Of a DNA stretch of 64,000 bases, positions 1 through 64,000 are shown piece after piece. The position numbers and the translations under genes are program-made. Source of the stretch: Candidatus Rokuibacteriota bacterium (GTDB taxonomy: Bacteria; Methylomirabilota; Methylomirabilia; Rokubacteriales; CSP1-6); contig JACPCW010000079.1 in assembly GCA_016184365.1 (NCBI GenBank), positions 1-64,000 of the forward strand, read 5' to 3'. The first letter of the stretch is position 1. Every line of letters begins with the position of its first letter. Under the pieces are notes generated by a model. It had not been told where the DNA came from. It saw only the letters and a list, made by a program, of their open reading frames with translations, and made no database searches.

Positions 1-29
1 TCATGAATACTGCGGGCCAGTGATTCTCT

Positions 30-244
30 CGGAATTGGTCGACGACCCCGCCCACGGCCGCTGCGGGCGAGCCGTCGTCGCCGCGCCCGTTCCGGCGCGG
101 GGCGAGCGCGGCTCGCGGATGATGGACAGCCCTCGCGCGGCCCCCTCTGGGGGATGGGGGGGTCGCGCTCGTCACGCTCCGGAACGGGCACCGGCGTACA
201 GGCGAGCCCGCAGCGGCCGTGGGCGGGGTCGTCGACCAATTCCG
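30..244. repeat. 215-bp nested palindrome
   Basis: Bases 30-68 and 206-244 form a perfect 39-bp inverted repeat. A second perfect 11-bp pair lies inside it (85-95 with 179-189), and a third, weaker pair around 102-110 and 164-172. Transcribed from either strand it would fold into one long rod. It begins 10 bases after the stop of the minus-strand MmgE/PrpD gene, so it could end transcription of that gene, or be a non-autonomous palindromic insertion. It lacks the conserved core of the structured repeats at 41.5 and 59 kb. No gene is seen in bases 1-253. Confidence 0.85.
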
Positions 245-253
245 CGAGGTTCA

Positions 254-1642
254 TTAACCGGTCAGCAGTCTCGTCAGCGCGCTCACGTCCGTCACCGTCT
301 CGAGCGCCTTGATCTGGCCGAGCAGCGTCTCGACGCGCGCGGCCGACATGACGCGGGTCGCACAGTCACGGAACTTCGCTTCGAGCTCCGCGTCGGTGAG
401 CGGGTTCTTCGGCTGGCCCTTGGCCTGCGACACGCGGCGCTGCAGGCGGCGGCCGTTCGCGAGCGTGATCGTCACTTCGCTGAAACGCGTCGGCAGGCAT
501 TCCCGCGTCGTCTGGTCCGGATGCACGACCATGCGCACCTTCGGCATGAACGCCTGCACGTCGGCGCGCCGGACGCGATCGTCTTCGAACTGCGCGAAGC
601 GGACCGCGCGATCGAGCAGCGCGGCGGACACGCAGTACGGCATCGAGAACTTGCCCTGCAGGCCCGTCTCGGCGCGGTCGTAGATGAGCTGATGGGGCGC
701 GAGGTAGTGCACGGCGCACTCGACCGCTTCGACGGACGCCGGATCGATCGCGTGCTCTTCGGCGAGCGCGAGCGTCGCGTCGAGCGCCTGGTGCGTGCTC
801 GCGCACGCCGGGAACCGCTTCACGCCGACGCCGGGATCGACGATCTCGTGCGGTGCGCCGAGCCCGGTGACCGCGTGATCCCACGCCAGCGGGCTGCCCG
901 CGCCGTACGTCGAGCCGAAGCCGTCGCCGTGCTCGAGCACGCGAGCGTTGGCGGTGAATCCGGCGGCGGCGAGCAGCGCCGCCTCGACGCCGCAGCGTGC
1001 GGCATGGCCGGCGTGGAGCGGCTTGCAGTCCGTGCCGAAGTTGGCCTTGATGCCGCTCGCCAGCGACGCGGCGATCCCGAGCGCCCGCGCCATCGTCGCG
1101 GTCGACGCGCCGAGCAGCTTCGCCGACGCCGCGGCGGCGCCGAACACGCCGAGCGTCGCCGTCGCATGCCAGCCGACTTCGTAATGAGCGGGATTGAACA
1201 CGCGTCCGAGCTTCGCTTCGAGCTCGACGCCGACGACGAAGGCCGTCACGAGCGCCGTGCCGGCCGCACGTTCCCGTTCCGCGAGCGCGAGCGCCGCCGG
1301 CAGCACCGGGACGGACGGATGACCGGACAGCGACTGGTGGAGGTCGTCGTAATCGAGCGCGTGCGCAGCGGTGCCATTCGCGAGCGCGGCATCTTCCACC
1401 GGCGCGCGCACACCCGTCCCGACGACCGTCGCCTCGTCCGCGCCGCGTCGATGGGCGATGAGCGCGCGCACGCGGGACGCCGTGATTTCCACCGAGCCCG
1501 CGAGCATCACGCCGAGCGTGTCGAGCATGGCGCGCCGCGCCGCCCGCACGGCCGCGTCGGGCAGCTTCTCGAACGATTCGTTGGCCGCATAGGCCGCGAG
1601 CTGCTCGATGACGGACACTCCGGTCGGGCTGTGGCTCATCAC
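254..1642 (-). CDS. MmgE/PrpD family protein
   Basis: A 462-residue protein of normal length for the MmgE/PrpD (2-methylcitrate dehydratase-like) family. Family hallmarks visible are ANGTAAHALDYDD at residues 88-100 and GWHATATLGVFGAA at about 157-170, with the small C-terminal domain after about residue 270. Members dehydrate or isomerise hydroxy-acids such as 2-methylcitrate or aconitate analogues in the cytoplasm. No prpB or prpC lies nearby, so methylcitrate-cycle duty is not supported and the substrate is unknown. ATG at 1642 is used; ATG 1639 is equally possible. The gene is monocistronic here, divergent from the DUF2235 gene. Confidence 0.93.
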   Translation of the reverse strand: MMSHSPTGVSVIEQLAAYAANESFEKLPDAAVRAARRAMLDTLGVMLAGSVEITASRVRALIAHRRGADEATVVGTGVRAPVEDAALANGTAAHALDYDDLHQSLSGHPSVPVLPAALALAERERAAGTALVTAFVVGVELEAKLGRVFNPAHYEVGWHATATLGVFGAAAASAKLLGASTATMARALGIAASLASGIKANFGTDCKPLHAGHAARCGVEAALLAAAGFTANARVLEHGDGFGSTYGAGSPLAWDHAVTGLGAPHEIVDPGVGVKRFPACASTHQALDATLALAEEHAIDPASVEAVECAVHYLAPHQLIYDRAETGLQGKFSMPYCVSAALLDRAVRFAQFEDDRVRRADVQAFMPKVRMVVHPDQTTRECLPTRFSEVTITLANGRRLQRRVSQAKGQPKNPLTDAELEAKFRDCATRVMSAARVETLLGQIKALETVTDVSALTRLLTG

Positions 1643-1785
1643 GCAGTTCCTCCCGCGCGCAGCCTAGTCCGCGCCGCCGGGCATGTCAAAAATCGCTGGC
1701 CCCTCGGTGTGTTTCATCAATTCGCTTGCGCGGCTGCGTCCGTTCGTGCATTTTCGTCGAGCCCGCGCTGGGAGAGGGGTCTGGA

Positions 1786-4167
1786 TTGAGTCTCCCGGGA
1801 AACCTCGCCGGTTCGGCCACAGGTCCGAAGCACATCGTTCTGCTGTCGGACGGCACGGGGAACGCCGCCTCGAAGGTGTGGCGCACGAACGTCTGGCGGA
1901 CGTTCCAGTCGCTCGACCTCACGAACTCGGCCCACGTCGCGGTGTACGACGACGGGGTCGGGAGCTCGTCGTTCAAACCCCTGGCGCTGCTCGGCGGGGC
2001 GTTCGGCTGGGGATTGAAGCGGAACGTCCTCGACCTGTACCGCTTCCTCTGCCGCAACCACGAGCCGGGCGCGCACGTCTACGCGTTCGGCTTCAGTCGC
2101 GGAGCGTTCACGATCCGCGTGCTGCTCGGTCTCGTCGGCACCCAGGGCCTCGTCCCGTATCACACGGAGGCGGACCTTCATCGCCGTGCCGCGGGCGCGT
2201 ACCGCGCGTATCGGAAGGAACGGTTCCACTCGCTGTTGCGCGTCGAAACCGTGTTTCGGGGCCTTCGCGACCTCGGCCTCGCCGTCGTCCGTCGCCTCAC
2301 GGGATGGCCGTCCTACGACCGGAACGACAACGTCCAGGACGTGCCCATCCGGTTCGTGGGGTTGTGGGACACCGTGGCGGCCTACGGCCTGCCGATCGAA
2401 GAGATGACGCGCGGCGTGAGCCAGTGGATCTGGCCGCTGGAGCTGCCGAACCGCAAGCTCGGGCGCACCGTGCAGCGCGCCTGCCACGCGCTGGCGCTCG
2501 ACGACGAGCGAACGACCTTTCACCCGGTGCTCTGGTCGGAGCGCGGCGAGCCGCCGGCGCCGCCCGACGGAGAGGGCCGCCGGTGGGTGGCGGACGAGCG
2601 GATCAGCCAGGTCTGGTTCGTCGGGAGTCATTCCAACGTCGGCGGTGGCTATCCCGACGACTCGCTCGCGCACGTCTCGCTCGTCTGGATCATGAAGGAA
2701 GCGCAGCGCTGCGGTCTCCGTCTCAAGAGCAGTCCGGATGCGGATCCGGACGCCGTCGTGCATGCGCGATCCGCGGCCGACAAGGACGGCCGGCTCTACG
2801 ACTCACGACACGGCCTCGCGGGCTACTACCGGTACGGTCCCCGGAAGGTGTACGAGCTCTCGCATCGCCGGTTGTCCCGGCGGGCCGACGACGAAGTGAC
2901 GATCCCTCTGCCCAAGATTCACGAGTCCGCGCTCGACCGCGCCGTGAACGGGGCCCGTGCGTACGGGCCGATCGGTCTTCCGGAGACGTATGCCGTCGTG
3001 ACGAAGGACGGCGAGATCCTCGATGGCCCGAAGAACCCGTTCGAATCGCCCGACCAGGCCCGGGCCCGCGCGCGCGCCCAGGAACGCGTGTGGGACCTGG
3101 TGTGGTGGCGCCGGCTCGTCTACTTCCTGACGCTGTTCGCGTCGGGATATCTCGCGTTCTTTCCCGTGCTGTATCAGACGGATCGCGCGCAGGAGTTTTC
3201 GACGCCACTCCGCATCGTCTCGGAATCCGTCCGGCTGGTCGGCACGTTCCTGCCGGGCTTCGCGGGATGGTGGCTCGACGCGTTTGCGTCGAATCCGGGC
3301 CGGTTCCTCATCGGTCTCGTGATCCTCGTGGCCTTGATGCGAAGGGGCGTGGTGCTCGGTCACGGCATCAACGGCGCCATGCACGCGATCTGGCGCACCG
3401 TCCTGGGCGCTCGCGCGGTCCCGGCGGCGCCGGCACCCGGCGGGTTCGTGTACACGCTGCGCACGAACCGGATGTACCAGGCCGCGCATTCGGCGATGAA
3501 GCGGCACATCGTTCCCTTCGTCTCCGCGCTGCTCCTTCTCTATCTGGGACTGACCGCCGTCAGTCACGTGGCGTTCGACATCGCGGACGCCGCGGGCGCC
3601 TTCTGCCGGGAGGGCACCCGCGCGCCGCTCGTCAGCCTCGAAGTCGTCAGGGAGACGTCGACCGGCGGCTTTCCGTCGTCCTCGATGTGCTGGTCGACCG
3701 GCATCGAGCTCGTCGAGGGGCGCCGGTATCGCATTACGCTCAAGGAGCCCCGTGACTGGCACGACCGCCAGTACGCCGTCCAGCTGCGTGGGTTCGAGAT
3801 CGGCGAGCTCGAGAGCATCGGCGCCCGGTCGCGGATGTTCTCCGCGCTGCCGCTCCGGCGCGTGCTGAACCGATCCTGGTTCCGGCCGATCGCGCGGATC
3901 GGCGCCGTCGGGGCCGATGAATATCCGCTCGACCCGGACACCAGACCGTGGAGAAGAGCCGGACCGGACGAGCTGATCGCGGACCTCAAGGCGCGTCGAA
4001 CCGGCGAGCTGTTTCTCTACGTCAACGACGCGGTCATCGGCCTGCCCGGGGTCAACGACGTCTTCTACGGCAACAATCGCGGCCGGGCGCGCGTCGACGT
4101 CCAGCGAGTGAGCTTCGCCGGCGCTACGGGGCGGGATACCCCACAGCCGGCGCCAGCACCTCGTTGA
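1786..4167 (+). CDS. DUF2235 (Tle1-like lipase fold) membrane protein
   Basis: A 793-residue protein whose N-terminal half is a DUF2235 alpha/beta-hydrolase domain, the fold of type VI secretion phospholipase effectors of the Tle1 type. LLSDGTGN is at residues 19-26, the nucleophile elbow GFSRG at 102-106, GLWDTVAAYG follows, and a WFVGSHSNVGGGY block supplies the expected histidine. Three hydrophobic stretches after about residue 450 look like membrane spans, followed by a soluble tail. The start chosen is TTG 1786 because GGAGAGG lies 8 bases upstream; an in-frame TTG at 1726 would add 20 residues. No vgrG, hcp or immunity gene is adjacent, so an effector role is not supported. Its 3' end overlaps the convergent dctP-like gene by 44 bp. 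Confidence 0.85.
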   Translation: MSLPGNLAGSATGPKHIVLLSDGTGNAASKVWRTNVWRTFQSLDLTNSAHVAVYDDGVGSSSFKPLALLGGAFGWGLKRNVLDLYRFLCRNHEPGAHVYAFGFSRGAFTIRVLLGLVGTQGLVPYHTEADLHRRAAGAYRAYRKERFHSLLRVETVFRGLRDLGLAVVRRLTGWPSYDRNDNVQDVPIRFVGLWDTVAAYGLPIEEMTRGVSQWIWPLELPNRKLGRTVQRACHALALDDERTTFHPVLWSERGEPPAPPDGEGRRWVADERISQVWFVGSHSNVGGGYPDDSLAHVSLVWIMKEAQRCGLRLKSSPDADPDAVVHARSAADKDGRLYDSRHGLAGYYRYGPRKVYELSHRRLSRRADDEVTIPLPKIHESALDRAVNGARAYGPIGLPETYAVVTKDGEILDGPKNPFESPDQARARARAQERVWDLVWWRRLVYFLTLFASGYLAFFPVLYQTDRAQEFSTPLRIVSESVRLVGTFLPGFAGWWLDAFASNPGRFLIGLVILVALMRRGVVLGHGINGAMHAIWRTVLGARAVPAAPAPGGFVYTLRTNRMYQAAHSAMKRHIVPFVSALLLLYLGLTAVSHVAFDIADAAGAFCREGTRAPLVSLEVVRETSTGGFPSSSMCWSTGIELVEGRRYRITLKEPRDWHDRQYAVQLRGFEIGELESIGARSRMFSALPLRRVLNRSWFRPIARIGAVGADEYPLDPDTRPWRRAGPDELIADLKARRTGELFLYVNDAVIGLPGVNDVFYGNNRGRARVDVQRVSFAGATGRDTPQPAPAPR

Positions 4168-5143
4168 ATGCCGTCTTGCCGTCCGGCCCGGCGCGCTTCA
4201 CCCAGTTCGGCAGGACGATCTTTTGCACCGCGTCACGGATCGGCCCCTTCCATTCCGGCTTGAACGGCATCCACGTCATGCCCTTCTGCTTGTTGCCGGC
4301 GATGCCTTCCGCGGTGCTCGTCTTCGCCAGGTCCCAGCCGCGCTGCGTGAGCTCGCCGCCGATGCCGTGGAGCGCCTTCTGCACGTCGGCCGGCAGGCGA
4401 TCCCACGTGCGCTTGCTCGCGACGAGGCCGATCATCACGGGGCCCATCTGCAGATCGACCATGTACTTCGTCACCTCGAACCACTTGAGGTTGAAGCCCG
4501 CGATGGTGCCCGTGATCGCGGCGTCCACCGTGCCGCGCTCGAGCGCGGAGTAGACCTCGGCGACCGCGAGCGAGACCGGTTCCGCGCCGAGCGCGCGGAC
4601 GAAGTCGGTCTGCGCCGCGCCGAACACGCGGACCTTCAGGCCCTTCATGTCGGCGAGCGAGCTGATCGGCTTGCGGCTGAAGAGCACCTGGTACGCGTAG
4701 CCGTACGAGCCGAGGAAGACACCACCCAGCTTCCCTTCGTTCGCCTTCATGACCTTGTGCCAGGCGACGTGCGCCTGCCGCGACTTGTCGAACTCGTCGA
4801 AGCTGAAGAAGCCCGGCAGGTCGACGCCCTCGATGAGCGGGACGTCGCCCGAGACGTACGTGGGCAGGACGTCGGCGATGTCGACGAGGCCGGCGCGCAT
4901 CACGCGCACCAGCTCGAACCCGGTCAGGCCGAGCTCGGGCAGGCTCGTGAGCTCGATCTCGGCCTTGCCGCCGGTGCGCTTCGGCAGCTCGGCGGCCATC
5001 CACTCCCACATCTTGAACTGCACCTGCGGGCGGCTGTTCGACACGCCCTTCAGCTTGATGTCGGCGGCGAGCGCTCCGGCGCCGAGCGGCGCCAGCGCGG
5101 CGAGGAGTGCGAACGCGAGCGCGAGACGTAGCGAGCGGGTCAT
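4124..5143 (-). CDS. TRAP-type dicarboxylate-family solute-binding protein
   Basis: A 339-residue periplasmic binding protein of the DctP (TRAP) family with a clear signal peptide (hydrophobic LALAFALLAALAPLGAGALA, predicted cut after ALA). The body carries the expected MKGLKVRVFG and GTVDAAITG blocks that shape the carboxylate-binding cleft. It would capture an organic acid outside the membrane, but no dctQ or dctM permease is within the window, so it must pair with distant subunits. The ATG at 5143 overlaps the stop of the upstream luciferase-like gene (ATGA), so the two are translationally coupled. The ligand cannot be read from the sequence. Confidence 0.93.
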   Translation of the reverse strand: MTRSLRLALAFALLAALAPLGAGALAADIKLKGVSNSRPQVQFKMWEWMAAELPKRTGGKAEIELTSLPELGLTGFELVRVMRAGLVDIADVLPTYVSGDVPLIEGVDLPGFFSFDEFDKSRQAHVAWHKVMKANEGKLGGVFLGSYGYAYQVLFSRKPISSLADMKGLKVRVFGAAQTDFVRALGAEPVSLAVAEVYSALERGTVDAAITGTIAGFNLKWFEVTKYMVDLQMGPVMIGLVASKRTWDRLPADVQKALHGIGGELTQRGWDLAKTSTAEGIAGNKQKGMTWMPFKPEWKGPIRDAVQKIVLPNWVKRAGPDGKTAFNEVLAPAVGYPAP

Positions 5144-6087
5144 GCGGCTCCTCCAGTCGAAGGTCGGGGTGCGAGGGCGGTCATGTATTCCAGCGCGCGG
5201 TCGATCCGCGCGGCGGTCGGATCGAAGTTGGCCTCGAGAAACAGCTCGGTGACGCCGGCCGCGGCGTAGCGCGCGACGTCTTCGCGGATCTCGTCGATGG
5301 TGCCCCACAGCGCGCGGCGGCCCGCGCCCTGCGGCGCCGGATGCACGCGGAACGATCCGCGGCAGACGATCTCCAGCGTGGCGGGATCGCGGCCGACGGC
5401 CTTGGCGGCGGTCCGCACCTCGTCGACGAGCGGGGCGATGCGGTCCAGCGGGATGTTGCCGCCGTTGTAGCCGTCGGCGAGCGTCACCGCGCGCCGTACC
5501 GTCGCGGCGCTGTAGCCGCCGAGCGTGATCGGCGGATGCGGCTTCTGCACCGGCTTCGGCTCCACCTTCGACTTCGGCATCCGATAGAACCGCCCGCGGA
5601 ACTCGACGACGTCGTCGGTCCAGATGGCCTTCAGGCAGCGCAGGAACTCGTCGGCGCGCGCGCCGCGGTCGCGGAACGGGACGCCGACGGCGTCGTGCTC
5701 GTCCTCCGACCAGCCGATCCCGAGTCCGACGTGCAGGCGGCCCTTCGACACGACGTCGAGCGTCGCGAGCTGCTTCGCGAGGAGGGCCGGCGTGTAGAAC
5801 GGCGTGATCAGCACGCTCGTGCCGAGGCGGATCCGCTCGGTGCGTGCCGCGACGTAGGCGAGCGCGACGATCGGATCGAGCACGTGCTCGAACGGCTTCG
5901 GCCACGTACGACCCGGCGCGCCGTAATACTCGTTCTTCGGCTCGAGCGCATAGAGCAGGCGCTGGAACACCCAGACGGACGAATACCGGAGCACTTCGGC
6001 GCGTTGCGCGACCGTCACGAGATTGTCCGGGGTCGCCCAGGCGCCCGCCATCGGCAGCGAAAATCCCAGTCGCATGGACGAGATCAT
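5140..6087 (-). CDS. Luciferase-like (LLM class) flavin/F420 oxidoreductase
   Basis: A 315-residue TIM-barrel oxidoreductase of the bacterial luciferase superfamily. The segments LGTSVLITPFYTPALLAKQLA and GRLHVGLGIGWSEDEHDAVG are typical of the TIGR03619-like F420-dependent LLM subgroup; whether the cofactor is F420 or FMN cannot be decided here. ATG 6087 is chosen because it overlaps the mqnA stop (ATGA); ATG 6075 (MRLGFSLPM) is the alternative and sits closer to the usual family N-terminus. It lies between mqnA and a TRAP binding protein, with 4-nt overlaps at both ends, so the three proteins are made together. The substrate is unknown. Confidence 0.9.
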   Translation of the reverse strand: MISSMRLGFSLPMAGAWATPDNLVTVAQRAEVLRYSSVWVFQRLLYALEPKNEYYGAPGRTWPKPFEHVLDPIVALAYVAARTERIRLGTSVLITPFYTPALLAKQLATLDVVSKGRLHVGLGIGWSEDEHDAVGVPFRDRGARADEFLRCLKAIWTDDVVEFRGRFYRMPKSKVEPKPVQKPHPPITLGGYSAATVRRAVTLADGYNGGNIPLDRIAPLVDEVRTAAKAVGRDPATLEIVCRGSFRVHPAPQGAGRRALWGTIDEIREDVARYAAAGVTELFLEANFDPTAARIDRALEYMTALAPRPSTGGAA

Positions 6088-6902
6088 AGCCGGCCCGGCG
6101 GCACGCCGGCGAAGCGTCCGCGCCAGCCATCGGCGGCGAGGCCGAGACGGTGCACGCTCCGATAGAACGTCTCGAGCCCGCGGATCTCGGATGGACCGAG
6201 CCGGAAGTGCAGGTTGTCCCGCAGATAGGCGAGACACGCGTCACGCGTGAGGTCGACGGCGGACGCTTCGCGCGCGGCGATCGTCGCGAGATTCGCCACG
6301 CCGAGGTCGCGGCTGGCCGACAGCGCCCCGGCAACGGCCGGCGCCACGCCGCCGTCGCGCGCCGCCCACACGGCGAACACGAACGGCAGGCCGGTGCACC
6401 GCCGCCACTCCTCGCCGAGATCCCAGTTCTCGACGAAGCCGCCGCGGGGAGGATGGATCGCGCGGTCGCCGATGACGAGCACGGCGTCCGCCGTCGTGTC
6501 TTCGATCCGCGCTCCGATGGGGAACGGATGCAGCGCCGGTTCGAGCCCGAAGCGCTCGTTCAGCAGCAGACGGGCGAGCGCGACGCTCGTGCGCGAGCCC
6601 TCGTCGAGCGCGAGGCTGCGCGCCTCGCGCAGCGGCACGCGCCCGAGCAGCCGCACGCTCAGGACGCGCCCGTGCGCGGCGATGCACGCGTCCGACACGA
6701 TCGCGTACCCGGGGTTGCGGAAGACCTCGATCGAGGGGATCAGCGCGACGTCGAGCCGGCCCTCGTGGAGACCGTCCGCGAGGCGGCTCGGCAGGTCGTA
6801 CGCGAGGTCGATGCGCGGATCGTCCGGTTGGAGGCCGTAGACGAGCGGCTTCGTATTCAGATAGGAGACGGCGCCGACTCGAACGCGGGCGGATGGGGTC
6901 AT
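6084..6902 (-). CDS. mqnA: Chorismate dehydratase (futalosine-pathway menaquinone synthesis)
   Basis: A 272-residue MqnA-family protein. The N-terminal VGAVSYLNTKPLVYGL signature and the periplasmic-binding-protein-like fold with DVALIPSIEVFRNPGY match chorismate dehydratase, which makes 3-enolpyruvylbenzoate at the entry of the futalosine route to menaquinone. ATG 6902 gives the usual N-terminus. It lies 25 bases after an amidohydrolase on the same strand and overlaps the next gene by 4 nt. The other mqn genes are not in the window. Because MqnA is a relative of solute-binding proteins, a non-menaquinone role with the coupled oxidoreductase remains possible. Confidence 0.88.
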   Translation of the reverse strand: MTPSARVRVGAVSYLNTKPLVYGLQPDDPRIDLAYDLPSRLADGLHEGRLDVALIPSIEVFRNPGYAIVSDACIAAHGRVLSVRLLGRVPLREARSLALDEGSRTSVALARLLLNERFGLEPALHPFPIGARIEDTTADAVLVIGDRAIHPPRGGFVENWDLGEEWRRCTGLPFVFAVWAARDGGVAPAVAGALSASRDLGVANLATIAAREASAVDLTRDACLAYLRDNLHFRLGPSEIRGLETFYRSVHRLGLAADGWRGRFAGVPPGRL

Positions 6903-6927
6903 GGATCGGCTCCGGCGGCGCGAGGGA

Positions 6928-8325
6928 TCAGTCGGTCGCGAAATCGAAGCCGGACGGCACCGCGAGATCCGGCCGCCGCTCGAACAGTCGCTTCCACGCC
7001 GACCGCGCGACCTGTCGCGCCTCGCGGACGACGGCCGCTTCGTCGATCGTGAGAATGCGACCGTCGCGCATGACCCACCGGCCGTCGACCATGACCGCCA
7101 CGACGTCGGCGGGTTGGGCCTGATGGACGAGCGTCGACACGACACGGATCGCCGGCGACAGATGCGGGCGCTCGAGGTCGACGACGATCAGATCGGCCTT
7201 GTGGCCGGGGGCGAGCGAGCCGCCGTCCTGGACGCCGAGCGCCCGATAGCCGTTGCGCGTGGCCCAGACGAGCATGTCTTCCGGCGTCGGCTGCCGGCCA
7301 TCCTCGCGGCGCACGCGCTCCATGAACATGCCGGTGCGCATGACCTCGATCATGTCCTCGGCCATGTTGTCGGTGCCCATCGTGATCAGGCAGCCGGCGC
7401 GCTCGAGCTCCGCGATGCGCGGCGAGAGCCCGCGCCGCGCCGCGATGCACGCGTTGAACGCGACGGCCGCGCGCGCGTCGCCGAGCAGGCGTTCCTCCCC
7501 GGCGGTCATGCACCGGCAGTGCGCGGCGACGACGCGCTCGGACAGGAAGCCGGTGCGCGCGACGTATTCCGCCGGCAGCATGCCGCGCTGCTCTCGCACC
7601 GCGGCGACTTCACCCCAGATCTGGTTCAGGTGGAGCGTCGCGATCGTCTCGAGCGAGTCCTGTAATCCGCGGAGTCGCGCGAACAGCTCGGGCGAGACCA
7701 TGTCCGGCGCCCACGCCGCGACGCCGGCGCGGATGCGGCCATCGGCGGCATTGTTCCAGCGCGCGTGGAACGCGGCCACGCGCTCGAGCCCCTCGTCGGC
7801 CAGCGTCCGGTCGAGCTCGAACGGCCCCGGCTGTCCGATCGACGCCCGCGCGCGGTCCCACGCGCGCTCGCAGGCGAGGTACCGCAGCCCGCTCGCGACG
7901 AGCACGTCCGCATACCGGTCGAGCCGGGTGCCGTCCTCGAGCACGAGCGTCGTGCCGCTGCGAATGGCTTCGAGCGCCGCGAGCCGCACCATCACCTCGA
8001 GCTCGCCGCGCGACAGCTCGGGAAGCGGCAGATGCGCCAGCCCGCCCTCGAACGGCGGTCGATGCGGCGGCGAGAGGTCTTCGTAGATACCGCGCGCCAG
8101 CGTCATGGGGAAGTGCGTGTGCGTGTTCGCGAAGCCCGGCAGGACGGCGCGTCCGCGCGCACTGATGCGCTCGGCCGCCGGATACCGGGCGAGCAGATCC
8201 CGCGTTGGCCCGAGCGCGGCGATCCGGTCACCGGCGATCACGATCGCCGCATCGGTGTGAATCGCGCCCGCCGGGTCGGCGGTGACGAGCGTCGTGTCGT
8301 GGAGCAGCAGCGTCGCACCGGCCAT
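6928..8325 (-). CDS. Amidohydrolase (TrzA/AtzA/MtaD-like)
   Basis: A 465-residue metal-dependent hydrolase of the cytosine-deaminase/chlorohydrolase type. Metal ligands are visible in order: NTHTHF, the histidine of THLNQ-like LHLNQ, AHCRCM, and the aspartate of GTDN. The C-terminal beta-sandwich segment GHKADLIVVDL is typical. It would deaminate or dechlorinate an aromatic or nucleoside-like substrate in the cytoplasm. It starts 2 bases after the stop of the lipoprotein gene upstream and is followed by mqnA. A distant paralogue sits at 8930-10381, divergently transcribed. The substrate is not known. Confidence 0.93.
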   Translation of the reverse strand: MAGATLLLHDTTLVTADPAGAIHTDAAIVIAGDRIAALGPTRDLLARYPAAERISARGRAVLPGFANTHTHFPMTLARGIYEDLSPPHRPPFEGGLAHLPLPELSRGELEVMVRLAALEAIRSGTTLVLEDGTRLDRYADVLVASGLRYLACERAWDRARASIGQPGPFELDRTLADEGLERVAAFHARWNNAADGRIRAGVAAWAPDMVSPELFARLRGLQDSLETIATLHLNQIWGEVAAVREQRGMLPAEYVARTGFLSERVVAAHCRCMTAGEERLLGDARAAVAFNACIAARRGLSPRIAELERAGCLITMGTDNMAEDMIEVMRTGMFMERVRREDGRQPTPEDMLVWATRNGYRALGVQDGGSLAPGHKADLIVVDLERPHLSPAIRVVSTLVHQAQPADVVAVMVDGRWVMRDGRILTIDEAAVVREARQVARSAWKRLFERRPDLAVPSGFDFATD

Positions 8326-8327
8326 GG

Positions 8328-8876
8328 CTACTTGCCTCCGCACCCCTCGCACTTCAACGAGGTCTCCGTCTTCGCCGTGTTGTTGTCGGTCGTCGGGTCC
8401 GCGGCGCTCGTGACCTCGGCCGTCGCATGGAGCGACCCGGTGTAATGCGCCCGGGCCCCGACCTCGACCGTCACGGTGTCGCCCGGCGCGATGTTCCCGA
8501 GGCGGCACATGACCGCCCGTGGGGTCTGCGGCGTTGTCCGCGGCGCGCACGTGCCGGCGCTCGCTGCGAACACCTTGGGGTCGACGGGCATCGGCGCGAA
8601 CCCCGGACGGCCGTCGCCGAACGTCACGGTCAGCATGGTCGCGAGCGCGACGCCGGAGCCGTGGTTGGTCACGGTGATGCCGTAGCGCGCCCAGCGGCGG
8701 TACCACTTGCCGATCTCGAACGGCGAGCCGGGCGTGGCCGTGTAGCGGACCACGAGGTCGGCGGGACCGCCGCGATCGCTCGCTGCGCCCGTCGCGCTCC
8801 GCGGTGCGCCGGGTGTGCACGCGACGCACAGGGAGAGCAGACCGAGAGCAGCGGCGCGCCTCATCGCATTCCGCAT
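8328..8876 (-). CDS. Lipoprotein with an Ig-like/DUF11-type repeat domain
   Basis: A 182-residue protein with a short basic N-terminus, a hydrophobic run and the lipobox LCVAC, so it should be a lipid-anchored exported protein. The body (YGITVTNHGSGVALATMLTV and ADPTTDNNTAKTETS) resembles CARDB/DUF11 beta-sandwich domains that occur in surface proteins. It ends in a cysteine-glycine rich tail (CEGCGGK). ATG 8876 or 8864 may be the start. It leads the operon with the amidohydrolase 2 bases downstream and is divergent from the second amidohydrolase across a 53-bp promoter region. No specific function is recognised. Confidence 0.82.
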   Translation of the reverse strand: MRNAMRRAAALGLLSLCVACTPGAPRSATGAASDRGGPADLVVRYTATPGSPFEIGKWYRRWARYGITVTNHGSGVALATMLTVTFGDGRPGFAPMPVDPKVFAASAGTCAPRTTPQTPRAVMCRLGNIAPGDTVTVEVGARAHYTGSLHATAEVTSAADPTTDNNTAKTETSLKCEGCGGK

Positions 8877-8929
8877 TCTACGCGTTCCGGTGTATCTTCA
8901 CGCGTCCGCGACCGGGGAAGGAGCGCCGA

Positions 8930-10381
8930 ATGCGAACATGGCTCGAGGGCGGCGACGTCGTGGCGTACACCGCGGGGAGTCACCGTCTCCTGCACGGTGG
9001 CGATCTCGTCTTCGACGACGACCGGGTCGTCTTCATCGGGCGCGCGTACCACGGCGCCAGCGACCGGCACATCGACGTCGGCGGCAAGCTCGTCATTCCC
9101 GGCCTCGTCAATCTGCACTGCCATGCCGACACCGAAGCGGGCGGCCGCCTCATCGCGGATGTCGGCCGGCGCGACTTCTTCCAGGCCGGCTTCCTGAACT
9201 ATTTCGCGGCGCCCCGGGGCCAGACCGCGCTCGGCGCCCGTGGCGACCGGACGCGCGGCGCCCGCTTCGCGCTCGTCGAGCTGCTCAAGAGCGGCTGCAC
9301 GACGGTGCTCCCGATCGGCGGCGTCGACGCCTCGATGGTCGAGACCATCGGCGCGCTCGGCATCCGTGCGTACCTGAGCCCGGCGTTCAAGTCGGGCTCG
9401 TACGTGCTCGAGGACGACGGCGCGCTCGTCTACGACTGGGACGAGGACGCCGGACGGCAGGGCCTGGAGCGCGCGAAGGAGTTCATCCGGACGTACGGCG
9501 GCGCGCATGGCGATCGGCTGCGCGGCATGCTGTATCCCTATCAGGTCGATACGTGCAGCGCCGAGCTCCTGCGCGCGACACGACAGGCCGCCGACGAGCT
9601 CGGCGTGGGCATCGAGATCCACGCCGGGCAGAACCTGCTCGAGTTCCACGAGATCCTCCGGCGGCATCGGAAGACGCCGGTCGAGTTCCTCGAGGACGTC
9701 GGCCTGCTCGGGCCCGACGCGATCCTCGGTCACTGCATGATCTCGACGGCCCATCACCTCGCGGCGCTGCCGGCCGGACGGGACCTCGAGATCCTCGCGC
9801 GTACGCACACGACGGTCGCGCACTGTCCGCTCGTCTTCGCGCGGCGTGGCAACGCGCTCGAGTCGTTCCATCGGTTCCGCGCGGCCGGCGTGAACGTGGG
9901 GCTCGGCACCGACACGTACCCGCGCGACCTCGTCAGCGAGATGCGCTGGGCGTCGCTCCTCTGCAAGGTCGTCGATCACGACTTCACCGTCGCGACGGCC
10001 GGTGACGTGCTCAACGCCGCGACGCTGGCGGGGGCGCGGGCGCTGCGCCGCGACGACCTCGGCCGCCTCTGTCCGGGCTCGAAGGCCGATCTCGTCGTCG
10101 TGAACTTGAAGAAGATCCGGATCGGCCCGTATCGCGATCCCATCAAGGCGCTGGTGAACTGCGCCACGACCGACGACGTGGAGCAGGTGTTCGTCGACGG
10201 CCGCGCGGTGGTGGAGCACGGCCGCGTCGTCGGCGTCGACGAAGCGCAGCTCCTCGCCGAGGCCCAGGAAGAGTCGGAGCGTCTCTGGCGCACGGTTCCG
10301 GAGTGGCACTGGGAGAAGCTCGGCGCCGACGCGCTGTCGCCGCCGACGCTCGCGCCGCTCACGGAGGACCTCGGCGCGTAG
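8930..10381 (+). CDS. Amidohydrolase (chlorohydrolase/deaminase family)
   Basis: A 483-residue metal-dependent hydrolase. Ligand motifs are NLHCHADTE (HxH), EIHAGQ, GHCM, and GTDTYPRD; the C-terminal beta domain carries GSKADLVVVNL. It is longer than the neighbouring amidohydrolase at 6928-8325 and only distantly similar. ATG 8930 is preceded by GGAAGGAG. Likely a cytoplasmic deaminase or amidase of unknown substrate. A double-hairpin repeat begins 23 bases after its stop and separates it from the convergent ABC permease gene. Confidence 0.93.
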   Translation: MRTWLEGGDVVAYTAGSHRLLHGGDLVFDDDRVVFIGRAYHGASDRHIDVGGKLVIPGLVNLHCHADTEAGGRLIADVGRRDFFQAGFLNYFAAPRGQTALGARGDRTRGARFALVELLKSGCTTVLPIGGVDASMVETIGALGIRAYLSPAFKSGSYVLEDDGALVYDWDEDAGRQGLERAKEFIRTYGGAHGDRLRGMLYPYQVDTCSAELLRATRQAADELGVGIEIHAGQNLLEFHEILRRHRKTPVEFLEDVGLLGPDAILGHCMISTAHHLAALPAGRDLEILARTHTTVAHCPLVFARRGNALESFHRFRAAGVNVGLGTDTYPRDLVSEMRWASLLCKVVDHDFTVATAGDVLNAATLAGARALRRDDLGRLCPGSKADLVVVNLKKIRIGPYRDPIKALVNCATTDDVEQVFVDGRAVVEHGRVVGVDEAQLLAEAQEESERLWRTVPEWHWEKLGADALSPPTLAPLTEDLGA

Positions 10382-10404
10382 CGGCGCACGGGACCGGGGG
10401 TGTC

Positions 10405-10473
10405 GAGGAGCGCCACGGGTTCCCCGGGCGCTCCGAGCGTTTGGGGGTCTGGGGGCCATTTCGGGGCCCCCAG
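10405..10473 (+). repeat. Double-hairpin repeat, family 2, copy 1
   Basis: Two perfect hairpins joined by a short spacer. Hairpin I pairs GGAGCGCC (10407-10414) with GGCGCTCC (10427-10434), with an inner CGGG-ttc-CCCG stem. Hairpin II pairs CTGGGGGCC (10449-10457) with GGCCCCCAG (10465-10473). It starts 23 bases after the amidohydrolase stop, in that gene's orientation, and ends 5 bases before the convergent permease gene. It may act as a two-way terminator here. About 95% identical to copy 2 at 13903-13971. Confidence 0.9.
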
Positions 10474-10478
10474 CCAAA

Positions 10479-11219
10479 TCAGATGAGCCGCGCGCGCAGC
10501 TTCGAGCTCACGAAGTCGACGATCATCACCATCGCGACGGTGACGAGCAGCACGGTCGCCGCGGCGGAGTAGTCGATCATCCTGAGATACGTCTGGAGAT
10601 AGAAGCCGATGCCGCCGGCGCCGACGAAGCCGAGCACCGTCGCCGCGCGGATGTTCGTCTCCAGGCGGTAGAGCACGTACGAGAGGAACAGCGGCAGCAC
10701 CTGCGGCAGCACGCCGAATCTCAAGACCTGCAACCGCGTCGCGCCCGTCGCCGTGATCGCGTCCACCGGACCCGGGTCGATGCCTTCGATGGCTTCGGAA
10801 TAGAGCTTCGCCAGCGACGTCGTCGTGTACGCCACGACGGCGAGCACGCCCGGGAACGGCCCGAGGCCGACCGCGGCGACGAAGACGAGCGCGTAGACGA
10901 GCGTGTCGACGCTGCGGAAGAGATTCAGCACGCCGCGCGCGGGATAGAACAGGGCGGGCGCGGCCACGTTGCGCGCAGAGACGAATCCGAGCGGCAGCGC
11001 GAGCACCGCGGCGACGGTCGTCCCGAGCAGCGCGATCTCCACGGTGCGAACCGCGGCGACCGCGGCCGACGGCAGCACCGAGAAATCCGGCGGGAACATC
11101 CGGCGGAAGAACTCGAACATCCACGGCAGGCCGCGCGCGAGCGCGACGGGATCGGCGCTCGTGTCCCACACGAGCCAGGCGAGCACGACGACGGCGACGA
11201 ACAGCGGCGCGCGCGTCAT
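10479..11219 (-). CDS. PhnE-type ABC transporter permease
   Basis: A 246-residue inner-membrane permease with about five to six hydrophobic spans. The cytoplasmic coupling helix is visible as GIDPGPVDAITATGATRLQVLRFGVLP in PhnE-like form (positions about 150-176), and the tail DYSAAATVLLVTVAMVMIVD is typical of the family. ATG 11219 overlaps the stop of the ATPase gene (ATGA). With the ATPase and PhnD-type binding protein it makes a complete importer for a phosphonate-like oxyanion or another small ligand. No phosphonate-degrading genes are near, so the substrate is open. Confidence 0.92.
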   Translation of the reverse strand: MTRAPLFVAVVVLAWLVWDTSADPVALARGLPWMFEFFRRMFPPDFSVLPSAAVAAVRTVEIALLGTTVAAVLALPLGFVSARNVAAPALFYPARGVLNLFRSVDTLVYALVFVAAVGLGPFPGVLAVVAYTTTSLAKLYSEAIEGIDPGPVDAITATGATRLQVLRFGVLPQVLPLFLSYVLYRLETNIRAATVLGFVGAGGIGFYLQTYLRMIDYSAAATVLLVTVAMVMIVDFVSSKLRARLI

Positions 11220-11962
11220 GCCGCCGATCCGTCGTCGTAGATCTCGCGCACGACCGCCGGCGTCACCGCGGACGGCGGGCCGTCGAAGCAGAGGCGCCCG
11301 GCGCGAAATCCGACGATGCGGTGCGCGTAGCGCAGCGCGACCTCGAGCTGATGCTGGCTGACGACGATCGTCAGGCCGCGGTCGGCGTTGATGTCGCGCA
11401 GGATGTCCATGATGGTCGTCGTCAGCTGCGGATCGAGGCTCGCGGTCGGCTCGTCGGCGAGGATCACCGCCGGCGTCTGCGCCAGCGCCCGCGCGATCGC
11501 CACGCGCTGCTGCTCGCCGCCGGACAGCGTGTCGGCGCGGCGCCGGGCGAGATGTCCGAGGCCGACCGCGTCGAGACAGTCGAGCGCCACGACACGGTCC
11601 GAGCCTGCGAAGCGGCCGATGAGGCTCGGCAGCTGGGCGGCGTACCCGAGACGGCCGGCCAGGACGTTGTCGAGGACGGTGGCGCGCCGGACGAGGTTGA
11701 ACTGCTGGAACACCATGCCGATGCGCCGGCGCACCGAGCGCAGGCGCGCGGGCCCGGCGCCGGTGACGTCCCGGCCGTCCACGCGGATCGTGCCGGCCGT
11801 CGGCTCGACGAGCCGGTTGATGGCGCGGAGGAACGTGGTCTTGCCGGCGCCGCTGCGTCCGAGGATGACGACGAATTCGCCGACCGTGATGGTGAGATCG
11901 ACGCCGTCGAGCGCGACGGTGTCGGGCGGCCGGACGACGCGCAGTCCGGTGACTTCGATCAT
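11216..11962 (-). CDS. PhnC-type ABC transporter ATPase
   Basis: A 248-residue ABC ATPase. Walker A is GRSGAGKTT, the signature LSGGEQQRVAIARAL, Walker B ILADEPTASLD, and the H-loop VVSQHQ. The GMVFQQFNLVRR and VLDNVLAGRLG segments are those of the PhnC subgroup. Start ATG 11962 gives the normal N-terminus (MIEVTGL). It lies 32 bases after the binding-protein gene and overlaps the permease gene by 4 nt, so the three form one operon, order binding protein, ATPase, permease. Confidence 0.94.
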   Translation of the reverse strand: MIEVTGLRVVRPPDTVALDGVDLTITVGEFVVILGRSGAGKTTFLRAINRLVEPTAGTIRVDGRDVTGAGPARLRSVRRRIGMVFQQFNLVRRATVLDNVLAGRLGYAAQLPSLIGRFAGSDRVVALDCLDAVGLGHLARRRADTLSGGEQQRVAIARALAQTPAVILADEPTASLDPQLTTTIMDILRDINADRGLTIVVSQHQLEVALRYAHRIVGFRAGRLCFDGPPSAVTPAVVREIYDDGSAA

Positions 11963-11994
11963 CGGGGCACGGCGCTCGGCCGGGACGGTGGTGT

Positions 11995-12870
11995 TCAGCG
12001 CGGCCGGAGACCGAGCATGTCGACCGCGGCGCGAACGGGATCGTAGTCGCGGTCTTCTGCCGGCTCGAAGCCGTCGATGTCGTACAGCCGCTTGAGCAGC
12101 GCGGCATATGCGGGACCCTTGATCTGCAGCAGCGCGGCGCGGATCTTCGCGAACACGGCGGGATCCATTCCGTCGCGCGCAGCGATCCCCGCCTCGGGGA
12201 TCGGCGGCGTCTCGGCGATCCACACGATGCGGTCGCGCTCCGCGGCGTCTTTCAGGTACTGCTCGCGCGCCATGTCGAACGACGCGATCGCGTCGACGTG
12301 GCCGTTGAGCAGGGCCCGCATGCTCGCGTCGTGCGCGCCGGAGAAGACGACCTCGCGGAAGAACGTCTTCGGATCGCGGTTTCGCACGAGGCCGCGCTGC
12401 ATGAGCATGACCATCGGGTACGTGTAGCCGGACGAGCTCGCCGGGTCGACGAACGCGAACGTCTTGCCGCGCAGGTCTTCGAGCCGTTTCAGGCCCGAGT
12501 CACGGCGCACGTAGATGCGCGAGGTGAACGTGGCCTTCCCGTGCCAGAGATTGCGCGCGAGGATCGTCGCCTTCGCCTCGCGATGGGCGAGCACGTACCC
12601 GACGGGATGGACGAATGCGAGATCGGCGGTGCGATTCCGGAGCGCCTCGATGACGGCGGCGTAGTCCGACGCGACGGTCACGCGGAACGGCATGCCGCTC
12701 AGTTTCGCGAGCGCCTGCGCGAACTCCTCGCCGGCATCGATCAGATTGGTCGGCTTCTGTGACGGCGTGAGGACGAGGTGAATCGGCCGGCCCTGGGCGC
12801 GAGCGGCGGCCGGCATCGCGAGCGCGGCCAGCGCGATCGCGCGCAGCACGGCGCGGCGGGTCGCAGGCAT
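11995..12870 (-). CDS. PhnD-type phosphate/phosphite/phosphonate-family binding protein
   Basis: A 291-residue exported binding protein with a signal peptide ending in AARAQG. The central block DLRGKTFAFVDPASSSGYTYP and VDAIASFD are standard for the PhnD/transferrin-like family, which binds small oxyanions such as phosphite, phosphonates or hypophosphite. ATG 12870 is the only good start. It lies 25 bases after the glycosyltransferase stop and heads the importer genes. The Pho-regulated pst operon is 40 kb away and no Pho box is evident here, so phosphorus uptake is plausible but not shown. Confidence 0.92.
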   Translation of the reverse strand: MPATRRAVLRAIALAALAMPAAARAQGRPIHLVLTPSQKPTNLIDAGEEFAQALAKLSGMPFRVTVASDYAAVIEALRNRTADLAFVHPVGYVLAHREAKATILARNLWHGKATFTSRIYVRRDSGLKRLEDLRGKTFAFVDPASSSGYTYPMVMLMQRGLVRNRDPKTFFREVVFSGAHDASMRALLNGHVDAIASFDMAREQYLKDAAERDRIVWIAETPPIPEAGIAARDGMDPAVFAKIRAALLQIKGPAYAALLKRLYDIDGFEPAEDRDYDPVRAAVDMLGLRPR

Positions 12871-12895
12871 GCGCACAGAATACTCGGAGCGAGCC

Positions 12896-13888
12896 TCACG
12901 CCGCGAGGACGTAATCCCGGCCCGGGCGATAGCCGCGGGCGTCGAGCGCCGCCGCGATGATCTCTCGCGCGCCGTGGCTCCCGACGTAGGACACGACGAA
13001 CCGGCGGCCGGGCTCGCCGAGGTCCGCCGGCGCGATGACCGGCGCACCCTCGATCTGCTGGCCGATCTTTGCCGGATCGATGTCGATCCAGGCGTCGATC
13101 GCGATGCCGCGCGCCGCGAGGTGCCGCGCATGGCGCCGGCTCACGCGTCCGGCGCCCCACACGGCGATGGTCGGGTGATGCGCGTTGTGCGTGCGAAGCC
13201 AGCGCGCAAGATACGTCGCCTTCACGCGCGCGAACGCGTCGGGATCGTAGCGCCCGTCGTGGCGCGACAGGCGCCCGGGCGTGTCGCGCCACACGAGCAG
13301 CGTGTCGGGAAGCTTCTCCATGCGCACGCCGGCCGCGAGCCACCGCAGCCAGAGCTCGTAGTCCTCGGGGAAGTCGCCCTGGGCGTATCCCCCGTGCCGG
13401 TCGACCACGTCGCGACGGAACATGACGGACGGATGGGCGAACGGGGATTCGATGAAGCTGGCGAGCCGGATGTCGTCGGCGCTCAGCAGGCCGTTCGTCC
13501 AGTCGACGTAGCGCGCGTACCCGCCGGCGGTGGCGCGATCACCGTCGAACGCCACGCGCGTCGCGACCAGACCCGTCTCGGGATGCGTCTCGAGGTGCGC
13601 GCGCTGCCGCGCGAGCCGCTCGGGCCGCGCGAGGTCATCGGCGTCCATTCGAGCGATGAGCGCGCCATGCGCCAGCCCGAGTCCCGTCCGGAGCGCGGGG
13701 ACGAGGCCGCGCCGCGCCGTCGATCGCACGCGGATGCGCGCGTCGGCGGCGGCGAGCGCGGCGAGTCGTGCGGCCGAATCGTCCTCGGAACCGTCGTCGA
13801 CGGCGATCAGCTCCCAGTCGCGCTCGGTCTGTTCCCGGATGCTCGCGACGGCGGCGTCGAGCGTCTGCGCGGCATCGCGCACGGGCAT
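12896..13888 (-). CDS. Family 2 glycosyltransferase
   Basis: A GT-A glycosyltransferase of about 330 residues. DDGSEDDS and the metal-binding DADDLARPER are clear, and FPEDYELWLRW holds the catalytic-base region. A C-terminal piece with WGAGRVSRRHARHL and WIDIDP looks like a nucleotide-binding tail seen in some GT2 proteins. The first family beta-strand (AISIVMPVRDA) starts upstream of ATG 13888 and reads back into the double-hairpin repeat, so the true start is unclear: GTG 13891 or a non-ATG codon within the repeat is possible. Its role in surface polysaccharide synthesis is inferred from the family only. Confidence 0.88.
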   Translation of the reverse strand: MPVRDAAQTLDAAVASIREQTERDWELIAVDDGSEDDSAARLAALAAADARIRVRSTARRGLVPALRTGLGLAHGALIARMDADDLARPERLARQRAHLETHPETGLVATRVAFDGDRATAGGYARYVDWTNGLLSADDIRLASFIESPFAHPSVMFRRDVVDRHGGYAQGDFPEDYELWLRWLAAGVRMEKLPDTLLVWRDTPGRLSRHDGRYDPDAFARVKATYLARWLRTHNAHHPTIAVWGAGRVSRRHARHLAARGIAIDAWIDIDPAKIGQQIEGAPVIAPADLGEPGRRFVVSYVGSHGAREIIAAALDARGYRPGRDYVLAA

Positions 13889-13902
13889 CACGATCGATAT
13901 AG

Positions 13903-13971
13903 CTGGGGGCCCCGAAATGGCCCCCAGACCCCCCGCGCTCGGAGCGCCCCGGGGAACCCGTGGCGCTCCTC
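13903..13971 (-). repeat. Double-hairpin repeat, family 2, copy 2
   Basis: Minus-strand copy of the element at 10405-10473, differing at about three positions. Hairpin II is 903-911 with 919-927 and hairpin I is 941-948 with 962-969 (all +13000). It starts 15 bases after the stop of the carboxymuconolactone decarboxylase-like gene and runs into the beginning of the glycosyltransferase coding frame, so it fills the junction between two genes read in the same direction. Confidence 0.9.
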
Positions 13972-13986
13972 GAATTCCCGTTGTCT

Positions 13987-14316
13987 TCAGCCCTTCGCCT
14001 CGAAGACCTGCTGCGCCACGCGACCGGCCGTCATCGCCGCCGGCCATCCGGCATAGAACGCGAGATGCGTGATCACCTCGCCGATCTCGTCGCGCTTCAG
14101 ACCGTTCGCGAGCCCGCGCTCGAGATGTCCCTTGAGCTGCTCGGACCGGCCGAGCGCGATCAGCGTGGCGACGGTGACGAGGCTGCGATCGCGCTTCGAC
14201 AGCCCGGGCCGCTCCCAGACGTCGGCGTAGAGGATCTTTTCCGACAGCTCGATCAGCTTCGGCGCGACCTGGCGAACGACGTCGCGCGCGGTGGTGGCGG
14301 CGGGCGGTGTGCTCAT
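13987..14316 (-). CDS. Carboxymuconolactone decarboxylase-like protein
   Basis: A 109-residue helical protein of the CMD/AhpD fold, full length for the small members. It has the conserved DRSLVTVATLIALGR and LKRDEIGEVITHLAFYAGWPAA helices with the family histidine. It lacks the CxxC of AhpD-type peroxidases, so a peroxidase role is unlikely; a decarboxylase or lactonase-associated role is family inference. ATG 14316 gives the usual N-terminus. Divergent from the cyclase remnant at 14352 and followed by the glycosyltransferase. Confidence 0.9.
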   Translation of the reverse strand: MSTPPAATTARDVVRQVAPKLIELSEKILYADVWERPGLSKRDRSLVTVATLIALGRSEQLKGHLERGLANGLKRDEIGEVITHLAFYAGWPAAMTAGRVAQQVFEAKG

Positions 14317-14351
14317 GCGGCCTCCTTGCGTGAAGTGGCGCGCAGCGTAGC

Positions 14352-14633
14352 ATGGCGCGCCTGCGCGCGGCGCTCCACGCCGGATCGGTGATCGCCGGCG
14401 AGGTCGGCGACAGCAAGCGCGAGATCGTGTTCCACGGCGACGTCATGAACACCGCCGCGCGGCTCGAAGACGTGACGCGCGAGGTCGGCCGGCGCTTCGC
14501 CGCGTCTGCCGACGCAGTGCGGCGGCTCGATGGGCACGATCAGTTCCTGCTCGAGGACCTCGGTCCGCGGACGCTGCGCGGTCGCGCGGCCCCGATGCGC
14601 GTCTACGGGGTCGAGTCGAAGGACGCGCCGTGA
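14352..14633 (+). pseudogene. C-terminal remnant of a class III adenylate/guanylate cyclase
   Basis: The 93-residue reading matches only the second half of a class III cyclase catalytic domain: RAALHAGSVIAGEVGD, then HGDVMNTAARLE (the transition-state Asn and Arg), then LGPRTLRGRAAPMRVYGVE. The first half, with both metal-binding aspartates, is missing, and only 35 bases separate it from the divergent gene upstream, so nothing longer fits. It cannot make cyclic nucleotide on its own. Its end overlaps the convergent sensor kinase gene by 31 bp. Most likely debris from a deletion that removed the 5' part. Confidence 0.8.
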
Positions 14634-15856
14634 CGATCGGGCGGGGCGGGCGAGTCGGGCGGCGCGCTGGTCTGATTGGCGTCGGGCGCCGATTCGCGGA
14701 TGTCGAGCATCGTCATGTCGCCGGGCGCGTCGGGCACGAGCTCGAGGCGCGTGATGTGCGACATGCGCCGGATCGTCTCGGCGATCTGCTCGATCGCGCG
14801 CAGCGCCGGCGTCAGGCGGTGGAGCGACACTTTCTCTTCCGACCGCTGCACGAGCAGCTCGAGCACGCCGCGGATCACCGTGAGCGGATTGTTGATGTCG
14901 TGCGCCGCGCCGTTCGCGAGACTCGCCACCGACCGCAGCGCGTCGGCCTCGCGTCGCGCCGCTTCCGCGCGCTTGCGGTCGGTGATGTCGAGGATCTGGC
15001 CTTCGAAGACGCGTTCGCCGGCGTCGACGAGCGAGGCGACGTTCATGAGGACCGCGACGGGCCGACCGTCGCCGCGCTTGAGCGTGACTTCGACGTTCGT
15101 CACCGCGCCGGTGCGCTCGACCGCGGCCAGCATGACCTCGCGATCCGCCGGCTGCATCCAGAACTCGCTGGCGCGGCGACCGATCACGTCGTTCGGTGTC
15201 GAGAAACCGAGAATGCGCGCGAAGGCGGGGTTGCATTCGCTGACGTCGCCGTCGCGCCGCGTGCGGAACATGCCGGCGAGGCTGCGCTCGAAGAGACTCC
15301 GGTACCGTTGCTCGGTCGCTTCCGCCTCGCGCCGCCGCAGCTCGCTCTGCTCGATCACGCGCGCGGCGGCGAGCGCGATCGCCGCCCGCCGCGCCACGCT
15401 CGTCGCGAGCCGGATCTCGCGGTCCGTCACGCGGTGCGTTTCGTTCCACCAGTAGCTGACGAGCGCGCCCTTGAGCCGCGCGTCCTCGACCACCGGCGCG
15501 TACAGGAGCGACTGCGGCCGCACGGGGAGCGATTGAATGAACGGGTTTTCGAAGAACGGCTGATCGCCCGCGGTCGCGGCCGCCTCGTGCCGACCGAGCG
15601 CATCGCCGATGAACACCGGCAGGTCACCGATGCGGATGCGCGCCAGCTCGGGACGCCGCAGCGCTTCCGGCACGCGGTAGCCCGCGACCGCCACCGCGTA
15701 CTCGTAGGTGTCGTCGATCTGGAAGTACACGGATGTCTCGGCGCCGAGGAGGCGCGTCACCTCGCGGGCGGCGCGGCGGGCGATTTCCCGGGGATTGGTG
15801 GTGCCGGCGAGCGCCTGGGCGACGGCGAGGAGAACATCGGCCGTGTCGTCCGTCAC
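14603..15856 (-). CDS. GAF-PAS sensor protein with HisKA but no ATPase domain
   Basis: A 417-residue cytoplasmic sensor. A GAF domain covers about residues 15-175, a PAS domain with PAC tail about 205-320 (ending VFEGQILDITDRKRAE), then a HisKA dimerisation helix with the H-box NGAAHDINNPLTV. It stops soon after, so the HATPase domain needed for autophosphorylation is absent. It may be phosphorylated in trans, work as a phosphotransfer protein, or be truncated. The start is GTG 15856, overlapping the stop of the oxidoreductase upstream (GTGA). No response regulator is adjacent. Confidence 0.85.
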   Translation of the reverse strand: MTDDTADVLLAVAQALAGTTNPREIARRAAREVTRLLGAETSVYFQIDDTYEYAVAVAGYRVPEALRRPELARIRIGDLPVFIGDALGRHEAAATAGDQPFFENPFIQSLPVRPQSLLYAPVVEDARLKGALVSYWWNETHRVTDREIRLATSVARRAAIALAAARVIEQSELRRREAEATEQRYRSLFERSLAGMFRTRRDGDVSECNPAFARILGFSTPNDVIGRRASEFWMQPADREVMLAAVERTGAVTNVEVTLKRGDGRPVAVLMNVASLVDAGERVFEGQILDITDRKRAEAARREADALRSVASLANGAAHDINNPLTVIRGVLELLVQRSEEKVSLHRLTPALRAIEQIAETIRRMSHITRLELVPDAPGDMTMLDIRESAPDANQTSAPPDSPAPPDRHGASFDSTP

Positions 15857-16929
15857 CCCGCGACCTCGACCCAGCCGCCGCGGGTGACCGATGCGCCGAC
15901 CGCGTCGAGCACGGCCTGCGCGCGCAGGCCGTCCTCCAGCGATGGCGACACGGGTGAGCCGCGTTCGATGGCGTCGAGGAGCGTCGTGACGAGCGGAGCG
16001 ATCGTCACGCGGCCGATGATCTCCATCGGATCGCCGCTGACGTCGCCGGTCTCGACCGGCAGGGGTGCGAGGGCGGCGCTTCCGGACGCCGCGTGCAGTT
16101 GGCCGCCCCACCAGCGGGGCGATGCACGCTCGGAGCGGAAGGTGAGCGCGCCGGCGCTTCCATACGCTTCGACCGTGTGCTCGTTGACGCCGCGCGCGAC
16201 GCGGCTCACCGTCAGGGTGACTTCGGCGCCGGACTCGAGCTCGCCGAGCACGGTCGCGTAGTCTTCCGCGTCGGCCGCGCGGCCGCCGCCCGGGATCGTG
16301 CGCGACGGGCCGATGCCGACGTGCGCGACGACGCGACGGAACTCGCCGAAGTTCCACCGGATCATGTCGATCAGGTGCACGCCCTGGTCGCCCATCGCGC
16401 CGTGCCCGGCCTGCGTACGATCCATGCGCCACGTCGGCGCCAGTTTCTCGTCGGCCCAGCGGCCGCCGAGCCAGCGGCCGCCGACGTGGAACGCGCGGCC
16501 GACCGCGCCGTCGCGGACCATCGCGTGGAACCGCTGCATCGCGGGCGTGAACCGCCAGTTGAAGCCGGTCATCGCGACGCGGCCCGCGTCTTTCGCCGCG
16601 TCGACCATCGCCTGGCCCTCGGCGCGCGACATGGCGAGCGGCTTTTCGCACAGCACGTGCGCCCCCTGCGCGAAGGCGCGGACGGCGATCGGATGGTGCA
16701 GGTGAGGCGGCGTGGCGATCACGACGACGTCGGGACGCGTCTGCGCGAGCAGATCTTCCCAGCGCGTGAACACGCCGGGCACCTGGTAGCGCTGCGCGAT
16801 CGCGCGCGCCGCCGCTTCGTCGCGCTGACAGACGCCGACGACCCGGCAGCCGCTGGCCTGGAAGCCCGGAATGTGGGCGCGGCCGTACCCGAGCCCGATG
16901 ACGCCGACGGTGAAAGCGCGCTGGGACAT
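15853..16929 (-). CDS. Gfo/Idh/MocA family NAD(P)-dependent oxidoreductase
   Basis: A 358-residue dehydrogenase. The Rossmann motif is VGVIGLGYGRAH at residues 8-19, followed by the family signature CEKPLA, and the catalytic-site segment MGDQGVHLIDMIRW. Family members oxidise sugars, inositols or related alcohols, or cleave glycosides by transient oxidation. The substrate cannot be read. ATG 16929 is the start; the 3' end overlaps the sensor gene by 4 nt, so a coupled pair is made. The 60 bases upstream lead into a tandem repeat at the divergent enoyl-CoA hydratase gene. Confidence 0.92.
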   Translation of the reverse strand: MSQRAFTVGVIGLGYGRAHIPGFQASGCRVVGVCQRDEAAARAIAQRYQVPGVFTRWEDLLAQTRPDVVVIATPPHLHHPIAVRAFAQGAHVLCEKPLAMSRAEGQAMVDAAKDAGRVAMTGFNWRFTPAMQRFHAMVRDGAVGRAFHVGGRWLGGRWADEKLAPTWRMDRTQAGHGAMGDQGVHLIDMIRWNFGEFRRVVAHVGIGPSRTIPGGGRAADAEDYATVLGELESGAEVTLTVSRVARGVNEHTVEAYGSAGALTFRSERASPRWWGGQLHAASGSAALAPLPVETGDVSGDPMEIIGRVTIAPLVTTLLDAIERGSPVSPSLEDGLRAQAVLDAVGASVTRGGWVEVAG

Positions 16930-16989
16930 TTGAGCCGCCGCATCCTCTCACGGAAGCCGGGACCCGACAATTCTGATATACCTCGCAGC

Positions 16990-17119
16990 ATGGTTGGGCG
17001 AAGCCGCAGCACGGCGCGGAGCCGCAGGCGGAGCGGGTGCGAGGCGAGTCTGTGATGGTTGGGCGAAGCCGCAGCACGGCGCGGAGCCGCAGGCGGAGCG
17101 GGTGCGAGGCGAGTCTGTG
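16990..17119 (+). repeat. 65-bp perfect tandem duplication ending at a start codon
   Basis: Two identical 65-bp units, 16990-17054 and 17055-17119. Each begins ATGGTTGGGCG and ends GAGTCTGTG, and the second unit is followed directly by the ATG of the enoyl-CoA hydratase gene. The unit is 65 bp, not a multiple of three, so the copies read in different frames. Each unit carries a purine-rich GGCGAG stretch before its end, so the second unit supplies the ribosome-binding region of the downstream gene. Confidence 0.95.
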
Positions 17120-17893
17120 ATGGACATCGTCGTGCGCGTGGAGCCGTCCGGCATCGCGACCGTCACCCTCGATCGTCCGGCCAAGCGGAACGCGGTGACG
17201 CTCGGGATGTGGCGCGAGCTCGCTCGCGTGTTCGAGGGATTCGCGGCGGCGGACGACGTCCGCGTGGTCATTCTCACCGGCGGCGGCGGGCATTTCTGCG
17301 CCGGCGCGGACATCGGGGAGTTCGGCGAGGTGCGCACCGGCGTCGAGGACGGCGCCGCGTACGAGCACGCCGTCGACCGGTGCACCGAGGCGATCATGGG
17401 CATCGCGAAGCCGACGATCGCCGCGATCGCCGGCTTCTGTGTCGGCGGCGGGTGCGGGCTCGCGATGGCGTGCGACTTCCGCGTGGCCGACCGCTCCGCG
17501 ATCTTCGCGATTCCCGCCGCGCGGCTCGGCATCGTCTATGGCACGCCCGACTGTCGCAATCTCCTCGGCCTGGTCGGCCTCTCGCGCGCGAAGGAGATTC
17601 TCTACACGGCGCGACGGTTCGACGCGACCGACGCGTACCGCATCGGGTTCATCGACCGGCTCGCCGGCGACCTGGCGCAGGACGTCGGTGATCTCGCGCA
17701 GACGCTCGCCGACAACGCGCCGATCTCGATCGCCGGCGCGAAGCTCGTGCTGCAGGCGCTCGCCGCCGGCGAGGCGGAGCGGCGCGCGCCGGACATCGAC
17801 GGCATGCTCGACCGCGCGATGGCGAGCGCGGATTATCAGGAGGGCGTGCGCGCGTTCCGCGAGCGCCGCCGTCCGAAGTTCACCGGCCGCTGA
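17120..17893 (+). CDS. Enoyl-CoA hydratase/isomerase family protein
   Basis: A 257-residue crotonase-fold protein. The oxyanion-hole segments are GGGGHFCAGADIGEF and CVGGGCGLAMACDFRVAD. The acidic catalytic pair of true hydratases is not obvious in the IPAARLGIVYGTPDCRN region, so hydratase, isomerase or hydrolase activity on an acyl-CoA are all possible. ATG 17120 follows the 65-bp tandem repeat directly and matches the family N-terminus. An exported protein and an acyl-CoA synthetase follow on the same strand, which fits activation and beta-oxidation-type processing of an organic acid. Confidence 0.92.
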   Translation: MDIVVRVEPSGIATVTLDRPAKRNAVTLGMWRELARVFEGFAAADDVRVVILTGGGGHFCAGADIGEFGEVRTGVEDGAAYEHAVDRCTEAIMGIAKPTIAAIAGFCVGGGCGLAMACDFRVADRSAIFAIPAARLGIVYGTPDCRNLLGLVGLSRAKEILYTARRFDATDAYRIGFIDRLAGDLAQDVGDLAQTLADNAPISIAGAKLVLQALAAGEAERRAPDIDGMLDRAMASADYQEGVRAFRERRRPKFTGR

Positions 17894-17898
17894 CGGCC

Positions 17899-18423
17899 GT
17901 GGTCCGGATCGCCCTCGCCGTCGTGCTGGTCGTCGCCAGCATCTCTCCGGCCCGGGCCGAGCGCGGCAACGTCCTCATCACCGGCGAGAGCCTGGGCCGC
18001 ATCCGGATCGGGGCGACGCGCGACGACGTCTTCCGTGTCTATCGCGATCACCAGATCGTCGAGGTCGATCTGCGTCGCGGCCGACAGCCATCGCCCGCGC
18101 TGCGCATCGTCCGTGAAGGTCGTGCGCTCGTCACGGCGGAGCTCGCCGGCGACGGACGGGTCCAGCGACTGTCGACGACGAACGCCGTGTTCCACACGCG
18201 TGACCGCATCAAGGTCGGCTCGCCGATGCGCCGCGTCCAGTCCGTGTACGGAACGCCCGACATCGTGATCCTCGACGGCCGGGTGCTCGCCGTCTATCGC
18301 GCCGGCGCCGGGACGATCGGCTTCGAGTTCGACGTGCCGGCGTCGCCGGCGCTGGACCGCATTCCGCCGGAGCGCGACGTCACGCGCATCGTCGTGCTCG
18401 GGCGGGCGCATCCTGCGTCGTGA
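17899..18423 (+). CDS. Exported protein of unknown function
   Basis: A 174-residue protein starting at GTG 17899, with a signal peptide (VRIALAVVLVVASISPARAE). The mature part has two similar beta-rich segments (SLGRIRIGATRDDVFRVYRD and DRIKVGSPMRRVQSVYGTPD), each of the form G-x-T/M-x-x-x-V. This recalls SmpA/BamE-like two-layer folds, but the similarity is weak. It lies 5 bases after the enoyl-CoA hydratase stop and overlaps the acyl-CoA synthetase start by 4 nt, so it is cotranscribed although it acts outside the cytoplasm. Confidence 0.82.
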   Translation: MVRIALAVVLVVASISPARAERGNVLITGESLGRIRIGATRDDVFRVYRDHQIVEVDLRRGRQPSPALRIVREGRALVTAELAGDGRVQRLSTTNAVFHTRDRIKVGSPMRRVQSVYGTPDIVILDGRVLAVYRAGAGTIGFEFDVPASPALDRIPPERDVTRIVVLGRAHPAS

Positions 18424-20060
18424 GCCGGCCGAGCCACGCGGAGGCGTGCCGTGCGTTTCGCTGGGCGGACGGCTTCGCCGCGCTCGGATGGACGGCGGAC
18501 GGCGCCGTGGACCTCGGCGCGACGCTCGTCGATCGTCACATCGGTGCGCCGTCCATCGCGCTCCGCTGGCGCGGCCGGCAGGGCGAGACGCGCGCGTCGA
18601 CGTTCGAGGAGCTCGCCGAGGCGAGCAGCCGGTTCGCGCAGCTGCTGGCCGCGCTCGGCGTGCGCAAGGGCGACCGCGTCGCCGGCCTCCTGCCGCGTGT
18701 GCCGGAAACGATCGTCGCGATGATCGGCGCGTGGAAGGCGGGCGCGATCTGGGTGCCGATCTTCACGGGCTTCGGACCGGACGCGATCCGCTTCCGCATC
18801 GCGCACAGCGGCGCGAGCGTGCTCTGCACGCACCGCGAGTACCGGGCGCAGGTGCCGGCGGATGTGCCGGCCGACCTCGCCATCGTGACGATCGGCGCCG
18901 AGGCGGCCTCCGATATCGACTTCGCGCGCGCGATCGCGTCGCAGCCGTCGGCGACGATCCGGACGCCGTGCCGCCGCGAGGATCCCGCCGTCCTCCTCTA
19001 CACGTCCGGCTCCACCGGCCCGCCGAAGGGCGTGCAGATCGCCGCGAATTTCCTGCTCGCGGTGCATCCATATACGGCGTTCGGTCTCGACCTCCGCCCG
19101 GACGACGTCTTCTGGCCGACCGGCGATCCCGGCTGGGGCTACGGGCTGGTCTGTTACATGACGGCGCTCGCTCGCGGCGTCGCGGTCGTGTCGCACGAGG
19201 CGGCGCCATCGCCCGAATATCTGTTGTCGCAGCTCGTCGAGCAGGGCGTGACGAACCTCGCCACGACGCCCACGCTGCTCCGCGCCGTCATGGCGCTGGG
19301 CGCCGAGACGGCGCGCCGGTACCGCGTGACGCTGCGCTGCGTGTCGTGCTGCGGGGAGCCGCTCAACGCCGAAGTCGTGAACTTCTTCCGCGCGGAGTGG
19401 GGCGTGACGGTGACCGATCACTACGGCTCGAGCGAGTTCGGATTGCCGATCGGCAACGCCAACGCGCTCGACATGCGGGTGAAGCCGGGCTCGATGGGGC
19501 TGCCGTTCCCGGGACTCCGCATGGCCGTCGTCGACGACGAGGGGCGCGAGCTCCCGCCCGATGCCGTCGGCCAGATCGGGATGGCGGCGAGCGGGGACGG
19601 GTACTACTCGCTCGGCTACTGGCGCGACGCCGGGCGCACGCGCGAGCTGATGCGCGGCGACTGGATGACGATCGGCGATCTCGCGCGTCGCGACGCCGAC
19701 GGCTACTTCTGGTTCGAGGGCCGCGCGGACGACGTGATCACGAGCGCCGGATATCGCATCGGGCCCTTCGAGGTCGAGAGCGCGATGCTCGAGCATCCGG
19801 CCGTGGCGGAGGCCGCCGTCGTCGGCAAGCCGGATCCGATCCGCGGCGAGATCGTGAAGGCGTTCGTCGTGCTTCGCAGCGGCGTCGCGCCGTCGCCGGC
19901 GCTCGAAACCGAAATCGCCGACACGGTGCGCCGGCGCGCCGGCCGCCACCAGGTGCCGCGCGAGATGGCGATCGTCGACCGGCTGCCGAAGACGGAGACG
20001 GGCAAGATCCAGCGTTTCCTGCTGCGGCAGGGGGAGCGCGCGACGGCGGGGCGCCCATGA
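18420..20060 (+). CDS. AMP-forming acyl-CoA synthetase
   Basis: A 546-residue ANL-superfamily enzyme of the acetyl/medium-chain acyl-CoA synthetase branch. The P-loop is YTSGSTGPPKGVQ, the adenine-contact motif YGSSEFGLPIGN, the hinge region FEGRADDVITSAGYRIGP, and the catalytic lysine motif KTETGKIQR. It activates a carboxylic acid to its CoA ester using ATP. Length and TGDPGWGYG favour short to medium acids. GTG 18420 overlaps the preceding stop (GTGA) and the ATGA at 20057 couples it to the racemase-like gene. Confidence 0.94.
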   Translation: MSRPSHAEACRAFRWADGFAALGWTADGAVDLGATLVDRHIGAPSIALRWRGRQGETRASTFEELAEASSRFAQLLAALGVRKGDRVAGLLPRVPETIVAMIGAWKAGAIWVPIFTGFGPDAIRFRIAHSGASVLCTHREYRAQVPADVPADLAIVTIGAEAASDIDFARAIASQPSATIRTPCRREDPAVLLYTSGSTGPPKGVQIAANFLLAVHPYTAFGLDLRPDDVFWPTGDPGWGYGLVCYMTALARGVAVVSHEAAPSPEYLLSQLVEQGVTNLATTPTLLRAVMALGAETARRYRVTLRCVSCCGEPLNAEVVNFFRAEWGVTVTDHYGSSEFGLPIGNANALDMRVKPGSMGLPFPGLRMAVVDDEGRELPPDAVGQIGMAASGDGYYSLGYWRDAGRTRELMRGDWMTIGDLARRDADGYFWFEGRADDVITSAGYRIGPFEVESAMLEHPAVAEAAVVGKPDPIRGEIVKAFVVLRSGVAPSPALETEIADTVRRRAGRHQVPREMAIVDRLPKTETGKIQRFLLRQGERATAGRP

Positions 20061-20803
20061 AGCTGCTGCTCGTGAATCCGAACATCTCCACTGACGTCAC
20101 CGAGGTGATGGCCGCCGAAGCCCGGCGCTCCGCATCGGCGGGGACGGAGATCGTGGCCGCGACCGCCCGGTTCGGCGCGCTCTACATCGAGAACCGCGTG
20201 GAGGCGGCGATTGCTTCGCACGCGGTGCTCGATGCCCTGGCCGAACACGGCGCCGGGGTCGACGGCGCCATCGTCTCGGCGTTCGGTGATCCCGGGCTCG
20301 CCGCCGCGCGCGAGCTCTTCGACATCCCGATCGTCGGGCTGGAGGAGTCCGCGCTGCTGATCGCGTGGACGCTCGGGCGGCGGTGCTCGATCGTCGCGAT
20401 GACCGAGCGGCTCGGGACGTGGTTCCGCGAGGCCGCGCGCGAGCACGGGCTCGACGGCCGGCTCGTGAGCGTGCGGGCGCTCGCCGCCGGGCCGTCCGAC
20501 ATCGCGCGCGCAAAGGACGAGCTGCGCGACCGCCTGATCGCCGAGGCGTTGAAGGCGGTGGACGAGGACGGCGCGGAGGTCGTGATCCTCGGCGGCGGAC
20601 CGATCGCGGGCCTGGCGCGCGAGGCCGCGGACCAGATCCCCGTGCCGACGCTGGACGGCGTGAGCTGCGCCGTGCGGCTCGCCGAAGCGCTGGTCGGGCT
20701 CACGCCGCGACCGCCGGAGCGCGGCAGCTTCGCGCGGCCGCCGGCGAAGCCGGCGCGCGGCCTGTCATCGCCGCTCGGGAAGCTGATCGATCGCGCGCCG
20801 TAG
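20057..20803 (+). CDS. Asp/Glu/hydantoin racemase-family protein lacking both catalytic cysteines
   Basis: A 248-residue protein with the racemase fold: MKLLLVNPNIS at the start, VSAFGDPGL in the first active-site loop and ILGGGPIAGLA in the second. In cofactor-independent racemases a cysteine stands in each loop; here the positions are Ala and Gly. Racemisation by the known two-base mechanism is therefore unlikely, and another chemistry such as decarboxylation or isomerisation, or a binding role, is possible. The last 30 residues are proline- and arginine-rich. Coupled to the acyl-CoA synthetase by ATGA. Confidence 0.88.
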   Translation: MKLLLVNPNISTDVTEVMAAEARRSASAGTEIVAATARFGALYIENRVEAAIASHAVLDALAEHGAGVDGAIVSAFGDPGLAAARELFDIPIVGLEESALLIAWTLGRRCSIVAMTERLGTWFREAAREHGLDGRLVSVRALAAGPSDIARAKDELRDRLIAEALKAVDEDGAEVVILGGGPIAGLAREAADQIPVPTLDGVSCAVRLAEALVGLTPRPPERGSFARPPAKPARGLSSPLGKLIDRAP

Positions 20804-20812
20804 TCCTGAGCG

Positions 20813-21032
20813 TTACGACGCGCCGGCTGGTTTCGCGAAGTCGGGAAAGCGCGTTCGGATGTACTCGACGTATCTCGTCGTACGGCTTAGGCGTTTGGCG
20901 CCGGCGCCGCATTTCCTCAAGCGCCTTGCGGCCAGCGCGATCGTCGATGCGGTCCTCACGCGCCCGAACGGACGGCTGCTTCGTGGTGAGCCGGGGATTG
21001 CGCTTCGCAGCAGGGCGACGGGCGCGACTCAT
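20813..21032 (-). pseudogene. Possible frameshifted small gene (decayed tract)
   Basis: The 316 bases between the racemase gene and the hicA remnant carry no intact recognisable gene. A minus-strand reading from ATG 21032 (MSRARRPAAKRNPRLTTK) runs about 50 residues; moving to the next frame near 20880 continues as RYVEYIRTRFPDFAKPAGAS and a TAA at 20813. The start overlaps the end of another short reading (EADILGLVREVTGG, stop at 21029) as ATGA. This looks like a small two-gene cassette in decay, but both readings could be chance. No function is proposed. Confidence 0.3.
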
Positions 21033-21119
21033 CCGCCCGTGACCTCCCGCACGAGGCCGAGGATGTCCGCCTCGATCGCCCGGATATCGGCCTCACGACG
21101 TTCGGCTCTTCGCGGCCGC

Positions 21120-21273
21120 CTAAGGTAGCACGCGCGGCGGACACGCCATCAGCGCGAACCCGGAAGATCTCGCCGGCGCATGTCGAGGGACGGATGCTTG
21201 CCGACCTGTCGAAGGGTTCCGATAGGACGCTCCCAGCTTCGCGGAGTTCGCGTAGGAAGGCGGCGCGTTTCAC
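21120..21273 (-). pseudogene. hicA: hicA toxin remnant
   Basis: GTG 21273 overlaps the hicB stop (GTGA). It opens with VKRAAFLRELREAGSVL, the first helix of the HicA mRNA-interferase fold. After that the frame breaks: the next frame reads YRNPSTGRQASVPRH, which is the family segment normally found about ten residues further on, up to TAG at 21120. The stretch in between, which carries the catalytic histidine, is deleted together with the frame. The toxin should therefore be inactive. Confidence 0.72.
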
Positions 21274-21518
21274 GCACGCCGCTTTGCGCGGCGAGCCGGA
21301 CCAACGAACAGACGGTATGCGTCCTGGATGTTGCGTCGTAGCTCGGCCCTGGTCCGCCCCTGACTGATGACGGCGGGCACTTCCCGGAGCTGGCCGACCC
21401 ACCACCTTCCGTCGTGATGCAGCTCGAGGGTGAACCGCGCGGTGACGTCGACGCGCTGAACAACGCGGCGACGCCTCGATGCAGTCGGAGACTTGCCGGG
21501 TCGAACGATCGATGCCAT
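21270..21518 (-). CDS. hicB: HicB-family antitoxin
   Basis: An 82-residue protein with the HicB partial RNase H-like fold: FTLELHHDGRWWVGQLREVP then SQGRTRAELRRNIQDAYRL. The N-terminal part is arginine-rich. ATG 21518 is used; upstream in-frame starts exist. It normally neutralises HicA and represses its own operon. Here the order is hicB then hicA and the toxin gene is broken, leaving an orphan antitoxin. It lies 23 bases after the anion transporter gene and could be read through from it. Confidence 0.82.
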   Translation of the reverse strand: MASIVRPGKSPTASRRRRVVQRVDVTARFTLELHHDGRWWVGQLREVPAVISQGRTRAELRRNIQDAYRLFVGPARRAKRRA

Positions 21519-21541
21519 CGCGCGTAGCGTAGCATGCGGCA

Positions 21542-22936
21542 TTACCGCGTCAGCGGCTCGCCGACCAGGCCCCAGTACGGCAGCGCGATGACCAGCACGA
21601 CCAGGAACGCGAGCGCCGTCATCCATACCCCGAAGCGAAAGATCTCAGCGGCGGTGAGATGTCCGCGCTGGTACACGACCAGCGACGACGCGCTCTGCGC
21701 GGGGTAGTAGAGCACCGCGTCGCCCGCCACGGTGACGACGAGCCCGAGCACGAGCGGGTTCACGCCCGCGCTCTCGCCGAGCGACATCGCGACCGGAATC
21801 GTCACGCCGAGGAACCCGGTGATGTTCGGCACGAGAAACCGGATCGCCGCCGACGCGACGAGCAGCGCGAGCACGATGCCGACCGGACTCGCGCCGTCGC
21901 CGGACGGCAACAGCACCCCGGCGAGCCACGCGGCCGCGCCGCTCTGCACGAGCGCGCGCGCGAGCGACAGCGACGCCCCGATCACGAAGAGGTTCGTCCA
22001 CCCGACGCCTTCCTCGAAGTCGCGCCAGTCGAGGACGCCGATGCCCGGCGCGAGCAGGAACGCCCACGCGATCAGCGCCGGCAGCGCCGGATGCCAGTGG
22101 TGGATCGCGTCCGTCAGCCACAGCAGCGAGGCGCCGGCGGTGATCATCGCCGTTCGCAGCTCGACGGCGCTCATCGGCGTGCGCGGCCCCGTCGGCGCGG
22201 CGGCGAGCTCGACGCCGAAGCCGCGGCGGTGCAGCAGATAGATGAGCACGGCGCCAAGCGTCAGGAGCGCCAGGTACGGCACGCTCATGAGGACGAACCA
22301 CCGCGTCCACGAGACATTGCCGATGAGCGCCGACGCGACGACGGGCGTGATGCCGCCCGTCAGCAGGACCGTCGACGCGAGACGATTGATGGAGTTGAGC
22401 GCGAGCATGATCGCGCGCGCGAGCGGCGCGCCGCGCGGGACCTCGCCCATCTCGAGCGCGCGCTCGTAGACGTGCACGAGGATGCCGGTGCGCGTCGTCG
22501 CCGACGGCAGCACGAGCGTGAGGAGCGGAAAGCCGAGCAGCAGCTGCCAGTAGAGCGCGCGCGGCCGGCCGCCGCTGCGCCGGAGGAACACGCCGGCCAG
22601 ACGCTCGGCGAGCCCGCTGCGCGAGACGGCGAGCCCGATCGTCAGCACGGCGAGCAGGAAGTACGCGACGGGCTCGGCGAAACCGGTGAGCGCGTCGCGC
22701 ACGCCCGGGACGGCGCCGGACACCACGAGCGCGACGATGACCACCATGGCGGTCACGCCGGGCGCGAGCGCTTCGGTCGACCACAGGCCGATCGCGAGCA
22801 CCACGACGGCGAGCACGCGGTGTCCCGCCGGCGAGAGGCCGGCGGGCGTTGGCGCCATCATCACGATGATGCCGACGACGATGAGGCCGATGGTCAGCGC
22901 GAGGCGGCGAGCCGGACGGTCGCGGGCGGGCGGCAC
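21542..22936 (-). CDS. DASS/SLC13-family anion transporter
   Basis: A 464-residue integral membrane protein with about 11-12 hydrophobic segments. The two repeated halves carry LPSATTRTGI and LVPNITGFLGVTIP, the positions of the SNT motifs that bind the carboxylate or sulfate and sodium in this family; the motifs are divergent here. It imports a divalent anion such as a dicarboxylate, tartrate or sulfate. ATG 22936 gives a basic N-terminus before the first span. Divergent from the SMP-30 lactonase gene at 23006. Confidence 0.9.
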   Translation of the reverse strand: MPPARDRPARRLALTIGLIVVGIIVMMAPTPAGLSPAGHRVLAVVVLAIGLWSTEALAPGVTAMVVIVALVVSGAVPGVRDALTGFAEPVAYFLLAVLTIGLAVSRSGLAERLAGVFLRRSGGRPRALYWQLLLGFPLLTLVLPSATTRTGILVHVYERALEMGEVPRGAPLARAIMLALNSINRLASTVLLTGGITPVVASALIGNVSWTRWFVLMSVPYLALLTLGAVLIYLLHRRGFGVELAAAPTGPRTPMSAVELRTAMITAGASLLWLTDAIHHWHPALPALIAWAFLLAPGIGVLDWRDFEEGVGWTNLFVIGASLSLARALVQSGAAAWLAGVLLPSGDGASPVGIVLALLVASAAIRFLVPNITGFLGVTIPVAMSLGESAGVNPLVLGLVVTVAGDAVLYYPAQSASSLVVYQRGHLTAAEIFRFGVWMTALAFLVVLVIALPYWGLVGEPLTR

Positions 22937-23005
22937 GGCGGGAGCGTACTGCGAGCGCGCGCGTTCGCGCTATCCTCGCGGCAATTTCCCGAGCTGGAGG
23001 GTCCC

Positions 23006-23878
23006 ATGTATGGAGCGCCGCGCGAGCTTCGCACCCGAGTCTTCGCCCGCGTGCCCGGAGCCAAGCTGCTCGAAGGTCCATCGTTCGACCGGGCCGGCAA
23101 TCTGTGGGTGACCGACATCCCGAACGGCCGGATCGCGCGGATCTCGCCGTCCGGCGACGTCACGATCGTCGCCGAGTACGACGGCGAGCCGAACGGTCTC
23201 AAGATCCATCGTGACGGGCGCATCTTCATCGCCGATCACAAGCAGGGACTGATGACGCTCGACGCGAGCAGCGGCAAGGTCTCGGTGGTGCTCGACCGGC
23301 CGTACCGCGAGCGGTTCAAGGGGCTGAACGACCTGATCTTCGCGCGGAACGGCGATCTCTACTTCACGGACCAGGGCGAGGCGGATCTGCGTGACCAGAC
23401 CGGACGGCTCTATCGGCTCACGGCGAGCGGACAGCTCGACTGTCTGCTCGATTGCGTCGCGAGCCCGAACGGCCTCGTGCTGACGCCCGACGAGAAGGTT
23501 CTCTTCCTCGCGGTGACGCGGATGAACGCGGTGTGGCGCGTGCCGATCGCCCCGGTCGGCGTCCACGGCGTCGGCCGGCTCGGGCTGGGCCGCGTCGGCG
23601 TGCACGTGTATCTGTCGGGCGGTCTCGGCCCCGACGGGATGGCGATGGACGTCGAGGGCCGCATCGCCGTCGCGCATCCCGGCTCCGGCAACGTCTGGGT
23701 CTTCGACCGGCGCGGCGAGCCGGTATGGCGCATCCGATGCTGCGAGGGCGAGTTCGCGACGAACGCCGCCTACGGCGGCGCGGACATGAAGTCGCTCTAC
23801 ATCACGGAGGTCAACAGCGGGACGGTGCAGGTCGTCGAGCTCGACGTGCCCGGGTACCCGATGTTCTCACACGCGTGA
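23006..23878 (+). CDS. SMP-30/gluconolactonase/LRE family protein
   Basis: A 290-residue six-bladed beta-propeller. LLEGPSFDRAGNLWVTDIPNG, GLNDLIFARNGDLYFTD, and GLGPDGMAMD carry the Glu, Asn and Asp that bind the catalytic calcium or zinc in gluconolactonases. It should hydrolyse a sugar lactone or similar ester in the cytoplasm. ATG 23006 is preceded by CTGGAGGG. It converges on the cupin gene with only 9 bases between their ends. Confidence 0.92.
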   Translation: MYGAPRELRTRVFARVPGAKLLEGPSFDRAGNLWVTDIPNGRIARISPSGDVTIVAEYDGEPNGLKIHRDGRIFIADHKQGLMTLDASSGKVSVVLDRPYRERFKGLNDLIFARNGDLYFTDQGEADLRDQTGRLYRLTASGQLDCLLDCVASPNGLVLTPDEKVLFLAVTRMNAVWRVPIAPVGVHGVGRLGLGRVGVHVYLSGGLGPDGMAMDVEGRIAVAHPGSGNVWVFDRRGEPVWRIRCCEGEFATNAAYGGADMKSLYITEVNSGTVQVVELDVPGYPMFSHA

Positions 23879-23887
23879 CGTCGTGAT

Positions 23888-24247
23888 CTAACGGAACGCC
23901 GCCATCGACGGCGCGACGCCGAGAAAGTCCTCGCGCGGCGGCCCGAAGACTTCGATCGTCTCGGAGTCCTCGAGGAACCGGTTCGCGTACACGACGCCGC
24001 CCGGGACGACGCCCATGTCGCCCGGGCCGCAGATCCGCGTCTCGCCGTTCAGCGTGAACTCGAGCCGTCCCTCGAGGACCCAGAAGATCTGCTCGTGCGG
24101 ATGGCTGTGCGGCGGCGCGTACGCGCCCGCCTTCACGGACCACCACGTGATCATCGCCTTGTCGCCGCTCAGCACGCGGCGCGTGATCTTGTCGCTGACC
24201 TGTTCTTCCGGCAAGTCGATCAGTCGGTGGAATCCCGGCATCGTCAT
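23888..24247 (-). CDS. Cupin-domain protein
   Basis: A 119-residue single-domain cupin. The metal-binding motif is PPHSHPHEQIFWVLEGRLEF (two His, Gln/Glu, with a third His), and the second motif is PGDMGVVPGGVVYAN. Such proteins are small metal-dependent isomerases, dioxygenases or sensors. ATG 24247 is preceded by GGAGGCGCC; ATG 24241 is also possible. It lies between a lactonase and a lipoprotein; a sugar-acid role is a guess from the neighbour only. Confidence 0.9.
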   Translation of the reverse strand: MTMPGFHRLIDLPEEQVSDKITRRVLSGDKAMITWWSVKAGAYAPPHSHPHEQIFWVLEGRLEFTLNGETRICGPGDMGVVPGGVVYANRFLEDSETIEVFGPPREDFLGVAPSMAAFR

Positions 24248-24362
24248 GGCGCCTCCGGAGAAGCCCTGGCTCACGGCTGAGAATACCCCTGCGTCGGCCG
24301 ACGTCGAACGCTCACGCGGCGCTGCCGGCACGGCCGCGATACCATGCAAGAGGGAGGGACGC

Positions 24363-24761
24363 ATGTTGAAGGCGCTGATGGCGGGCGTGGTCGTGACGGT
24401 CGCGTTCGTGGTCGCGGGATGCGGCGCGCTGAACATTCAGCCGTCGGCCGAGGTCACCACGATGAGCCCGGCATGGCCGAACTGGTTCCGCTTCGATTAC
24501 GCCGTCGAGGAGGACAAGGGCGGCAAACGGCGGATCTCCGGCTATCTCCACAACAACTACGGGGAGGCCGCCGACGACGTCCGGATCCTGATCCAGGCGC
24601 TCGACAAGTCGGGCGCGGTCGTCGGGCAGCAGCTGAACTGGGCCGCCTCGGTTCCGCCGATGTCGCGGTCCTACTTCGAAGCCCGGAACCTCCCGGCGGC
24701 CGACCAGTACCGCCTGAGCGTCTGGGCGTTCACGTTCGACCAGCGGACGAGCTGGGAGTAA
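24363..24761 (+). CDS. Small lipoprotein of unknown function
   Basis: A 132-residue protein with a short hydrophobic leader and lipobox VVAGC, so it should be a lipid-anchored envelope protein. The mature part is beta-rich with YLHNNYGEAADDVRILIQALD and resembles FxLYD-type domains, which occur in small lipoproteins. ATG 24363 is preceded by GGAGGGAC. Its last 32 bp overlap the convergent ROK kinase gene. No role is recognised. Confidence 0.82.
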   Translation: MLKALMAGVVVTVAFVVAGCGALNIQPSAEVTTMSPAWPNWFRFDYAVEEDKGGKRRISGYLHNNYGEAADDVRILIQALDKSGAVVGQQLNWAASVPPMSRSYFEARNLPAADQYRLSVWAFTFDQRTSWE

Positions 24762-25656
24762 CCGCGTCGAGCGCGAGCGCCATCGCGCCGAGCATGCCGG
24801 CGCGGTCACCGAGCGCGGGCGGCACGACGTAGTCGGCGCCCGCTTCCCACACGGCCTGCGCACGGACGTAGCCGCCGAGATGCTGCGCGAGCATCGTCCG
24901 GACGCGGCCGAGCAGTCCTGACGCGCGCGCGACGCCACCACCGACGACGATGCGTTCCGGCGACAGGATCGTGACGATCGCCGCGAGTCCCAGCCCGAGG
25001 TAGTGCGCTTCGAGCTCCCAGGCCGGGTGGTCCGGCGGGAGCGTCTCGGCCGGCACGCCCCATCGTTCGCGCATGGCCACGCCCGAGGCCAGGCCTTCCA
25101 GGCAATCGCCGTGGAACGGGCACACGCCGGGGAAGGGATCGCGGATGCGGTCGTGCGGGACGAGTACGTGACCCATCTCCGGATGCACGAGGCCGCGCAG
25201 GACCTGGCCGTTCACGACACCGCCGCCGCCGATGCCCGTGCCGACCGTGACGTACACACCGGTTCTGACACCGCGGAGCGCGCCCCAGCGATGTTCACCG
25301 AGCGCGGCGGCGTTGACGTCGGTGTCGATCGCGAGCGGCAGGCCGAGCGGCGCGAGCGCGCCGGTCACCGCCGTGTCGGCCCATCCGGGCTTCGGCGTGT
25401 TCGCGATGGAACCGAAGGCCGGCGAGCGCGGATCGAGGTCGAGCGGCCCGAACGATCCGATGCCGATCGCCGCGAGCGGCCCGTGCGCGAGGAAGAAGTC
25501 CATGACGCGACGGAGCGTCTCGGGCGGCGCCGTCGTCGGAATCACCGTCTCCGCACGCAGATCCTCGGGGCCGGTACCGACGGCGCACACGAACTTCGTG
25601 CCGCCGGCTTCGACCGCGCCGACGGGGCGCGGGGCGGTGGGGCTCGGGTCGGGCAT
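24730..25656 (-). CDS. ROK-family sugar kinase (fructokinase-like)
   Basis: A 308-residue ATP-dependent hexose kinase. EAGGTKFVCAVG is the phosphate-1 motif, DTDVNAAALGE carries the catalytic Asp, VGTGIGGGGVV the phosphate-2 loop. The ROK zinc site is seen as HPEMGHV with CPFHGDCLEGLASG. The short Zn loop and length fit fructokinase or glucokinase of the ROK type rather than a repressor, since no helix-turn-helix is present. ATG 25656; divergent from the aldehyde:ferredoxin oxidoreductase gene across 89 bases. Confidence 0.92.
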   Translation of the reverse strand: MPDPSPTAPRPVGAVEAGGTKFVCAVGTGPEDLRAETVIPTTAPPETLRRVMDFFLAHGPLAAIGIGSFGPLDLDPRSPAFGSIANTPKPGWADTAVTGALAPLGLPLAIDTDVNAAALGEHRWGALRGVRTGVYVTVGTGIGGGGVVNGQVLRGLVHPEMGHVLVPHDRIRDPFPGVCPFHGDCLEGLASGVAMRERWGVPAETLPPDHPAWELEAHYLGLGLAAIVTILSPERIVVGGGVARASGLLGRVRTMLAQHLGGYVRAQAVWEAGADYVVPPALGDRAGMLGAMALALDAVTPSSSAGRT

Positions 25657-25745
25657 CCGACTTTATCTCTCAGTTCGCGGACGAAAAGAAACCGCACCGG
25701 GCGTCTCGACACCGGGATTAGGATTTAGCCCCCAAGGAGGCGCCC

Positions 25746-27617
25746 ATGGCCGGTGTGACTGCCAAGCTGCTCCACGTCGATCTGACGACTCGCCAAACTC
25801 GGACCGAAGAGCTGCCCGAGCCCGTCGTCCGCAAGTATTTCGGCGGCGGCGCGCTCGCGGCGTACATCCTGCTGCGCGACATGCCGGCGGGTGTCGATCC
25901 GCTCGGGCCGGACAACGTGCTCGTGTTCATGACGAGCCCGATCAACGGCCTGTCGCTCTCCGGGACGAACCGCTACACGGCCGCGGCGAAGTCGCCGCTC
26001 ACGGGCGGCTATGGCGAATCCGAGGCCGGCGGCTGGTGGGGACCCGAGCTGCGCGCGGCCGGGTGGGACGGCGTGGTCGTTCGCGGCAGCTCGGCGACGC
26101 CCGTCTATCTCTGGATCAAGGACGACCAGGTTGAGGTCCGCAACGCCAGCGCGTACTGGGGCCAGCTCTCCGGCGAAGTGCAGGAAGGGCTCGAGCGGGA
26201 GCTCGGCGACAAGCGCATCCGCGTGCTCCAGACCGGTGTGTCCGGCGAGAAGCTCGTGCGCTACGCCGCGATCGTGAACCAGCTCAAGCACTTCCATGGG
26301 CGCTGCGGCCTCGGCGCGGTGATGGGCGCCAAGCGCCTCAAGGCCATCGCGGTGCGCGGCTCGAAGCCGCCGGTTGCGGAGGACAAGGACGGCGCGAAGA
26401 AGCAGCTCGTGTGGTTCAAGGACCATTACGACCGCAAGACCGACCGCTTCCACCAGCTCGGCTCGTCCAGCGGCGTGCTCGCGCTCGAGGCGAGCGGCAT
26501 CCTGCCGACGCGCAACTTCCGCGACGGCTCGTTCGAAGGCGCCAAGGCGATCAGCGGGCAGATGATGCGCGACACGATCCTCGTCAACCGCGGGACGTGC
26601 TACGCGTGCGCCGTGGCGTGCAAGCGCGAGGTCGAGGTGCCGGAGCTCGGCGTGACGCCGAGGTACGGCGGGCCCGAGTACGAGAGCCTCGCCGCGTCCG
26701 GATCGCTCTGCGGCGTGTCCGACCTGAACAAGCTCGCGCTCATCAACCAGCTCTACGCGCAGTACGTGCTCGACTCGATCTCGGCCGGCGCCGTCATCGC
26801 GTTCGCGATGGAGTGCTACGAGCACGGCATCATCACGAAGGAGATGACGGGCGGCCTCGATCTCACGTGGGGCAACGCCGACGCCGTCGTCGAGATGGTG
26901 CATCGCATCGGCAAGCGCGAGGGCATCGGCGACCTCCTCGCGGAAGGCGTGAAGCGCGCGGCCGGGAAGCTCGGCCGTGGCTCCGAGCGCTTCGCGCTCC
27001 ACGTGAAGGGCCAGGAGCTGCCGATGCACGATCCGCGCGGCAAGAAGGGCCTGTCGCTCGCGTACGCGATCTCGCCGACCGGCGCGGATCACATGGAAGC
27101 GCCGCACGACCCGCTGTACGCCGGCTTCCATCCGCAGGGACATCCGCTCGGATCGCTCGGCCTCATCGAGCCGCTCGACCCGCTCGTGCTCGACGCGAAG
27201 AAGGTCCGCGCCTTTTTCACGACGCAGTCGGTGTGGAGCTCGTACAACGCGATCGGCATGTGCGACTTCGTCGGCGCGCCGCTGAACGCGATGCAGCTGC
27301 AGCCGACGATCGACTACATCAACGCGGTGACGGGCTGGAACCTGGGACTCTACGAGCTCATGAAGATCGGCGAGCGCAGCAACACGCTCGCGCGGCTCTT
27401 CAACGTGCGCGAAGGCTTCACGCCAGGCGACGACGTCCTGCCGGACCGGCTCCACGAGGGCATCGGCAACGGCGCGCTCAAGGGCAGCTTCGTCGACCGC
27501 GACGAGTTCCTCGCCGCGCGGCGCACGTACTACCAGATGGCCGGCTGGGACGAGACCGGACGTCCGACCGAGGCGAAGCTCGCCGAGCTCGGGATCGAGG
27601 ACGTCGCGCGCGCGTGA
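25746..27617 (+). CDS. Aldehyde:ferredoxin oxidoreductase family enzyme
   Basis: A 623-residue tungsten- or molybdenum-pterin enzyme of the AOR family. The 4Fe-4S ligands are Cys285, Cys288 and Cys292 (GTCYACAVAC), with a fourth in IGMCDF near residue 505. The N-terminal domain TGGYGESEAGGWWGPELRAAG binds the two pterins. It oxidises aldehydes to acids, or the reverse, with ferredoxin in the cytoplasm, and points to an anaerobic or microaerobic capability. ATG 25746 is preceded by CAAGGAGG. A ferredoxin gene and pterin genes are not adjacent. Confidence 0.93.
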   Translation: MAGVTAKLLHVDLTTRQTRTEELPEPVVRKYFGGGALAAYILLRDMPAGVDPLGPDNVLVFMTSPINGLSLSGTNRYTAAAKSPLTGGYGESEAGGWWGPELRAAGWDGVVVRGSSATPVYLWIKDDQVEVRNASAYWGQLSGEVQEGLERELGDKRIRVLQTGVSGEKLVRYAAIVNQLKHFHGRCGLGAVMGAKRLKAIAVRGSKPPVAEDKDGAKKQLVWFKDHYDRKTDRFHQLGSSSGVLALEASGILPTRNFRDGSFEGAKAISGQMMRDTILVNRGTCYACAVACKREVEVPELGVTPRYGGPEYESLAASGSLCGVSDLNKLALINQLYAQYVLDSISAGAVIAFAMECYEHGIITKEMTGGLDLTWGNADAVVEMVHRIGKREGIGDLLAEGVKRAAGKLGRGSERFALHVKGQELPMHDPRGKKGLSLAYAISPTGADHMEAPHDPLYAGFHPQGHPLGSLGLIEPLDPLVLDAKKVRAFFTTQSVWSSYNAIGMCDFVGAPLNAMQLQPTIDYINAVTGWNLGLYELMKIGERSNTLARLFNVREGFTPGDDVLPDRLHEGIGNGALKGSFVDRDEFLAARRTYYQMAGWDETGRPTEAKLAELGIEDVARA

Positions 27618-27643
27618 GGGTCTGAGCTCGATCCGCTGAAAAA

Positions 27644-27657
27644 CCGTGGCGCTCCTC
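27644..27657 (-). repeat. Double-hairpin repeat, family 2, partial copy
   Basis: Fourteen bases identical to the left end of the family 2 element (GAGGAGCGCCACGG on the minus strand); identity extends four bases to the 5' side relative to copy 2. The rest of the element is missing. It lies 22 bases after the stop of the decayed minus-strand hydrolase remnant and in its orientation, which is the same placement the full copies show after intact genes. Confidence 0.55.
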
Positions 27658-27679
27658 GAATCCGGACGTGCCGCGGCCG

Positions 27680-27935
27680 CTATTCCACCAGGAGCCGCGC
27701 GCAGCGCTCCGCCCGGCCCGCGCCGGCCGGGTCGGCAACGATCGCCCCGCCGCGCGGAACGCACGGGCTCGCCGGCGGCGCGCTGCCGGCTTCGATCCAC
27801 TCGGTCAGCGGGTCGAACGCGCGCTGCGCGTGCGGCTGGACGCGCGTGCGGCTGGATGAACTCGAGCTCCCGGAAGTTGCAACAGGACTGGCGGTACTTC
27901 TCGATGTGGTGCCCTTGCGAAGGCAGTGATGACGG
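27680..27935 (-). pseudogene. C-terminal remnant of an alpha/beta-hydrolase-like gene
   Basis: The gap between the AOR and DksA-like genes (27618-28149) holds a minus-strand remnant. One frame reads HIEKYRQSCCNFRELEFI; a duplicated GCGTGCGGCTGGA (27829-27857 region) then shifts frame, and the next frame reads FDPLTEWIEAGSAPPASP and GGAIVADPAGAG before TAG at 27680. The W-I-E-x-G-x-x-P-P pattern recalls the C-terminus of Abhydrolase_10 type proteins, but this is a weak match. No start and no catalytic part is present. The remaining sequence up to 28149 shows no other gene. Confidence 0.4.
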
Positions 27936-28149
27936 CGCGTCGCATGACCGGCACCGACTATAGGCCGCGGTAGAAAAGTCGTCCATTGTTTGGGATGTCG
28001 TGCATTGCGATGGGAGGATTGTCACCGTCTCTGCGGCACCGCCTGACCCGCAAGGTTCCCTCACGGCACGCGTTTTTGCCTCCTGGCCCGACTGGCACGA
28101 ATGCTGCCTGCTTCTTCGGGAAGCACGCAAGGCCACGGGAGGCTCAGTG

Positions 28150-28500
28150 ATGAAGACCGTGAAGGATGAGCTCGAAACGAAGCGCCGGTCGCTCGAACTC
28201 GCGATCTCCAACGGGCTCGGCCAGTCGCGGAACCAGACCGAGCGCAACGAGATGACGAAGGACCCGTACGGGTCCGCGTCGATGACCCACGACGACGAGA
28301 TGATCGTGGACGTCGTCGGGCGCCGGATGCGCGAGCTGCAGAACGTCAATCGCGCGCTGGCCGACCTCGAAGCCGGCCGGTACGGCACGTGCGAGGACTG
28401 CGGCGAGGAGATCTCCGCGAAGCGGCTGAAGGCGCTGCCGTTCGCGATGCGCTGCATCGCGTGCCAGTCGTCGATGGAAGGCGTGCGGCGCGCGGCGTGA
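28150..28500 (+). CDS. DksA/TraR-type zinc-finger protein
   Basis: A 116-residue protein. An N-terminal coiled-coil hairpin (about residues 5-75) is followed by a C4 zinc finger, Cys81, Cys84, Cys102 and Cys105. This architecture binds the secondary channel of RNA polymerase and tunes initiation, often in the stringent response. ATG 28150 is preceded by GGGAGG. It is shorter than E. coli DksA (151) and lacks the tip aspartate pair in the usual context, so it is best called DksA/TraR family. Stands alone. Confidence 0.9.
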   Translation: MKTVKDELETKRRSLELAISNGLGQSRNQTERNEMTKDPYGSASMTHDDEMIVDVVGRRMRELQNVNRALADLEAGRYGTCEDCGEEISAKRLKALPFAMRCIACQSSMEGVRRAA

Positions 28501-28567
28501 CGAGCGGCGTCGCGGGTTGCCTCATCGCTGAGCCGATGCGATACGGCCCGGGCTCCTCGTTGGCCCG

Positions 28568-29398
28568 ATGCAGGATCGCGTCGTCCGCTTCGTCCTCTCG
28601 TCCGCTCTTGCGCTCGGCCTGACGCTCGGCGCGGGTACGTCCGCCGCCGCGGCACCAGACCCGACGGCGTGCGGTCAGAGTCCCGGCCAGCGCTTCTTCT
28701 GGGTCGAGCGCGCCTTCCGCGACATCCCGCTGCTCGGTCCTGCGCGCGCGCAGGGCGTCGTGATCTGGAATCACGGCATCCACGGCACGAACGAATCCTG
28801 GCGCGATCCGGCGCCCCCGGTGCTGCGGCTCCTCGCCGCGCGCGGCTGGGACGTCGTCATCCTCAAGCGCCACAACCTCGCGGAGACGGACGCGGCGCAC
28901 TCGCTCTACCGCGCCGTCACGCGCACGCGCGACGAGATCCGCGCCCAGCGGGCGCTCGGGTACACGAAGATCGTCCTCGCGGGGCAATCGTTCGGCGGGC
29001 AGGTCGCGCTCGACGCGGCCGAGCACCAGCCCGACGTCTTCGCGGTCGTGGCGTTCGCGCCCGGCATGCGCGCGAAATCGGCGGACGGGATCCTCGACGC
29101 CGCGGTGACGGAGCGGCAGCTGTCGCGGATCCACGGCGCCGCCCGCCTCGCGCTCGTCCTGCCCGGTGACGACGGCCTCTTCGGCGGTGTGGCCCGCGGC
29201 CCCGGCGCCGACGCGGCGCTCCGCGCGCGCGGCGGCCCGTACGTGCTGCTCGACGAATCGAGCGACGCCCGCGGCCATACCGGCGCCACGAGCGGCCGGT
29301 TCGCGCTCCGCATCGGCGAGTCGGACGGCGGCGTCTCGCTCACGTGGACGTCGTCCGACGGTCGGACGCGCACCGTCCCGCTGCTGCGCGGCGAATGA
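28568..29398 (+). CDS. Secreted alpha/beta-hydrolase
   Basis: A 276-residue exported hydrolase with a signal peptide ending at about residue 28 (GTSAAAAP). NHGIHGTNESW forms the oxyanion region, GQSFGGQ at about residue 139 is the nucleophile elbow with Ser, and the late histidine is in DARGHTG. It resembles dienelactone-hydrolase-like or esterase proteins, but the substrate is unknown. ATG 28568 gives a good leader. Followed by a MITE-like element and then the catabolic cluster. Confidence 0.88.
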   Translation: MQDRVVRFVLSSALALGLTLGAGTSAAAAPDPTACGQSPGQRFFWVERAFRDIPLLGPARAQGVVIWNHGIHGTNESWRDPAPPVLRLLAARGWDVVILKRHNLAETDAAHSLYRAVTRTRDEIRAQRALGYTKIVLAGQSFGGQVALDAAEHQPDVFAVVAFAPGMRAKSADGILDAAVTERQLSRIHGAARLALVLPGDDGLFGGVARGPGADAALRARGGPYVLLDESSDARGHTGATSGRFALRIGESDGGVSLTWTSSDGRTRTVPLLRGE

Positions 29399-29402
29399 CG
29401 CC

Positions 29403-29507
29403 CTAGCAGCCCGTGGTGAAAGTCTTTGAGCGCCCAGAAAGCACTCGAAAATGGCTGATTTCTGATAGGCGAAACACGGTTTCAGGACTTCCACCACGGA
29501 CTGCTAG
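29403..29507. mobile_element. MITE-like element with terminal inverted repeats
   Basis: A 97-bp segment (29407-29503) bounded on both sides by CTAG. Its ends are inverted repeats of about 20 bp, CAGCCCGTGGTGAAAGTC against CAGTCCGTGGTGGAAGTC, with two mismatches. The interior is AT-richer than the neighbourhood and has no transposase. CTAG fits a 4-bp YTAR target duplication as made by IS5-type transposases, which would then be the mover in trans. It lies between the hydrolase gene and the promoter region of the ABC binding protein gene. Confidence 0.75.
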
Positions 29508-29605
29508 GGGCCGCGCTCGACTGACCTCCCGGGCTGGGCTAGAGTGGCGCGCGACAACCCGACGCGCCACCGTTCAGCGGTGTTTCCCCCTCAGAGGAGG
29601 ACTCG

Positions 29606-30649
29606 ATGAGACGCCACATCGTTGCTGCCTGCGCGCTGCTCACCGCCGTCGTCGTCATCGCCGGTCCGTCGCCGGTGCCCGCCCAGAAGGAGCCGCTGGT
29701 CGTCAGCGTGTGGGGCGGGAACTGGAAGGACACCGTCGAGAAGATCGTCGGCAAGGCCTACACCGCGAAGACCGGCACGCCCGTCGAGTTCGAGGTCGGC
29801 GGCACGATCGACCGGCTCGCGAAGGCGCGCGTCGCCAAGGGCGCGCCGCTCGTCGACATCAACTTCACCACGACGCACGTCGGGCGGCTCTACATCTCCG
29901 ACGGCCTCTACCAGAAGCTCGACATGGCGAAGCTGCCGAACGCGAAGGACCTCGCGAAGGAAGCGCTGCGCAGCGACTTCCACCTCGGCACGTGGGCGTA
30001 CGTGTACACGATCGCCTACCGGCCCGATCAGGTGCCGTTCGAGATCACGAAGTGGTCGGATCTGTGGGATCCGCGCCTGAAGGGCAAGGTCGGCCTGCCG
30101 GACTTCGATCCGTCGCACATCATCACGATCGCCGCGCTGCTCGACGGCGGCGACGAGATCAGCTGGCAGAAGGGCTCGGAGCGTCTGAAGAAGCTCAAGC
30201 CGAACGTCGCGGCGTTCTTCTCCACCGACGCGCGCAGCCAGGATCTGATGAAGACGGGTGAGGCGCCGGTCCAGGTGATGCTCTCGATCAACGCGTTCCA
30301 CCTGATGGACCAGGGTCTGAACGTCAAGGTGATCACGCCGCGCGACAAGCCCGGCATCGTCGGCATCGACACCGTCGCGATCATGGCGGGCACCAAGAAG
30401 GCGGACGCGGCGCACCAGTTCGTCGATCTCGTGCTGTCGAAGGAGATCCAGGACCAGCTCGTCGCGACGTTCAAGGCGGGACCGACGAACATGAAGACGG
30501 CGGTGCCCGCGAAGCTGCGCGGACAGCCCGGCGTGTTCACGACGCCGGCGGAATGGAAGGAGCGCGGCTACATCATGAACGACGAGGCGCGCGCGAAGAC
30601 GCTGGCGGCCTGGAAGGACTGGTTCAACGCGAACCTCGTTGCCAAGTAG
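29606..30649 (+). CDS. ABC transporter extracellular binding protein (PotD/Fe-type family 1)
   Basis: A 347-residue binding protein with signal peptide (AACALLTAVVVIAGPSPVPAQ). The mature part has VSVWGGNWKD, WSDLWDPRLKGKVGLPDFD and IDTVAIMAGTKKADAAHQFV, typical of the spermidine/putrescine-like family that also takes opines, thiamine and many nitrogen compounds. ATG 29606 follows AGAGGAGGAC. Its permeases and ATPase lie 9-12 kb downstream on the same strand (39829, 40650, 41719), separated by catabolic genes. It heads the cluster and overlaps hyuA by 11 bases. Confidence 0.92.
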   Translation: MRRHIVAACALLTAVVVIAGPSPVPAQKEPLVVSVWGGNWKDTVEKIVGKAYTAKTGTPVEFEVGGTIDRLAKARVAKGAPLVDINFTTTHVGRLYISDGLYQKLDMAKLPNAKDLAKEALRSDFHLGTWAYVYTIAYRPDQVPFEITKWSDLWDPRLKGKVGLPDFDPSHIITIAALLDGGDEISWQKGSERLKKLKPNVAAFFSTDARSQDLMKTGEAPVQVMLSINAFHLMDQGLNVKVITPRDKPGIVGIDTVAIMAGTKKADAAHQFVDLVLSKEIQDQLVATFKAGPTNMKTAVPAKLRGQPGVFTTPAEWKERGYIMNDEARAKTLAAWKDWFNANLVAK

Positions 30650-32648
30650 GTCGGTCCGCATCGGCGTCGACGTCGGCGGGACGTTCACCGACGTCGTCGC
30701 GCGCGACGCCAGGGGGCGCCTGCGCGAGCTGAAAGTGCCGACGACGCCGGCGAATCCGTCGGCCGGTGTCCTCGCCGGCATCGCGGCGCTCCGCTTACCG
30801 TCCGGCCCCGAAGGTGCGCTCGCCGCCGTGGCGCACGGCACCACCGCCGTCACCAACGCGATCGTCGAGGGGCGCATCGCGCGCGTCGGGCTGGTCACCA
30901 CGCGCGGTTTCCGCGACGTGCTCGAGATCGCGCGCCAGAACCGCGCGCACCTCTACGATCTGGCCGCGCTGCCGCGCCCGGAGCCGCTCGTGCCGCGTCG
31001 GCTGCGTCTCGAAGTCGCCGAGCGGGTCACCGTCGACGGCACCGTGCTGACGCCGCTCGACGCCACCGCTGTCGGCTCGCTCGTCGAGCGCCTGCGGGGC
31101 GAGGGCATCGACAGCGTCGCCGTATGCCTTCTGCACGCGTATGCGAACCCCGCGCACGAGCGCGAGCTGCGCGCGGCGCTGGCGCCGCACTTCGCGCACG
31201 TGTCGATCTCGAGCGACATCAACGCGGAGTTCCGCGAGTACGAGCGGACGGCGACGACCGTGCTGAACGCCGCGGTCATGCCGCTCGCGACGCGCTACGT
31301 CGACGATCTCGTCGATCGCCTCGGCCGCAATCTCCCGCTGCACCTGCTCCACTCCGCGGGCGGCATGATGTCCGCCGACGCGGCGAAAGAGCGCCCGCTC
31401 TCGATGGCGATGTCGGGCCCCGCCGCCGGCGTCGCGGCCGCCGCGTGGGTGGCGAAGCGCCTCGGGCTCGATCGCGCGGTGGCCTTCGACATGGGCGGCA
31501 CGACGACGGACGTCTGTCTCATCACCGGCGGCCGCGCGGAAACGACGTCGCAGCGCCGCCTCGGCGGGTATCCGGTGCGGTTGCCGATGGTGGCCGTCGA
31601 ATCGATCGGTGCCGGCGGCGGATCGATCGCGTACGCCGACGCGACCGGCGCGCTGAAGGTCGGTCCGCGCAGCGCCGGCGCGCAGCCGGGTCCGGCGTGC
31701 TACGGCGCGGGTGGCGAGGATCCGACGGTCACCGACGCGAACCTCGTGCTCGGGTATCTGAACGCCGAGCGCGTGTACGGCGGCTCGATCCGTCTCGACG
31801 TGCAGCGCGCGCAGGCCGCCGTGCAGCAGATCGCACGCCGCTTCGACCTCGGTCTCGTCGAGGCCGCGCACGGCATCGTGGAGGTCGCGAACTCGAACAT
31901 GCTGCGCGCGCTGCGGCTCGTGTCCGTGCAGCGCGGGTACGACCTGCGCCGCTTCGCGCTCGTCGCGTACGGCGGCGCCGGTCCGGTGCATGCGAGCGCG
32001 CTGGCCCGCATGGCCGGCGTCACGCGCGTCGTCGTGCCCGCGCAGTCCGGCGCCTTCTCCGCGCTCGGCTGTCTCGTCTCGCCGCTGCGCTACGACGCCG
32101 TGCAGACGTATCGCGCGCAGCTCGACGGCTTCGACCCGAAGCCGCTGGAGGACCGCTTCGGCGACCTCGAAGCGCACGGCATGCGGCCGCTGGCGGCGGA
32201 GGGCATCGCCGCCCGTCGCGTGACCGTCTCCCGCAGCGTGGATCTCCGCTACGCGGGGCAGAACTACGAGCTCGAGATTCCCTACGACCGCGATCCGGCC
32301 CGGCTGCGCGCGGCGTTCGAAGCGCGGCACCGACAGCTCTACGGGTACGCCACGGGCGAGGGGGTCGAGTGCGTGAACGCGCGGGTCGTGGCGATGGTCG
32401 TCTCGCGCGAGCGTGTCACGGCGACGATGCGCACGGCGCGCACGCCTGAAGTGACGGGCAGCCAGCGCGCGTATTTCCGGAAAGGCGGGGCAGTGGCGAT
32501 GAAGCGGTACGCGCGCGAGAGCGTCGGCGCGCGGGGGATCGTCGGCCCCGCGCTCATCGAGGACGAATGGTCGACGACGATCCTGCTGCCTGGCGATCGC
32601 TGCACCGCGACGCCGGCCGGCGATCTCGTCATCGAGGTCGGGCGGTGA
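30639..32648 (+). CDS. hyuA: Hydantoinase/oxoprolinase subunit A
   Basis: A 669-residue ATP-dependent hydrolase subunit of the hydantoinase A/acetophenone carboxylase/acetone carboxylase group. The actin-like phosphate loops are GVDVGGTFTDVV near the N-terminus and FDMGGTTTDVCLI at about 284-296. With HyuB it opens lactam or hydantoin-like rings, or carboxylates ketones, at the cost of ATP. The start is TTG 30639, inside the end of the binding-protein gene and in place for the family N-terminus. A second A/B pair is at 61830. Confidence 0.92.
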   Translation: MPSRSVRIGVDVGGTFTDVVARDARGRLRELKVPTTPANPSAGVLAGIAALRLPSGPEGALAAVAHGTTAVTNAIVEGRIARVGLVTTRGFRDVLEIARQNRAHLYDLAALPRPEPLVPRRLRLEVAERVTVDGTVLTPLDATAVGSLVERLRGEGIDSVAVCLLHAYANPAHERELRAALAPHFAHVSISSDINAEFREYERTATTVLNAAVMPLATRYVDDLVDRLGRNLPLHLLHSAGGMMSADAAKERPLSMAMSGPAAGVAAAAWVAKRLGLDRAVAFDMGGTTTDVCLITGGRAETTSQRRLGGYPVRLPMVAVESIGAGGGSIAYADATGALKVGPRSAGAQPGPACYGAGGEDPTVTDANLVLGYLNAERVYGGSIRLDVQRAQAAVQQIARRFDLGLVEAAHGIVEVANSNMLRALRLVSVQRGYDLRRFALVAYGGAGPVHASALARMAGVTRVVVPAQSGAFSALGCLVSPLRYDAVQTYRAQLDGFDPKPLEDRFGDLEAHGMRPLAAEGIAARRVTVSRSVDLRYAGQNYELEIPYDRDPARLRAAFEARHRQLYGYATGEGVECVNARVVAMVVSRERVTATMRTARTPEVTGSQRAYFRKGGAVAMKRYARESVGARGIVGPALIEDEWSTTILLPGDRCTATPAGDLVIEVGR

Positions 32649-32676
32649 AGCGCGCGACGAAACGCGCGGTGAGATC

Positions 32677-32770
32677 GAGGCGCGCCACGGCGGCGCCGGG
32701 GCGCGTCCGAGCGCGGGGGGGTATGGGGGGCCATGTCGGGGCCCCCCATGTAATGATCGGGGCCCCCCAT
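32677..32770 (+). repeat. Double-hairpin repeat, family 2, copy 3
   Basis: Starts 28 bases after the hyuA stop. Hairpin I is GGCGCGCC with GGCGCGtCC; relative to copy 1 the third pair changes from A-T to C-G with one bulged T. Hairpin II is TGGGGGGCC with GGCCCCCCA. The right half of hairpin II and its flank (CGGGGCCCCCCATGTAATGAT) is then repeated in tandem, giving a third possible arm. The element ends within the N-terminal coding region of hyuB and supplies two of its candidate ATG codons. Confidence 0.85.
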
Positions 32771-34381
32771 GTGATCACGGTCGAAGTCGTGCGCAACGCG
32801 CTCTATGCGATCGCCGAGGAGATGAGCGTCATCGTGATGCGCTCGGCGCGGTCGCCGCTCCTGAAGGAAGCGGGCGATCTGTCGTCGGCGCTGACCGACG
32901 CGGAAGGCCGGCTGATCGCTCAGGGCCGCGACATCCCGATCCACATGGGCGTGATGGGCTTCACGGTGAAGGAGTTCTTGAAGCGCGTCCCCGCGTCGAC
33001 GCTTCGCGAGGGCGACGTGTGGTTTCTGAACGTGCCGGAGATCGGCGGCAACCATTTGCCCGACGTGAAGGCGCTGCGCCCGGTCTTCGCCGGCGGCAAG
33101 CTGCGCGCGTTCGCCGTGAACCTCGCGCACTGGGCCGACGTCGGCGGCGCGGTGCCGGGCAGCTACGTGCCGTACGCGACGGAGTGCTACCAGGAAGGGC
33201 TGCGGATCGCGCCGATCCGGCTCTTCTCCGCGGCCGGTCCCGATCGCGAGAAGCTCGAGTTCGTGCTGTCGAACGTCCGCGGCCGCGAGGAGCGTGAAGG
33301 CGACATCTTCGCGCAGTACGCGGCCAACGACGTCGCGGCGCGCCGCTTCGCCGAGCTCTTTGCCGAACACGGCCCCGACGTCGTCGGCCGCTGCTTCGAG
33401 CGGCTGCACCAGGAAAGCGAAGCCGGGATGCGCGCCGCGATCCGCGCGCTGCCCGACGGCACGTGGGAAGGCGAGGACTGGCTCGACGACGACGGCGTCG
33501 ACGACCGGCGCATCCGCATCAAGGCGCGCGTCACCGTGGCCGGCGACGAGGCGACGTTCGACTTCACCGGCACGGATCCGCAGGCCCGCGGTCCCGTGAA
33601 CACGACGTATTTCATCGCGTGCTCCGCCGTGTACTACGCGATGAAGGCGCTCGTCGCGCCGGACGTGCCGCCGAACGACGGATGCTATCGGCCGCTGCGG
33701 GTGATCGTTCCGCCCCGCACGGTGCTCAGCGCCGATCCCGACCGGCCGGTCGTCGGCGGGAACCATGAAACGTCGCAGCGCGTCGTCGACGCGATCTTCA
33801 AGGCCTTCGCGCCCGTGCTGGCGGAGCGCGTCGTCGCCGGCGGGCCGACGACCTCGGGCGTGATGATCTTCGGCGCCCGTGGCGGCGACGGTCGCTGGCG
33901 GATCCTCTACGAGACGCACGGCGGCGGCGAAGGCGCCGGCGCCGGTCGCGATGGCGCGTCCGCGACGCGTGTCCACATGTCGAACGTGATGAACACGCCG
34001 GTCGAGGTGATCGAAGGCGAATATCCGATTGCCGTCGAGGAGCAGACGCTGCGCGCCGGCTCCGGCGGCGAGGGCCGCCATCGCGGCGGCCTCGGCGTGC
34101 GGCGCGCGTACCGGATTCTCGGCGACAGCGTCACGCTGACGACGATGCTGGAGCGCCGGCTCGTCCCGCCGTGGGGCGTGCACGGTGGCAAGGACGCGCT
34201 GCCGTTTCGTCTGACCCTCAATCCGGGTCCGGGCGAGCGCGTGATCCGCGGGAAGGAAACGCTCACGCTGAAGGCGGGCGACCTGGTCCTCGTCGAGACG
34301 TGCGGCGGCGGCGGCTACGGCGTCCCGGCGGAGCGATCGCGGGAAGCCATCGAGCACGACCGGCGGGAAGGCTACGTATGA
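32723..34381 (+). CDS. hyuB: Hydantoinase/oxoprolinase subunit B
   Basis: A 552-residue HyuB subunit. VITVEVVRNALYAIAEEM is the usual family start, after which SPLLKEAGDLSSAL, GRDIPIHMGVM, and the C-terminal GGEGRHRGGLGVRR follow. In-frame starts are ATG 32723, ATG 32753 and GTG 32771; the first two lie inside the double-hairpin repeat and would add up to 17 residues reading GGHVGAPH. GTG 32771 gives the conventional length. Works with HyuA (30639). ATGA overlap with the SDR gene. Confidence 0.92.
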   Translation: MGGHVGAPHVMIGAPHVITVEVVRNALYAIAEEMSVIVMRSARSPLLKEAGDLSSALTDAEGRLIAQGRDIPIHMGVMGFTVKEFLKRVPASTLREGDVWFLNVPEIGGNHLPDVKALRPVFAGGKLRAFAVNLAHWADVGGAVPGSYVPYATECYQEGLRIAPIRLFSAAGPDREKLEFVLSNVRGREEREGDIFAQYAANDVAARRFAELFAEHGPDVVGRCFERLHQESEAGMRAAIRALPDGTWEGEDWLDDDGVDDRRIRIKARVTVAGDEATFDFTGTDPQARGPVNTTYFIACSAVYYAMKALVAPDVPPNDGCYRPLRVIVPPRTVLSADPDRPVVGGNHETSQRVVDAIFKAFAPVLAERVVAGGPTTSGVMIFGARGGDGRWRILYETHGGGEGAGAGRDGASATRVHMSNVMNTPVEVIEGEYPIAVEEQTLRAGSGGEGRHRGGLGVRRAYRILGDSVTLTTMLERRLVPPWGVHGGKDALPFRLTLNPGPGERVIRGKETLTLKAGDLVLVETCGGGGYGVPAERSREAIEHDRREGYV

Positions 34382-35160
34382 AGCTGGAGGACCGCGTCGC
34401 CGTCGTCACCGGCGCCGCGAAGGGCATGGGCCGCGAGATCTGCCTGAAGCTCGCGAACGAAGGCGCGCACGTGGCGCTCGCCGCCCGCGACGAAGCGCCG
34501 CTCGCCGAGCTCGCGAAGGAGGTCGAGGCGCTCGGCCGCCGCGCGCTCGTCCAGCCGACGAACGTCGTGGACGAAGCGTCGGTCGAGGCGCTCGTCGCGC
34601 GGACGCTCGCGACGTTCGGCGGGCGCATCGACATCCTCGTGAACGCCGCCGGCATCACGGGGCCCATCGAGACGCCGGTGTGGGAGATCAAGGCCGACGA
34701 CTTCGACGAGGTGCTGCGCGTCAACATCCGCGGCACGTTCCTGCCGACGAAGCACGTGCTGCCGACGATGATCGGCCAGACGTACGGCAAGATCGTGAAC
34801 ATCAGCGGGACGAGCGGCCTGCGCGGGTACAAGTACCGCGCGGCGTATTCCTCGTCGAAGTGGGCGCTGCGCGGCTTCACGCGCACGGTCGCGCTCGAAG
34901 TCGGTCCACACAACATCAACGTCAACGCGCTGCATCCCGGCATCGTGTGGGGCCCGCGCATGGACAAGCTCTGCCGCGAGAAGGCGAAGAAGCGCGGGTG
35001 GACGTACGAGCAGGTCTACGAGGAGTACGTCAACGAGATGGCGCTGCGGCGCGTGACGGTCGGGGACGACATCGCGAACGCCGTCGCGTTCCTCTGCTCG
35101 GACGACTCGAAGAACATGACCGGCCAGTCCGTCACCGTCGACGGCGGCTGGGACGTGTAG
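34378..35160 (+). CDS. Short-chain dehydrogenase/reductase
   Basis: A 260-residue classical SDR. TGAAKGMG (residues 11-18) is the nucleotide-binding loop, NAAG follows, and the catalytic Ser-Tyr-Lys is in NISGTSG and AAYSSSKWAL. The C-terminal VTVDGGWDV is standard. It oxidises or reduces a hydroxyl or keto group with NAD(P). ATG 34378 overlaps the hyuB stop by 4 nt, so it belongs to the hydantoinase step. It ends 13 bases before the convergent hypothetical gene. Confidence 0.94.
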   Translation: MKLEDRVAVVTGAAKGMGREICLKLANEGAHVALAARDEAPLAELAKEVEALGRRALVQPTNVVDEASVEALVARTLATFGGRIDILVNAAGITGPIETPVWEIKADDFDEVLRVNIRGTFLPTKHVLPTMIGQTYGKIVNISGTSGLRGYKYRAAYSSSKWALRGFTRTVALEVGPHNINVNALHPGIVWGPRMDKLCREKAKKRGWTYEQVYEEYVNEMALRRVTVGDDIANAVAFLCSDDSKNMTGQSVTVDGGWDV

Positions 35161-35173
35161 GACAGCCTCGTAG

Positions 35174-35545
35174 TCAGCGCTCGGCCAGGGCGCCGGTCGC
35201 CAGCGCCCGGTCGAGCGCGACGTTGACGGCCTCGTTGTGCGCCGTGGTGACGCGGAAGAGCCCGTCGGTGCCCCCGGCGTTCAGGACGTCGGCGAGGACC
35301 TGATCGAGCTCCGACGACGCGTGCAGCGGTAGCCCCAGGGCGATCAGGTTCCGCGCGATCGACTCCGCGCCCGGGTCCAGGTACCGATTGGATTTCGCGA
35401 GCCGATCGCCGTCCGGGTCGGGGACCCGGATCGCCACGAACGGCGTCGCGGCAATCTCGGTGTTCGGATGATGGAACACCTTCCCGGACATGATGCCGAT
35501 CAGGGCCGTGGCCGGTGGACTCGGAAACCGCAGGACGAGGAGCAC
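35174..35545 (-). CDS. Hypothetical protein
   Basis: A reading of up to 123 residues on the minus strand. From MSGKVFHHPNTEIAATPFVA on, it has the composition of a real soluble protein, with PDPDGDRLAKSNRYLDPGA and a helical C-terminus. ATG 35545 or ATG 35491 may be the start. I do not recognise a family. It is the only minus-strand gene inside the plus-strand cluster and is divergent from the SapC gene 19 bases away, so the two may be an insertion. Confidence 0.5.
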   Translation of the reverse strand: MLLVLRFPSPPATALIGIMSGKVFHHPNTEIAATPFVAIRVPDPDGDRLAKSNRYLDPGAESIARNLIALGLPLHASSELDQVLADVLNAGGTDGLFRVTTAHNEAVNVALDRALATGALAER

Positions 35546-35564
35546 GCGGCTGTCGGCGTGGGCA

Positions 35565-36026
35565 GTGACAGCAAAGCTCTTGATCTACGAAACCGTCGTC
35601 CCGGTCTCGCGCGCCCGGCACGGCACCTGGTCCGTCGAAGTCGGCGCCGATTACGCGTTCAGCCGCCACGTGAATTCCGTGCCGCTGATGGCGGTGGAGT
35701 TTCCGCAGGCGGCCGCGGAGTACCCGATCGTGTTCTCCGGCACCGACGAGGTCATGCCCGCGGTGATTCTCGGCGTGCGAGGCACCGAGAACCTCTACCT
35801 CGGCGGCAACGGCGCCTGGCAGGCGCGGTACGTGCCGGCCTTCGTGCGCCGCTATCCGTTCGTGTTCTCGAGCGGCGACGACGGCAAGACCTTCACGCTC
35901 TGCATCGACGAGGCGTTCGGCGGCTCTCCCGCCACCCCGGAAGAGGAGGCGCCGCCGCCCGTCTCCGAGCTCGACATCATGCTCGCCACGGTCAACGATG
36001 CGAAGGTCTGGTTCCTGAATCTCTGA
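35565..36026 (+). CDS. SapC-family protein, short form
   Basis: Starting at GTG 35565 the 153-residue protein reads AKLLIYETVVPVSRARHGTW and then the SapC core: VNSVPLMAVEFPQAAAEYPI, LGVRGTENLYLGGNG, YVPAFVRRYPFVFS and CIDEAFGGSP. SapC proteins are usually about 230-260 residues; here the part after residue 125 is replaced by a short acidic, proline-containing tail. SapC was named for an S-layer or peptide-resistance context, but its molecular role is unclear. It is out of place among catabolic genes and is probably truncated. Confidence 0.8.
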   Translation: MTAKLLIYETVVPVSRARHGTWSVEVGADYAFSRHVNSVPLMAVEFPQAAAEYPIVFSGTDEVMPAVILGVRGTENLYLGGNGAWQARYVPAFVRRYPFVFSSGDDGKTFTLCIDEAFGGSPATPEEEAPPPVSELDIMLATVNDAKVWFLNL

Positions 36027-36033
36027 CTGATCC

Positions 36034-36060
36034 GGGAGCCCTGCCGGTGCCCGGGCTCCT
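36034..36060 (+). terminator. Hairpin after the SapC gene
   Basis: GGAGCCC (36035-36041) pairs with GGGCTCC (36053-36059) eight bases after the stop. There is no T-run, so it is a weak or factor-assisted terminator, or an RNA-stabilising hairpin. The remaining 100 bases before 36163 should hold the promoter of the molybdenum hydroxylase genes. Confidence 0.5.
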
Positions 36061-36162
36061 CGTCTTGCGAGCGCCGCGGCCGCGCGTTACAGTCGCTCTC
36101 GCTTCGCGCCCGCTCACCGCGCGCACGGTTCATCACGGTCCGGGGAGGTCGAGAGCCACCGC

Positions 36163-37029
36163 ATGCAGCCGTTCGAGTACGCCGCGCCGGCGTCGGTCGA
36201 CGAGGCGCTCGCCCTGCTCGCGCGCCACGGTGCCGACGCGAAGGTCCTGGCCGGCGGACAGAGCCTCGTCCCGCTCCTGAACTACCGGCTCGCGCGCCCG
36301 CGCTTCGTCGTCGACGTCAACGATCTGCCGCTCGACGAGATCCGTGTCGACGCCGGCCGCGTGCGCCTCGGCGCGCTCGTCCGGCACTCGACGCTCGCCG
36401 CATCGGCCGTCGTCGCGCGCGAGTGTCCGCTCCTGACCGAGGCCGCCGCCCTCATCGGCAACGTGCGGGTGCGGTCGCTCGGCACGGTCGGCGGCAGCCT
36501 CGCGCACGCGGATCCGGCCGCCGAGCTGCCGCTCGCGATGGTCGCGCTCGACGCGCGATTCGAACTTCGCAGCGCGCGCGGCTCGCGCACCGTCGAGGTG
36601 CGCGACTTCTTCTCCGGGTACCTCACGACGGTGCTCCGGCCCGACGAGCTGCTGACGTCGGTCGACGCGCCGCCGACGCGGGGCGCGGGCACGGCGGTCG
36701 AAGAGTTTTCACGCCGGCCGGGGGACTTCGCGCTCGTCGCCGTCGCCGCGATCGTCACGATCGATCGCCAGGGCCGTGTCGAGAACGCCCGCGTCGCGAT
36801 CGGTGGCATCGACGGCGTGCCGCGCCGGATTCCGGCCGTCGAGAACGCGCTGCGAGGCGAGCCGCCGGCCACCGATCGGATCGCGCGCGCGGCGGAGCTC
36901 GCGCGCGCGGAGGTCACACCGCAGTCCGATGCCTTGGCGAGCGGCGAGTACCGCACGCTGCTCGCCGGCGTGCTGACGAAGCGCGCGCTCGCGCGCGCGG
37001 TGTCGCGCGCGATGGCGGTCCCCGCATGA
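36163..37029 (+). CDS. Molybdenum hydroxylase FAD-binding subunit (CoxM/XdhB-type)
   Basis: A 288-residue FAD subunit of the xanthine dehydrogenase family. AGGQSLVPLLNYRLARP (about 31-47) and VGGSLAHADPAAELP (about 110-124) are the two FAD pyrophosphate motifs. It passes electrons from the 2Fe-2S subunit to an acceptor. ATG 36163 is the normal N-terminus (MQPFEYAAPASVDEAL). Gene order FAD, FeS, Mo subunit with ATGA overlaps at both junctions is that of CO-dehydrogenase-like enzymes. Confidence 0.94.
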   Translation: MQPFEYAAPASVDEALALLARHGADAKVLAGGQSLVPLLNYRLARPRFVVDVNDLPLDEIRVDAGRVRLGALVRHSTLAASAVVARECPLLTEAAALIGNVRVRSLGTVGGSLAHADPAAELPLAMVALDARFELRSARGSRTVEVRDFFSGYLTTVLRPDELLTSVDAPPTRGAGTAVEEFSRRPGDFALVAVAAIVTIDRQGRVENARVAIGGIDGVPRRIPAVENALRGEPPATDRIARAAELARAEVTPQSDALASGEYRTLLAGVLTKRALARAVSRAMAVPA

Positions 37030-37490
37030 CCACCCGCCTTCTCATCAACGGCCGGGCGCGCGACGTCGACGTCGAGCCGCATCGCACGCTCCTCGAAGTC
37101 CTGCGCGACACGCTCGGCATCTTCGACGCCAAGGAAGGCTGCAACGAGGGCGTGTGCGGCGCCTGCACGGTGCTGCTCGACGGCCGGCCGGTCTCGAGCT
37201 GTCTCGTGCTCGCGGTCGCGACGCGCGGGAAGCCGATCACGACGGTGCGCGGTCTCGAGCGCGACGGCGATCTCCATCCGCTGCAGGACGCCTTCCTGCG
37301 CCACGGCGCCGTGCAGTGCGGCTTCTGCACGCCGGGCATGCTGCTGACGGCGTACGCGTTCGTCGAGGCGCATCCGCATCCCGACCGCGCGGCGATCCGC
37401 GAGGCGCTCGAGGGCAACCTGTGCCGCTGCACCGGCTACACGAAGATCGTCGACGCGGTGGAAGACTACGCGAGGAACCGATGCGGATGA
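37026..37490 (+). CDS. Molybdenum hydroxylase 2Fe-2S subunit (CoxS/XdhC-type)
   Basis: A 154-residue iron-sulfur subunit. The plant-type cluster ligands are Cys39, Cys44, Cys47 and Cys59; the second cluster is bound by QCGFCTPGM and CRCTGY. No Tat signal, so the enzyme is cytoplasmic. ATG 37026 and stop 37490 overlap both neighbours by 4 nt. A double-hairpin repeat begins 2 bases after its stop. Confidence 0.95.
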   Translation: MTTRLLINGRARDVDVEPHRTLLEVLRDTLGIFDAKEGCNEGVCGACTVLLDGRPVSSCLVLAVATRGKPITTVRGLERDGDLHPLQDAFLRHGAVQCGFCTPGMLLTAYAFVEAHPHPDRAAIREALEGNLCRCTGYTKIVDAVEDYARNRCG

Positions 37491-39832
37491 TCGAGGGGGG
37501 CCACGGCTTCGCCGGGGACCCCCGAGCGGTGGGGGGTGTGGGGGGCCATATCGGGGCCCCTCACTCGGTGGTCGGCCAGCGCGTCGTGCGCCACGACGCG
37601 CGCGACAAGGTTCAGGCGGCCACCGCGTACGCCGGCGACTGGGCGATGCCCGGCATGCTGCACGGCGTGGTCGTGCGCTCGCCGTATCCCTCCGCCCGGA
37701 TCCGCGGCATCGACACGACGAAAGCGGCCGCGATGCGGGGCGTCGCGTGCGTGCTCACCGCCCGCGACGTGCCGCGCAACACGCTGATGACCGACGTGCC
37801 CGGACAGACGACGACCGTCGGTCCGCTGCGCGCGAAGCTGCACGTGCTCGCCGAGGATCGCGTGCGGCATCAGGGCGAGCCGGTGGCGCTCGTCGCGGCC
37901 GAGACGCTCGAGCAGGCGCGCGACGCCGCGGACGCGGTCGAGGTCGACTACGAGCCGCGGCCCGGCGTGTTCGACGCCGAGCAAGCGCTCGCCCCCGATG
38001 CGCCGAAGGTGCACGACGAGGGCAACCTGCTCGCGCACTGGCGCATCGCGCGCGGCGACGTCGACGCCGCGTTCGCCGGCGCCGCGGTCGTCGTCGAGGG
38101 CGAATACCGGACGCAGTTCGTCGATTCCGCCTATCTCGAGCCCGAGACCGGTGTGGCGTGGATCGATTCCGACGGCGTCATCACGATCCGGCTCTCGACG
38201 CAGGTCATCGAGCACTTCCGCGATGTCGCGGACGTGCTCGACGTGCCGCAGAACCGCGTCCGCGTGATCGGCGCGTATCTCGGCGGCGGCTTCGGGGGCA
38301 AGGAAGACGTGACCGTCGAGGTGTATCTCGGACTGCTCGCGGTGAAGACCGGGCGCCCCGTGAAGATGGTGTGGACACGGCAGGAGTCGCTGCTCGCGCG
38401 CGCGAAGCGGCATCCGTATCGCCTGCGCTATCGCACCGCGGCCGCGAAGACCGGCGAGATCCTCGCGCAGGACGTCGAGCTGCTGGGCGACTCGGGCGCG
38501 TACGCCTACCTGTCGGCGCTCGTGCTGCTGTATTCCACGGTCACCGCGTGCGGTCCGTATCGCGTGCCCGCCGCGCGCGTGCAGGCGCGCGTGGCGTACA
38601 CGAACAACCCGCCGACGTCGGCGATGCGCGGGTTCGGCGCGATGCAGACCGTCTTCGGCTACGAGTCGCAGATGGACCGCGTCGCGCGCGCGCTCGGCCT
38701 GCCGCCGGCCGACGTCCGCAAGGCGAACGCGCTCCGCCGCGGCGACACGCTGCCGGTCGGACAGGTGATCGAGACGCACTGCGCGCTGCCCGAGCTGATC
38801 GATCGCGCGTGGGCAGGGCTCGGCGCGCCGACGCCGCCGCGCGCGCCGCACGCGAAGGTCGGGCGTGGTCTCGCGTGCAATCTCCAGCCGTACGGACGGA
38901 TCGTCTGGCTCCACGACTGGGCGAGCGCGTGGGTCGGATTCGAGATGGACGGCAGCCTCGTGGTGCGCTGCGGATGTCCCGACGTCGGCGGCGGTCAGGC
39001 GAGCTCGCTCTGTCAGATCGCGGCCGAGGTGCTCGGCGTGCCGATCGATCGCATCAGCGTGCACATCGCCGACAGCGCGCTGACGCCGCTGGCCGGCACG
39101 ACGACGGCGAGCCGCCAGCTCTACATGTCGGGCAACGCGACGCTCAAGGCGTCGGGCGAGCTGCGCGAGCAGATTCTCGGCGTCGCTGCGAAGCTGCTCG
39201 AGACGTCGGTTGCCGACGTCGATCTCGCCGGCGGCGAGGTCCGCGCCGCCGACGGCCGGACGATGCCGCTCCGGCAAGTCCTGGCCGCGTGCGCGCGCAT
39301 GGGCGTGCCGCGTAGCCATCTCGCCGTATACCACGCCCCGGCTGGGGAACCCGTGGATCTGACGAAAGGCTCGGGCAAGATCTTTCCGGACTACACGTTC
39401 GGCTGCCACGCGGTGGAGCTCGAGGTCGACACCGAGACGGGACGCGTGCGGCTGCTCAAACACGTCGCCGCGCACGACGTCGGACGCGCGATCAATCCGA
39501 TGTCGGTCGAAGGCCAGATCGAAGGCGGCGCGGTGCAGGGCCTCGGCTACGCGATGATGGAAGAGGTCGTGCTCGAGGACGGCATCAACCTGACGACGTC
39601 GTTTGCGTCGTACCTGATCCCGACGACGGTCGACGTGCCCGACGTCGAGGCGATCGTGCTCGAATCCGGCGAAGGGCTGGGGCCGTTCGGCGCGCGCGGC
39701 ATCGGCGAGCCGCCGATCGGCCCGCCGGCGGCGGCCGTCGCCAACGCGATCGAGGACGCGACGGGCGCGCGCGTGACGCGCCTGCCAATGACGCCCGAAC
39801 GCGTCGCGCGCGCCTTGCGATTGTTGACGTGA
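37487..39832 (+). CDS. Molybdenum hydroxylase molybdopterin subunit (xanthine dehydrogenase-like)
   Basis: A 781-residue large subunit. GAYLGGGFGGKED, AMRGFGAMQT, GTTTASRQLYMSG and the active-site GIGEPPIGPPAAA with the catalytic Glu are present. The AYRCSFR loop of true CO dehydrogenase is absent, so this oxidises an aromatic N-heterocycle or aldehyde-type substrate. ATG 37487 overlaps the previous stop. The first recognisable family residues are SVVGQRVVRHDARDKV at 27-42; residues 3-26 come from the double-hairpin repeat and include GGHIGAPH. The stop overlaps the permease start (GTGA). Confidence 0.94.
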   Translation: MIEGGHGFAGDPRAVGGVGGHIGAPHSVVGQRVVRHDARDKVQAATAYAGDWAMPGMLHGVVVRSPYPSARIRGIDTTKAAAMRGVACVLTARDVPRNTLMTDVPGQTTTVGPLRAKLHVLAEDRVRHQGEPVALVAAETLEQARDAADAVEVDYEPRPGVFDAEQALAPDAPKVHDEGNLLAHWRIARGDVDAAFAGAAVVVEGEYRTQFVDSAYLEPETGVAWIDSDGVITIRLSTQVIEHFRDVADVLDVPQNRVRVIGAYLGGGFGGKEDVTVEVYLGLLAVKTGRPVKMVWTRQESLLARAKRHPYRLRYRTAAAKTGEILAQDVELLGDSGAYAYLSALVLLYSTVTACGPYRVPAARVQARVAYTNNPPTSAMRGFGAMQTVFGYESQMDRVARALGLPPADVRKANALRRGDTLPVGQVIETHCALPELIDRAWAGLGAPTPPRAPHAKVGRGLACNLQPYGRIVWLHDWASAWVGFEMDGSLVVRCGCPDVGGGQASSLCQIAAEVLGVPIDRISVHIADSALTPLAGTTTASRQLYMSGNATLKASGELREQILGVAAKLLETSVADVDLAGGEVRAADGRTMPLRQVLAACARMGVPRSHLAVYHAPAGEPVDLTKGSGKIFPDYTFGCHAVELEVDTETGRVRLLKHVAAHDVGRAINPMSVEGQIEGGAVQGLGYAMMEEVVLEDGINLTTSFASYLIPTTVDVPDVEAIVLESGEGLGPFGARGIGEPPIGPPAAAVANAIEDATGARVTRLPMTPERVARALRLLT
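37493..37563 (+). repeat. Double-hairpin repeat, family 2, copy 4
   Basis: Lies wholly in the reading frame of the molybdopterin subunit, 2 bases after the FeS-subunit stop. Hairpin I has inner stem CGGC-ttc-GCCG where copy 1 has CGGG-ttc-CCCG, a compensated change, and an outer GGGGG/CCCCC arm. Hairpin II is TGGGGGGCC with GGCCCCTCA, including one G-T pair. The spacer GAGCG-x-GGGGGGT is shared with copies 1-3. Confidence 0.85.
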
Positions 39833-40650
39833 GGGGCACCGCTCGACCGTCCGGCCTTCCCGCGTTCCTGCTGCTCGCGCCGTCGCTCCTGGTGCTCGCG
39901 ATCTTCGCCGTGGCGCTCGGCGCGCTGTTCCAGTTCGCGTTCCTCGAGTTCATTCCCGGGTCGCTCAAGACGGGCGGCCTCACCGACAAGAACTTCCGGG
40001 CGGTGCTCGCGCCGCAGTACCTGCGCTACATCTGGGACACGGTGGTGCTGTCCGCCGCGACGACGGTCCTGGCGCTCGTCGCGTCCTATCCGATCGCGTA
40101 CGCGCTGGCCCGCGCGGAGTCGCGCCGGCTTCGCTCGCTGCTGCTCGTGCTGACGCTGGCGCCGTTCTTCACCGGCGCGATCGTGCGGACGTACGCGTGG
40201 ATGCTGGTGCTCGGCAGTTCCTTCATCACGTGGCCGGTGAAGCTGCTCTTCGAGCCGTCCGGCGTCCTCGTCGGGCTCGTGCACTTCTCGATGCCGACGA
40301 TGATCCTGATCCTCGCCGCCGCCATCAGCCACGTCGACACGACGTACGAGCGCGCGGCGGCCAGCCTCGGCGCGTCGCCGCGGCGCATCTTCTGGCGCGT
40401 GACGCTGCCGCTCACGATGCCGGGCGTGGCGTCCGGCTCGCTCGTCGTGTTCGCGTGGACGTTCAGCGCGTTCCCGACGCCCGAGCTGCTCGGCGGCGGC
40501 AAGGTGAAGATGATCGCCAACGTCGTGAAGGACCTGGCGCTCGACTCGTTCAACTGGCCGGGCAGCGCGGCGTTCGCGGCGGTCGCGCTGGTGTTGACGC
40601 TCGGGCTGCTCGCGCTGCTGGGCCGCGCGATCGGCACGCGCGGCGTGTGA
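39829..40650 (+). CDS. ABC transporter permease (PotB-type)
   Basis: A 273-residue inner-membrane permease with six predicted spans. The ATPase-coupling EAA loop is AAASLGASPRRIFWRVTLPL. Family and position fit the importer whose binding protein is at 29606. GTG 39829 overlaps the stop of the molybdenum subunit; the stop overlaps the next permease start by 1 nt (TGATG). These overlaps tie uptake and catabolism into one transcript. Confidence 0.94.
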   Translation: MRGTARPSGLPAFLLLAPSLLVLAIFAVALGALFQFAFLEFIPGSLKTGGLTDKNFRAVLAPQYLRYIWDTVVLSAATTVLALVASYPIAYALARAESRRLRSLLLVLTLAPFFTGAIVRTYAWMLVLGSSFITWPVKLLFEPSGVLVGLVHFSMPTMILILAAAISHVDTTYERAAASLGASPRRIFWRVTLPLTMPGVASGSLVVFAWTFSAFPTPELLGGGKVKMIANVVKDLALDSFNWPGSAAFAAVALVLTLGLLALLGRAIGTRGV

Positions 40651-41435
40651 TGGCCGGTCGCCTCGTCGTCGCGGCGCTGCTCCTGTTCATGACGCTCCCG
40701 ACCGTGGTGGTGATCGTCGCGTCGTTCAACGCGACGGCGATCCTGTCGTTCCCGCCGCAGGGCGTGTCGCTGCGCTGGTACGAGAACGCGCTGACGTATC
40801 CGCAGTTCCGCAAGGCGGCGGTGAACTCCGTGATCGTGACGGCCGCGAGCGCGCTGCTGGCGCTGCCGGTCGGCACGGCGGCGGCGCTGGCGCTCGTACG
40901 CCACCGTCCGCGCGCGGCGACGGCATTGAACGCGATGCTGCTGTCGCCGCTGGTGATCCCGGGGGTTGCGGCGGGGCTGGGCTTCCTGATCGTCGCGGCC
41001 GGCCTCGGGTTGCTGCAGTCGCGCTGGATCCTGATCGTCGCGCACGTCGTGCTGGTGCTGCCGTTCGTCGTCCGATCGGTCGCGGTGAGCGTCGCGAACC
41101 TCGACCCGATGCTGGAGCGGGCGGCGGCGAGCCTCGGCGCGAGCCCGTGGCGCGCGTTCCGGCGGGTCACGCTGCCGCTGCTGCGGCCGGGTCTCTTCGC
41201 GGCGCTCCTGTTCGCGGTGATCGTGTCGATGAACGAGTTCGTCGTCTCGCTGTTCATCTCGACGCGGGTCAACGAGATCCTGCCGGTCGCGATGTTCACG
41301 TACGTGGTGAACTACACCGACCCCACGATGGCCGCGTTGTCGACGTTGTTCATCGCGGCCACGTTCGTCGTCGTCTTCGTCGCCGACCGACTGCTCGACC
41401 TGTCGCGCATCTTTCAGATCGGCGGGCGGCACTGA
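40650..41435 (+). CDS. ABC transporter permease (PotC-type)
   Basis: A 261-residue permease with six predicted spans and the EAA loop AAASLGASPWRAFRRVTLPL. The region LLSPLVIPGVAAGLGFLIV and FVVSLFIS are typical of PotC-like subunits. It pairs with the permease encoded just upstream. After its stop the otherwise gapless operon has a 283-base interval holding a structured repeat, before the ATPase gene. Confidence 0.94.
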   Translation: MAGRLVVAALLLFMTLPTVVVIVASFNATAILSFPPQGVSLRWYENALTYPQFRKAAVNSVIVTAASALLALPVGTAAALALVRHRPRAATALNAMLLSPLVIPGVAAGLGFLIVAAGLGLLQSRWILIVAHVVLVLPFVVRSVAVSVANLDPMLERAAASLGASPWRAFRRVTLPLLRPGLFAALLFAVIVSMNEFVVSLFISTRVNEILPVAMFTYVVNYTDPTMAALSTLFIAATFVVVFVADRLLDLSRIFQIGGRH

Positions 41436-41493
41436 TGCGCCGCGTCTCGCGCGGCGTCGGCGTTGCGCCTCGCACGTGCTCATCGCGCAGCAC

Positions 41494-41640
41494 GCGGGGG
41501 CGGGTGCCCGGAGGGGGTCCGGCGCCCACGAGATTTGAGCACCCATCACCCTTTGAGCCGTTCCCACTCGGCACCGCCGGTTCGACATATCCGTGTACGG
41601 GCACGGGTCGTCCGGACCCCCTCCGGACACCCGCCCCCGC
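41494..41640 (-). repeat. Structured repeat element, family 1, copy A (candidate RNA)
   Basis: Bases 41494-41522 and 41612-41640 pair over 29 positions, 28 Watson-Crick and one that is G-U only if the minus strand is transcribed. They enclose an 89-base core that on the minus strand holds GAGTGGGAACGGCTCAA, then GGTGATGGGTGCT and AAATCTCGT. The same core occurs at 59126 and 59404 with different but again complementary arms. It interrupts the ABC operon between the second permease and the ATPase, and its likely RNA strand is antisense to that operon. Confidence 0.85.
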
Positions 41641-41718
41641 TCCCCGTCGCGTCGGCCTCCGGCGGGTGGCGCGCGATGGACGTTCGGCCGCCGGCGGGCG
41701 TGGTCCGGCGGCCTTCCG

Positions 41719-42795
41719 ATGATGGCGCGCACCGTCGTGCAGCTCGAGCGCGTCACCAAGTCGTACGGCGCGGTCCGCGCGCTCGATGCGATCGAGCTCG
41801 CGGTCTACGAAGGCGAGCTGCTGTCGCTGCTCGGTCCGTCGGGCTGCGGCAAGACGACGACGCTGAACGTGATCGCGGGGTTCGTGGAGCCGGACGCGGG
41901 CCGCGTGTCGATCGACGGGAGCGACGTGACGGCGGTGCCCGCGTACCGCCGCGGGCTCGGCGTCGTCTTCCAGTCGTACGCGCTCTTCCCGCACATGACC
42001 GTCGGCGACAACGTGGCGTTCGGATTGCGCGAGCGCGGCATGAGCCGGCGCGACGCGGCGACGCGCGTCGGCGAAGCGCTCGCGCTGGTGCGGCTGCCCG
42101 GCATGGCGGACGCTCGCCCGCAGCAGCTGTCCGGCGGCATGCAGCAGCGCGTCGCGCTGGCCCGCGCGCTCGTCATCCGGCCGCGCGTGCTGCTGCTCGA
42201 CGAGCCGCTCGCGGCGCTCGACAAGAAGCTGCGCGAGGACATGCGCGCCGAGCTCCGCGACATCCAGAAGACGGTCGGCATCACGACGATCTTCGTGACA
42301 CACGACCAGCACGAGGCGCTCGGCCTGTCCGATCGCATCGCGGTCATGAACGCCGGGCGCATCGAGCAGCTCGGCGTGCCGCGTGAAATCTACGAGCGGC
42401 CCGCGACGCGGTTCGTCGCCGATTTCATCGGGGCGTCGAGCGTGCTGACGGCGCGCGTGCTCGACGGCCAGACAGTGGAGCTGCCGGGCGGTCTGCGTCT
42501 CGCCGTCGACCTCGGACGCCCGCTCGAACCGGGACGGACCGTCGAGCTCATCGTGCGGCCCGAGCGTGTCCAGCTCGGCGGCGCCGGCGGCAATGCCATG
42601 GCGGCGACGGTCGCCAGCGTGATGTATCTCGGCGATCATACGGAGGTGCGGGTCACGCTGGCGGGTGGTCTGCGGATTCTGGCCGCCGTGCGCGGCGCCG
42701 TGGCGCTGAATGCGGGCGATGCGATCACGGTGGCGATCGCGCCGGACGCGTTCCTCGTGCCGGGCGAGCGGCCGGCTGGCGAGGGGCGCGGCTGA
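41719..42795 (+). CDS. ABC transporter ATPase (PotA-type)
   Basis: A 358-residue ATPase. Walker A GPSGCGKTT, Q-loop QSYALFPHMT, signature LSGGMQQRVALARAL, Walker B LLLDEPLAALD, H-loop THDQ. The C-terminal TOBE-like regulatory domain (about 240-350) is present. ATG 41719 or 41722 gives the normal N-terminus. It completes the importer with 29606, 39829 and 40650. The stop overlaps the next ATG (TGATG). Confidence 0.95.
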   Translation: MMARTVVQLERVTKSYGAVRALDAIELAVYEGELLSLLGPSGCGKTTTLNVIAGFVEPDAGRVSIDGSDVTAVPAYRRGLGVVFQSYALFPHMTVGDNVAFGLRERGMSRRDAATRVGEALALVRLPGMADARPQQLSGGMQQRVALARALVIRPRVLLLDEPLAALDKKLREDMRAELRDIQKTVGITTIFVTHDQHEALGLSDRIAVMNAGRIEQLGVPREIYERPATRFVADFIGASSVLTARVLDGQTVELPGGLRLAVDLGRPLEPGRTVELIVRPERVQLGGAGGNAMAATVASVMYLGDHTEVRVTLAGGLRILAAVRGAVALNAGDAITVAIAPDAFLVPGERPAGEGRG

Positions 42796-43313
42796 TGGCC
42801 GGTCCGGACGTCACGACGCGCGCCGGCGCGCGGCGCATCGTCGAGGCGCTCGAAGACGCCGGCGTCACGATCATCACGACGCTGCCGGATACGTGGATCG
42901 GTTGGCTGGCCGAAGAGATGCGACGGTCGGCGAGGCTCCGCGTGGTCGACGTCGCGAGCGAGGAAGAAGCGATCGCGATCGCGTGCGGCGTGAACCTCAC
43001 CGGCGCCCGCGCCGCCGTCGCCATCCAGAACGCCGGCCTGCTCAACTGCGGCGCGATCGTCGCGTCGCTCGTCCAGCTGTACCGGATTCCGTGCGTCCTG
43101 ATCGTCTCGTACCGCGGCAACGAGCGCGATCCCGTGTACTACCACGTGCCGAAGGGTCGGATGACGGAGCCGACGCTGCAGGCGTGGGGCGTCCGGCACG
43201 CGCGTGCGCGCGCGGGTGAGGCCGTCACCGCGCAGATCGCCGAGGCGTACGTGTGGGCGGACGAGGAGCGCGCGCCGTTCGCGTTATTGTTCAGCGCGGA
43301 GGACTTGGCGTGA
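42795..43313 (+). CDS. Thiamine-diphosphate decarboxylase, Pyr-domain subunit (ComD-like)
   Basis: A 172-residue protein with the N-terminal (pyrimidine-binding) domain of ThDP enzymes, closest in shape to sulfopyruvate decarboxylase alpha and phosphonopyruvate decarboxylase. VASEEEAIAIACGVNLTG carries the conserved Glu that activates the cofactor, and IQNAGLLNCGAIVASL follows. It needs the beta subunit encoded next. It decarboxylates a 2-oxo acid, plausibly the end product of this pathway. Confidence 0.9.
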   Translation: MAGPDVTTRAGARRIVEALEDAGVTIITTLPDTWIGWLAEEMRRSARLRVVDVASEEEAIAIACGVNLTGARAAVAIQNAGLLNCGAIVASLVQLYRIPCVLIVSYRGNERDPVYYHVPKGRMTEPTLQAWGVRHARARAGEAVTAQIAEAYVWADEERAPFALLFSAEDLA

Positions 43314-43891
43314 GCACGACGCGGCGCAAGGCGTATCTCGACGCGCTCGTCGCGGCGCTCGTGCCCGGACGCGACCTTCTCGTCGCCGGGCTCGGCGCGA
43401 ATGCGCGCTACCTGCCGCACATGGACGTGCCGGTGCCGTGCTTCGCGCTCTGCGACGCGATGGGCTCGGCGATCCCGCTCGCGCTCGGCATGGCGCTCGC
43501 GCGCGGCGACCGCCGCGTCGTCGCGCTCGAAGGCGACGGATCGCTGCTGATGAACCTCGGTACGCTCGCGACCGTCGGCGCCGCGCAGCCCGCGAACCTC
43601 GTGGTGATCGTCTTCCGGAACCGGCATTACGAGTCGTCGGGCGGGCAGGACCTGCCGCCGGTCGAGGTCGACTTCTCGGTCGTCGCGCGTGCGTGCCGGT
43701 TTGCGCGCGCCGAGGATGTGCCGGACGCGGAGCATTTCCGCACGGCGTTCGAGCGCGCGTGCGTCGCCGGCGGTCCGGCGCTGCTCGTCCTCGAAACCGC
43801 CTTCGATCCTGCCGAGCCGATCCCGCCGTACTCCGAGCGCCCGGACGAGATTCGCCTCAGCTTCGCTCAGGCGCTCGCGGCCGGCCGATAA
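43310..43891 (+). CDS. Thiamine-diphosphate decarboxylase, PP-domain subunit (ComE-like)
   Basis: A 193-residue protein with the diphosphate/Mg-binding domain: CDAMGSAIPLALGMALA, then GDGSLLMNLGTL and FRNRHYESSGGQ. Together with the 172-residue subunit it makes one split decarboxylase. GTG 43310 overlaps the preceding stop. These are the last genes of the tightly overlapped run that starts at 36163. The 2-oxo acid substrate is unknown. Confidence 0.9.
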   Translation: MSTTRRKAYLDALVAALVPGRDLLVAGLGANARYLPHMDVPVPCFALCDAMGSAIPLALGMALARGDRRVVALEGDGSLLMNLGTLATVGAAQPANLVVIVFRNRHYESSGGQDLPPVEVDFSVVARACRFARAEDVPDAEHFRTAFERACVAGGPALLVLETAFDPAEPIPPYSERPDEIRLSFAQALAAGR

Positions 43892-43913
43892 CCAGTCCCG
43901 AGAGGAGGTCGTG

Positions 43914-44402
43914 ATGCTCGCGAAGCACATCTGGATCGCAGTCCTCCTGCTGACCTCACTGTTCGCTGGAGTGGCTACCGCTCGGGCTGCCGCGAAGGAG
44001 TGTGATCGGTGGCTCAAACTCGTCGATGGAGAGGTGCGGGAGCGGAAGGAAGCGCTGGAGAAGGCCTCGGGAGCCAAGAGGCAGCGTCTCCAGGAAACAG
44101 TGGCCCGGACGGCGGGCCCGATCGCCGAGGCCAAGAAGGGCTGCGCCTCGGGGAATGACAAGGCGGCCACGCTGCGCGCGCTGGAACTGTGGGACACGTT
44201 GGTGGAGGAGGAGCGACAGGATGGAAGCCTTTCCCTGAACAGCCGGCTGACGATCATCGCGCTGCGGGCCGAGCGCTTGAAGGCCTTCCAACAGCGGGGT
44301 TGGAAGCCGAAGATCTCGGCCGAGGCACAGCAGTCCCTCCTCGCCGATCTCGACAGGCTCGATCGTGTGCTCGCGGATGCCTTGAAGCAAGGGCTGCGCT
44401 GA
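43914..44402 (+). CDS. Small exported protein of unknown function
   Basis: A 162-residue protein with a signal peptide (IWIAVLLLTSLFAGVATARA) and a highly charged, helical mature part (KEALEKASGAKRQRLQETVA). ATG 43914 is preceded by GAGGAGG; GTG 43911 is also possible. Two cysteines (in KECDRW and KKGCASG) may pair. No family recognised. Followed by a strong hairpin terminator. Confidence 0.78.
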   Translation: MLAKHIWIAVLLLTSLFAGVATARAAAKECDRWLKLVDGEVRERKEALEKASGAKRQRLQETVARTAGPIAEAKKGCASGNDKAATLRALELWDTLVEEERQDGSLSLNSRLTIIALRAERLKAFQQRGWKPKISAEAQQSLLADLDRLDRVLADALKQGLR

Positions 44403-44449
44403 GGCGCGGGACTCCGCAACCTCCCCGTCGGCCGGATCGTGTTCACGCC

Positions 44450-44487
44450 TCGCCCGGAGGCTCGTGTGTACGAGCCTGGTGGCGAGC
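44450..44487. terminator. Two-step hairpin, bidirectional terminator
   Basis: CTCGCC (44450-44455) pairs with GGCGAG (44482-44487) and AGGCTCGT (44459-44466) with ACGAGCCT (44471-44478), with a GTGT loop and a small internal loop. It sits between the convergent exported-protein and pgm genes and should end transcription from both sides, though there is no T-run. Confidence 0.75.
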
Positions 44488-44512
44488 GGCGTCGACTGAT
44501 CCGGCGGAGACG

Positions 44513-46189
<1,677 letters not shown>

Positions 46190-46203
46190 ACGGTACGCTG
46201 CGG

Positions 46204-46629
46204 GTGACGATGGAACGCCAGCGCGTGCTCTTCCTCTGCACGCACAACTCGGCGCGGAGCCAGATGGCCGAGGGCTTTCTCCGCGCGCTCGCCGGCGACC
46301 GCTTCGACGTCGCCAGCGCGGGCACGGAGCGGACGCGCGTCAACCCGCTCGCGACCCGCGCGATGAGCGAGGTCGGCGTGGATCTGAGCGGGCACTCGTC
46401 GAAGACGGTCGACGGTCTGCTCGGCGAGCGGTGGGACTACGTCGTCACGGTGTGCGACGACGCGAACGAGCGGTGCCCGATCTTTCCCGGCCGCACGACG
46501 CGGCTGCACTGGAGCGTTCCCGATCCGTCGAAGGCCACCGGGACGGACGGCGAGCGCCTCGCGGTGTTCCGTCAGGTGCGCGACGCGATCCGCGCCCGCC
46601 TGGTCGACTGGCTCGGGACCGTTCCCTGA
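46204..46629 (+). CDS. arsC: Thioredoxin-coupled arsenate reductase
   Basis: A 141-residue low-molecular-weight phosphatase-fold reductase. The P-loop is [10 protein letters not shown] with Cys12, and the relay cysteines are Cys84 and Cys91, the spacing of the thioredoxin-linked ArsC class. It reduces arsenate to arsenite in the cytoplasm. GTG 46204 or ATG 46210 may be the start. Its last 58 bp overlap the convergent acr3 gene, whose product would export the arsenite it makes. Confidence 0.93.
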
Positions 46630-47675
46630 GGGAACCAGTCGCGGGTGCGGTTGCACAGGGCGCAGACCGACAGCATGACCGGCACCTCGACGAGCACGCC
46701 GACGACCGTGGCCAGCGTGGCGCCGGACGTGAGGCCGAAGAGCGAGATGGCCGTCGCGACGGCGAGCTCGAAGAAGTTGCTCGCCCCGATGAGCGCGCCG
46801 GGCGCGGCCACCGAATGCGGCACGCGGAACCATCGGGCCAGGCCGTAGACCAGGCTCGCGTTGAAGTAGACCTGGATCAGCAGCGGCACCGCGATCAGGA
46901 CGATGTGCGCCAGGTTTCCCATGATCACGTCGCCCTGGAACGCGAAGATCAGCACGAGCGTCGCCAGGAGGGCCGCGACCGACACCGGCTTGAGCCGCGG
47001 CAGGAAGACGGATTCGACCCACGCCGCCCCGCGCCATGCGAGCAGCAGCCGTCGCGTGACGGCTCCGGCCGCGAGCGGGATCACGATGTAGAGCACGACG
47101 GAGTAGATCAGCACGTCGTAGGGCACGGTGATGTTCGACACGCCGAGCAGGAGGATGACGATCGGCGCGAACGCGAACAGCATGACGAGGTCGTTCACCG
47201 CCACCTGGACGAGCGTGTAGGCCGGATCGCCGTCCGTCAGGTAGCTCCACACGAACACCATCGCCGTGCACGGCGCGGCCGCCAGGATGATCACGCCGGC
47301 GAGGTACTGGTCGGACAGGTCGGGCCCGATCCAGGCGGCGAACAGATGCTTGAAGAAGAGCCAGCCGAGCACGGCCATGCTGAAGGGCTTCACCAGCCAG
47401 TTCACGAAGAGCACGATCATCAGCCCGCTCGGACGCTGACCGACCCCGCGCAGCGCGCCGAAGTCGATCCGCACCATCATCGGGTAGATCATGAGCCACA
47501 CGAGGACGGCGATCGGGACGTTGACGTGCCGGACCTCGAGCTGGCTCAGTCCGCGCACGAGGGCCGGGGCGGCGCTGCCGAGCGCCACGCCGCCGACGAT
47601 ACAGAGCGCGACCCAGACCGAGAGGTAGCGCTCGAAGACGTCGAGGCGACGGCGGCCCGGGATCGCGTCCGTCAC
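46572..47675 (-). CDS. acr3: ACR3-family arsenite efflux transporter
   Basis: A 367-residue membrane protein with about ten spans. AAPCTAMVFVWSYLTDGD contains the conserved cysteine needed for arsenite transport, and PLLIQVYFNASLVYG and APGALIGASNFFELAVA are family blocks. GTG 47675 overlaps the phoU stop (GTGA), so it is the last gene of the pst-phoU operon. The 3' end runs 58 bp into arsC on the opposite strand. Confidence 0.94.
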   Translation of the reverse strand: MTDAIPGRRRLDVFERYLSVWVALCIVGGVALGSAAPALVRGLSQLEVRHVNVPIAVLVWLMIYPMMVRIDFGALRGVGQRPSGLMIVLFVNWLVKPFSMAVLGWLFFKHLFAAWIGPDLSDQYLAGVIILAAAPCTAMVFVWSYLTDGDPAYTLVQVAVNDLVMLFAFAPIVILLLGVSNITVPYDVLIYSVVLYIVIPLAAGAVTRRLLLAWRGAAWVESVFLPRLKPVSVAALLATLVLIFAFQGDVIMGNLAHIVLIAVPLLIQVYFNASLVYGLARWFRVPHSVAAPGALIGASNFFELAVATAISLFGLTSGATLATVVGVLVEVPVMLSVCALCNRTRDWFPQGTVPSQSTRRARIASRT

Positions 47676-48325
47676 GCGAGCGTGTGCCGCACCATCTTCG
47701 AGTCGACCATGTAGATCACCATCTCGGCGATGTTCGTCGCGTGGTCCGCGACGCGCTCGAGGAACCGCGAGATGAAGATCAACCGGATCGCCCGCGGGAT
47801 GGTCTTCGGGTCTTCCATCATGAACGTCAGCAGCTCGCGGAAGATCTGCTCCTTCAGCGCATCCACCGGGTCGTCGTCCGCGCACACCCGGCGCGCCAGG
47901 GCCGTGTCGCGCGCGACGAAGGCGTCGAGGCTGTCCTTCACCATGCGCTGCGCGCTCTCGGCCATGCGCGGCAGATCCATGTACGGCTTGAGCTGCGGCT
48001 CGCGGTTCAGCTCGATCGCGCGCTGGGCGATGTTCACGGCCTGGTCGCCGATGCGCTCGAGGTCGGTGACGATCTTCATCGCCGTGGTGATGAAGCGGAG
48101 GTCGCCGGCGGTCGGCTGATAGAGGGCCAGGATCTCGACGCACTTCTCGTCGATCTCGACGTCGTAGGCGTTGACCTCGCGGTCCCGGTCGATCACCTCC
48201 CGCGCGAGCGCGTCGTCCCGATCGACCAGCGCCTTCATGACGCGCCGGATCTGGTCTTCGACGAGCGCGCCCATCAGGAGCAGTGTCTGCTTCAGGTGGT
48301 CGAGCTCTTCGTGCATGTGCCGCAT
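47672..48325 (-). CDS. phoU: Phosphate-signalling regulator PhoU
   Basis: A 217-residue protein of two PhoU three-helix repeats. Metal-binding (E/D)xxxD motifs are seen in KIVTDLERIGDQAVNIAQRA and FLERVADHATNIAEM. It links the Pst transporter to PhoR and keeps the Pho regulon off when phosphate is plentiful. ATG 48325, 11 bases after pstB. Confidence 0.95.
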   Translation of the reverse strand: MRHMHEELDHLKQTLLLMGALVEDQIRRVMKALVDRDDALAREVIDRDREVNAYDVEIDEKCVEILALYQPTAGDLRFITTAMKIVTDLERIGDQAVNIAQRAIELNREPQLKPYMDLPRMAESAQRMVKDSLDAFVARDTALARRVCADDDPVDALKEQIFRELLTFMMEDPKTIPRAIRLIFISRFLERVADHATNIAEMVIYMVDSKMVRHTLA

Positions 48326-48336
48326 GGGCGCCTCCG

Positions 48337-49134
48337 CTAGCCGAACCGGCCCGTGATGTAGTCCTCGGTCCGCTTGTCTCCGGGGTTGGTGAAGATGCCC
48401 CGCGTGGCGCCGAACTCCACGAGGTCGCCGAGCAGCAGGAAGCCGGTGTCGTCGGACACGCGCGCCGCCTGCTGCATGTTGTGCGTCACGATGACGATGG
48501 TATAGCTCGACCGGAGCTCGAGCATCAGTTCTTCGATCTTGGCGGTCGCGATCGGGTCGAGGGCCGAGCACGGCTCGTCCATGAGCAGGACGTCCGGTTC
48601 CACGGCGATGGCGCGCGCGATGCAAAGGCGCTGCTGCTGGCCGCCCGACAGCCCGAGCGCGGTGTCGTGCAGCCGGTCGGACACTTCCTCCCACAGCGCC
48701 GCGGCGCGCAGGCTGCGCTCCACGATGCCGTCGAGATCGGCGCGGCTCCGCACGCCGAGGATGCGCGGACCGTACGCGACGTTCTCGAAGATCGACTTCG
48801 GGAAGGGGTTCGACTTCTGGAACACCATCCCGACGCGCTTGCGCAGCTCCGTGACGTCGAGGCCGGCGTCGTGGATGTCGGTGCCGCCGATGCGGATCAC
48901 GCCTTCGATCCGCACGCCGTCGACCAGGTCGTTCATGCGGTTCAGACACCGGAGCAGCGTCGACTTGCCGCAGCCCGACGGTCCGATGAACGCGGTGATG
49001 CGCTGCTTCGGGATCGTCATCGAGATGTCGTTCAGGGCGCGCTTGTCCGCGTACCAGAGCGACAGCCGTTCGATTTCGATCATCGCCGGCTCCAGCATGG
49101 GGCTCCTCCGTGCGTCGTCGGGGGCGTCGGTCAT
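48337..49134 (-). CDS. pstB: Phosphate ABC transporter ATPase PstB
   Basis: A 265-residue ATPase. Walker [10 protein letters not shown], the PstB-specific [21 protein letters not shown], signature [15 protein letters not shown], Walker [13 protein letters not shown]. The final YITGRFG is the standard PstB end. ATG 49134 overlaps pstA by 4 nt; MIEIERLS further in is the minimal start. Confidence 0.96.
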
Positions 49135-50738
49135 AGCGCGGTCGTCCGGTACCGGCGGCGCAGGCGGCTGCGCAGCTGGATGGCAAAGAGGTTCAGCAGC
49201 ACGACGATCACGAGCAGCAGCAGCGTCGTCGCGAACACCATCGGCCGCGCGGCGTCGACGTTCGGCGACTGGAAGCCGACGTCATAGATGTGGAAGCCGA
49301 GGTGCATGAACTTGCGCTCGAGATGCAGGAACGGGGGGAGGCCGTCCAGGGGCAGCGAGGGGGCGAGCTTCACCACGCCCGTCAGCATGAGCGGCGCGAC
49401 CTCGCCGGCCGCGCGCGCCATGGCGAGGATGAGGCCGGTCAGCACCGACGGCATCACGGCCGGGAGCACCACGCGCAGCGTCGTCTCGAACTTCGTCGCG
49501 CCGAGCGCCAGCGACCCCTCGCGCGTGCTGCGGGGGATGGCGGCCAGCCCTTCCTCGGTCGCGACGATCACGACCGGAATCGTCAGCAGCGCCAGCGTCA
49601 GCGAGGCCCACAGGATGCCGCCGGTGCCGAACGTGGGCGCGGGGAGCGACTCCGCATAGAACCAGCGATCGATCGTGCCGCCGACGGCGTAGATGAAGAA
49701 GCCGACGCCGAACACGCCGAAGACGATCGACGGCACACCGGCCAGGTTGTTGACCGCGATCCGGACGGCGCTCACCATCGCGCCCTGCTTCGCGTACTCG
49801 CGGAGGTAGAAGGCCGCGACCACGCCGAGGGGCGCCACGATCACCGACATGATCATCACCATCATCACGGTCCCGAAGATCGCCGGGAACACGCCGCCCT
49901 CGGTGTTCGATTCGCGCGGGTCGTCGGACACGAACTCCCACACGCGCGTGGCGTAGTGCCATACCTTGGCGGGCGTGCTCATCGCGTTCGGCCGGTACAC
50001 GCCGACGACCTGCGCGAGCGGCACTTCCTTGTCCTTGCCGGCGGCGGTGGCGACGACGACCGCGGCGGTGCCGCGTGACCGCAGCTCGATGAGCCGGCTT
50101 TCCGCCGCCTTGTACTCCTCGTCGAGCTTCGCGAGCTCGCGCTGCGCCGCTTCGACGTCCGCGCGCGCGGACGCGCCACGCTTCTCGAGCCCTTTGAGCG
50201 CCAGGCGCAGCTGTTCCTGCTTGCGGTTGACGTCACCGATCGCGCCCGTTTCGACGGCGCGGACGTCGCGCCGGAGCCGTGCCGCGGCGGGCAGGCGCGC
50301 GTCGAGCGCGGCGGCGGCGGCCGCGCCGGTCGCGACGGGCGCTCCCCGCTCGCGGACCTCCTTCACGACGCCGATGAGCGGGCCCCACTCGGTGCGCTCG
50401 ACGACGACGATCTCCGGCGGGTAGGCGCGCGCCGTGATCGCGGAGTCATCGATCCACACGAAATCGGCGGACGTGAGATCGCGGTTGGCGACCTTCAGCT
50501 TGACTCGCACGATGGGCCCGCCGGCGGCGCCTTCCCGGTCGACGACCTGACCGGCCACCACGGTGCCGTCGCGCAGCGTGGCCTGCATGACGGCGCGCGG
50601 CCAGAAGAAGCCGAGCGCGTTCACGAGGATCACCGCGACGAGGATGACGACCATCGACAGCGCCAGCGCGAGCGCGCCGCCCGCCAGCCAGACGTACGGC
50701 TCGCCGCTGCGGAACAGGCGCCGGAGCGACGTCTTCAC
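49131..50738 (-). CDS. pstA: Phosphate ABC transporter permease PstA, long form
   Basis: A 535-residue permease, against about 290 in E. coli. The first span (about 18-45) is followed by roughly 200 extra residues before the core permease. The insert has a beta-rich part and a coiled coil ([18 protein letters not shown] to [19 protein letters not shown]), and should lie in the periplasm. The core with [18 protein letters not shown] as coupling loop is normal. GTG 50738 overlaps pstC by 4 nt. Confidence 0.92.
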
Positions 50739-52969
50739 AGTCCCTGGTACCGCCGCCGCAGACGCAGGCGCACGAGCTCGGCCACGGTGTTCACGGTGAA
50801 GGTGAAGCAGAACAGCAGGAACGCCGCGAGGAACAGCACGCGGAAGAGCGTGCCCTGCTCGGGCGCCTCCGGCAGCTCGACGGCGATGTTGGCCGACAGC
50901 GCGCGGAATCCCGAGAAGATGTTCCAGTCCATCACCGGCGTGTTGCCCGTGGCCATCAGCACGATCATCGTTTCGCCGACGGCGCGCCCGAAGCCGATCA
51001 TGATCGCGGAGAAGATGCCGGGGCTCGCGGTCGGCAGCACGATCCGCACCGCCGTCTGCCAGCGTGTCGCGCCGAGCGCGAGCGATCCCGCGCGCAGGTG
51101 CTGCGGCACGTTGGTGAGCGAATCTTCCGCGATCGTGAAGATGATCGGGATGACCGCGAAGCCCATCGCGATGCCGACGACCACCGAGTTGCGCTGGTCG
51201 AAGCCGAGGCCGAGCGCGCTGCCGAGCCAGCCGCGGTAGTCGCCGCCGAGCAGCCACGCTTCGAGGATCCCGCCGAGCGTGAAGGCGAACCAGCCCGCGA
51301 TCGCGGCGACGGGCACGAGCGCCAGCGCCTCGACGCCGGGCCGAAGACGCCGCGCGGCCGGCACGCGGCGCCACAGGAACAGCGTGACGAGGATCCCGAG
51401 CGCGAAGACGGGCCCGAACAGCACGAGGCCCGGAAGCACGGCCTCGATCACCGGCGCGAGCCACAGGCCGGCGAGGAAGCCGAGCACGACGCTCGGGAGC
51501 GCGGCCATGATCTCGACGGCCGGTTTCACCGTCGCGCGCAGCGACGGATGCATGAACTCGCTCACGTAGAGGGCGGCGAGCAGCGCGATCGGCACCGCGA
51601 ACAGCAGCGCGTAGAGCGTGCCCTTCAGCGTGCCGAAGACGAGCGGGGTCAGCGACAGCTTCGCCTCGAAGTCGTCCGTGCCGCCCGTGGACTGCCAGAC
51701 GTAGGTCGGCTCGCCATAGCCCTCGTACCAGACCTTCGCGAAGAGCGCCTTCATCGTGACTTCCGGATGCGGATTGTCCACGTCCCAGTGCGTGGCGCGC
51801 CCGGTCGCGTCCACGGCGACGACGCCGTCGGCCTTGGGCGCGAACGTCACGGCGCGCACGGATCCCGCGTGGCCCGGCAGCGTGAGCAGCGTCTGCCCCG
51901 TCGTGCCGTAATGCAGCCGCACGACACCGGCGGTATCCGACGTCACGAAGCCCTTGTCGCGTCGCGACGGGCTCATCGCGGTGATGGCCGCCGCATGTGG
52001 CTCGAAGTCGTTCAGCCGCGTCAGCCGCGGCGCGCCGCCGCCGGGGCCGGGCAGCAGCTGCCAGGTCGAGACACCACCCGCGGCATCGCCGACGACGAGC
52101 GTCCGGTCGCCGTTCAGGAATCCGAGCACGGTCACCGCGGAGCCGGCCGTGGTCGCATCGACGGCCTCGACGCGGACGGGGTTCGCGCGATCGCGGAGGT
52201 CGTAGCGCACGATGCGGCCGCGCGTCGTGCCGACGAAGAGATCGTCGCCGCGGCCGTCGAGCGCGAGCGCGTTGATCGCGCCGTCGTCCGACAGCGGCAG
52301 GTCCTGGCGCGTTTCTTCCTTCGTGCCCGGACCGATGAGCGCCTTGCGCTGCACGACCGCGACGAGCACGAGACGCGGCGGCGAGACTTCGGCCACGATC
52401 ACCGGCCCGCCGTCCGGAAAGGCTCCGGCGACGCGCGTGACGGCGCGCCGTCCGTCCGGATCGACGGCGACGGGCTCGGCGAACTGCGGGCTCGGCACGA
52501 TGCGGCGACGGCCGTCTTCGAACGTGACGTCGAACTTCATCTCGAGCGAGATCACGCGGCCGTCGCTCGTGCCGAGCAGGTGGCGGCCGCCGCCGGCGAC
52601 GGCCGCGGTCGTCACGCCGGCGCCGTTCAGACCCGCGACGTCGTGCGTCACGGCGCCGTGGCCGCTCAGCCCGCGAATCTCGATGCGGCCGGCGGGAGTG
52701 ACCGCGTACATCGCGTCGCGGTATTCGTCGACGGCCGCGAGGAGGACGGGCGAGCCGACGGCGATCGGCTCGCCGACGCGCCCGGCGCGCGCGGGCCGGA
52801 ACAGCGGAACGATCTCGAGCGCGATGACGCCGACGATCGCCAGGATGGACGCGATGATGACGAGACCACCGCCGGTCACCACGCGCGCCGCCCAGCGGTC
52901 CACGAGGAGCCGCCGGGCGGTGCGGGTGCGGTCGAGCGGGATCCGCCGGACCTGGAATGCGATCGCCAC
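50735..52969 (-). CDS. pstC: Phosphate ABC transporter permease PstC, long form
   Basis: A 744-residue permease, more than twice the E. coli length. After one span (about 33-55) there are some 370 extra residues with recurring beta-propeller-like units (VGTTRGRIVRYDLRD, VGDAAGGVSTWQL, SDTAGVVRLHYG, VDATGRATHWDVD), then the usual permease spans and the coupling loop SLALGATRWQTAVRIVLP. The propeller should face the periplasm. Long PstC forms with such inserts exist in other bacteria. Starts 1 base after pstS. Confidence 0.92.
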   Translation of the reverse strand: MAIAFQVRRIPLDRTRTARRLLVDRWAARVVTGGGLVIIASILAIVGVIALEIVPLFRPARAGRVGEPIAVGSPVLLAAVDEYRDAMYAVTPAGRIEIRGLSGHGAVTHDVAGLNGAGVTTAAVAGGGRHLLGTSDGRVISLEMKFDVTFEDGRRRIVPSPQFAEPVAVDPDGRRAVTRVAGAFPDGGPVIVAEVSPPRLVLVAVVQRKALIGPGTKEETRQDLPLSDDGAINALALDGRGDDLFVGTTRGRIVRYDLRDRANPVRVEAVDATTAGSAVTVLGFLNGDRTLVVGDAAGGVSTWQLLPGPGGGAPRLTRLNDFEPHAAAITAMSPSRRDKGFVTSDTAGVVRLHYGTTGQTLLTLPGHAGSVRAVTFAPKADGVVAVDATGRATHWDVDNPHPEVTMKALFAKVWYEGYGEPTYVWQSTGGTDDFEAKLSLTPLVFGTLKGTLYALLFAVPIALLAALYVSEFMHPSLRATVKPAVEIMAALPSVVLGFLAGLWLAPVIEAVLPGLVLFGPVFALGILVTLFLWRRVPAARRLRPGVEALALVPVAAIAGWFAFTLGGILEAWLLGGDYRGWLGSALGLGFDQRNSVVVGIAMGFAVIPIIFTIAEDSLTNVPQHLRAGSLALGATRWQTAVRIVLPTASPGIFSAIMIGFGRAVGETMIVLMATGNTPVMDWNIFSGFRALSANIAVELPEAPEQGTLFRVLFLAAFLLFCFTFTVNTVAELVRLRLRRRYQGL

Positions 52970-52970
52970 G

Positions 52971-53939
52971 TTACTGGATCTTGCCCAGCTCTTCCTTCGC
53001 GACCTGTGCCGGGATCGGGAAGTACCCGTCCTTCACGACATCACGCTGGCCTTCCTTCGACACGGCCAGCTTCACGAACTCGCGCGTGACGGGATCGAGC
53101 GGCTTGCCGGGCGCGCGGTTGACGTAGACGTAGAGGAATCGCGCGAGCGGATAGGTGCCCGCGTAGCTGTTGTCGGCCGTCGCTTCCACGCACTTGCCGC
53201 CCGCTTTCTCGGAGAGCGGAACCGCGCGGACGCCGGCCGTCGTGTAGCCGATGCCGCTGTAGCCCATCGCGAACCTGTCGACCGTTACGCCCTGCACGAC
53301 GGACGCGGACCCCGGCTGCTCCTTCACCGTGTCCTTGAAGTCGCCGTTCTTCAGCGTCTGCTCCTTGAAGAACCCGTAGGTGCCCGACGCCGAGTTCCGC
53401 CCGTAGAGGCTGATCGGCCGCTTCGCCGCGTCCCCGGTGAGCCCGACCCGGCCCCAGGTCGTCACGTCTTCCTTGTACCCCTGGCGGCGCGACTTCGAGA
53501 AGATCGCGTCGACCTGCGGGATCGACAGGCACTTGATCGGGTTGTCCTTGTGCACGAACACCGCGAGCGCGTCGACCGCGACGCGGATCTGCGTCGGCTT
53601 GTAGCCGTACTTCTTCTCGAACTGGTCGATCTCGCTGCCCTTCATCGCGCGGGACATCGGACCGAGCTGCGCCGTGCCGGAGATCAGCGCGGGCGGCGCG
53701 GTGGACGAGCCCTTGCCTTCGACCTGCACCTTGGTCGACGGGTAGAACTTCGCGTACGTCTCGGCCCAGTAGGTCATGAGATTGTTGAAGGTGTCCGAGC
53801 CGACGCTCGAGATACTGCCGCTCACGCCGCTCACGGCCTTGTAGGACGGCAGGTTCGGATCGACTTCGACCTGGGCCATGACGGGCGCCGCGAGCATCAG
53901 GACTGCGGCCAGCACGACGAGCACGTTCCGCCTGTTCAT
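52971..53939 (-). CDS. pstS: Phosphate-binding protein PstS
   Basis: A 322-residue periplasmic protein with a signal peptide ending AAPVMAQ. Phosphate ligands are in the [28 protein letters not shown] and [13 protein letters not shown] segments. ATG 53939 is preceded by GAGGAGGAC, which decides the start over ATG 53954. A Pho-box match lies 64-81 bases upstream. First gene of the operon pstS-pstC-pstA-pstB-phoU-acr3. Confidence 0.95.
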
Positions 53940-54002
53940 TCGTCCTCCTCTCATGGTGGCTTCATCGTGAGGAGCACGTATGTCCGCACGGTCACGGCGG
54001 TG

Positions 54003-54020
54003 TAAACAGGTTCGTTACAG
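54003..54020 (-). promoter_or_regulatory. Pho box (PhoB operator) upstream of pstS
   Basis: On the minus strand the 18 bases read CTGTAAC-GAAC-CTGTTTA, two 7-bp CTGT-led direct repeats separated by 4 bp, which is the layout of the PhoB-binding Pho box (CTGTCAT-N4-CTGTCAT). It ends 64 bases before the pstS ATG. With phoB in the window, control of the pst-acr3 operon by phosphate starvation is expected. Confidence 0.7.
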
Positions 54021-54035
54021 CCGATCGAGCGGGCT

Positions 54036-54060
54036 CCCCACGCGCGTCCGGCGCGCGGGG
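54036..54060. terminator. GC-rich hairpin downstream of the acyl-CoA dehydrogenase genes
   Basis: CCCC at 54036-54039 with GGGG at 54057-54060 and the CGCGCG arms between them form a stem of about nine pairs with a TCCGG loop. It lies 12 bases after the acyl-CoA dehydrogenase stop and 16 bases before the Pho box, and should insulate the pst promoter from upstream transcription. Confidence 0.6.
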
Positions 54061-54072
54061 CCACCCGGTGGG

Positions 54073-55206
54073 CTACTTCGAGGCCGCGAAACGCGCCAGG
54101 TGGTGGTCCGCGTCGCCGAACATCTGCGCGATCATGGTCAGCCGCCGGAAGGTGTGGCTGATCTTGAGCTCTTCCGTCATGCCCATGCCCCCGTGCAGCT
54201 GCACCGCCTCCTGGCTGACGTGGCGCGCGGCGTCCGCGATCTTGATCTTCGCCGCGGACACGATGCGGCGGCGCTCGACGTCGTCGCCGCTGTCGATCTT
54301 CACGCACGCGAGCGTGGCGATCGATCGCGCCTGCTCGTAGCTGATCAGGATGTCGACCATGCGATGCTGCAGCGCCTGGAAGGTGCCGATCGGCACGCCG
54401 AACTGCCGGCGTGTCTTGAGGTAGTCGAGCGTCGCGTCGTGCGCGTACTTGATGGCGCCGACGGCCTCCGCACACACGAGCACCGTCGCGTAATCCACGA
54501 CTCCTTCGATGACGGGAAGGCCCTGGCCTTCGGCGCCGATCACGGCGTCGCGCCCGACCGTCACGCCGGAGAGACGCACCTCGGCGACCCGGTGAGCGTC
54601 GACGCCGCGCGCCTGGGTGACCGTCAGGCCGCGTGCGTTGCGCGGGACGAGGAAGAGCGTGATGCCGCGCGCGTCCGTGTCGCCACCGTCGGTGCGCGCG
54701 GAGACGACGAGGAGGTCGGCGGCGCCGCCGTGGAGGACGACGCATTTCTCGCCGTCGAGCGTGAAGCCATCGCCGGCCGCGCGCGCGCGCGTCGTGACGT
54801 GCGCGAGGTCGTAGCGTGCGCCACGCTCGGTGTGCGCGAACGCCATCTTCGTCTTGCCCTGGATGAGGCCGGGCAGGATCGCGTCCTGTTGCGCCTTCGT
54901 GCCGGCGCGGGCGATGAATTGCCCGCCGAGGCCGACGGTGGCCAGGTACGGCTCGACGACCAGCGCCTCGCCGAGCGCTTCCATCACGACCATCATGTCG
55001 ATCGTCGTGCCGCCGAAGCCGCCGTGCTCGCTCCCGAACGGCACACTGAGCACGCCCATTTCCGCGAGCGCGGCCCACACGTCGTCGCTGTGGCCCGCGG
55101 GTGACGCCACGATCTTGGCGCGCGCGTCGAAGTTGTAGCCCGTCGCCAGAAAGCGCCGGATCGTTTCCGAGAGGAGCCGCTGCTCTTCGCTGTATTCGAA
55201 GTCCAT
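54073..55206 (-). CDS. Acyl-CoA dehydrogenase, probable non-catalytic partner
   Basis: A 377-residue acyl-CoA dehydrogenase fold, with MDFEYSEEQRLLSETIRRFL, the FAD segment FAHTERGARYDL and the C-terminal QLHGGMGMTEELKISH. The position where helix-G type enzymes carry the catalytic Glu reads VDYATVLVCAE, with no Glu in register, and no YEGT motif exists at the end. With the 394-residue protein encoded just upstream it likely forms an alpha-beta heterotetramer. Starts 13 bases after that gene. Confidence 0.9.
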   Translation of the reverse strand: MDFEYSEEQRLLSETIRRFLATGYNFDARAKIVASPAGHSDDVWAALAEMGVLSVPFGSEHGGFGGTTIDMMVVMEALGEALVVEPYLATVGLGGQFIARAGTKAQQDAILPGLIQGKTKMAFAHTERGARYDLAHVTTRARAAGDGFTLDGEKCVVLHGGAADLLVVSARTDGGDTDARGITLFLVPRNARGLTVTQARGVDAHRVAEVRLSGVTVGRDAVIGAEGQGLPVIEGVVDYATVLVCAEAVGAIKYAHDATLDYLKTRRQFGVPIGTFQALQHRMVDILISYEQARSIATLACVKIDSGDDVERRRIVSAAKIKIADAARHVSQEAVQLHGGMGMTEELKISHTFRRLTMIAQMFGDADHHLARFAASK

Positions 55207-55219
55207 GGCCGGCTCCTCC

Positions 55220-56404
55220 TCAGAGTCCCAGGGTCGCTTTGGCGATGATGTTCCGCTGGATCTCGTTCGAGCCGGCGTAGATCGTCGCCTTTCTCAGATT
55301 CATGTAGCGGCCGGTGAGCGACGCGGTGAACGTGTCGAACGCCGCCGTCGCGTCGACGGCGCGGTACGGGTGCGCGAACGGCCCCGCCGTCTGCATCATC
55401 ATCTCCGTGATCGCCTGCTGGATCTCCGTCCCGCGGATCTTGAGCATCGAGACCTCGGCGCCGGGCGGACGATCGCCGCGCCGGAGCTGGTCGAGGAACC
55501 GGAGATTGGTGATCTCGAGCGCCATCAGCTCGACTTCGACGCGGGTGATGCGGTCGCGGAACCGCGGGTCGTCGAGCAGCGTGCCGCCGTTCACGCGCGT
55601 GCGTGCCGCGAGCGTCTTCACGCGCACCAGCTCGCGCTTCGACAGCGCAATCCGCCCGGTGCCCATGCGCTCGTACCCGAGCAGGTACTTCGCGACCGTC
55701 CAGCCCTTCCCTTCCTCGTGCACGAGGTTCGCGGCCGGGACGCGCACGTCGTCGAAGAAGACCTCGTTGACCTCGTGGCCCTGGTCCATCAGCACGATCG
55801 GCCGCACGGTGATGCCGGGCGACTTCATGTCGATGAGCAGGAACGAGATGCCCTCCTGGCGCTTCTCGCGCGTGGCATCCGTGCGCACGAGGCAGAAGAT
55901 CCAGTCGCCGTAGTGCCCGAGCGTCGTCCAGATCTTCTGGCCGGTCACGACGTAGTGATCGCCGTCGCGCACCGCGCGGGTCTTGAGCGACGCGAGGTCC
56001 GAGCCGGCGCCGGGCTCGGAGTAGCCCTGTACCCAGAAATCGTCGCCGTCGTAGATGCGCGGGAGGAACCGCTGCTTCTGCTCCGGCGTCCCGAACCGCA
56101 GCAGCACCGGTGCGCACATCCGGACGCCGAACGCGACGATTGGAGGACACCCGGCGGTCTCGCATTCCTCCTCGAAGATGTAGCGCTGCACGACCGTCCA
56201 GTTCGTGCCGCCCCACTCGACGGGCCAGAACGGCGCGACCCAGCCTTTCGTCGCGAGCCGGCGGTGCCACCCGAGGAGGTCCTCCTTGGTGAGCTCCCGG
56301 TAGTTCAGGACCTTGTCCCGGATGTCCTCCGGCAGGCTCTCGCGGATCCAGGTGCGCACCTCGTCACGGAACGCCACTTCCCCGGGGGAATAGTTGAGGT
56401 CCAT
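55220..56404 (-). CDS. Acyl-CoA dehydrogenase
   Basis: A 394-residue flavoprotein. MDLNYSPGEVAFRDEVRTWI, YSEPGAGSDLASLKT (FAD/substrate), HYVVTGQKIWTTLGHYGDW and the C-terminal IYAGSNEIQRNIIAK are visible. The SCAD-type catalytic Glu is replaced in YAGS, but LGYERMG carries a Glu at the helix-G position used by isovaleryl-CoA dehydrogenase. Resembles the catalytic half of heteromeric dehydrogenases that act on steroid or cyclic acyl-CoAs. Minus strand, 120 bases after phoR. Confidence 0.92.
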   Translation of the reverse strand: MDLNYSPGEVAFRDEVRTWIRESLPEDIRDKVLNYRELTKEDLLGWHRRLATKGWVAPFWPVEWGGTNWTVVQRYIFEEECETAGCPPIVAFGVRMCAPVLLRFGTPEQKQRFLPRIYDGDDFWVQGYSEPGAGSDLASLKTRAVRDGDHYVVTGQKIWTTLGHYGDWIFCLVRTDATREKRQEGISFLLIDMKSPGITVRPIVLMDQGHEVNEVFFDDVRVPAANLVHEEGKGWTVAKYLLGYERMGTGRIALSKRELVRVKTLAARTRVNGGTLLDDPRFRDRITRVEVELMALEITNLRFLDQLRRGDRPPGAEVSMLKIRGTEIQQAITEMMMQTAGPFAHPYRAVDATAAFDTFTASLTGRYMNLRKATIYAGSNEIQRNIIAKATLGL

Positions 56405-56524
56405 TCGGGCCTGCTCCTCTCGCGCCGGCTCGGCCGGCGACCGCTTCCTTCCTATACCCCAATCGCGGGTCGGTTCGCATGATGCCGTTGGGCGGGCGGG
56501 AATTTTCCCGCGGGCGTCCGCGCG

Positions 56525-58336
56525 TCAGGCCGGCGCGACGGGCAGCCGCACGCGCGCCGTCGTCCCGCGGCCGTGTTCGCTCTCGATCGTGAGCTCGCCG
56601 CCGTGCGCCTGCACGAGGTGCTTCACGATCGCCAGCCCGAGCCCCGTGCCGCCGAGCTCCCGCGAGCGCGCCTTGTCGACGCGATAGAACCGCTCGGTGA
56701 TGCGCGGCAGATCGGCGGCCGGAATGCCGACGCCGGTGTCCGTGACGTCGATCTCGACGCCGCCGTCGCTCGCGCGCGCCGAGAGCTTCACGCGCCCGCC
56801 CGCCGGCGTGTACTTCACGGCGTTGTCGACCAGGTTGATCAGGATCTGATGGATGCGGTCATGATCCGCCTGCACCGCCGGCAGATCCGGCGGCAGATCG
56901 AGATCGATGGCGACGCGGCTCCCGTCCGCGCGCGGCCGGAGAATCGCGACGACCGACTCGGCGACGTCCGGGACCGCCACGGGCCCGAGGTCGAGCGTGA
57001 TCTTGCCGAGCTCGATGTTCGACAGGTCGGTGAGGTCGTTCAGCAGCCGGCCCAGCCGCTCGGTGTGGCGGTGCACCACCTCGAGGAAACGCCGGCTGTC
57101 CGCGGGCTCGTCGATCGCGCCACCGAGGAGCGTTTCCACGTAGCCCTGGATCGCCGTCAGCGGCGTACGCAGCTCGTGCGACACGTTCGCGACGAACTCG
57201 GTCCGCACGCGCTCGAGGCGGCGCAGCTCGGTCACGTCGTGGAGCACCATGACGACGCCGAGCGGTCCGGCGCCGAGGCGGAGCGGCATCGCGTGCACGT
57301 CGAGCGTGCGGCGCGAGGCGCCGGTGTCGATGACCACCTCACGCCGCATCGCCGCGCTTTCGGCCACGCCGCGCGCGCGGCGCGCGACGCCGTGCAGGTC
57401 GGCGTTGCGGACGACTTCCAGCAGTGGCTTGCGCTCGCCGAGGCCCGGCGGGACGTCGAACATGGCGCGCGCCGGCTCGTTGATCAGGAGGATCGCGTCG
57501 TGGCCGTCGACGGCGACGACGCCTTCGACCATGGCGTCGAGGATCGTCGTGACCTTCGCGTGCTCCTGCTCGAGATCCTCGATCTTGTCGCGCAGGCTCG
57601 TCGACATGGCATTGAGCGCGCGCGCGAGGCTGCCGATCTCGTCGATCGAGCGGACGGGTGCGCGCGTCCGGAAATCGCCCTCGCTCATCCGCGCGGCGAT
57701 CCGCTGCATCTCGACGACGGGTCGCGTGATGCGCCGGGAGACGAAGAGGCTGATGCCCGCCGCGATGGCGAGCGCGACGATGCCGCCGATCAGCAGCGCG
57801 CGGCCGAGCGCGCGATGTGAGGCGGTGACGACGGACAGCGGCAGCGCCAGCCGCAGCACGCCGACGACGCGACCGGCGTCGGTCACGGGCTGTCCGACGT
57901 GGAGGAGTGACTCCTGCACGGTCCCCGTCGTTCGGAGATCCCGGCCGAGACGCCCGGCGAGCGCGGCCTTCACCTCGGGTCGGGCGGACTCGTTGTCGAC
58001 GCGCGGCAGCTCTTCGAAGGCCACGCCGGAATCGGCGAGGACGCGCCCGTCGGCCGCGATCAACGTGACACGCGCCCCGGTCGGACGCGCCGCACGCATG
58101 ACGAGCGCCTGCAGCGCGGTCGCGGGCGCGTCGCCGGCCACGAGCATCCGCGCTTCGTCGTGCAGGAGCCGCGCCGCCGTGTGGAGCTGGCCTTCGACCG
58201 CGCGTTCCGCGAACGACTGCAGCGCCAGGCTCAGGTAGACGCCGGCGACGAAGAGCACGAGCGCGACGAAGCCGACGAGCGTGAGGGTGAGCTTGACGGA
58301 AATCCGGCTGCGCAGCCCGCGGAGGAGCGCTTCCAT
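56525..58336 (-). CDS. phoR: Phosphate-regulon sensor kinase PhoR
   Basis: A 603-residue membrane histidine kinase: first span about 13-35, a periplasmic sensing domain to about 165, second span about 185-210, HAMP (RRITRPVVEMQRIAARM), PAS (about 265-375), HisKA with H-box VSHELRTPLTAIQGY, and HATPase with NLVDNAVKYTP, DTGVGIP and GGTGLGLAIV. The large periplasmic domain is longer than in E. coli PhoR. Starts 2 bases after phoB. Confidence 0.93.
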   Translation of the reverse strand: MEALLRGLRSRISVKLTLTLVGFVALVLFVAGVYLSLALQSFAERAVEGQLHTAARLLHDEARMLVAGDAPATALQALVMRAARPTGARVTLIAADGRVLADSGVAFEELPRVDNESARPEVKAALAGRLGRDLRTTGTVQESLLHVGQPVTDAGRVVGVLRLALPLSVVTASHRALGRALLIGGIVALAIAAGISLFVSRRITRPVVEMQRIAARMSEGDFRTRAPVRSIDEIGSLARALNAMSTSLRDKIEDLEQEHAKVTTILDAMVEGVVAVDGHDAILLINEPARAMFDVPPGLGERKPLLEVVRNADLHGVARRARGVAESAAMRREVVIDTGASRRTLDVHAMPLRLGAGPLGVVMVLHDVTELRRLERVRTEFVANVSHELRTPLTAIQGYVETLLGGAIDEPADSRRFLEVVHRHTERLGRLLNDLTDLSNIELGKITLDLGPVAVPDVAESVVAILRPRADGSRVAIDLDLPPDLPAVQADHDRIHQILINLVDNAVKYTPAGGRVKLSARASDGGVEIDVTDTGVGIPAADLPRITERFYRVDKARSRELGGTGLGLAIVKHLVQAHGGELTIESEHGRGTTARVRLPVAPA

Positions 58337-58338
58337 CG

Positions 58339-59022
58339 TCAGGCGACCTCGAGCTGGTAGCCGACGCCCTTCACGGTGACGATGCGGCGCCCCGCGTCGC
58401 CGAGCTTGGCACGGAGGCGGCGCACGTGGACGTCGACCGTGCGTGACTCGATCTCGTCGGCGCGGGCGTAGCCCCACGCGCGCTCGAGGAGCTGCTCGCG
58501 CGACAGCACGCGCCCCGGCGATTCGAGCAGCGTCTGCAGCAGCGCGAACTCGCGGGGCGCCAGCCCGATCGGCTGTCCGTCGACGTCGACCCGATGGCGC
58601 GAGACATCGAGCGTGATCCCCGACGCCGACAGCGGCGCGTCGTGCGTCGTGCGCGGCCGATTGCGACGCAGGACCGCGCGGACGCGTGCGACGAGCTCTT
58701 TCGGCGAGAACGGCTTGACGACGTAATCATCGGCGCCGAGCTCGAGCCCGACGATGCGGTCGATCTCCTCGACCTTCGCGGTGAGCATGATGATCGGCAT
58801 CGCGGCGGTCGCCGCATCGGTGCGAAGCCGGCGGCAGACTTCGAGACCGTCGATGCCGGGGAGCATGAGGTCGAGAATCACGAGATCGGGCCGGCGATTG
58901 CGCACCTCCTGCATCGCATCGGGTCCGGTCGTGGCGGTCCGCGTCTGAAACCCTTCGCGCGACAGGTGGTGGACCACCAGCGCGCGAATGTCGGATTCGT
59001 CATCGACGACCAGCACTTCCAT
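58339..59022 (-). CDS. phoB: Phosphate-regulon response regulator PhoB
   Basis: A 227-residue OmpR-class regulator. Receiver acidic pair Asp7/Asp8, phosphorylation site Asp51, Thr in MLTAKVEE, Lys in VVKPFSPKE. The winged helix (about 128-227) has REFALLQTLLESPGRVLSREQL and RTVDVHVRRLRAKLG. Adjacent phoR and the Pho box upstream of pstS support the PhoB assignment. ATG 59022. Confidence 0.93.
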   Translation of the reverse strand: MEVLVVDDESDIRALVVHHLSREGFQTRTATTGPDAMQEVRNRRPDLVILDLMLPGIDGLEVCRRLRTDAATAAMPIIMLTAKVEEIDRIVGLELGADDYVVKPFSPKELVARVRAVLRRNRPRTTHDAPLSASGITLDVSRHRVDVDGQPIGLAPREFALLQTLLESPGRVLSREQLLERAWGYARADEIESRTVDVHVRRLRAKLGDAGRRIVTVKGVGYQLEVA

Positions 59023-59125
59023 GCCGTGCCGATTCTACGCCGCGCCTCGCATCGACGCGTCGCGTTGGACGCGGTCGCCGTCGTGCGACGACGGCGGCGG
59101 GCCGGACGCGATCGACCGGTGGTGC

Positions 59126-59278
59126 GGCCGGCGGCGGCGGGCCGGGGAGGGGCTCGCAGCCCACGAGATTTCAGCACCCATCACCGTTTGAGCCGTTCCC
59201 ACTCCCCACGCCGTGGTCGACTTCACCCGCGGCAGGCACGGGTCTGTCGAGCCCCTCCCCGACCCACCGCCGCCGGCC
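59126..59278 (-). repeat. Structured repeat element, family 1, copy B (candidate RNA)
   Basis: Bases 59126-59156 and 59248-59278 pair over 31 positions; 29 are Watson-Crick and the other two are G-U only on the minus strand. The core between them is 91 bases and on the minus strand carries GAGTGGGAACGGCTCAA and GGTGATGGGTGCTGAAATC. It lies in the gap upstream of phoB and its RNA strand points toward phoB. Confidence 0.85.
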
Positions 59279-59403
59279 ACAACGCGCGCGCCGCGGGCAT
59301 CGCGCAGAAGCGCGCAGAGCGCACGCGCCGCGGCGCGCGTCGTCGCACGACGCCGCGAAGCGGCGGGTTCGGAACGTCGTGGAGCGACGGGCAACGGGTG
59401 AGG
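59279..59403. other. Spacer between two divergent structured repeats
   Basis: The 125 bases between the 5' ends of copies B and C hold short palindromes (CGCGCAGAAGCGCG and GCCGCGAAGCGGC) and no gene. If the elements are transcribed as the wobble pairs suggest, their promoters would have to lie here. No clear -10/-35 pair is seen. Confidence 0.5.
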
Positions 59404-59551
59404 CGCGGGCGGTCGAGGTGGGAGGGGTCCGACAGACGCGTGCCTGCCGCGGGTGATGTCGAAGCAGCGGTGGCCGAGTGGGAACGGCTCAAGCGGTGAT
59501 GGGTGCTGAAATCTCGTCGGCTGCGGACCCCTCCCACCTCGGCCGCCCGCG
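59404..59551 (+). repeat. Structured repeat element, family 1, copy C (candidate RNA)
   Basis: Bases 59404-59431 and 59524-59551 pair over 28 positions, 27 Watson-Crick plus one G-U on the plus strand. The 92-base core carries GAGTGGGAACGGCTCAA, GGTGATGGGTGCTGAAATC and CTCGT in the same order as copies A and B. It is oriented opposite to copy B. It lies 88 bases before the 3' end of the cysteine-cluster gene. Confidence 0.85.
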
Positions 59552-59560
59552 GCCGCAACG

Positions 59561-59600
59561 CGTCGTCCGGCCCGTACACGACGCCCGTCGTCCGGCCCGT
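59561..59600. repeat. 15-bp direct repeat beside copy C
   Basis: CGTCGTCCGGCCCGT occurs at 59561-59575 and 59586-59600, 10 bases apart, just outside the right arm of copy C. It has no counterpart at copies A or B. The rest of the 59023-59639 gap shows no gene. Confidence 0.8.
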
Positions 59601-59639
59601 GGACGCGGCGTGGGGCGATGACGAGCGACGACGCGCGCG

Positions 59640-60947
59640 TCAGGCGCGCGGCGGATCGAGGACCGCGAGCGGGACGAAGCTCGGCTGACCGAACAGACGG
59701 TCCGCGAGGATCGTGAGGATCGGGCTGATGGCGAAGAGGTTGCCGAACTGCGAGTGCAGCACGAAGCGCTGCTCGACGAGGCGGACCGCTTCCTTGAGAT
59801 CCGCGATCCCAGCGATCCGCCGCCCAGACCGGTACGCGCGAACCTTGGCGACCCAGCGCGTGAACGCATGCAGCGCGAGCAGCGTGTGGTAGCCGCGAAA
59901 CACGCCGTGCATCGGCGTGAGCGTCTTGCGCCAGACGACGTGGCTCCAGTATTCGCGCAGGAACGCGTCGCTCTCGGGATCGTCGGCGAGGCGCACGTGC
60001 GCGATCGACGCGAGGTCGAGCGCTTCGCCGCCGGTGACGAGATCGGGCACGCGCCCGCGGTTCTTGCGGAACCGGAAATAGTCGGCGTAGAGCGACGCGA
60101 CGAGCACCACGCGAGACACCTGCAAGCGCGACAGGCGCAGCCACGCGAAGAGCGGCGCCAGATGCGCGTGTGACGGGCGCCGCGGATAGCGCACGCTCGC
60201 CGCGATGTCGAAGAGCCGCGCGTACCGTTCGTCGCGCAGCTGGCCGATCGCGGACGCGATCGTCTCGCGGGCGGCCGCCGCGGTGTCGGGCTTCTGCTTC
60301 GCGACCTGCGCGAGGCTGACCGCGAGGTTGACGAGGACGCTCCCGGCGATGAGCGCGTGCGCCAGTGACCGGTCCGGAGTACCGAGGATGTCGAGCAGCG
60401 CGGCCTCGATCACACGGTAATCCTCCCAGCCGATGTCGATCCCGGAATAGAGGACGATCGACCCGGGCACGGCGCCGACGCGAGAGCTGCCGGCCAGCAC
60501 GTCGCGGATCTCGTCCTGCTGCACGCCGAGCGACCGGCCGTGATGGGCGCGCACCGCGGTGCACGCGAACGACACGCCGACCGCGACGCCGTCGGGCGTG
60601 TCGACGAAGTAGTAGGGGAACTCGCGGCAGACCTGCGGCTTCGCCGCATGACCGAGCGTGCTGTGGATGCCGCACTTTTCACCGGGGCCGAGGAAGACAC
60701 ACGCGCCGTCCCGCTTGCGCGCGAACGTGAGCGTCTCGCCGCCGGCCAGCGGCAGCGGCAGCTTCACGAATTTCTCGCCGGGCGGCAGCGACGGATCGAG
60801 CGCGGTCCAGTCGACGCTCGCGAGCCGCTCGGCCGACGGATCGTCCACGCCGATCAGCCAGTCGTTGCGGCAGCACGCGCCGGAGTTCTGGCAGGTGAAG
60901 ACGACGTCGCCGGGGATCAGAAGCTTGCGGTCCCGGTGTTCCTGCAT
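59640..60947 (-). CDS. YkgJ/FliB-type cysteine-cluster protein
   Basis: A 435-residue protein. The N-terminal cluster has Cys19, Cys25, Cys26 (CQNSGACC) and Cys83, Cys92, Cys107, the pattern of YkgJ-family proteins thought to bind zinc or iron-sulfur. The long helical C-terminal part resembles FliB-like lysine-N-methylase relatives. No flagellar genes are near, so flagellin methylation is not supported. ATG 60947. Confidence 0.85.
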   Translation of the reverse strand: MQEHRDRKLLIPGDVVFTCQNSGACCRNDWLIGVDDPSAERLASVDWTALDPSLPPGEKFVKLPLPLAGGETLTFARKRDGACVFLGPGEKCGIHSTLGHAAKPQVCREFPYYFVDTPDGVAVGVSFACTAVRAHHGRSLGVQQDEIRDVLAGSSRVGAVPGSIVLYSGIDIGWEDYRVIEAALLDILGTPDRSLAHALIAGSVLVNLAVSLAQVAKQKPDTAAAARETIASAIGQLRDERYARLFDIAASVRYPRRPSHAHLAPLFAWLRLSRLQVSRVVLVASLYADYFRFRKNRGRVPDLVTGGEALDLASIAHVRLADDPESDAFLREYWSHVVWRKTLTPMHGVFRGYHTLLALHAFTRWVAKVRAYRSGRRIAGIADLKEAVRLVEQRFVLHSQFGNLFAISPILTILADRLFGQPSFVPLAVLDPPRA

Positions 60948-61060
60948 CGACCCAGCATAGATGATCGGCCCGCGCGGTGTGCAGCACGGTGCAGCGTTGT
61001 CGCTGGCCCGCGCGATGCATTCCTGCCGGTCCGGGTCATGTCGGCCCGAGGAGGCGCGCC

Positions 61061-61651
61061 ATGGAAAGGCCGTTCAATCACTGGAAGGCGACGGCGATCG
61101 GGATGGGACTGGTGCTCGTCACGGCAATCCTGACCGGCCTCGTCGTGGCGGGCTGGTACGGGCCGGAGCGTCCGGGGCCGCAGTCGGAGATCGCGCCGGC
61201 CGCGAGTCCGGCCGTGGAGCTGCCGGCGCGTGATGCCGCGAAGCCCCTCGCGAGCGAGCCGGCGGTGAAGCCGACCGCGCAGCCGACGCAGACCGCCCAG
61301 GCGACCTCGGCGCCGCGCGCAGCGTCGTCGGTGCCGTCGAAGTCGGTGACCGACGCGTGCAACCAGTACGCGGCGCGCCAGGCCGGCAGCGGACCGGCGA
61401 CGACGAAGGACAAGACGATCGAGGTCGTGAAGGATGCCGCCGTCGGCGCAGTCGGCGGCGCCGCGATCGGCGCCCTGGGTGGGGCGATCGCCGACGGCGG
61501 CAAGGGGGCGGGGAAGGGCGCCGCGATCGGCGGAATCGCGGGTGGCGGCGCCGGCACGCTCTACGGCATCTACGCGAACAGGAAGAACGACGAGGCGTAC
61601 CGGACGGCCTACGCGAGCTGCATGAAAAACCGCGGGTTCACCAGCGGCTAG
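61061..61651 (+). CDS. Membrane-anchored protein with glycine-zipper domain
   Basis: A 196-residue protein. One N-terminal span (about 9-32), a 70-residue Pro/Ala/Thr-rich linker, then a glycine zipper (AAVGAVGGAAIGALGGAIAD and GAAIGGIAGGGAGT) and a short tail with a Cys. The zipper is the type found in envelope proteins that oligomerise in membranes. ATG 61061 is preceded by GAGGAGGCGC. Function unknown. The following 178 bases hold no gene. Confidence 0.82.
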   Translation: MERPFNHWKATAIGMGLVLVTAILTGLVVAGWYGPERPGPQSEIAPAASPAVELPARDAAKPLASEPAVKPTAQPTQTAQATSAPRAASSVPSKSVTDACNQYAARQAGSGPATTKDKTIEVVKDAAVGAVGGAAIGALGGAIADGGKGAGKGAAIGGIAGGGAGTLYGIYANRKNDEAYRTAYASCMKNRGFTSG

Positions 61652-61829
61652 CGCGCTTTATTCCTGAACGATCGCGCGTGAGCCGCCGAAACCGAGCGCC
61701 GGGCTGGGGATCGCTCCGGCATTCCGCGAGTGGATCGCCCGCTCGCCGAGAGTCGCGGATGCCGTTCGGCTCGTGCGCGCCGCGCTCATGAATAGTCCGG
61801 GCTAGACAACCTCTGCTACGCTGCCGCCC

Positions 61830-63851
61830 ATGTTCGTCGTCGGGATCGACGTGGGCGGCACGTTCACCGACGTGACCGCGGTCGACGAGGCCACCGGCCG
61901 GGTCACGGTCACGAAGGTGCCGTCGCGCCCGCGTGACGAAGCGGGCGCGGTGCTCGCCGGCCTCGCGGCGCTGGCGATTCCCGACGGCGGTGTCCGCCGG
62001 CTCGTCCACGGCACCACCGTCGGGACCAACGCCGTGCTCGAGCGCCGCGGCGCGCGCGTCGCGCTGCTGACGACCGAGGGCTTTCGCGATCTGCTCGAGA
62101 TCGGCCGCACGAAGCGCAACATTCCCGCGCTGTTCATCCCGACCTTCGTGCGCCCGAAGCCGGTGGTGCCGCGTGCGCTGCGGTTCGAGGTGGCCGAGCG
62201 CCTGCTGCACGACGGCTCGGTGCTCCGGCCGCTCGACGCCGGCGACGTCGCGCGCGCCATCGGCGAGCTCGAGGCGACCGGCGCGGAAGCGGTCGCCGTG
62301 TGTCTGCTCCACGCATGGGCGAACCCGGCGCACGAGCGCATGCTCGGCGAGGCGCTCAAGGCGCGCCTGCCCCACGTGCCGGTCTCGCTCTCGTCGGACG
62401 TCGTGCCCGAGTACCGGGAGTTCGAGCGGTTCTCCACGACGGTCCTGAACGCCTACCTCCAGCCGCTGCTGGACCGGTACCTCGCGGCGCTCGAGGAACG
62501 GCTGCACGCCGCGGGGGTCCTTCCCGGGGTGTTGACGATCGGCTCCGCGGGCGGCGTGCTCTCGTCCGAGACGGCGCGGCGCCTGCCGATCCGCACGATC
62601 CTGTCCGGCCCGGCCGGCGGCGTGAGCCAGGCGTGTTTCATCGCCGAGCGCGCCGGCCTCCGCGACTTCATCACCTACGACATGGGCGGGACGTCGACGG
62701 ACGTCTGCCTGATCCGCGACCTCGATCCCGTGACGACGACCGACAATCTCATCGGCGGCTTTCCCGTGAAGACGCCGCAGATCGATCTCCGCACGGTCGG
62801 CGCCGGCGGCGGCAGCGTCGCCTGGCTCGACGTCGACGGCAGTCTGCAGGTCGGCCCGCGCAGCGCCGGCGCGCGGCCCGGCCCGGCGGCGTACGGTCTG
62901 GGCGGCACCGAGCCGACGGTCACGGACGCGAACGTCGTGCTCGGCCGGATCGGCGTGACGCGCACGCTCGGCGGCGCCATCACGATCGATCCCGGGGCGG
63001 CGACGCGCGCCGTCGAGGGCCTCGCGCAGCGTGTCGCGCTCGACGTCCACGCGACCGCCGACGGCATCATCCGCATCGCCGTCGCGCGCATGGTGTCGTC
63101 GATCCGCGAGATCTCGATCCAGCGCGGTCACGACCCGCGCGATTTCACGCTCATCGCGTACGGCGGCGCCGGTCCGATGCACGCGGTCGCGATCGCCGCG
63201 GAGCTCGGGCTGCCGCGCGTGCTCGTGCCGCGGCATCCCGGGAACTTCTCGGCGCTCGGACTGCTCGTGTCCGATCTCAAGCACGACGACGTCCGCACGC
63301 ACCTCGGCCCGCTCCGCGACCGGATCGGCGGCGTCGGCGCGCTCTTCGCGGAGATGGAGCGCGTCGCCGCCGGCCGCCTCGAGGCCGATGGCTTCGGCGC
63401 GACGGCCAGACGCATCGAGCGCTCGCTCGATCTTCGCTACGCCGGGCAGGCGTTCGAGCTCGCCGTGCCCGTCGACACGCGGCTCGAGCTCGCGGTCATC
63501 GAGCGCGAGTTCCATCGGCGCCACGAGGCGGCCTACGGCCACGCGAACCTCGCCGGCCAGATCGAGCTGGTGAACGCGCGCATCGCGGCCTACGGCGTCG
63601 TCACGAAGCCGGAGCCTCCGCGGTATCGCAGCGACGGCGTGCGTCTGGACGACGCGCGCGTCGAGACGCGTCGCCTCTGGTTCGACGGTGAGCCCGTCGA
63701 CTGTCCGGTCTGGGACCGTGACCGGCTGCCGGAAGGCGGCCGCTTCGCGGGGCCGGCGCTGATCGAAGAGTTCGGCTCGACGACCGTGGTACCGCCCGGC
63801 TGGCGCGGGGCGATCGACGAGCCCGGCAATCTGCTGCTGGAGCGCGCGTGA
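61830..63851 (+). CDS. hyuA: Hydantoinase/oxoprolinase subunit A (second copy)
   Basis: A 673-residue paralogue of the 30639 gene. GIDVGGTFTDVTAVD and TYDMGGTSTDVCLI are the ATP-binding loops; LRTVGAGGGSVAWLD and IAYGGAGPMHA are family blocks. ATG 61830 fits the family N-terminus. It overlaps the next gene by 4 nt and starts an operon running out of the window. Confidence 0.93.
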   Translation: MFVVGIDVGGTFTDVTAVDEATGRVTVTKVPSRPRDEAGAVLAGLAALAIPDGGVRRLVHGTTVGTNAVLERRGARVALLTTEGFRDLLEIGRTKRNIPALFIPTFVRPKPVVPRALRFEVAERLLHDGSVLRPLDAGDVARAIGELEATGAEAVAVCLLHAWANPAHERMLGEALKARLPHVPVSLSSDVVPEYREFERFSTTVLNAYLQPLLDRYLAALEERLHAAGVLPGVLTIGSAGGVLSSETARRLPIRTILSGPAGGVSQACFIAERAGLRDFITYDMGGTSTDVCLIRDLDPVTTTDNLIGGFPVKTPQIDLRTVGAGGGSVAWLDVDGSLQVGPRSAGARPGPAAYGLGGTEPTVTDANVVLGRIGVTRTLGGAITIDPGAATRAVEGLAQRVALDVHATADGIIRIAVARMVSSIREISIQRGHDPRDFTLIAYGGAGPMHAVAIAAELGLPRVLVPRHPGNFSALGLLVSDLKHDDVRTHLGPLRDRIGGVGALFAEMERVAAGRLEADGFGATARRIERSLDLRYAGQAFELAVPVDTRLELAVIEREFHRRHEAAYGHANLAGQIELVNARIAAYGVVTKPEPPRYRSDGVRLDDARVETRRLWFDGEPVDCPVWDRDRLPEGGRFAGPALIEEFGSTTVVPPGWRGAIDEPGNLLLERA

Positions 63852-64000
63852 CCATGGGAGGGCGAGTCGATCCCATCACGCTCGAAGTCCTGCGCGAGGC
63901 CTTTTCGTCGATCGTGCGCGAGATGCGGGTGACGCTGCTCCGCACCGCGTATTCGTCGATCCTCTACGAGGGCGAGGACTTCTCGTGCGTGCTCATGGAC
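63848..64000 (+). CDS. hyuB: Hydantoinase/oxoprolinase subunit B, 5' part
   Basis: The first 51 codons of a HyuB gene, cut by the window end. It reads VDPITLEVLREAFSSIVREM and RTAYSSILYEGEDFSCVLMD, the regular family N-terminus with no repeat insertion. GTG 63848 overlaps the hyuA stop; ATG 63854 is the alternative. It shows what the other hyuB (32723) start looks like without the double-hairpin element. Confidence 0.9.
   Translation, partial: MTMGGRVDPITLEVLREAFSSIVREMRVTLLRTAYSSILYEGEDFSCVLMD

Follow-up and report, generated by a model that had tools for sequence, protein, structure and literature searches.

A putatively translated two-hairpin repeat at overlapping hydantoinase genes in the Rokubacteria

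Known repeat families and the Rokubacteria element

What kind of repeat might lie across the start of a conserved enzyme gene and leave its reading frame unbroken? The best-known palindromes that code for protein are those of Rickettsia, which have been read as selfish DNA tolerated in proteins. These RPEs are short palindromes found in frame in unrelated conserved genes, N-termini included (PMC10969869, PMC2229807, PMC3733652). REPs are high-copy palindromes that occupy tandem and convergent junctions by gene 3' ends, with some intragenic copies (PMC3733652), and coding MITEs (ERIC, YPAL and the 107-bp Neisseria element) are small non-autonomous repeats whose open frames are fused to genes (PMC2229807).

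The element described here lies in a window of 64,000 nucleotides, the whole stretch of DNA analyzed, from a soil bacterium of the Rokubacteria. Its 20-nt core occurs four times in the window and not once in 100 shuffles, and gives about 444 matches in the 5.58-Mb genome (146 contigs, 90% complete, probably metagenome-assembled), against 0 for a reversed control pattern. In a sample of the phylum the core is present in 45 of the 57 genomes of the host family and in none of 38 outside it. Detailed analysis covered 158 of the ~444 copies, in 1.47 Mb. The consensus of 142 distinct copies consists of two separate hairpins, ~75 nt in total, and both hairpins covary across those copies, for example by C-G to G-C exchange at alignment pair 26-30 (72 versus 58). 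The element has a GC content of 76%, and its body is stop-free in each of the six frames in at least 86% of 153 copies, an openness that is weak evidence because GC-rich composition opens most frames.

By analogy, the RPEs are the closest counterpart in behavior, since both are palindromic, hairpin-forming dispersed repeats found in frame inside conserved protein genes. The resemblance to RPEs drawn in an earlier note on this DNA has been strengthened: at least 16 genes in the 1.47 Mb have an in-frame N-terminal element, and further copies lie inside several conserved enzymes. Unlike the RPEs, the Rokubacteria element belongs to an unrelated host, has two separate hairpins, lacks the CGTC end tag and is concentrated at stop-start overlaps, and at its insertion sites open frames are found in all three forward phases and on the reverse strand. 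Because differing frames and both strands are used, there is no single conserved element peptide.

With the GTAG/CGTC REPs and BIMEs the element shares copy number, palindromes and a preference for tandem and convergent, not divergent, junctions. It differs in being ~75 nt long with two different hairpins, and in lacking a terminal tag (GTAG near the right end in 1/153 copies, CGTC in 7/153), which rules out identity with that class. A Y1_Tnp/RAYT transposase (PF01797) was rejected as the mobilizer, none being found in the 90%-complete genome; none was found in the copy-rich genomes G008, G009, G027 and G028 either, and G030 has one match. The element resembles the coding MITEs as a small repeat with open frames fused to genes, but no terminal inverted repeat is seen in the consensus, the ends of which belong to different hairpins. 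Rfam gave no curated-family match for positions 32400-33000, and a plasmid or phage origin was rejected, no match being found. In no paper that we found does a repeat act as a fused leader or relay mini-ORF, and titles and abstracts in the open-licence literature held nothing relevant on a comparable repeat in Rokubacteria or Methylomirabilota. The element would best be classed as a new family of REP-like palindromes that code for protein. Such a second family, to all appearance unrelated to that of Rickettsia and present in an environmental bacterium in hundreds of copies, would open the idea of tolerated selfish DNA to statistical testing.

The hyuA/hyuB junction

The third copy in the window lies where two enzyme genes overlap, and the reading frame through it is unbroken. 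The features are as follows.

30639-32648, forward strand: hyuA (PF05378, PF01968 and PF19278), with its TGA stop at 32646-32648
32645-32647, forward strand: GTG, candidate ancestral hyuB start in the hyuB frame, with a matching overlap in most orthologues
32645-32773, forward strand: 43-codon open N-terminal extension VKRATKRAVRSRRATAAPGRVRARGGMGGHVGAPHVMIGAPHV in the hyuB frame, where orthologue N-termini are short
32674-32749, forward strand: two-hairpin repeat, window copy 3, from core matches, consensus and covariation
32675-32710, forward strand: hairpin I, from the fold and compensatory pairs across 142 copies
32722-32750, forward strand: hairpin II, from sequence and covariation, with arms 32722-32732 and 32740-32750 and a loop, ATGTCGG, that holds ATG 32723
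32736-32775, forward strand: 21-nt tandem duplication of the 3' half of hairpin II, holding in-frame ATG 32753 and GTG 32771
32774-34381, forward strand: conserved part of hyuB (ITVEVV...; PF02538, E 3e-180)

The hyuB frame is open from GTG 32645 across the repeat and the duplicated half-hairpin, reading ...GGMGGHVGAPHVMIGAPHV-ITVEVVRNALY. The earlier note had seen that this frame runs through copy 3 with two in-frame ATGs (32723 and 32753) and that half of hairpin II is tandemly duplicated, and both points are confirmed by the frame reading and by the alignment of 32736-32754 with 32757-32775 (95% identical, spacing 21). A similar partial duplication is found in one other copy (C5:32612). The extension is 43 residues long when counted from GTG 32645, not 16, the frame being open well upstream of the stretch first noted. 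That the repeat encodes an N-terminal extension is supported, but the repeat is not needed as a source of start codons, because the GTGA start at 32645 is kept and in frame throughout. GTG 32645 overlaps the hyuA TGA by 4 nt (GTGA), with GAGG upstream at 32634-32637. The in-frame candidate starts are GTG 32645, GTG 32669, ATG 32723, ATG 32753 and GTG 32771, and Shine-Dalgarno strength did not separate them.

HyuB probably carries ~43 extra residues, the majority encoded by the repeat, and their predicted composition is mainly basic and rich in Gly, Pro and His. The Pfam Hydantoinase_B match begins at profile position 3, immediately 3' of the repeat, and hydantoinases of solved structure in the PDB align starting at the residue encoded at 32774. 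In most hyuB orthologues the start overlaps the hyuA stop by 4 nt (ATGA/GTGA), the N-terminus is short, for example (M/V)SPAVHPVTLEVV, and the repeat was not seen at the orthologue hyuA/hyuB junctions shown. The comparison of hyuB 5' ends proposed in the earlier note gave short N-termini and a stop-start overlap without the repeat; the closest sequences compared are ~80% identical, since neither same-genus genome (G029, G030) has a close orthologue of hyuB. One orthologue reads MKSRTRAKVHPVTLEVV, similar to VKRATKRAV...ITVEVV, a likeness which suggests that the element entered hyuB near codon 10 and left the ancestral start intact. Elsewhere in the window, at 63848, another hyuAB pair retains the simple overlap; its hyuB starts GTG ACC ATG GGA... 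there, and the VDPITLEV that had been placed at this position begins at 63866.

The AlphaFold model of HyuB from GTG 32645 is poor (mean pLDDT 57.6). A predicted tryptic peptide, GGMGGHVGAPHVMIGAPHVITVEVVR, would be expected from a start upstream of 32717, whereas the predicted N-terminus would be MIGAPHVITVEVVR for a start at 32753, and (M)ITVEVVR alone for GTG 32771. The 43-residue tail illustrates that start-site annotation at element junctions can err in either direction.

The remaining window copies, and one gene that they touch, are listed below.

10403-10477, forward strand: copy 1 (core 10451-10470), at a convergent junction
13899-13973, reverse strand: copy 2 (core 13906-13925), at a tandem junction
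37491-37565, forward strand: copy 4 (core 37541-37560), in frame at the 5' end of a xanthine dehydrogenase (XDH)-type gene
37481-39832, forward strand: XDH-type molybdenum subunit gene, from domains and orthologues, with copy 4 in frame at its 5' end

Orthologues of the XDH-type gene start MADAVATREALRVVGQ, without the repeat, and copy 4 occupies the first codons. Separately, the window holds two perfect 65-bp tandem copies at 16990-17119.

Reading phase at coupled junctions

In the 1.47 Mb with 158 copies, most copies separate genes in tandem or convergent orientation, the median distance to the upstream stop being 4 nt, and the element occupies 2/166 divergent versus 25/161 convergent junctions (P 9e-7). 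An ATGA or GTGA is present at the upstream stop in 34 of 47 same-strand tandem sites, compared with 250 of 1012 background tandem junctions (P 2e-12), and in 6 of 34 opposite-strand sites. Read from the ancestral start, the element runs in frame into the downstream gene at 16 sites, as an N-terminal extension. At 14 sites it has a second phase (phase 2), that of a mini-ORF, which at 12 of them terminates precisely on the 4-nt overlap (ATGA/GTGA) of the next gene, and four sites are in the third phase, every one with a long spacer. The third phase was observed 0 times, versus 8.3 expected, at 27 unique compact junctions (P ~2e-5), compact meaning below 150 nt, a cut-off picked after seeing the data, with the result stable from 110 to 300 nt; over all 32 junctions it was observed 3 times versus 10.4 expected (P 0.0017). 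Both P values come from permutations in which right phases were shuffled among sites with both phase margins kept, the downstream frames being those of a home-made gene caller. The pattern is alike in two contig subsets, and G030 has two compact sites in the disfavored phase, both in opposite orientation. Fixed element length does not explain the bias, because left and right phases each vary.

Little translational coupling is left once genes are more than ~20-40 nt apart (PMC10666635), so an untranslated insert of ~100 nt should break it and be harmful unless translated. Termination-reinitiation at ATGA overlaps would account for the phase-keeping of insertions at coupled junctions (PMC10666635), and the family-wide avoidance of the coupling-breaking phase suggests that the ancestral start is where ribosomes that translate the element begin. 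We infer that selection on coupling causes the bias. The phase rule may serve as a sequence-only test of translational coupling in a little-cultured lineage.

We consider it rather probable that the hyuB repeat is a copy of a translatable, dispersed, GC-rich, two-hairpin REP-like element, read through from the ancestral GTG into HyuB. The element would have landed in the first hyuB codons, at the 4-nt hyuA/hyuB stop-start overlap, and ribosomes re-initiating at the kept GTG 32645 would read through it into HyuB, adding ~43 residues. Such read-through is possible because, for each of the six frames, the bodies of most copies are free of stop codons. Insertions at coupled junctions would persist mainly if they preserve coupling, either by fusion to the downstream gene or as a mini-ORF whose stop lies in the next ATGA/GTGA. 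The phase bias fits the harm of an untranslated insert and so favors, without proving, GTG 32645 and its 43-residue extension over a start within the repeat. GTG 32771 and the in-repeat ATGs may be secondary starts, and the HyuB tail would be tolerated rather than useful. A bolder extension of this reading, somewhat less likely than not, is that the palindrome is mobile and had a preference for coupled stop-start overlaps, where it inserted on the sense strand and now persists as a translated linker. It would there be either fused to the downstream protein or a relay cistron, flanked on each side by ATGA/GTGA, that hands ribosomes on.

Could the repeat instead have replaced the hyuB start? Translation would then begin at ATG 32723, ATG 32753 or GTG 32771, with a short tail or none, and the open frame upstream would be incidental. 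This deserves about one vote in three. The repeat does contain start codons in the right frame, the element is directly followed by the start of the next gene at phase-2 junctions, and many REPs at annotated N-termini may be extragenic (PMC3733652). The hairpin II loop ATG is also in frame in four other genes, which makes start supply by the repeat plausible elsewhere. Yet the upstream phase should then be free, and the avoidance of the third phase speaks against this. The ancestral coupled start is also undamaged, and a very stable predicted hairpin encloses or adjoins ATG 32753 and GTG 32771. It is unlikely that the element is an ordinary, non-coding, extragenic REP-like stabilizer of mRNA or terminator at gene 3' ends, with the hyuB fusion an accident of a compact operon. 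The REP-like distribution, tandem or convergent, rarely divergent and close to the upstream stop, would fit this (PMC3733652), but the in-frame inserts within conserved enzymes, the phase bias and the same-strand preference at ATGA/GTGA junctions would not. An artefact of assembly or binning, or a GC-rich palindrome that arose by chance, is highly improbable and already contradicted: the source is probably a metagenome assembly in 146 contigs, and Ns lie inside an element array at C5:30231, but the family is found in many separately assembled genomes of the host family, its stems covary, and G030 has an interpretable, nearly empty site (C2:110881), a direct GTGA overlap where the host genome (G000) carries the element.

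Flank matches suggestive of target-site duplication exceed the null, largely in tandem arrays, with P 0.054 at relay sites; duplications are clear at C32:33368, C45:6165 and C2:200960, and the overall excess is not significant. Among 20 copies that overlap gene 3' ends in the 1.47-Mb sample, 18 are antisense to the gene, a bias which suggests that some genes may take a stop codon or a C-terminal tail from the element.

Copies within other enzymes

An XDH paralogue (C45:4299; L174 3780-6149) has an in-frame insert of ~23 amino acids (GGPDMAPHTPQTLAHGPAEPG...) in its cofactor domain MoCoBD_2, encoded by the reverse strand of the element and missing from the window XDH and 15 orthologues. Two HyuA proteins (C23:6225 and C65:11793), aligned to relatives, also have in-frame element inserts. 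Judged by domain hits and sequence, in-frame element-encoded inserts are found in PyrF (C4:39497; L152 1348-2148), between GIRPSS and DDQ, in a histidine phosphatase (C41:27572), and in a TPP enzyme (C51:88992; L168 11798-13522), where the insert is followed by tandem RLADAGTPGALLD repeats. An in-frame N-terminal copy also occurs in an FAD oxidoreductase gene (VIEERHGFPGTLRALGGVGGHVGAPHVIIGAGILG) at C28:68458 (L248), on the same contig as hyuB and the window XDH-type gene. In G030 a variant of the element, with hairpin II GGGGGGCTTCGATAGTCCCCCC, is found on contig C39 (L208-L211), where tandem arrays incorporate copies of the flanking gene end.
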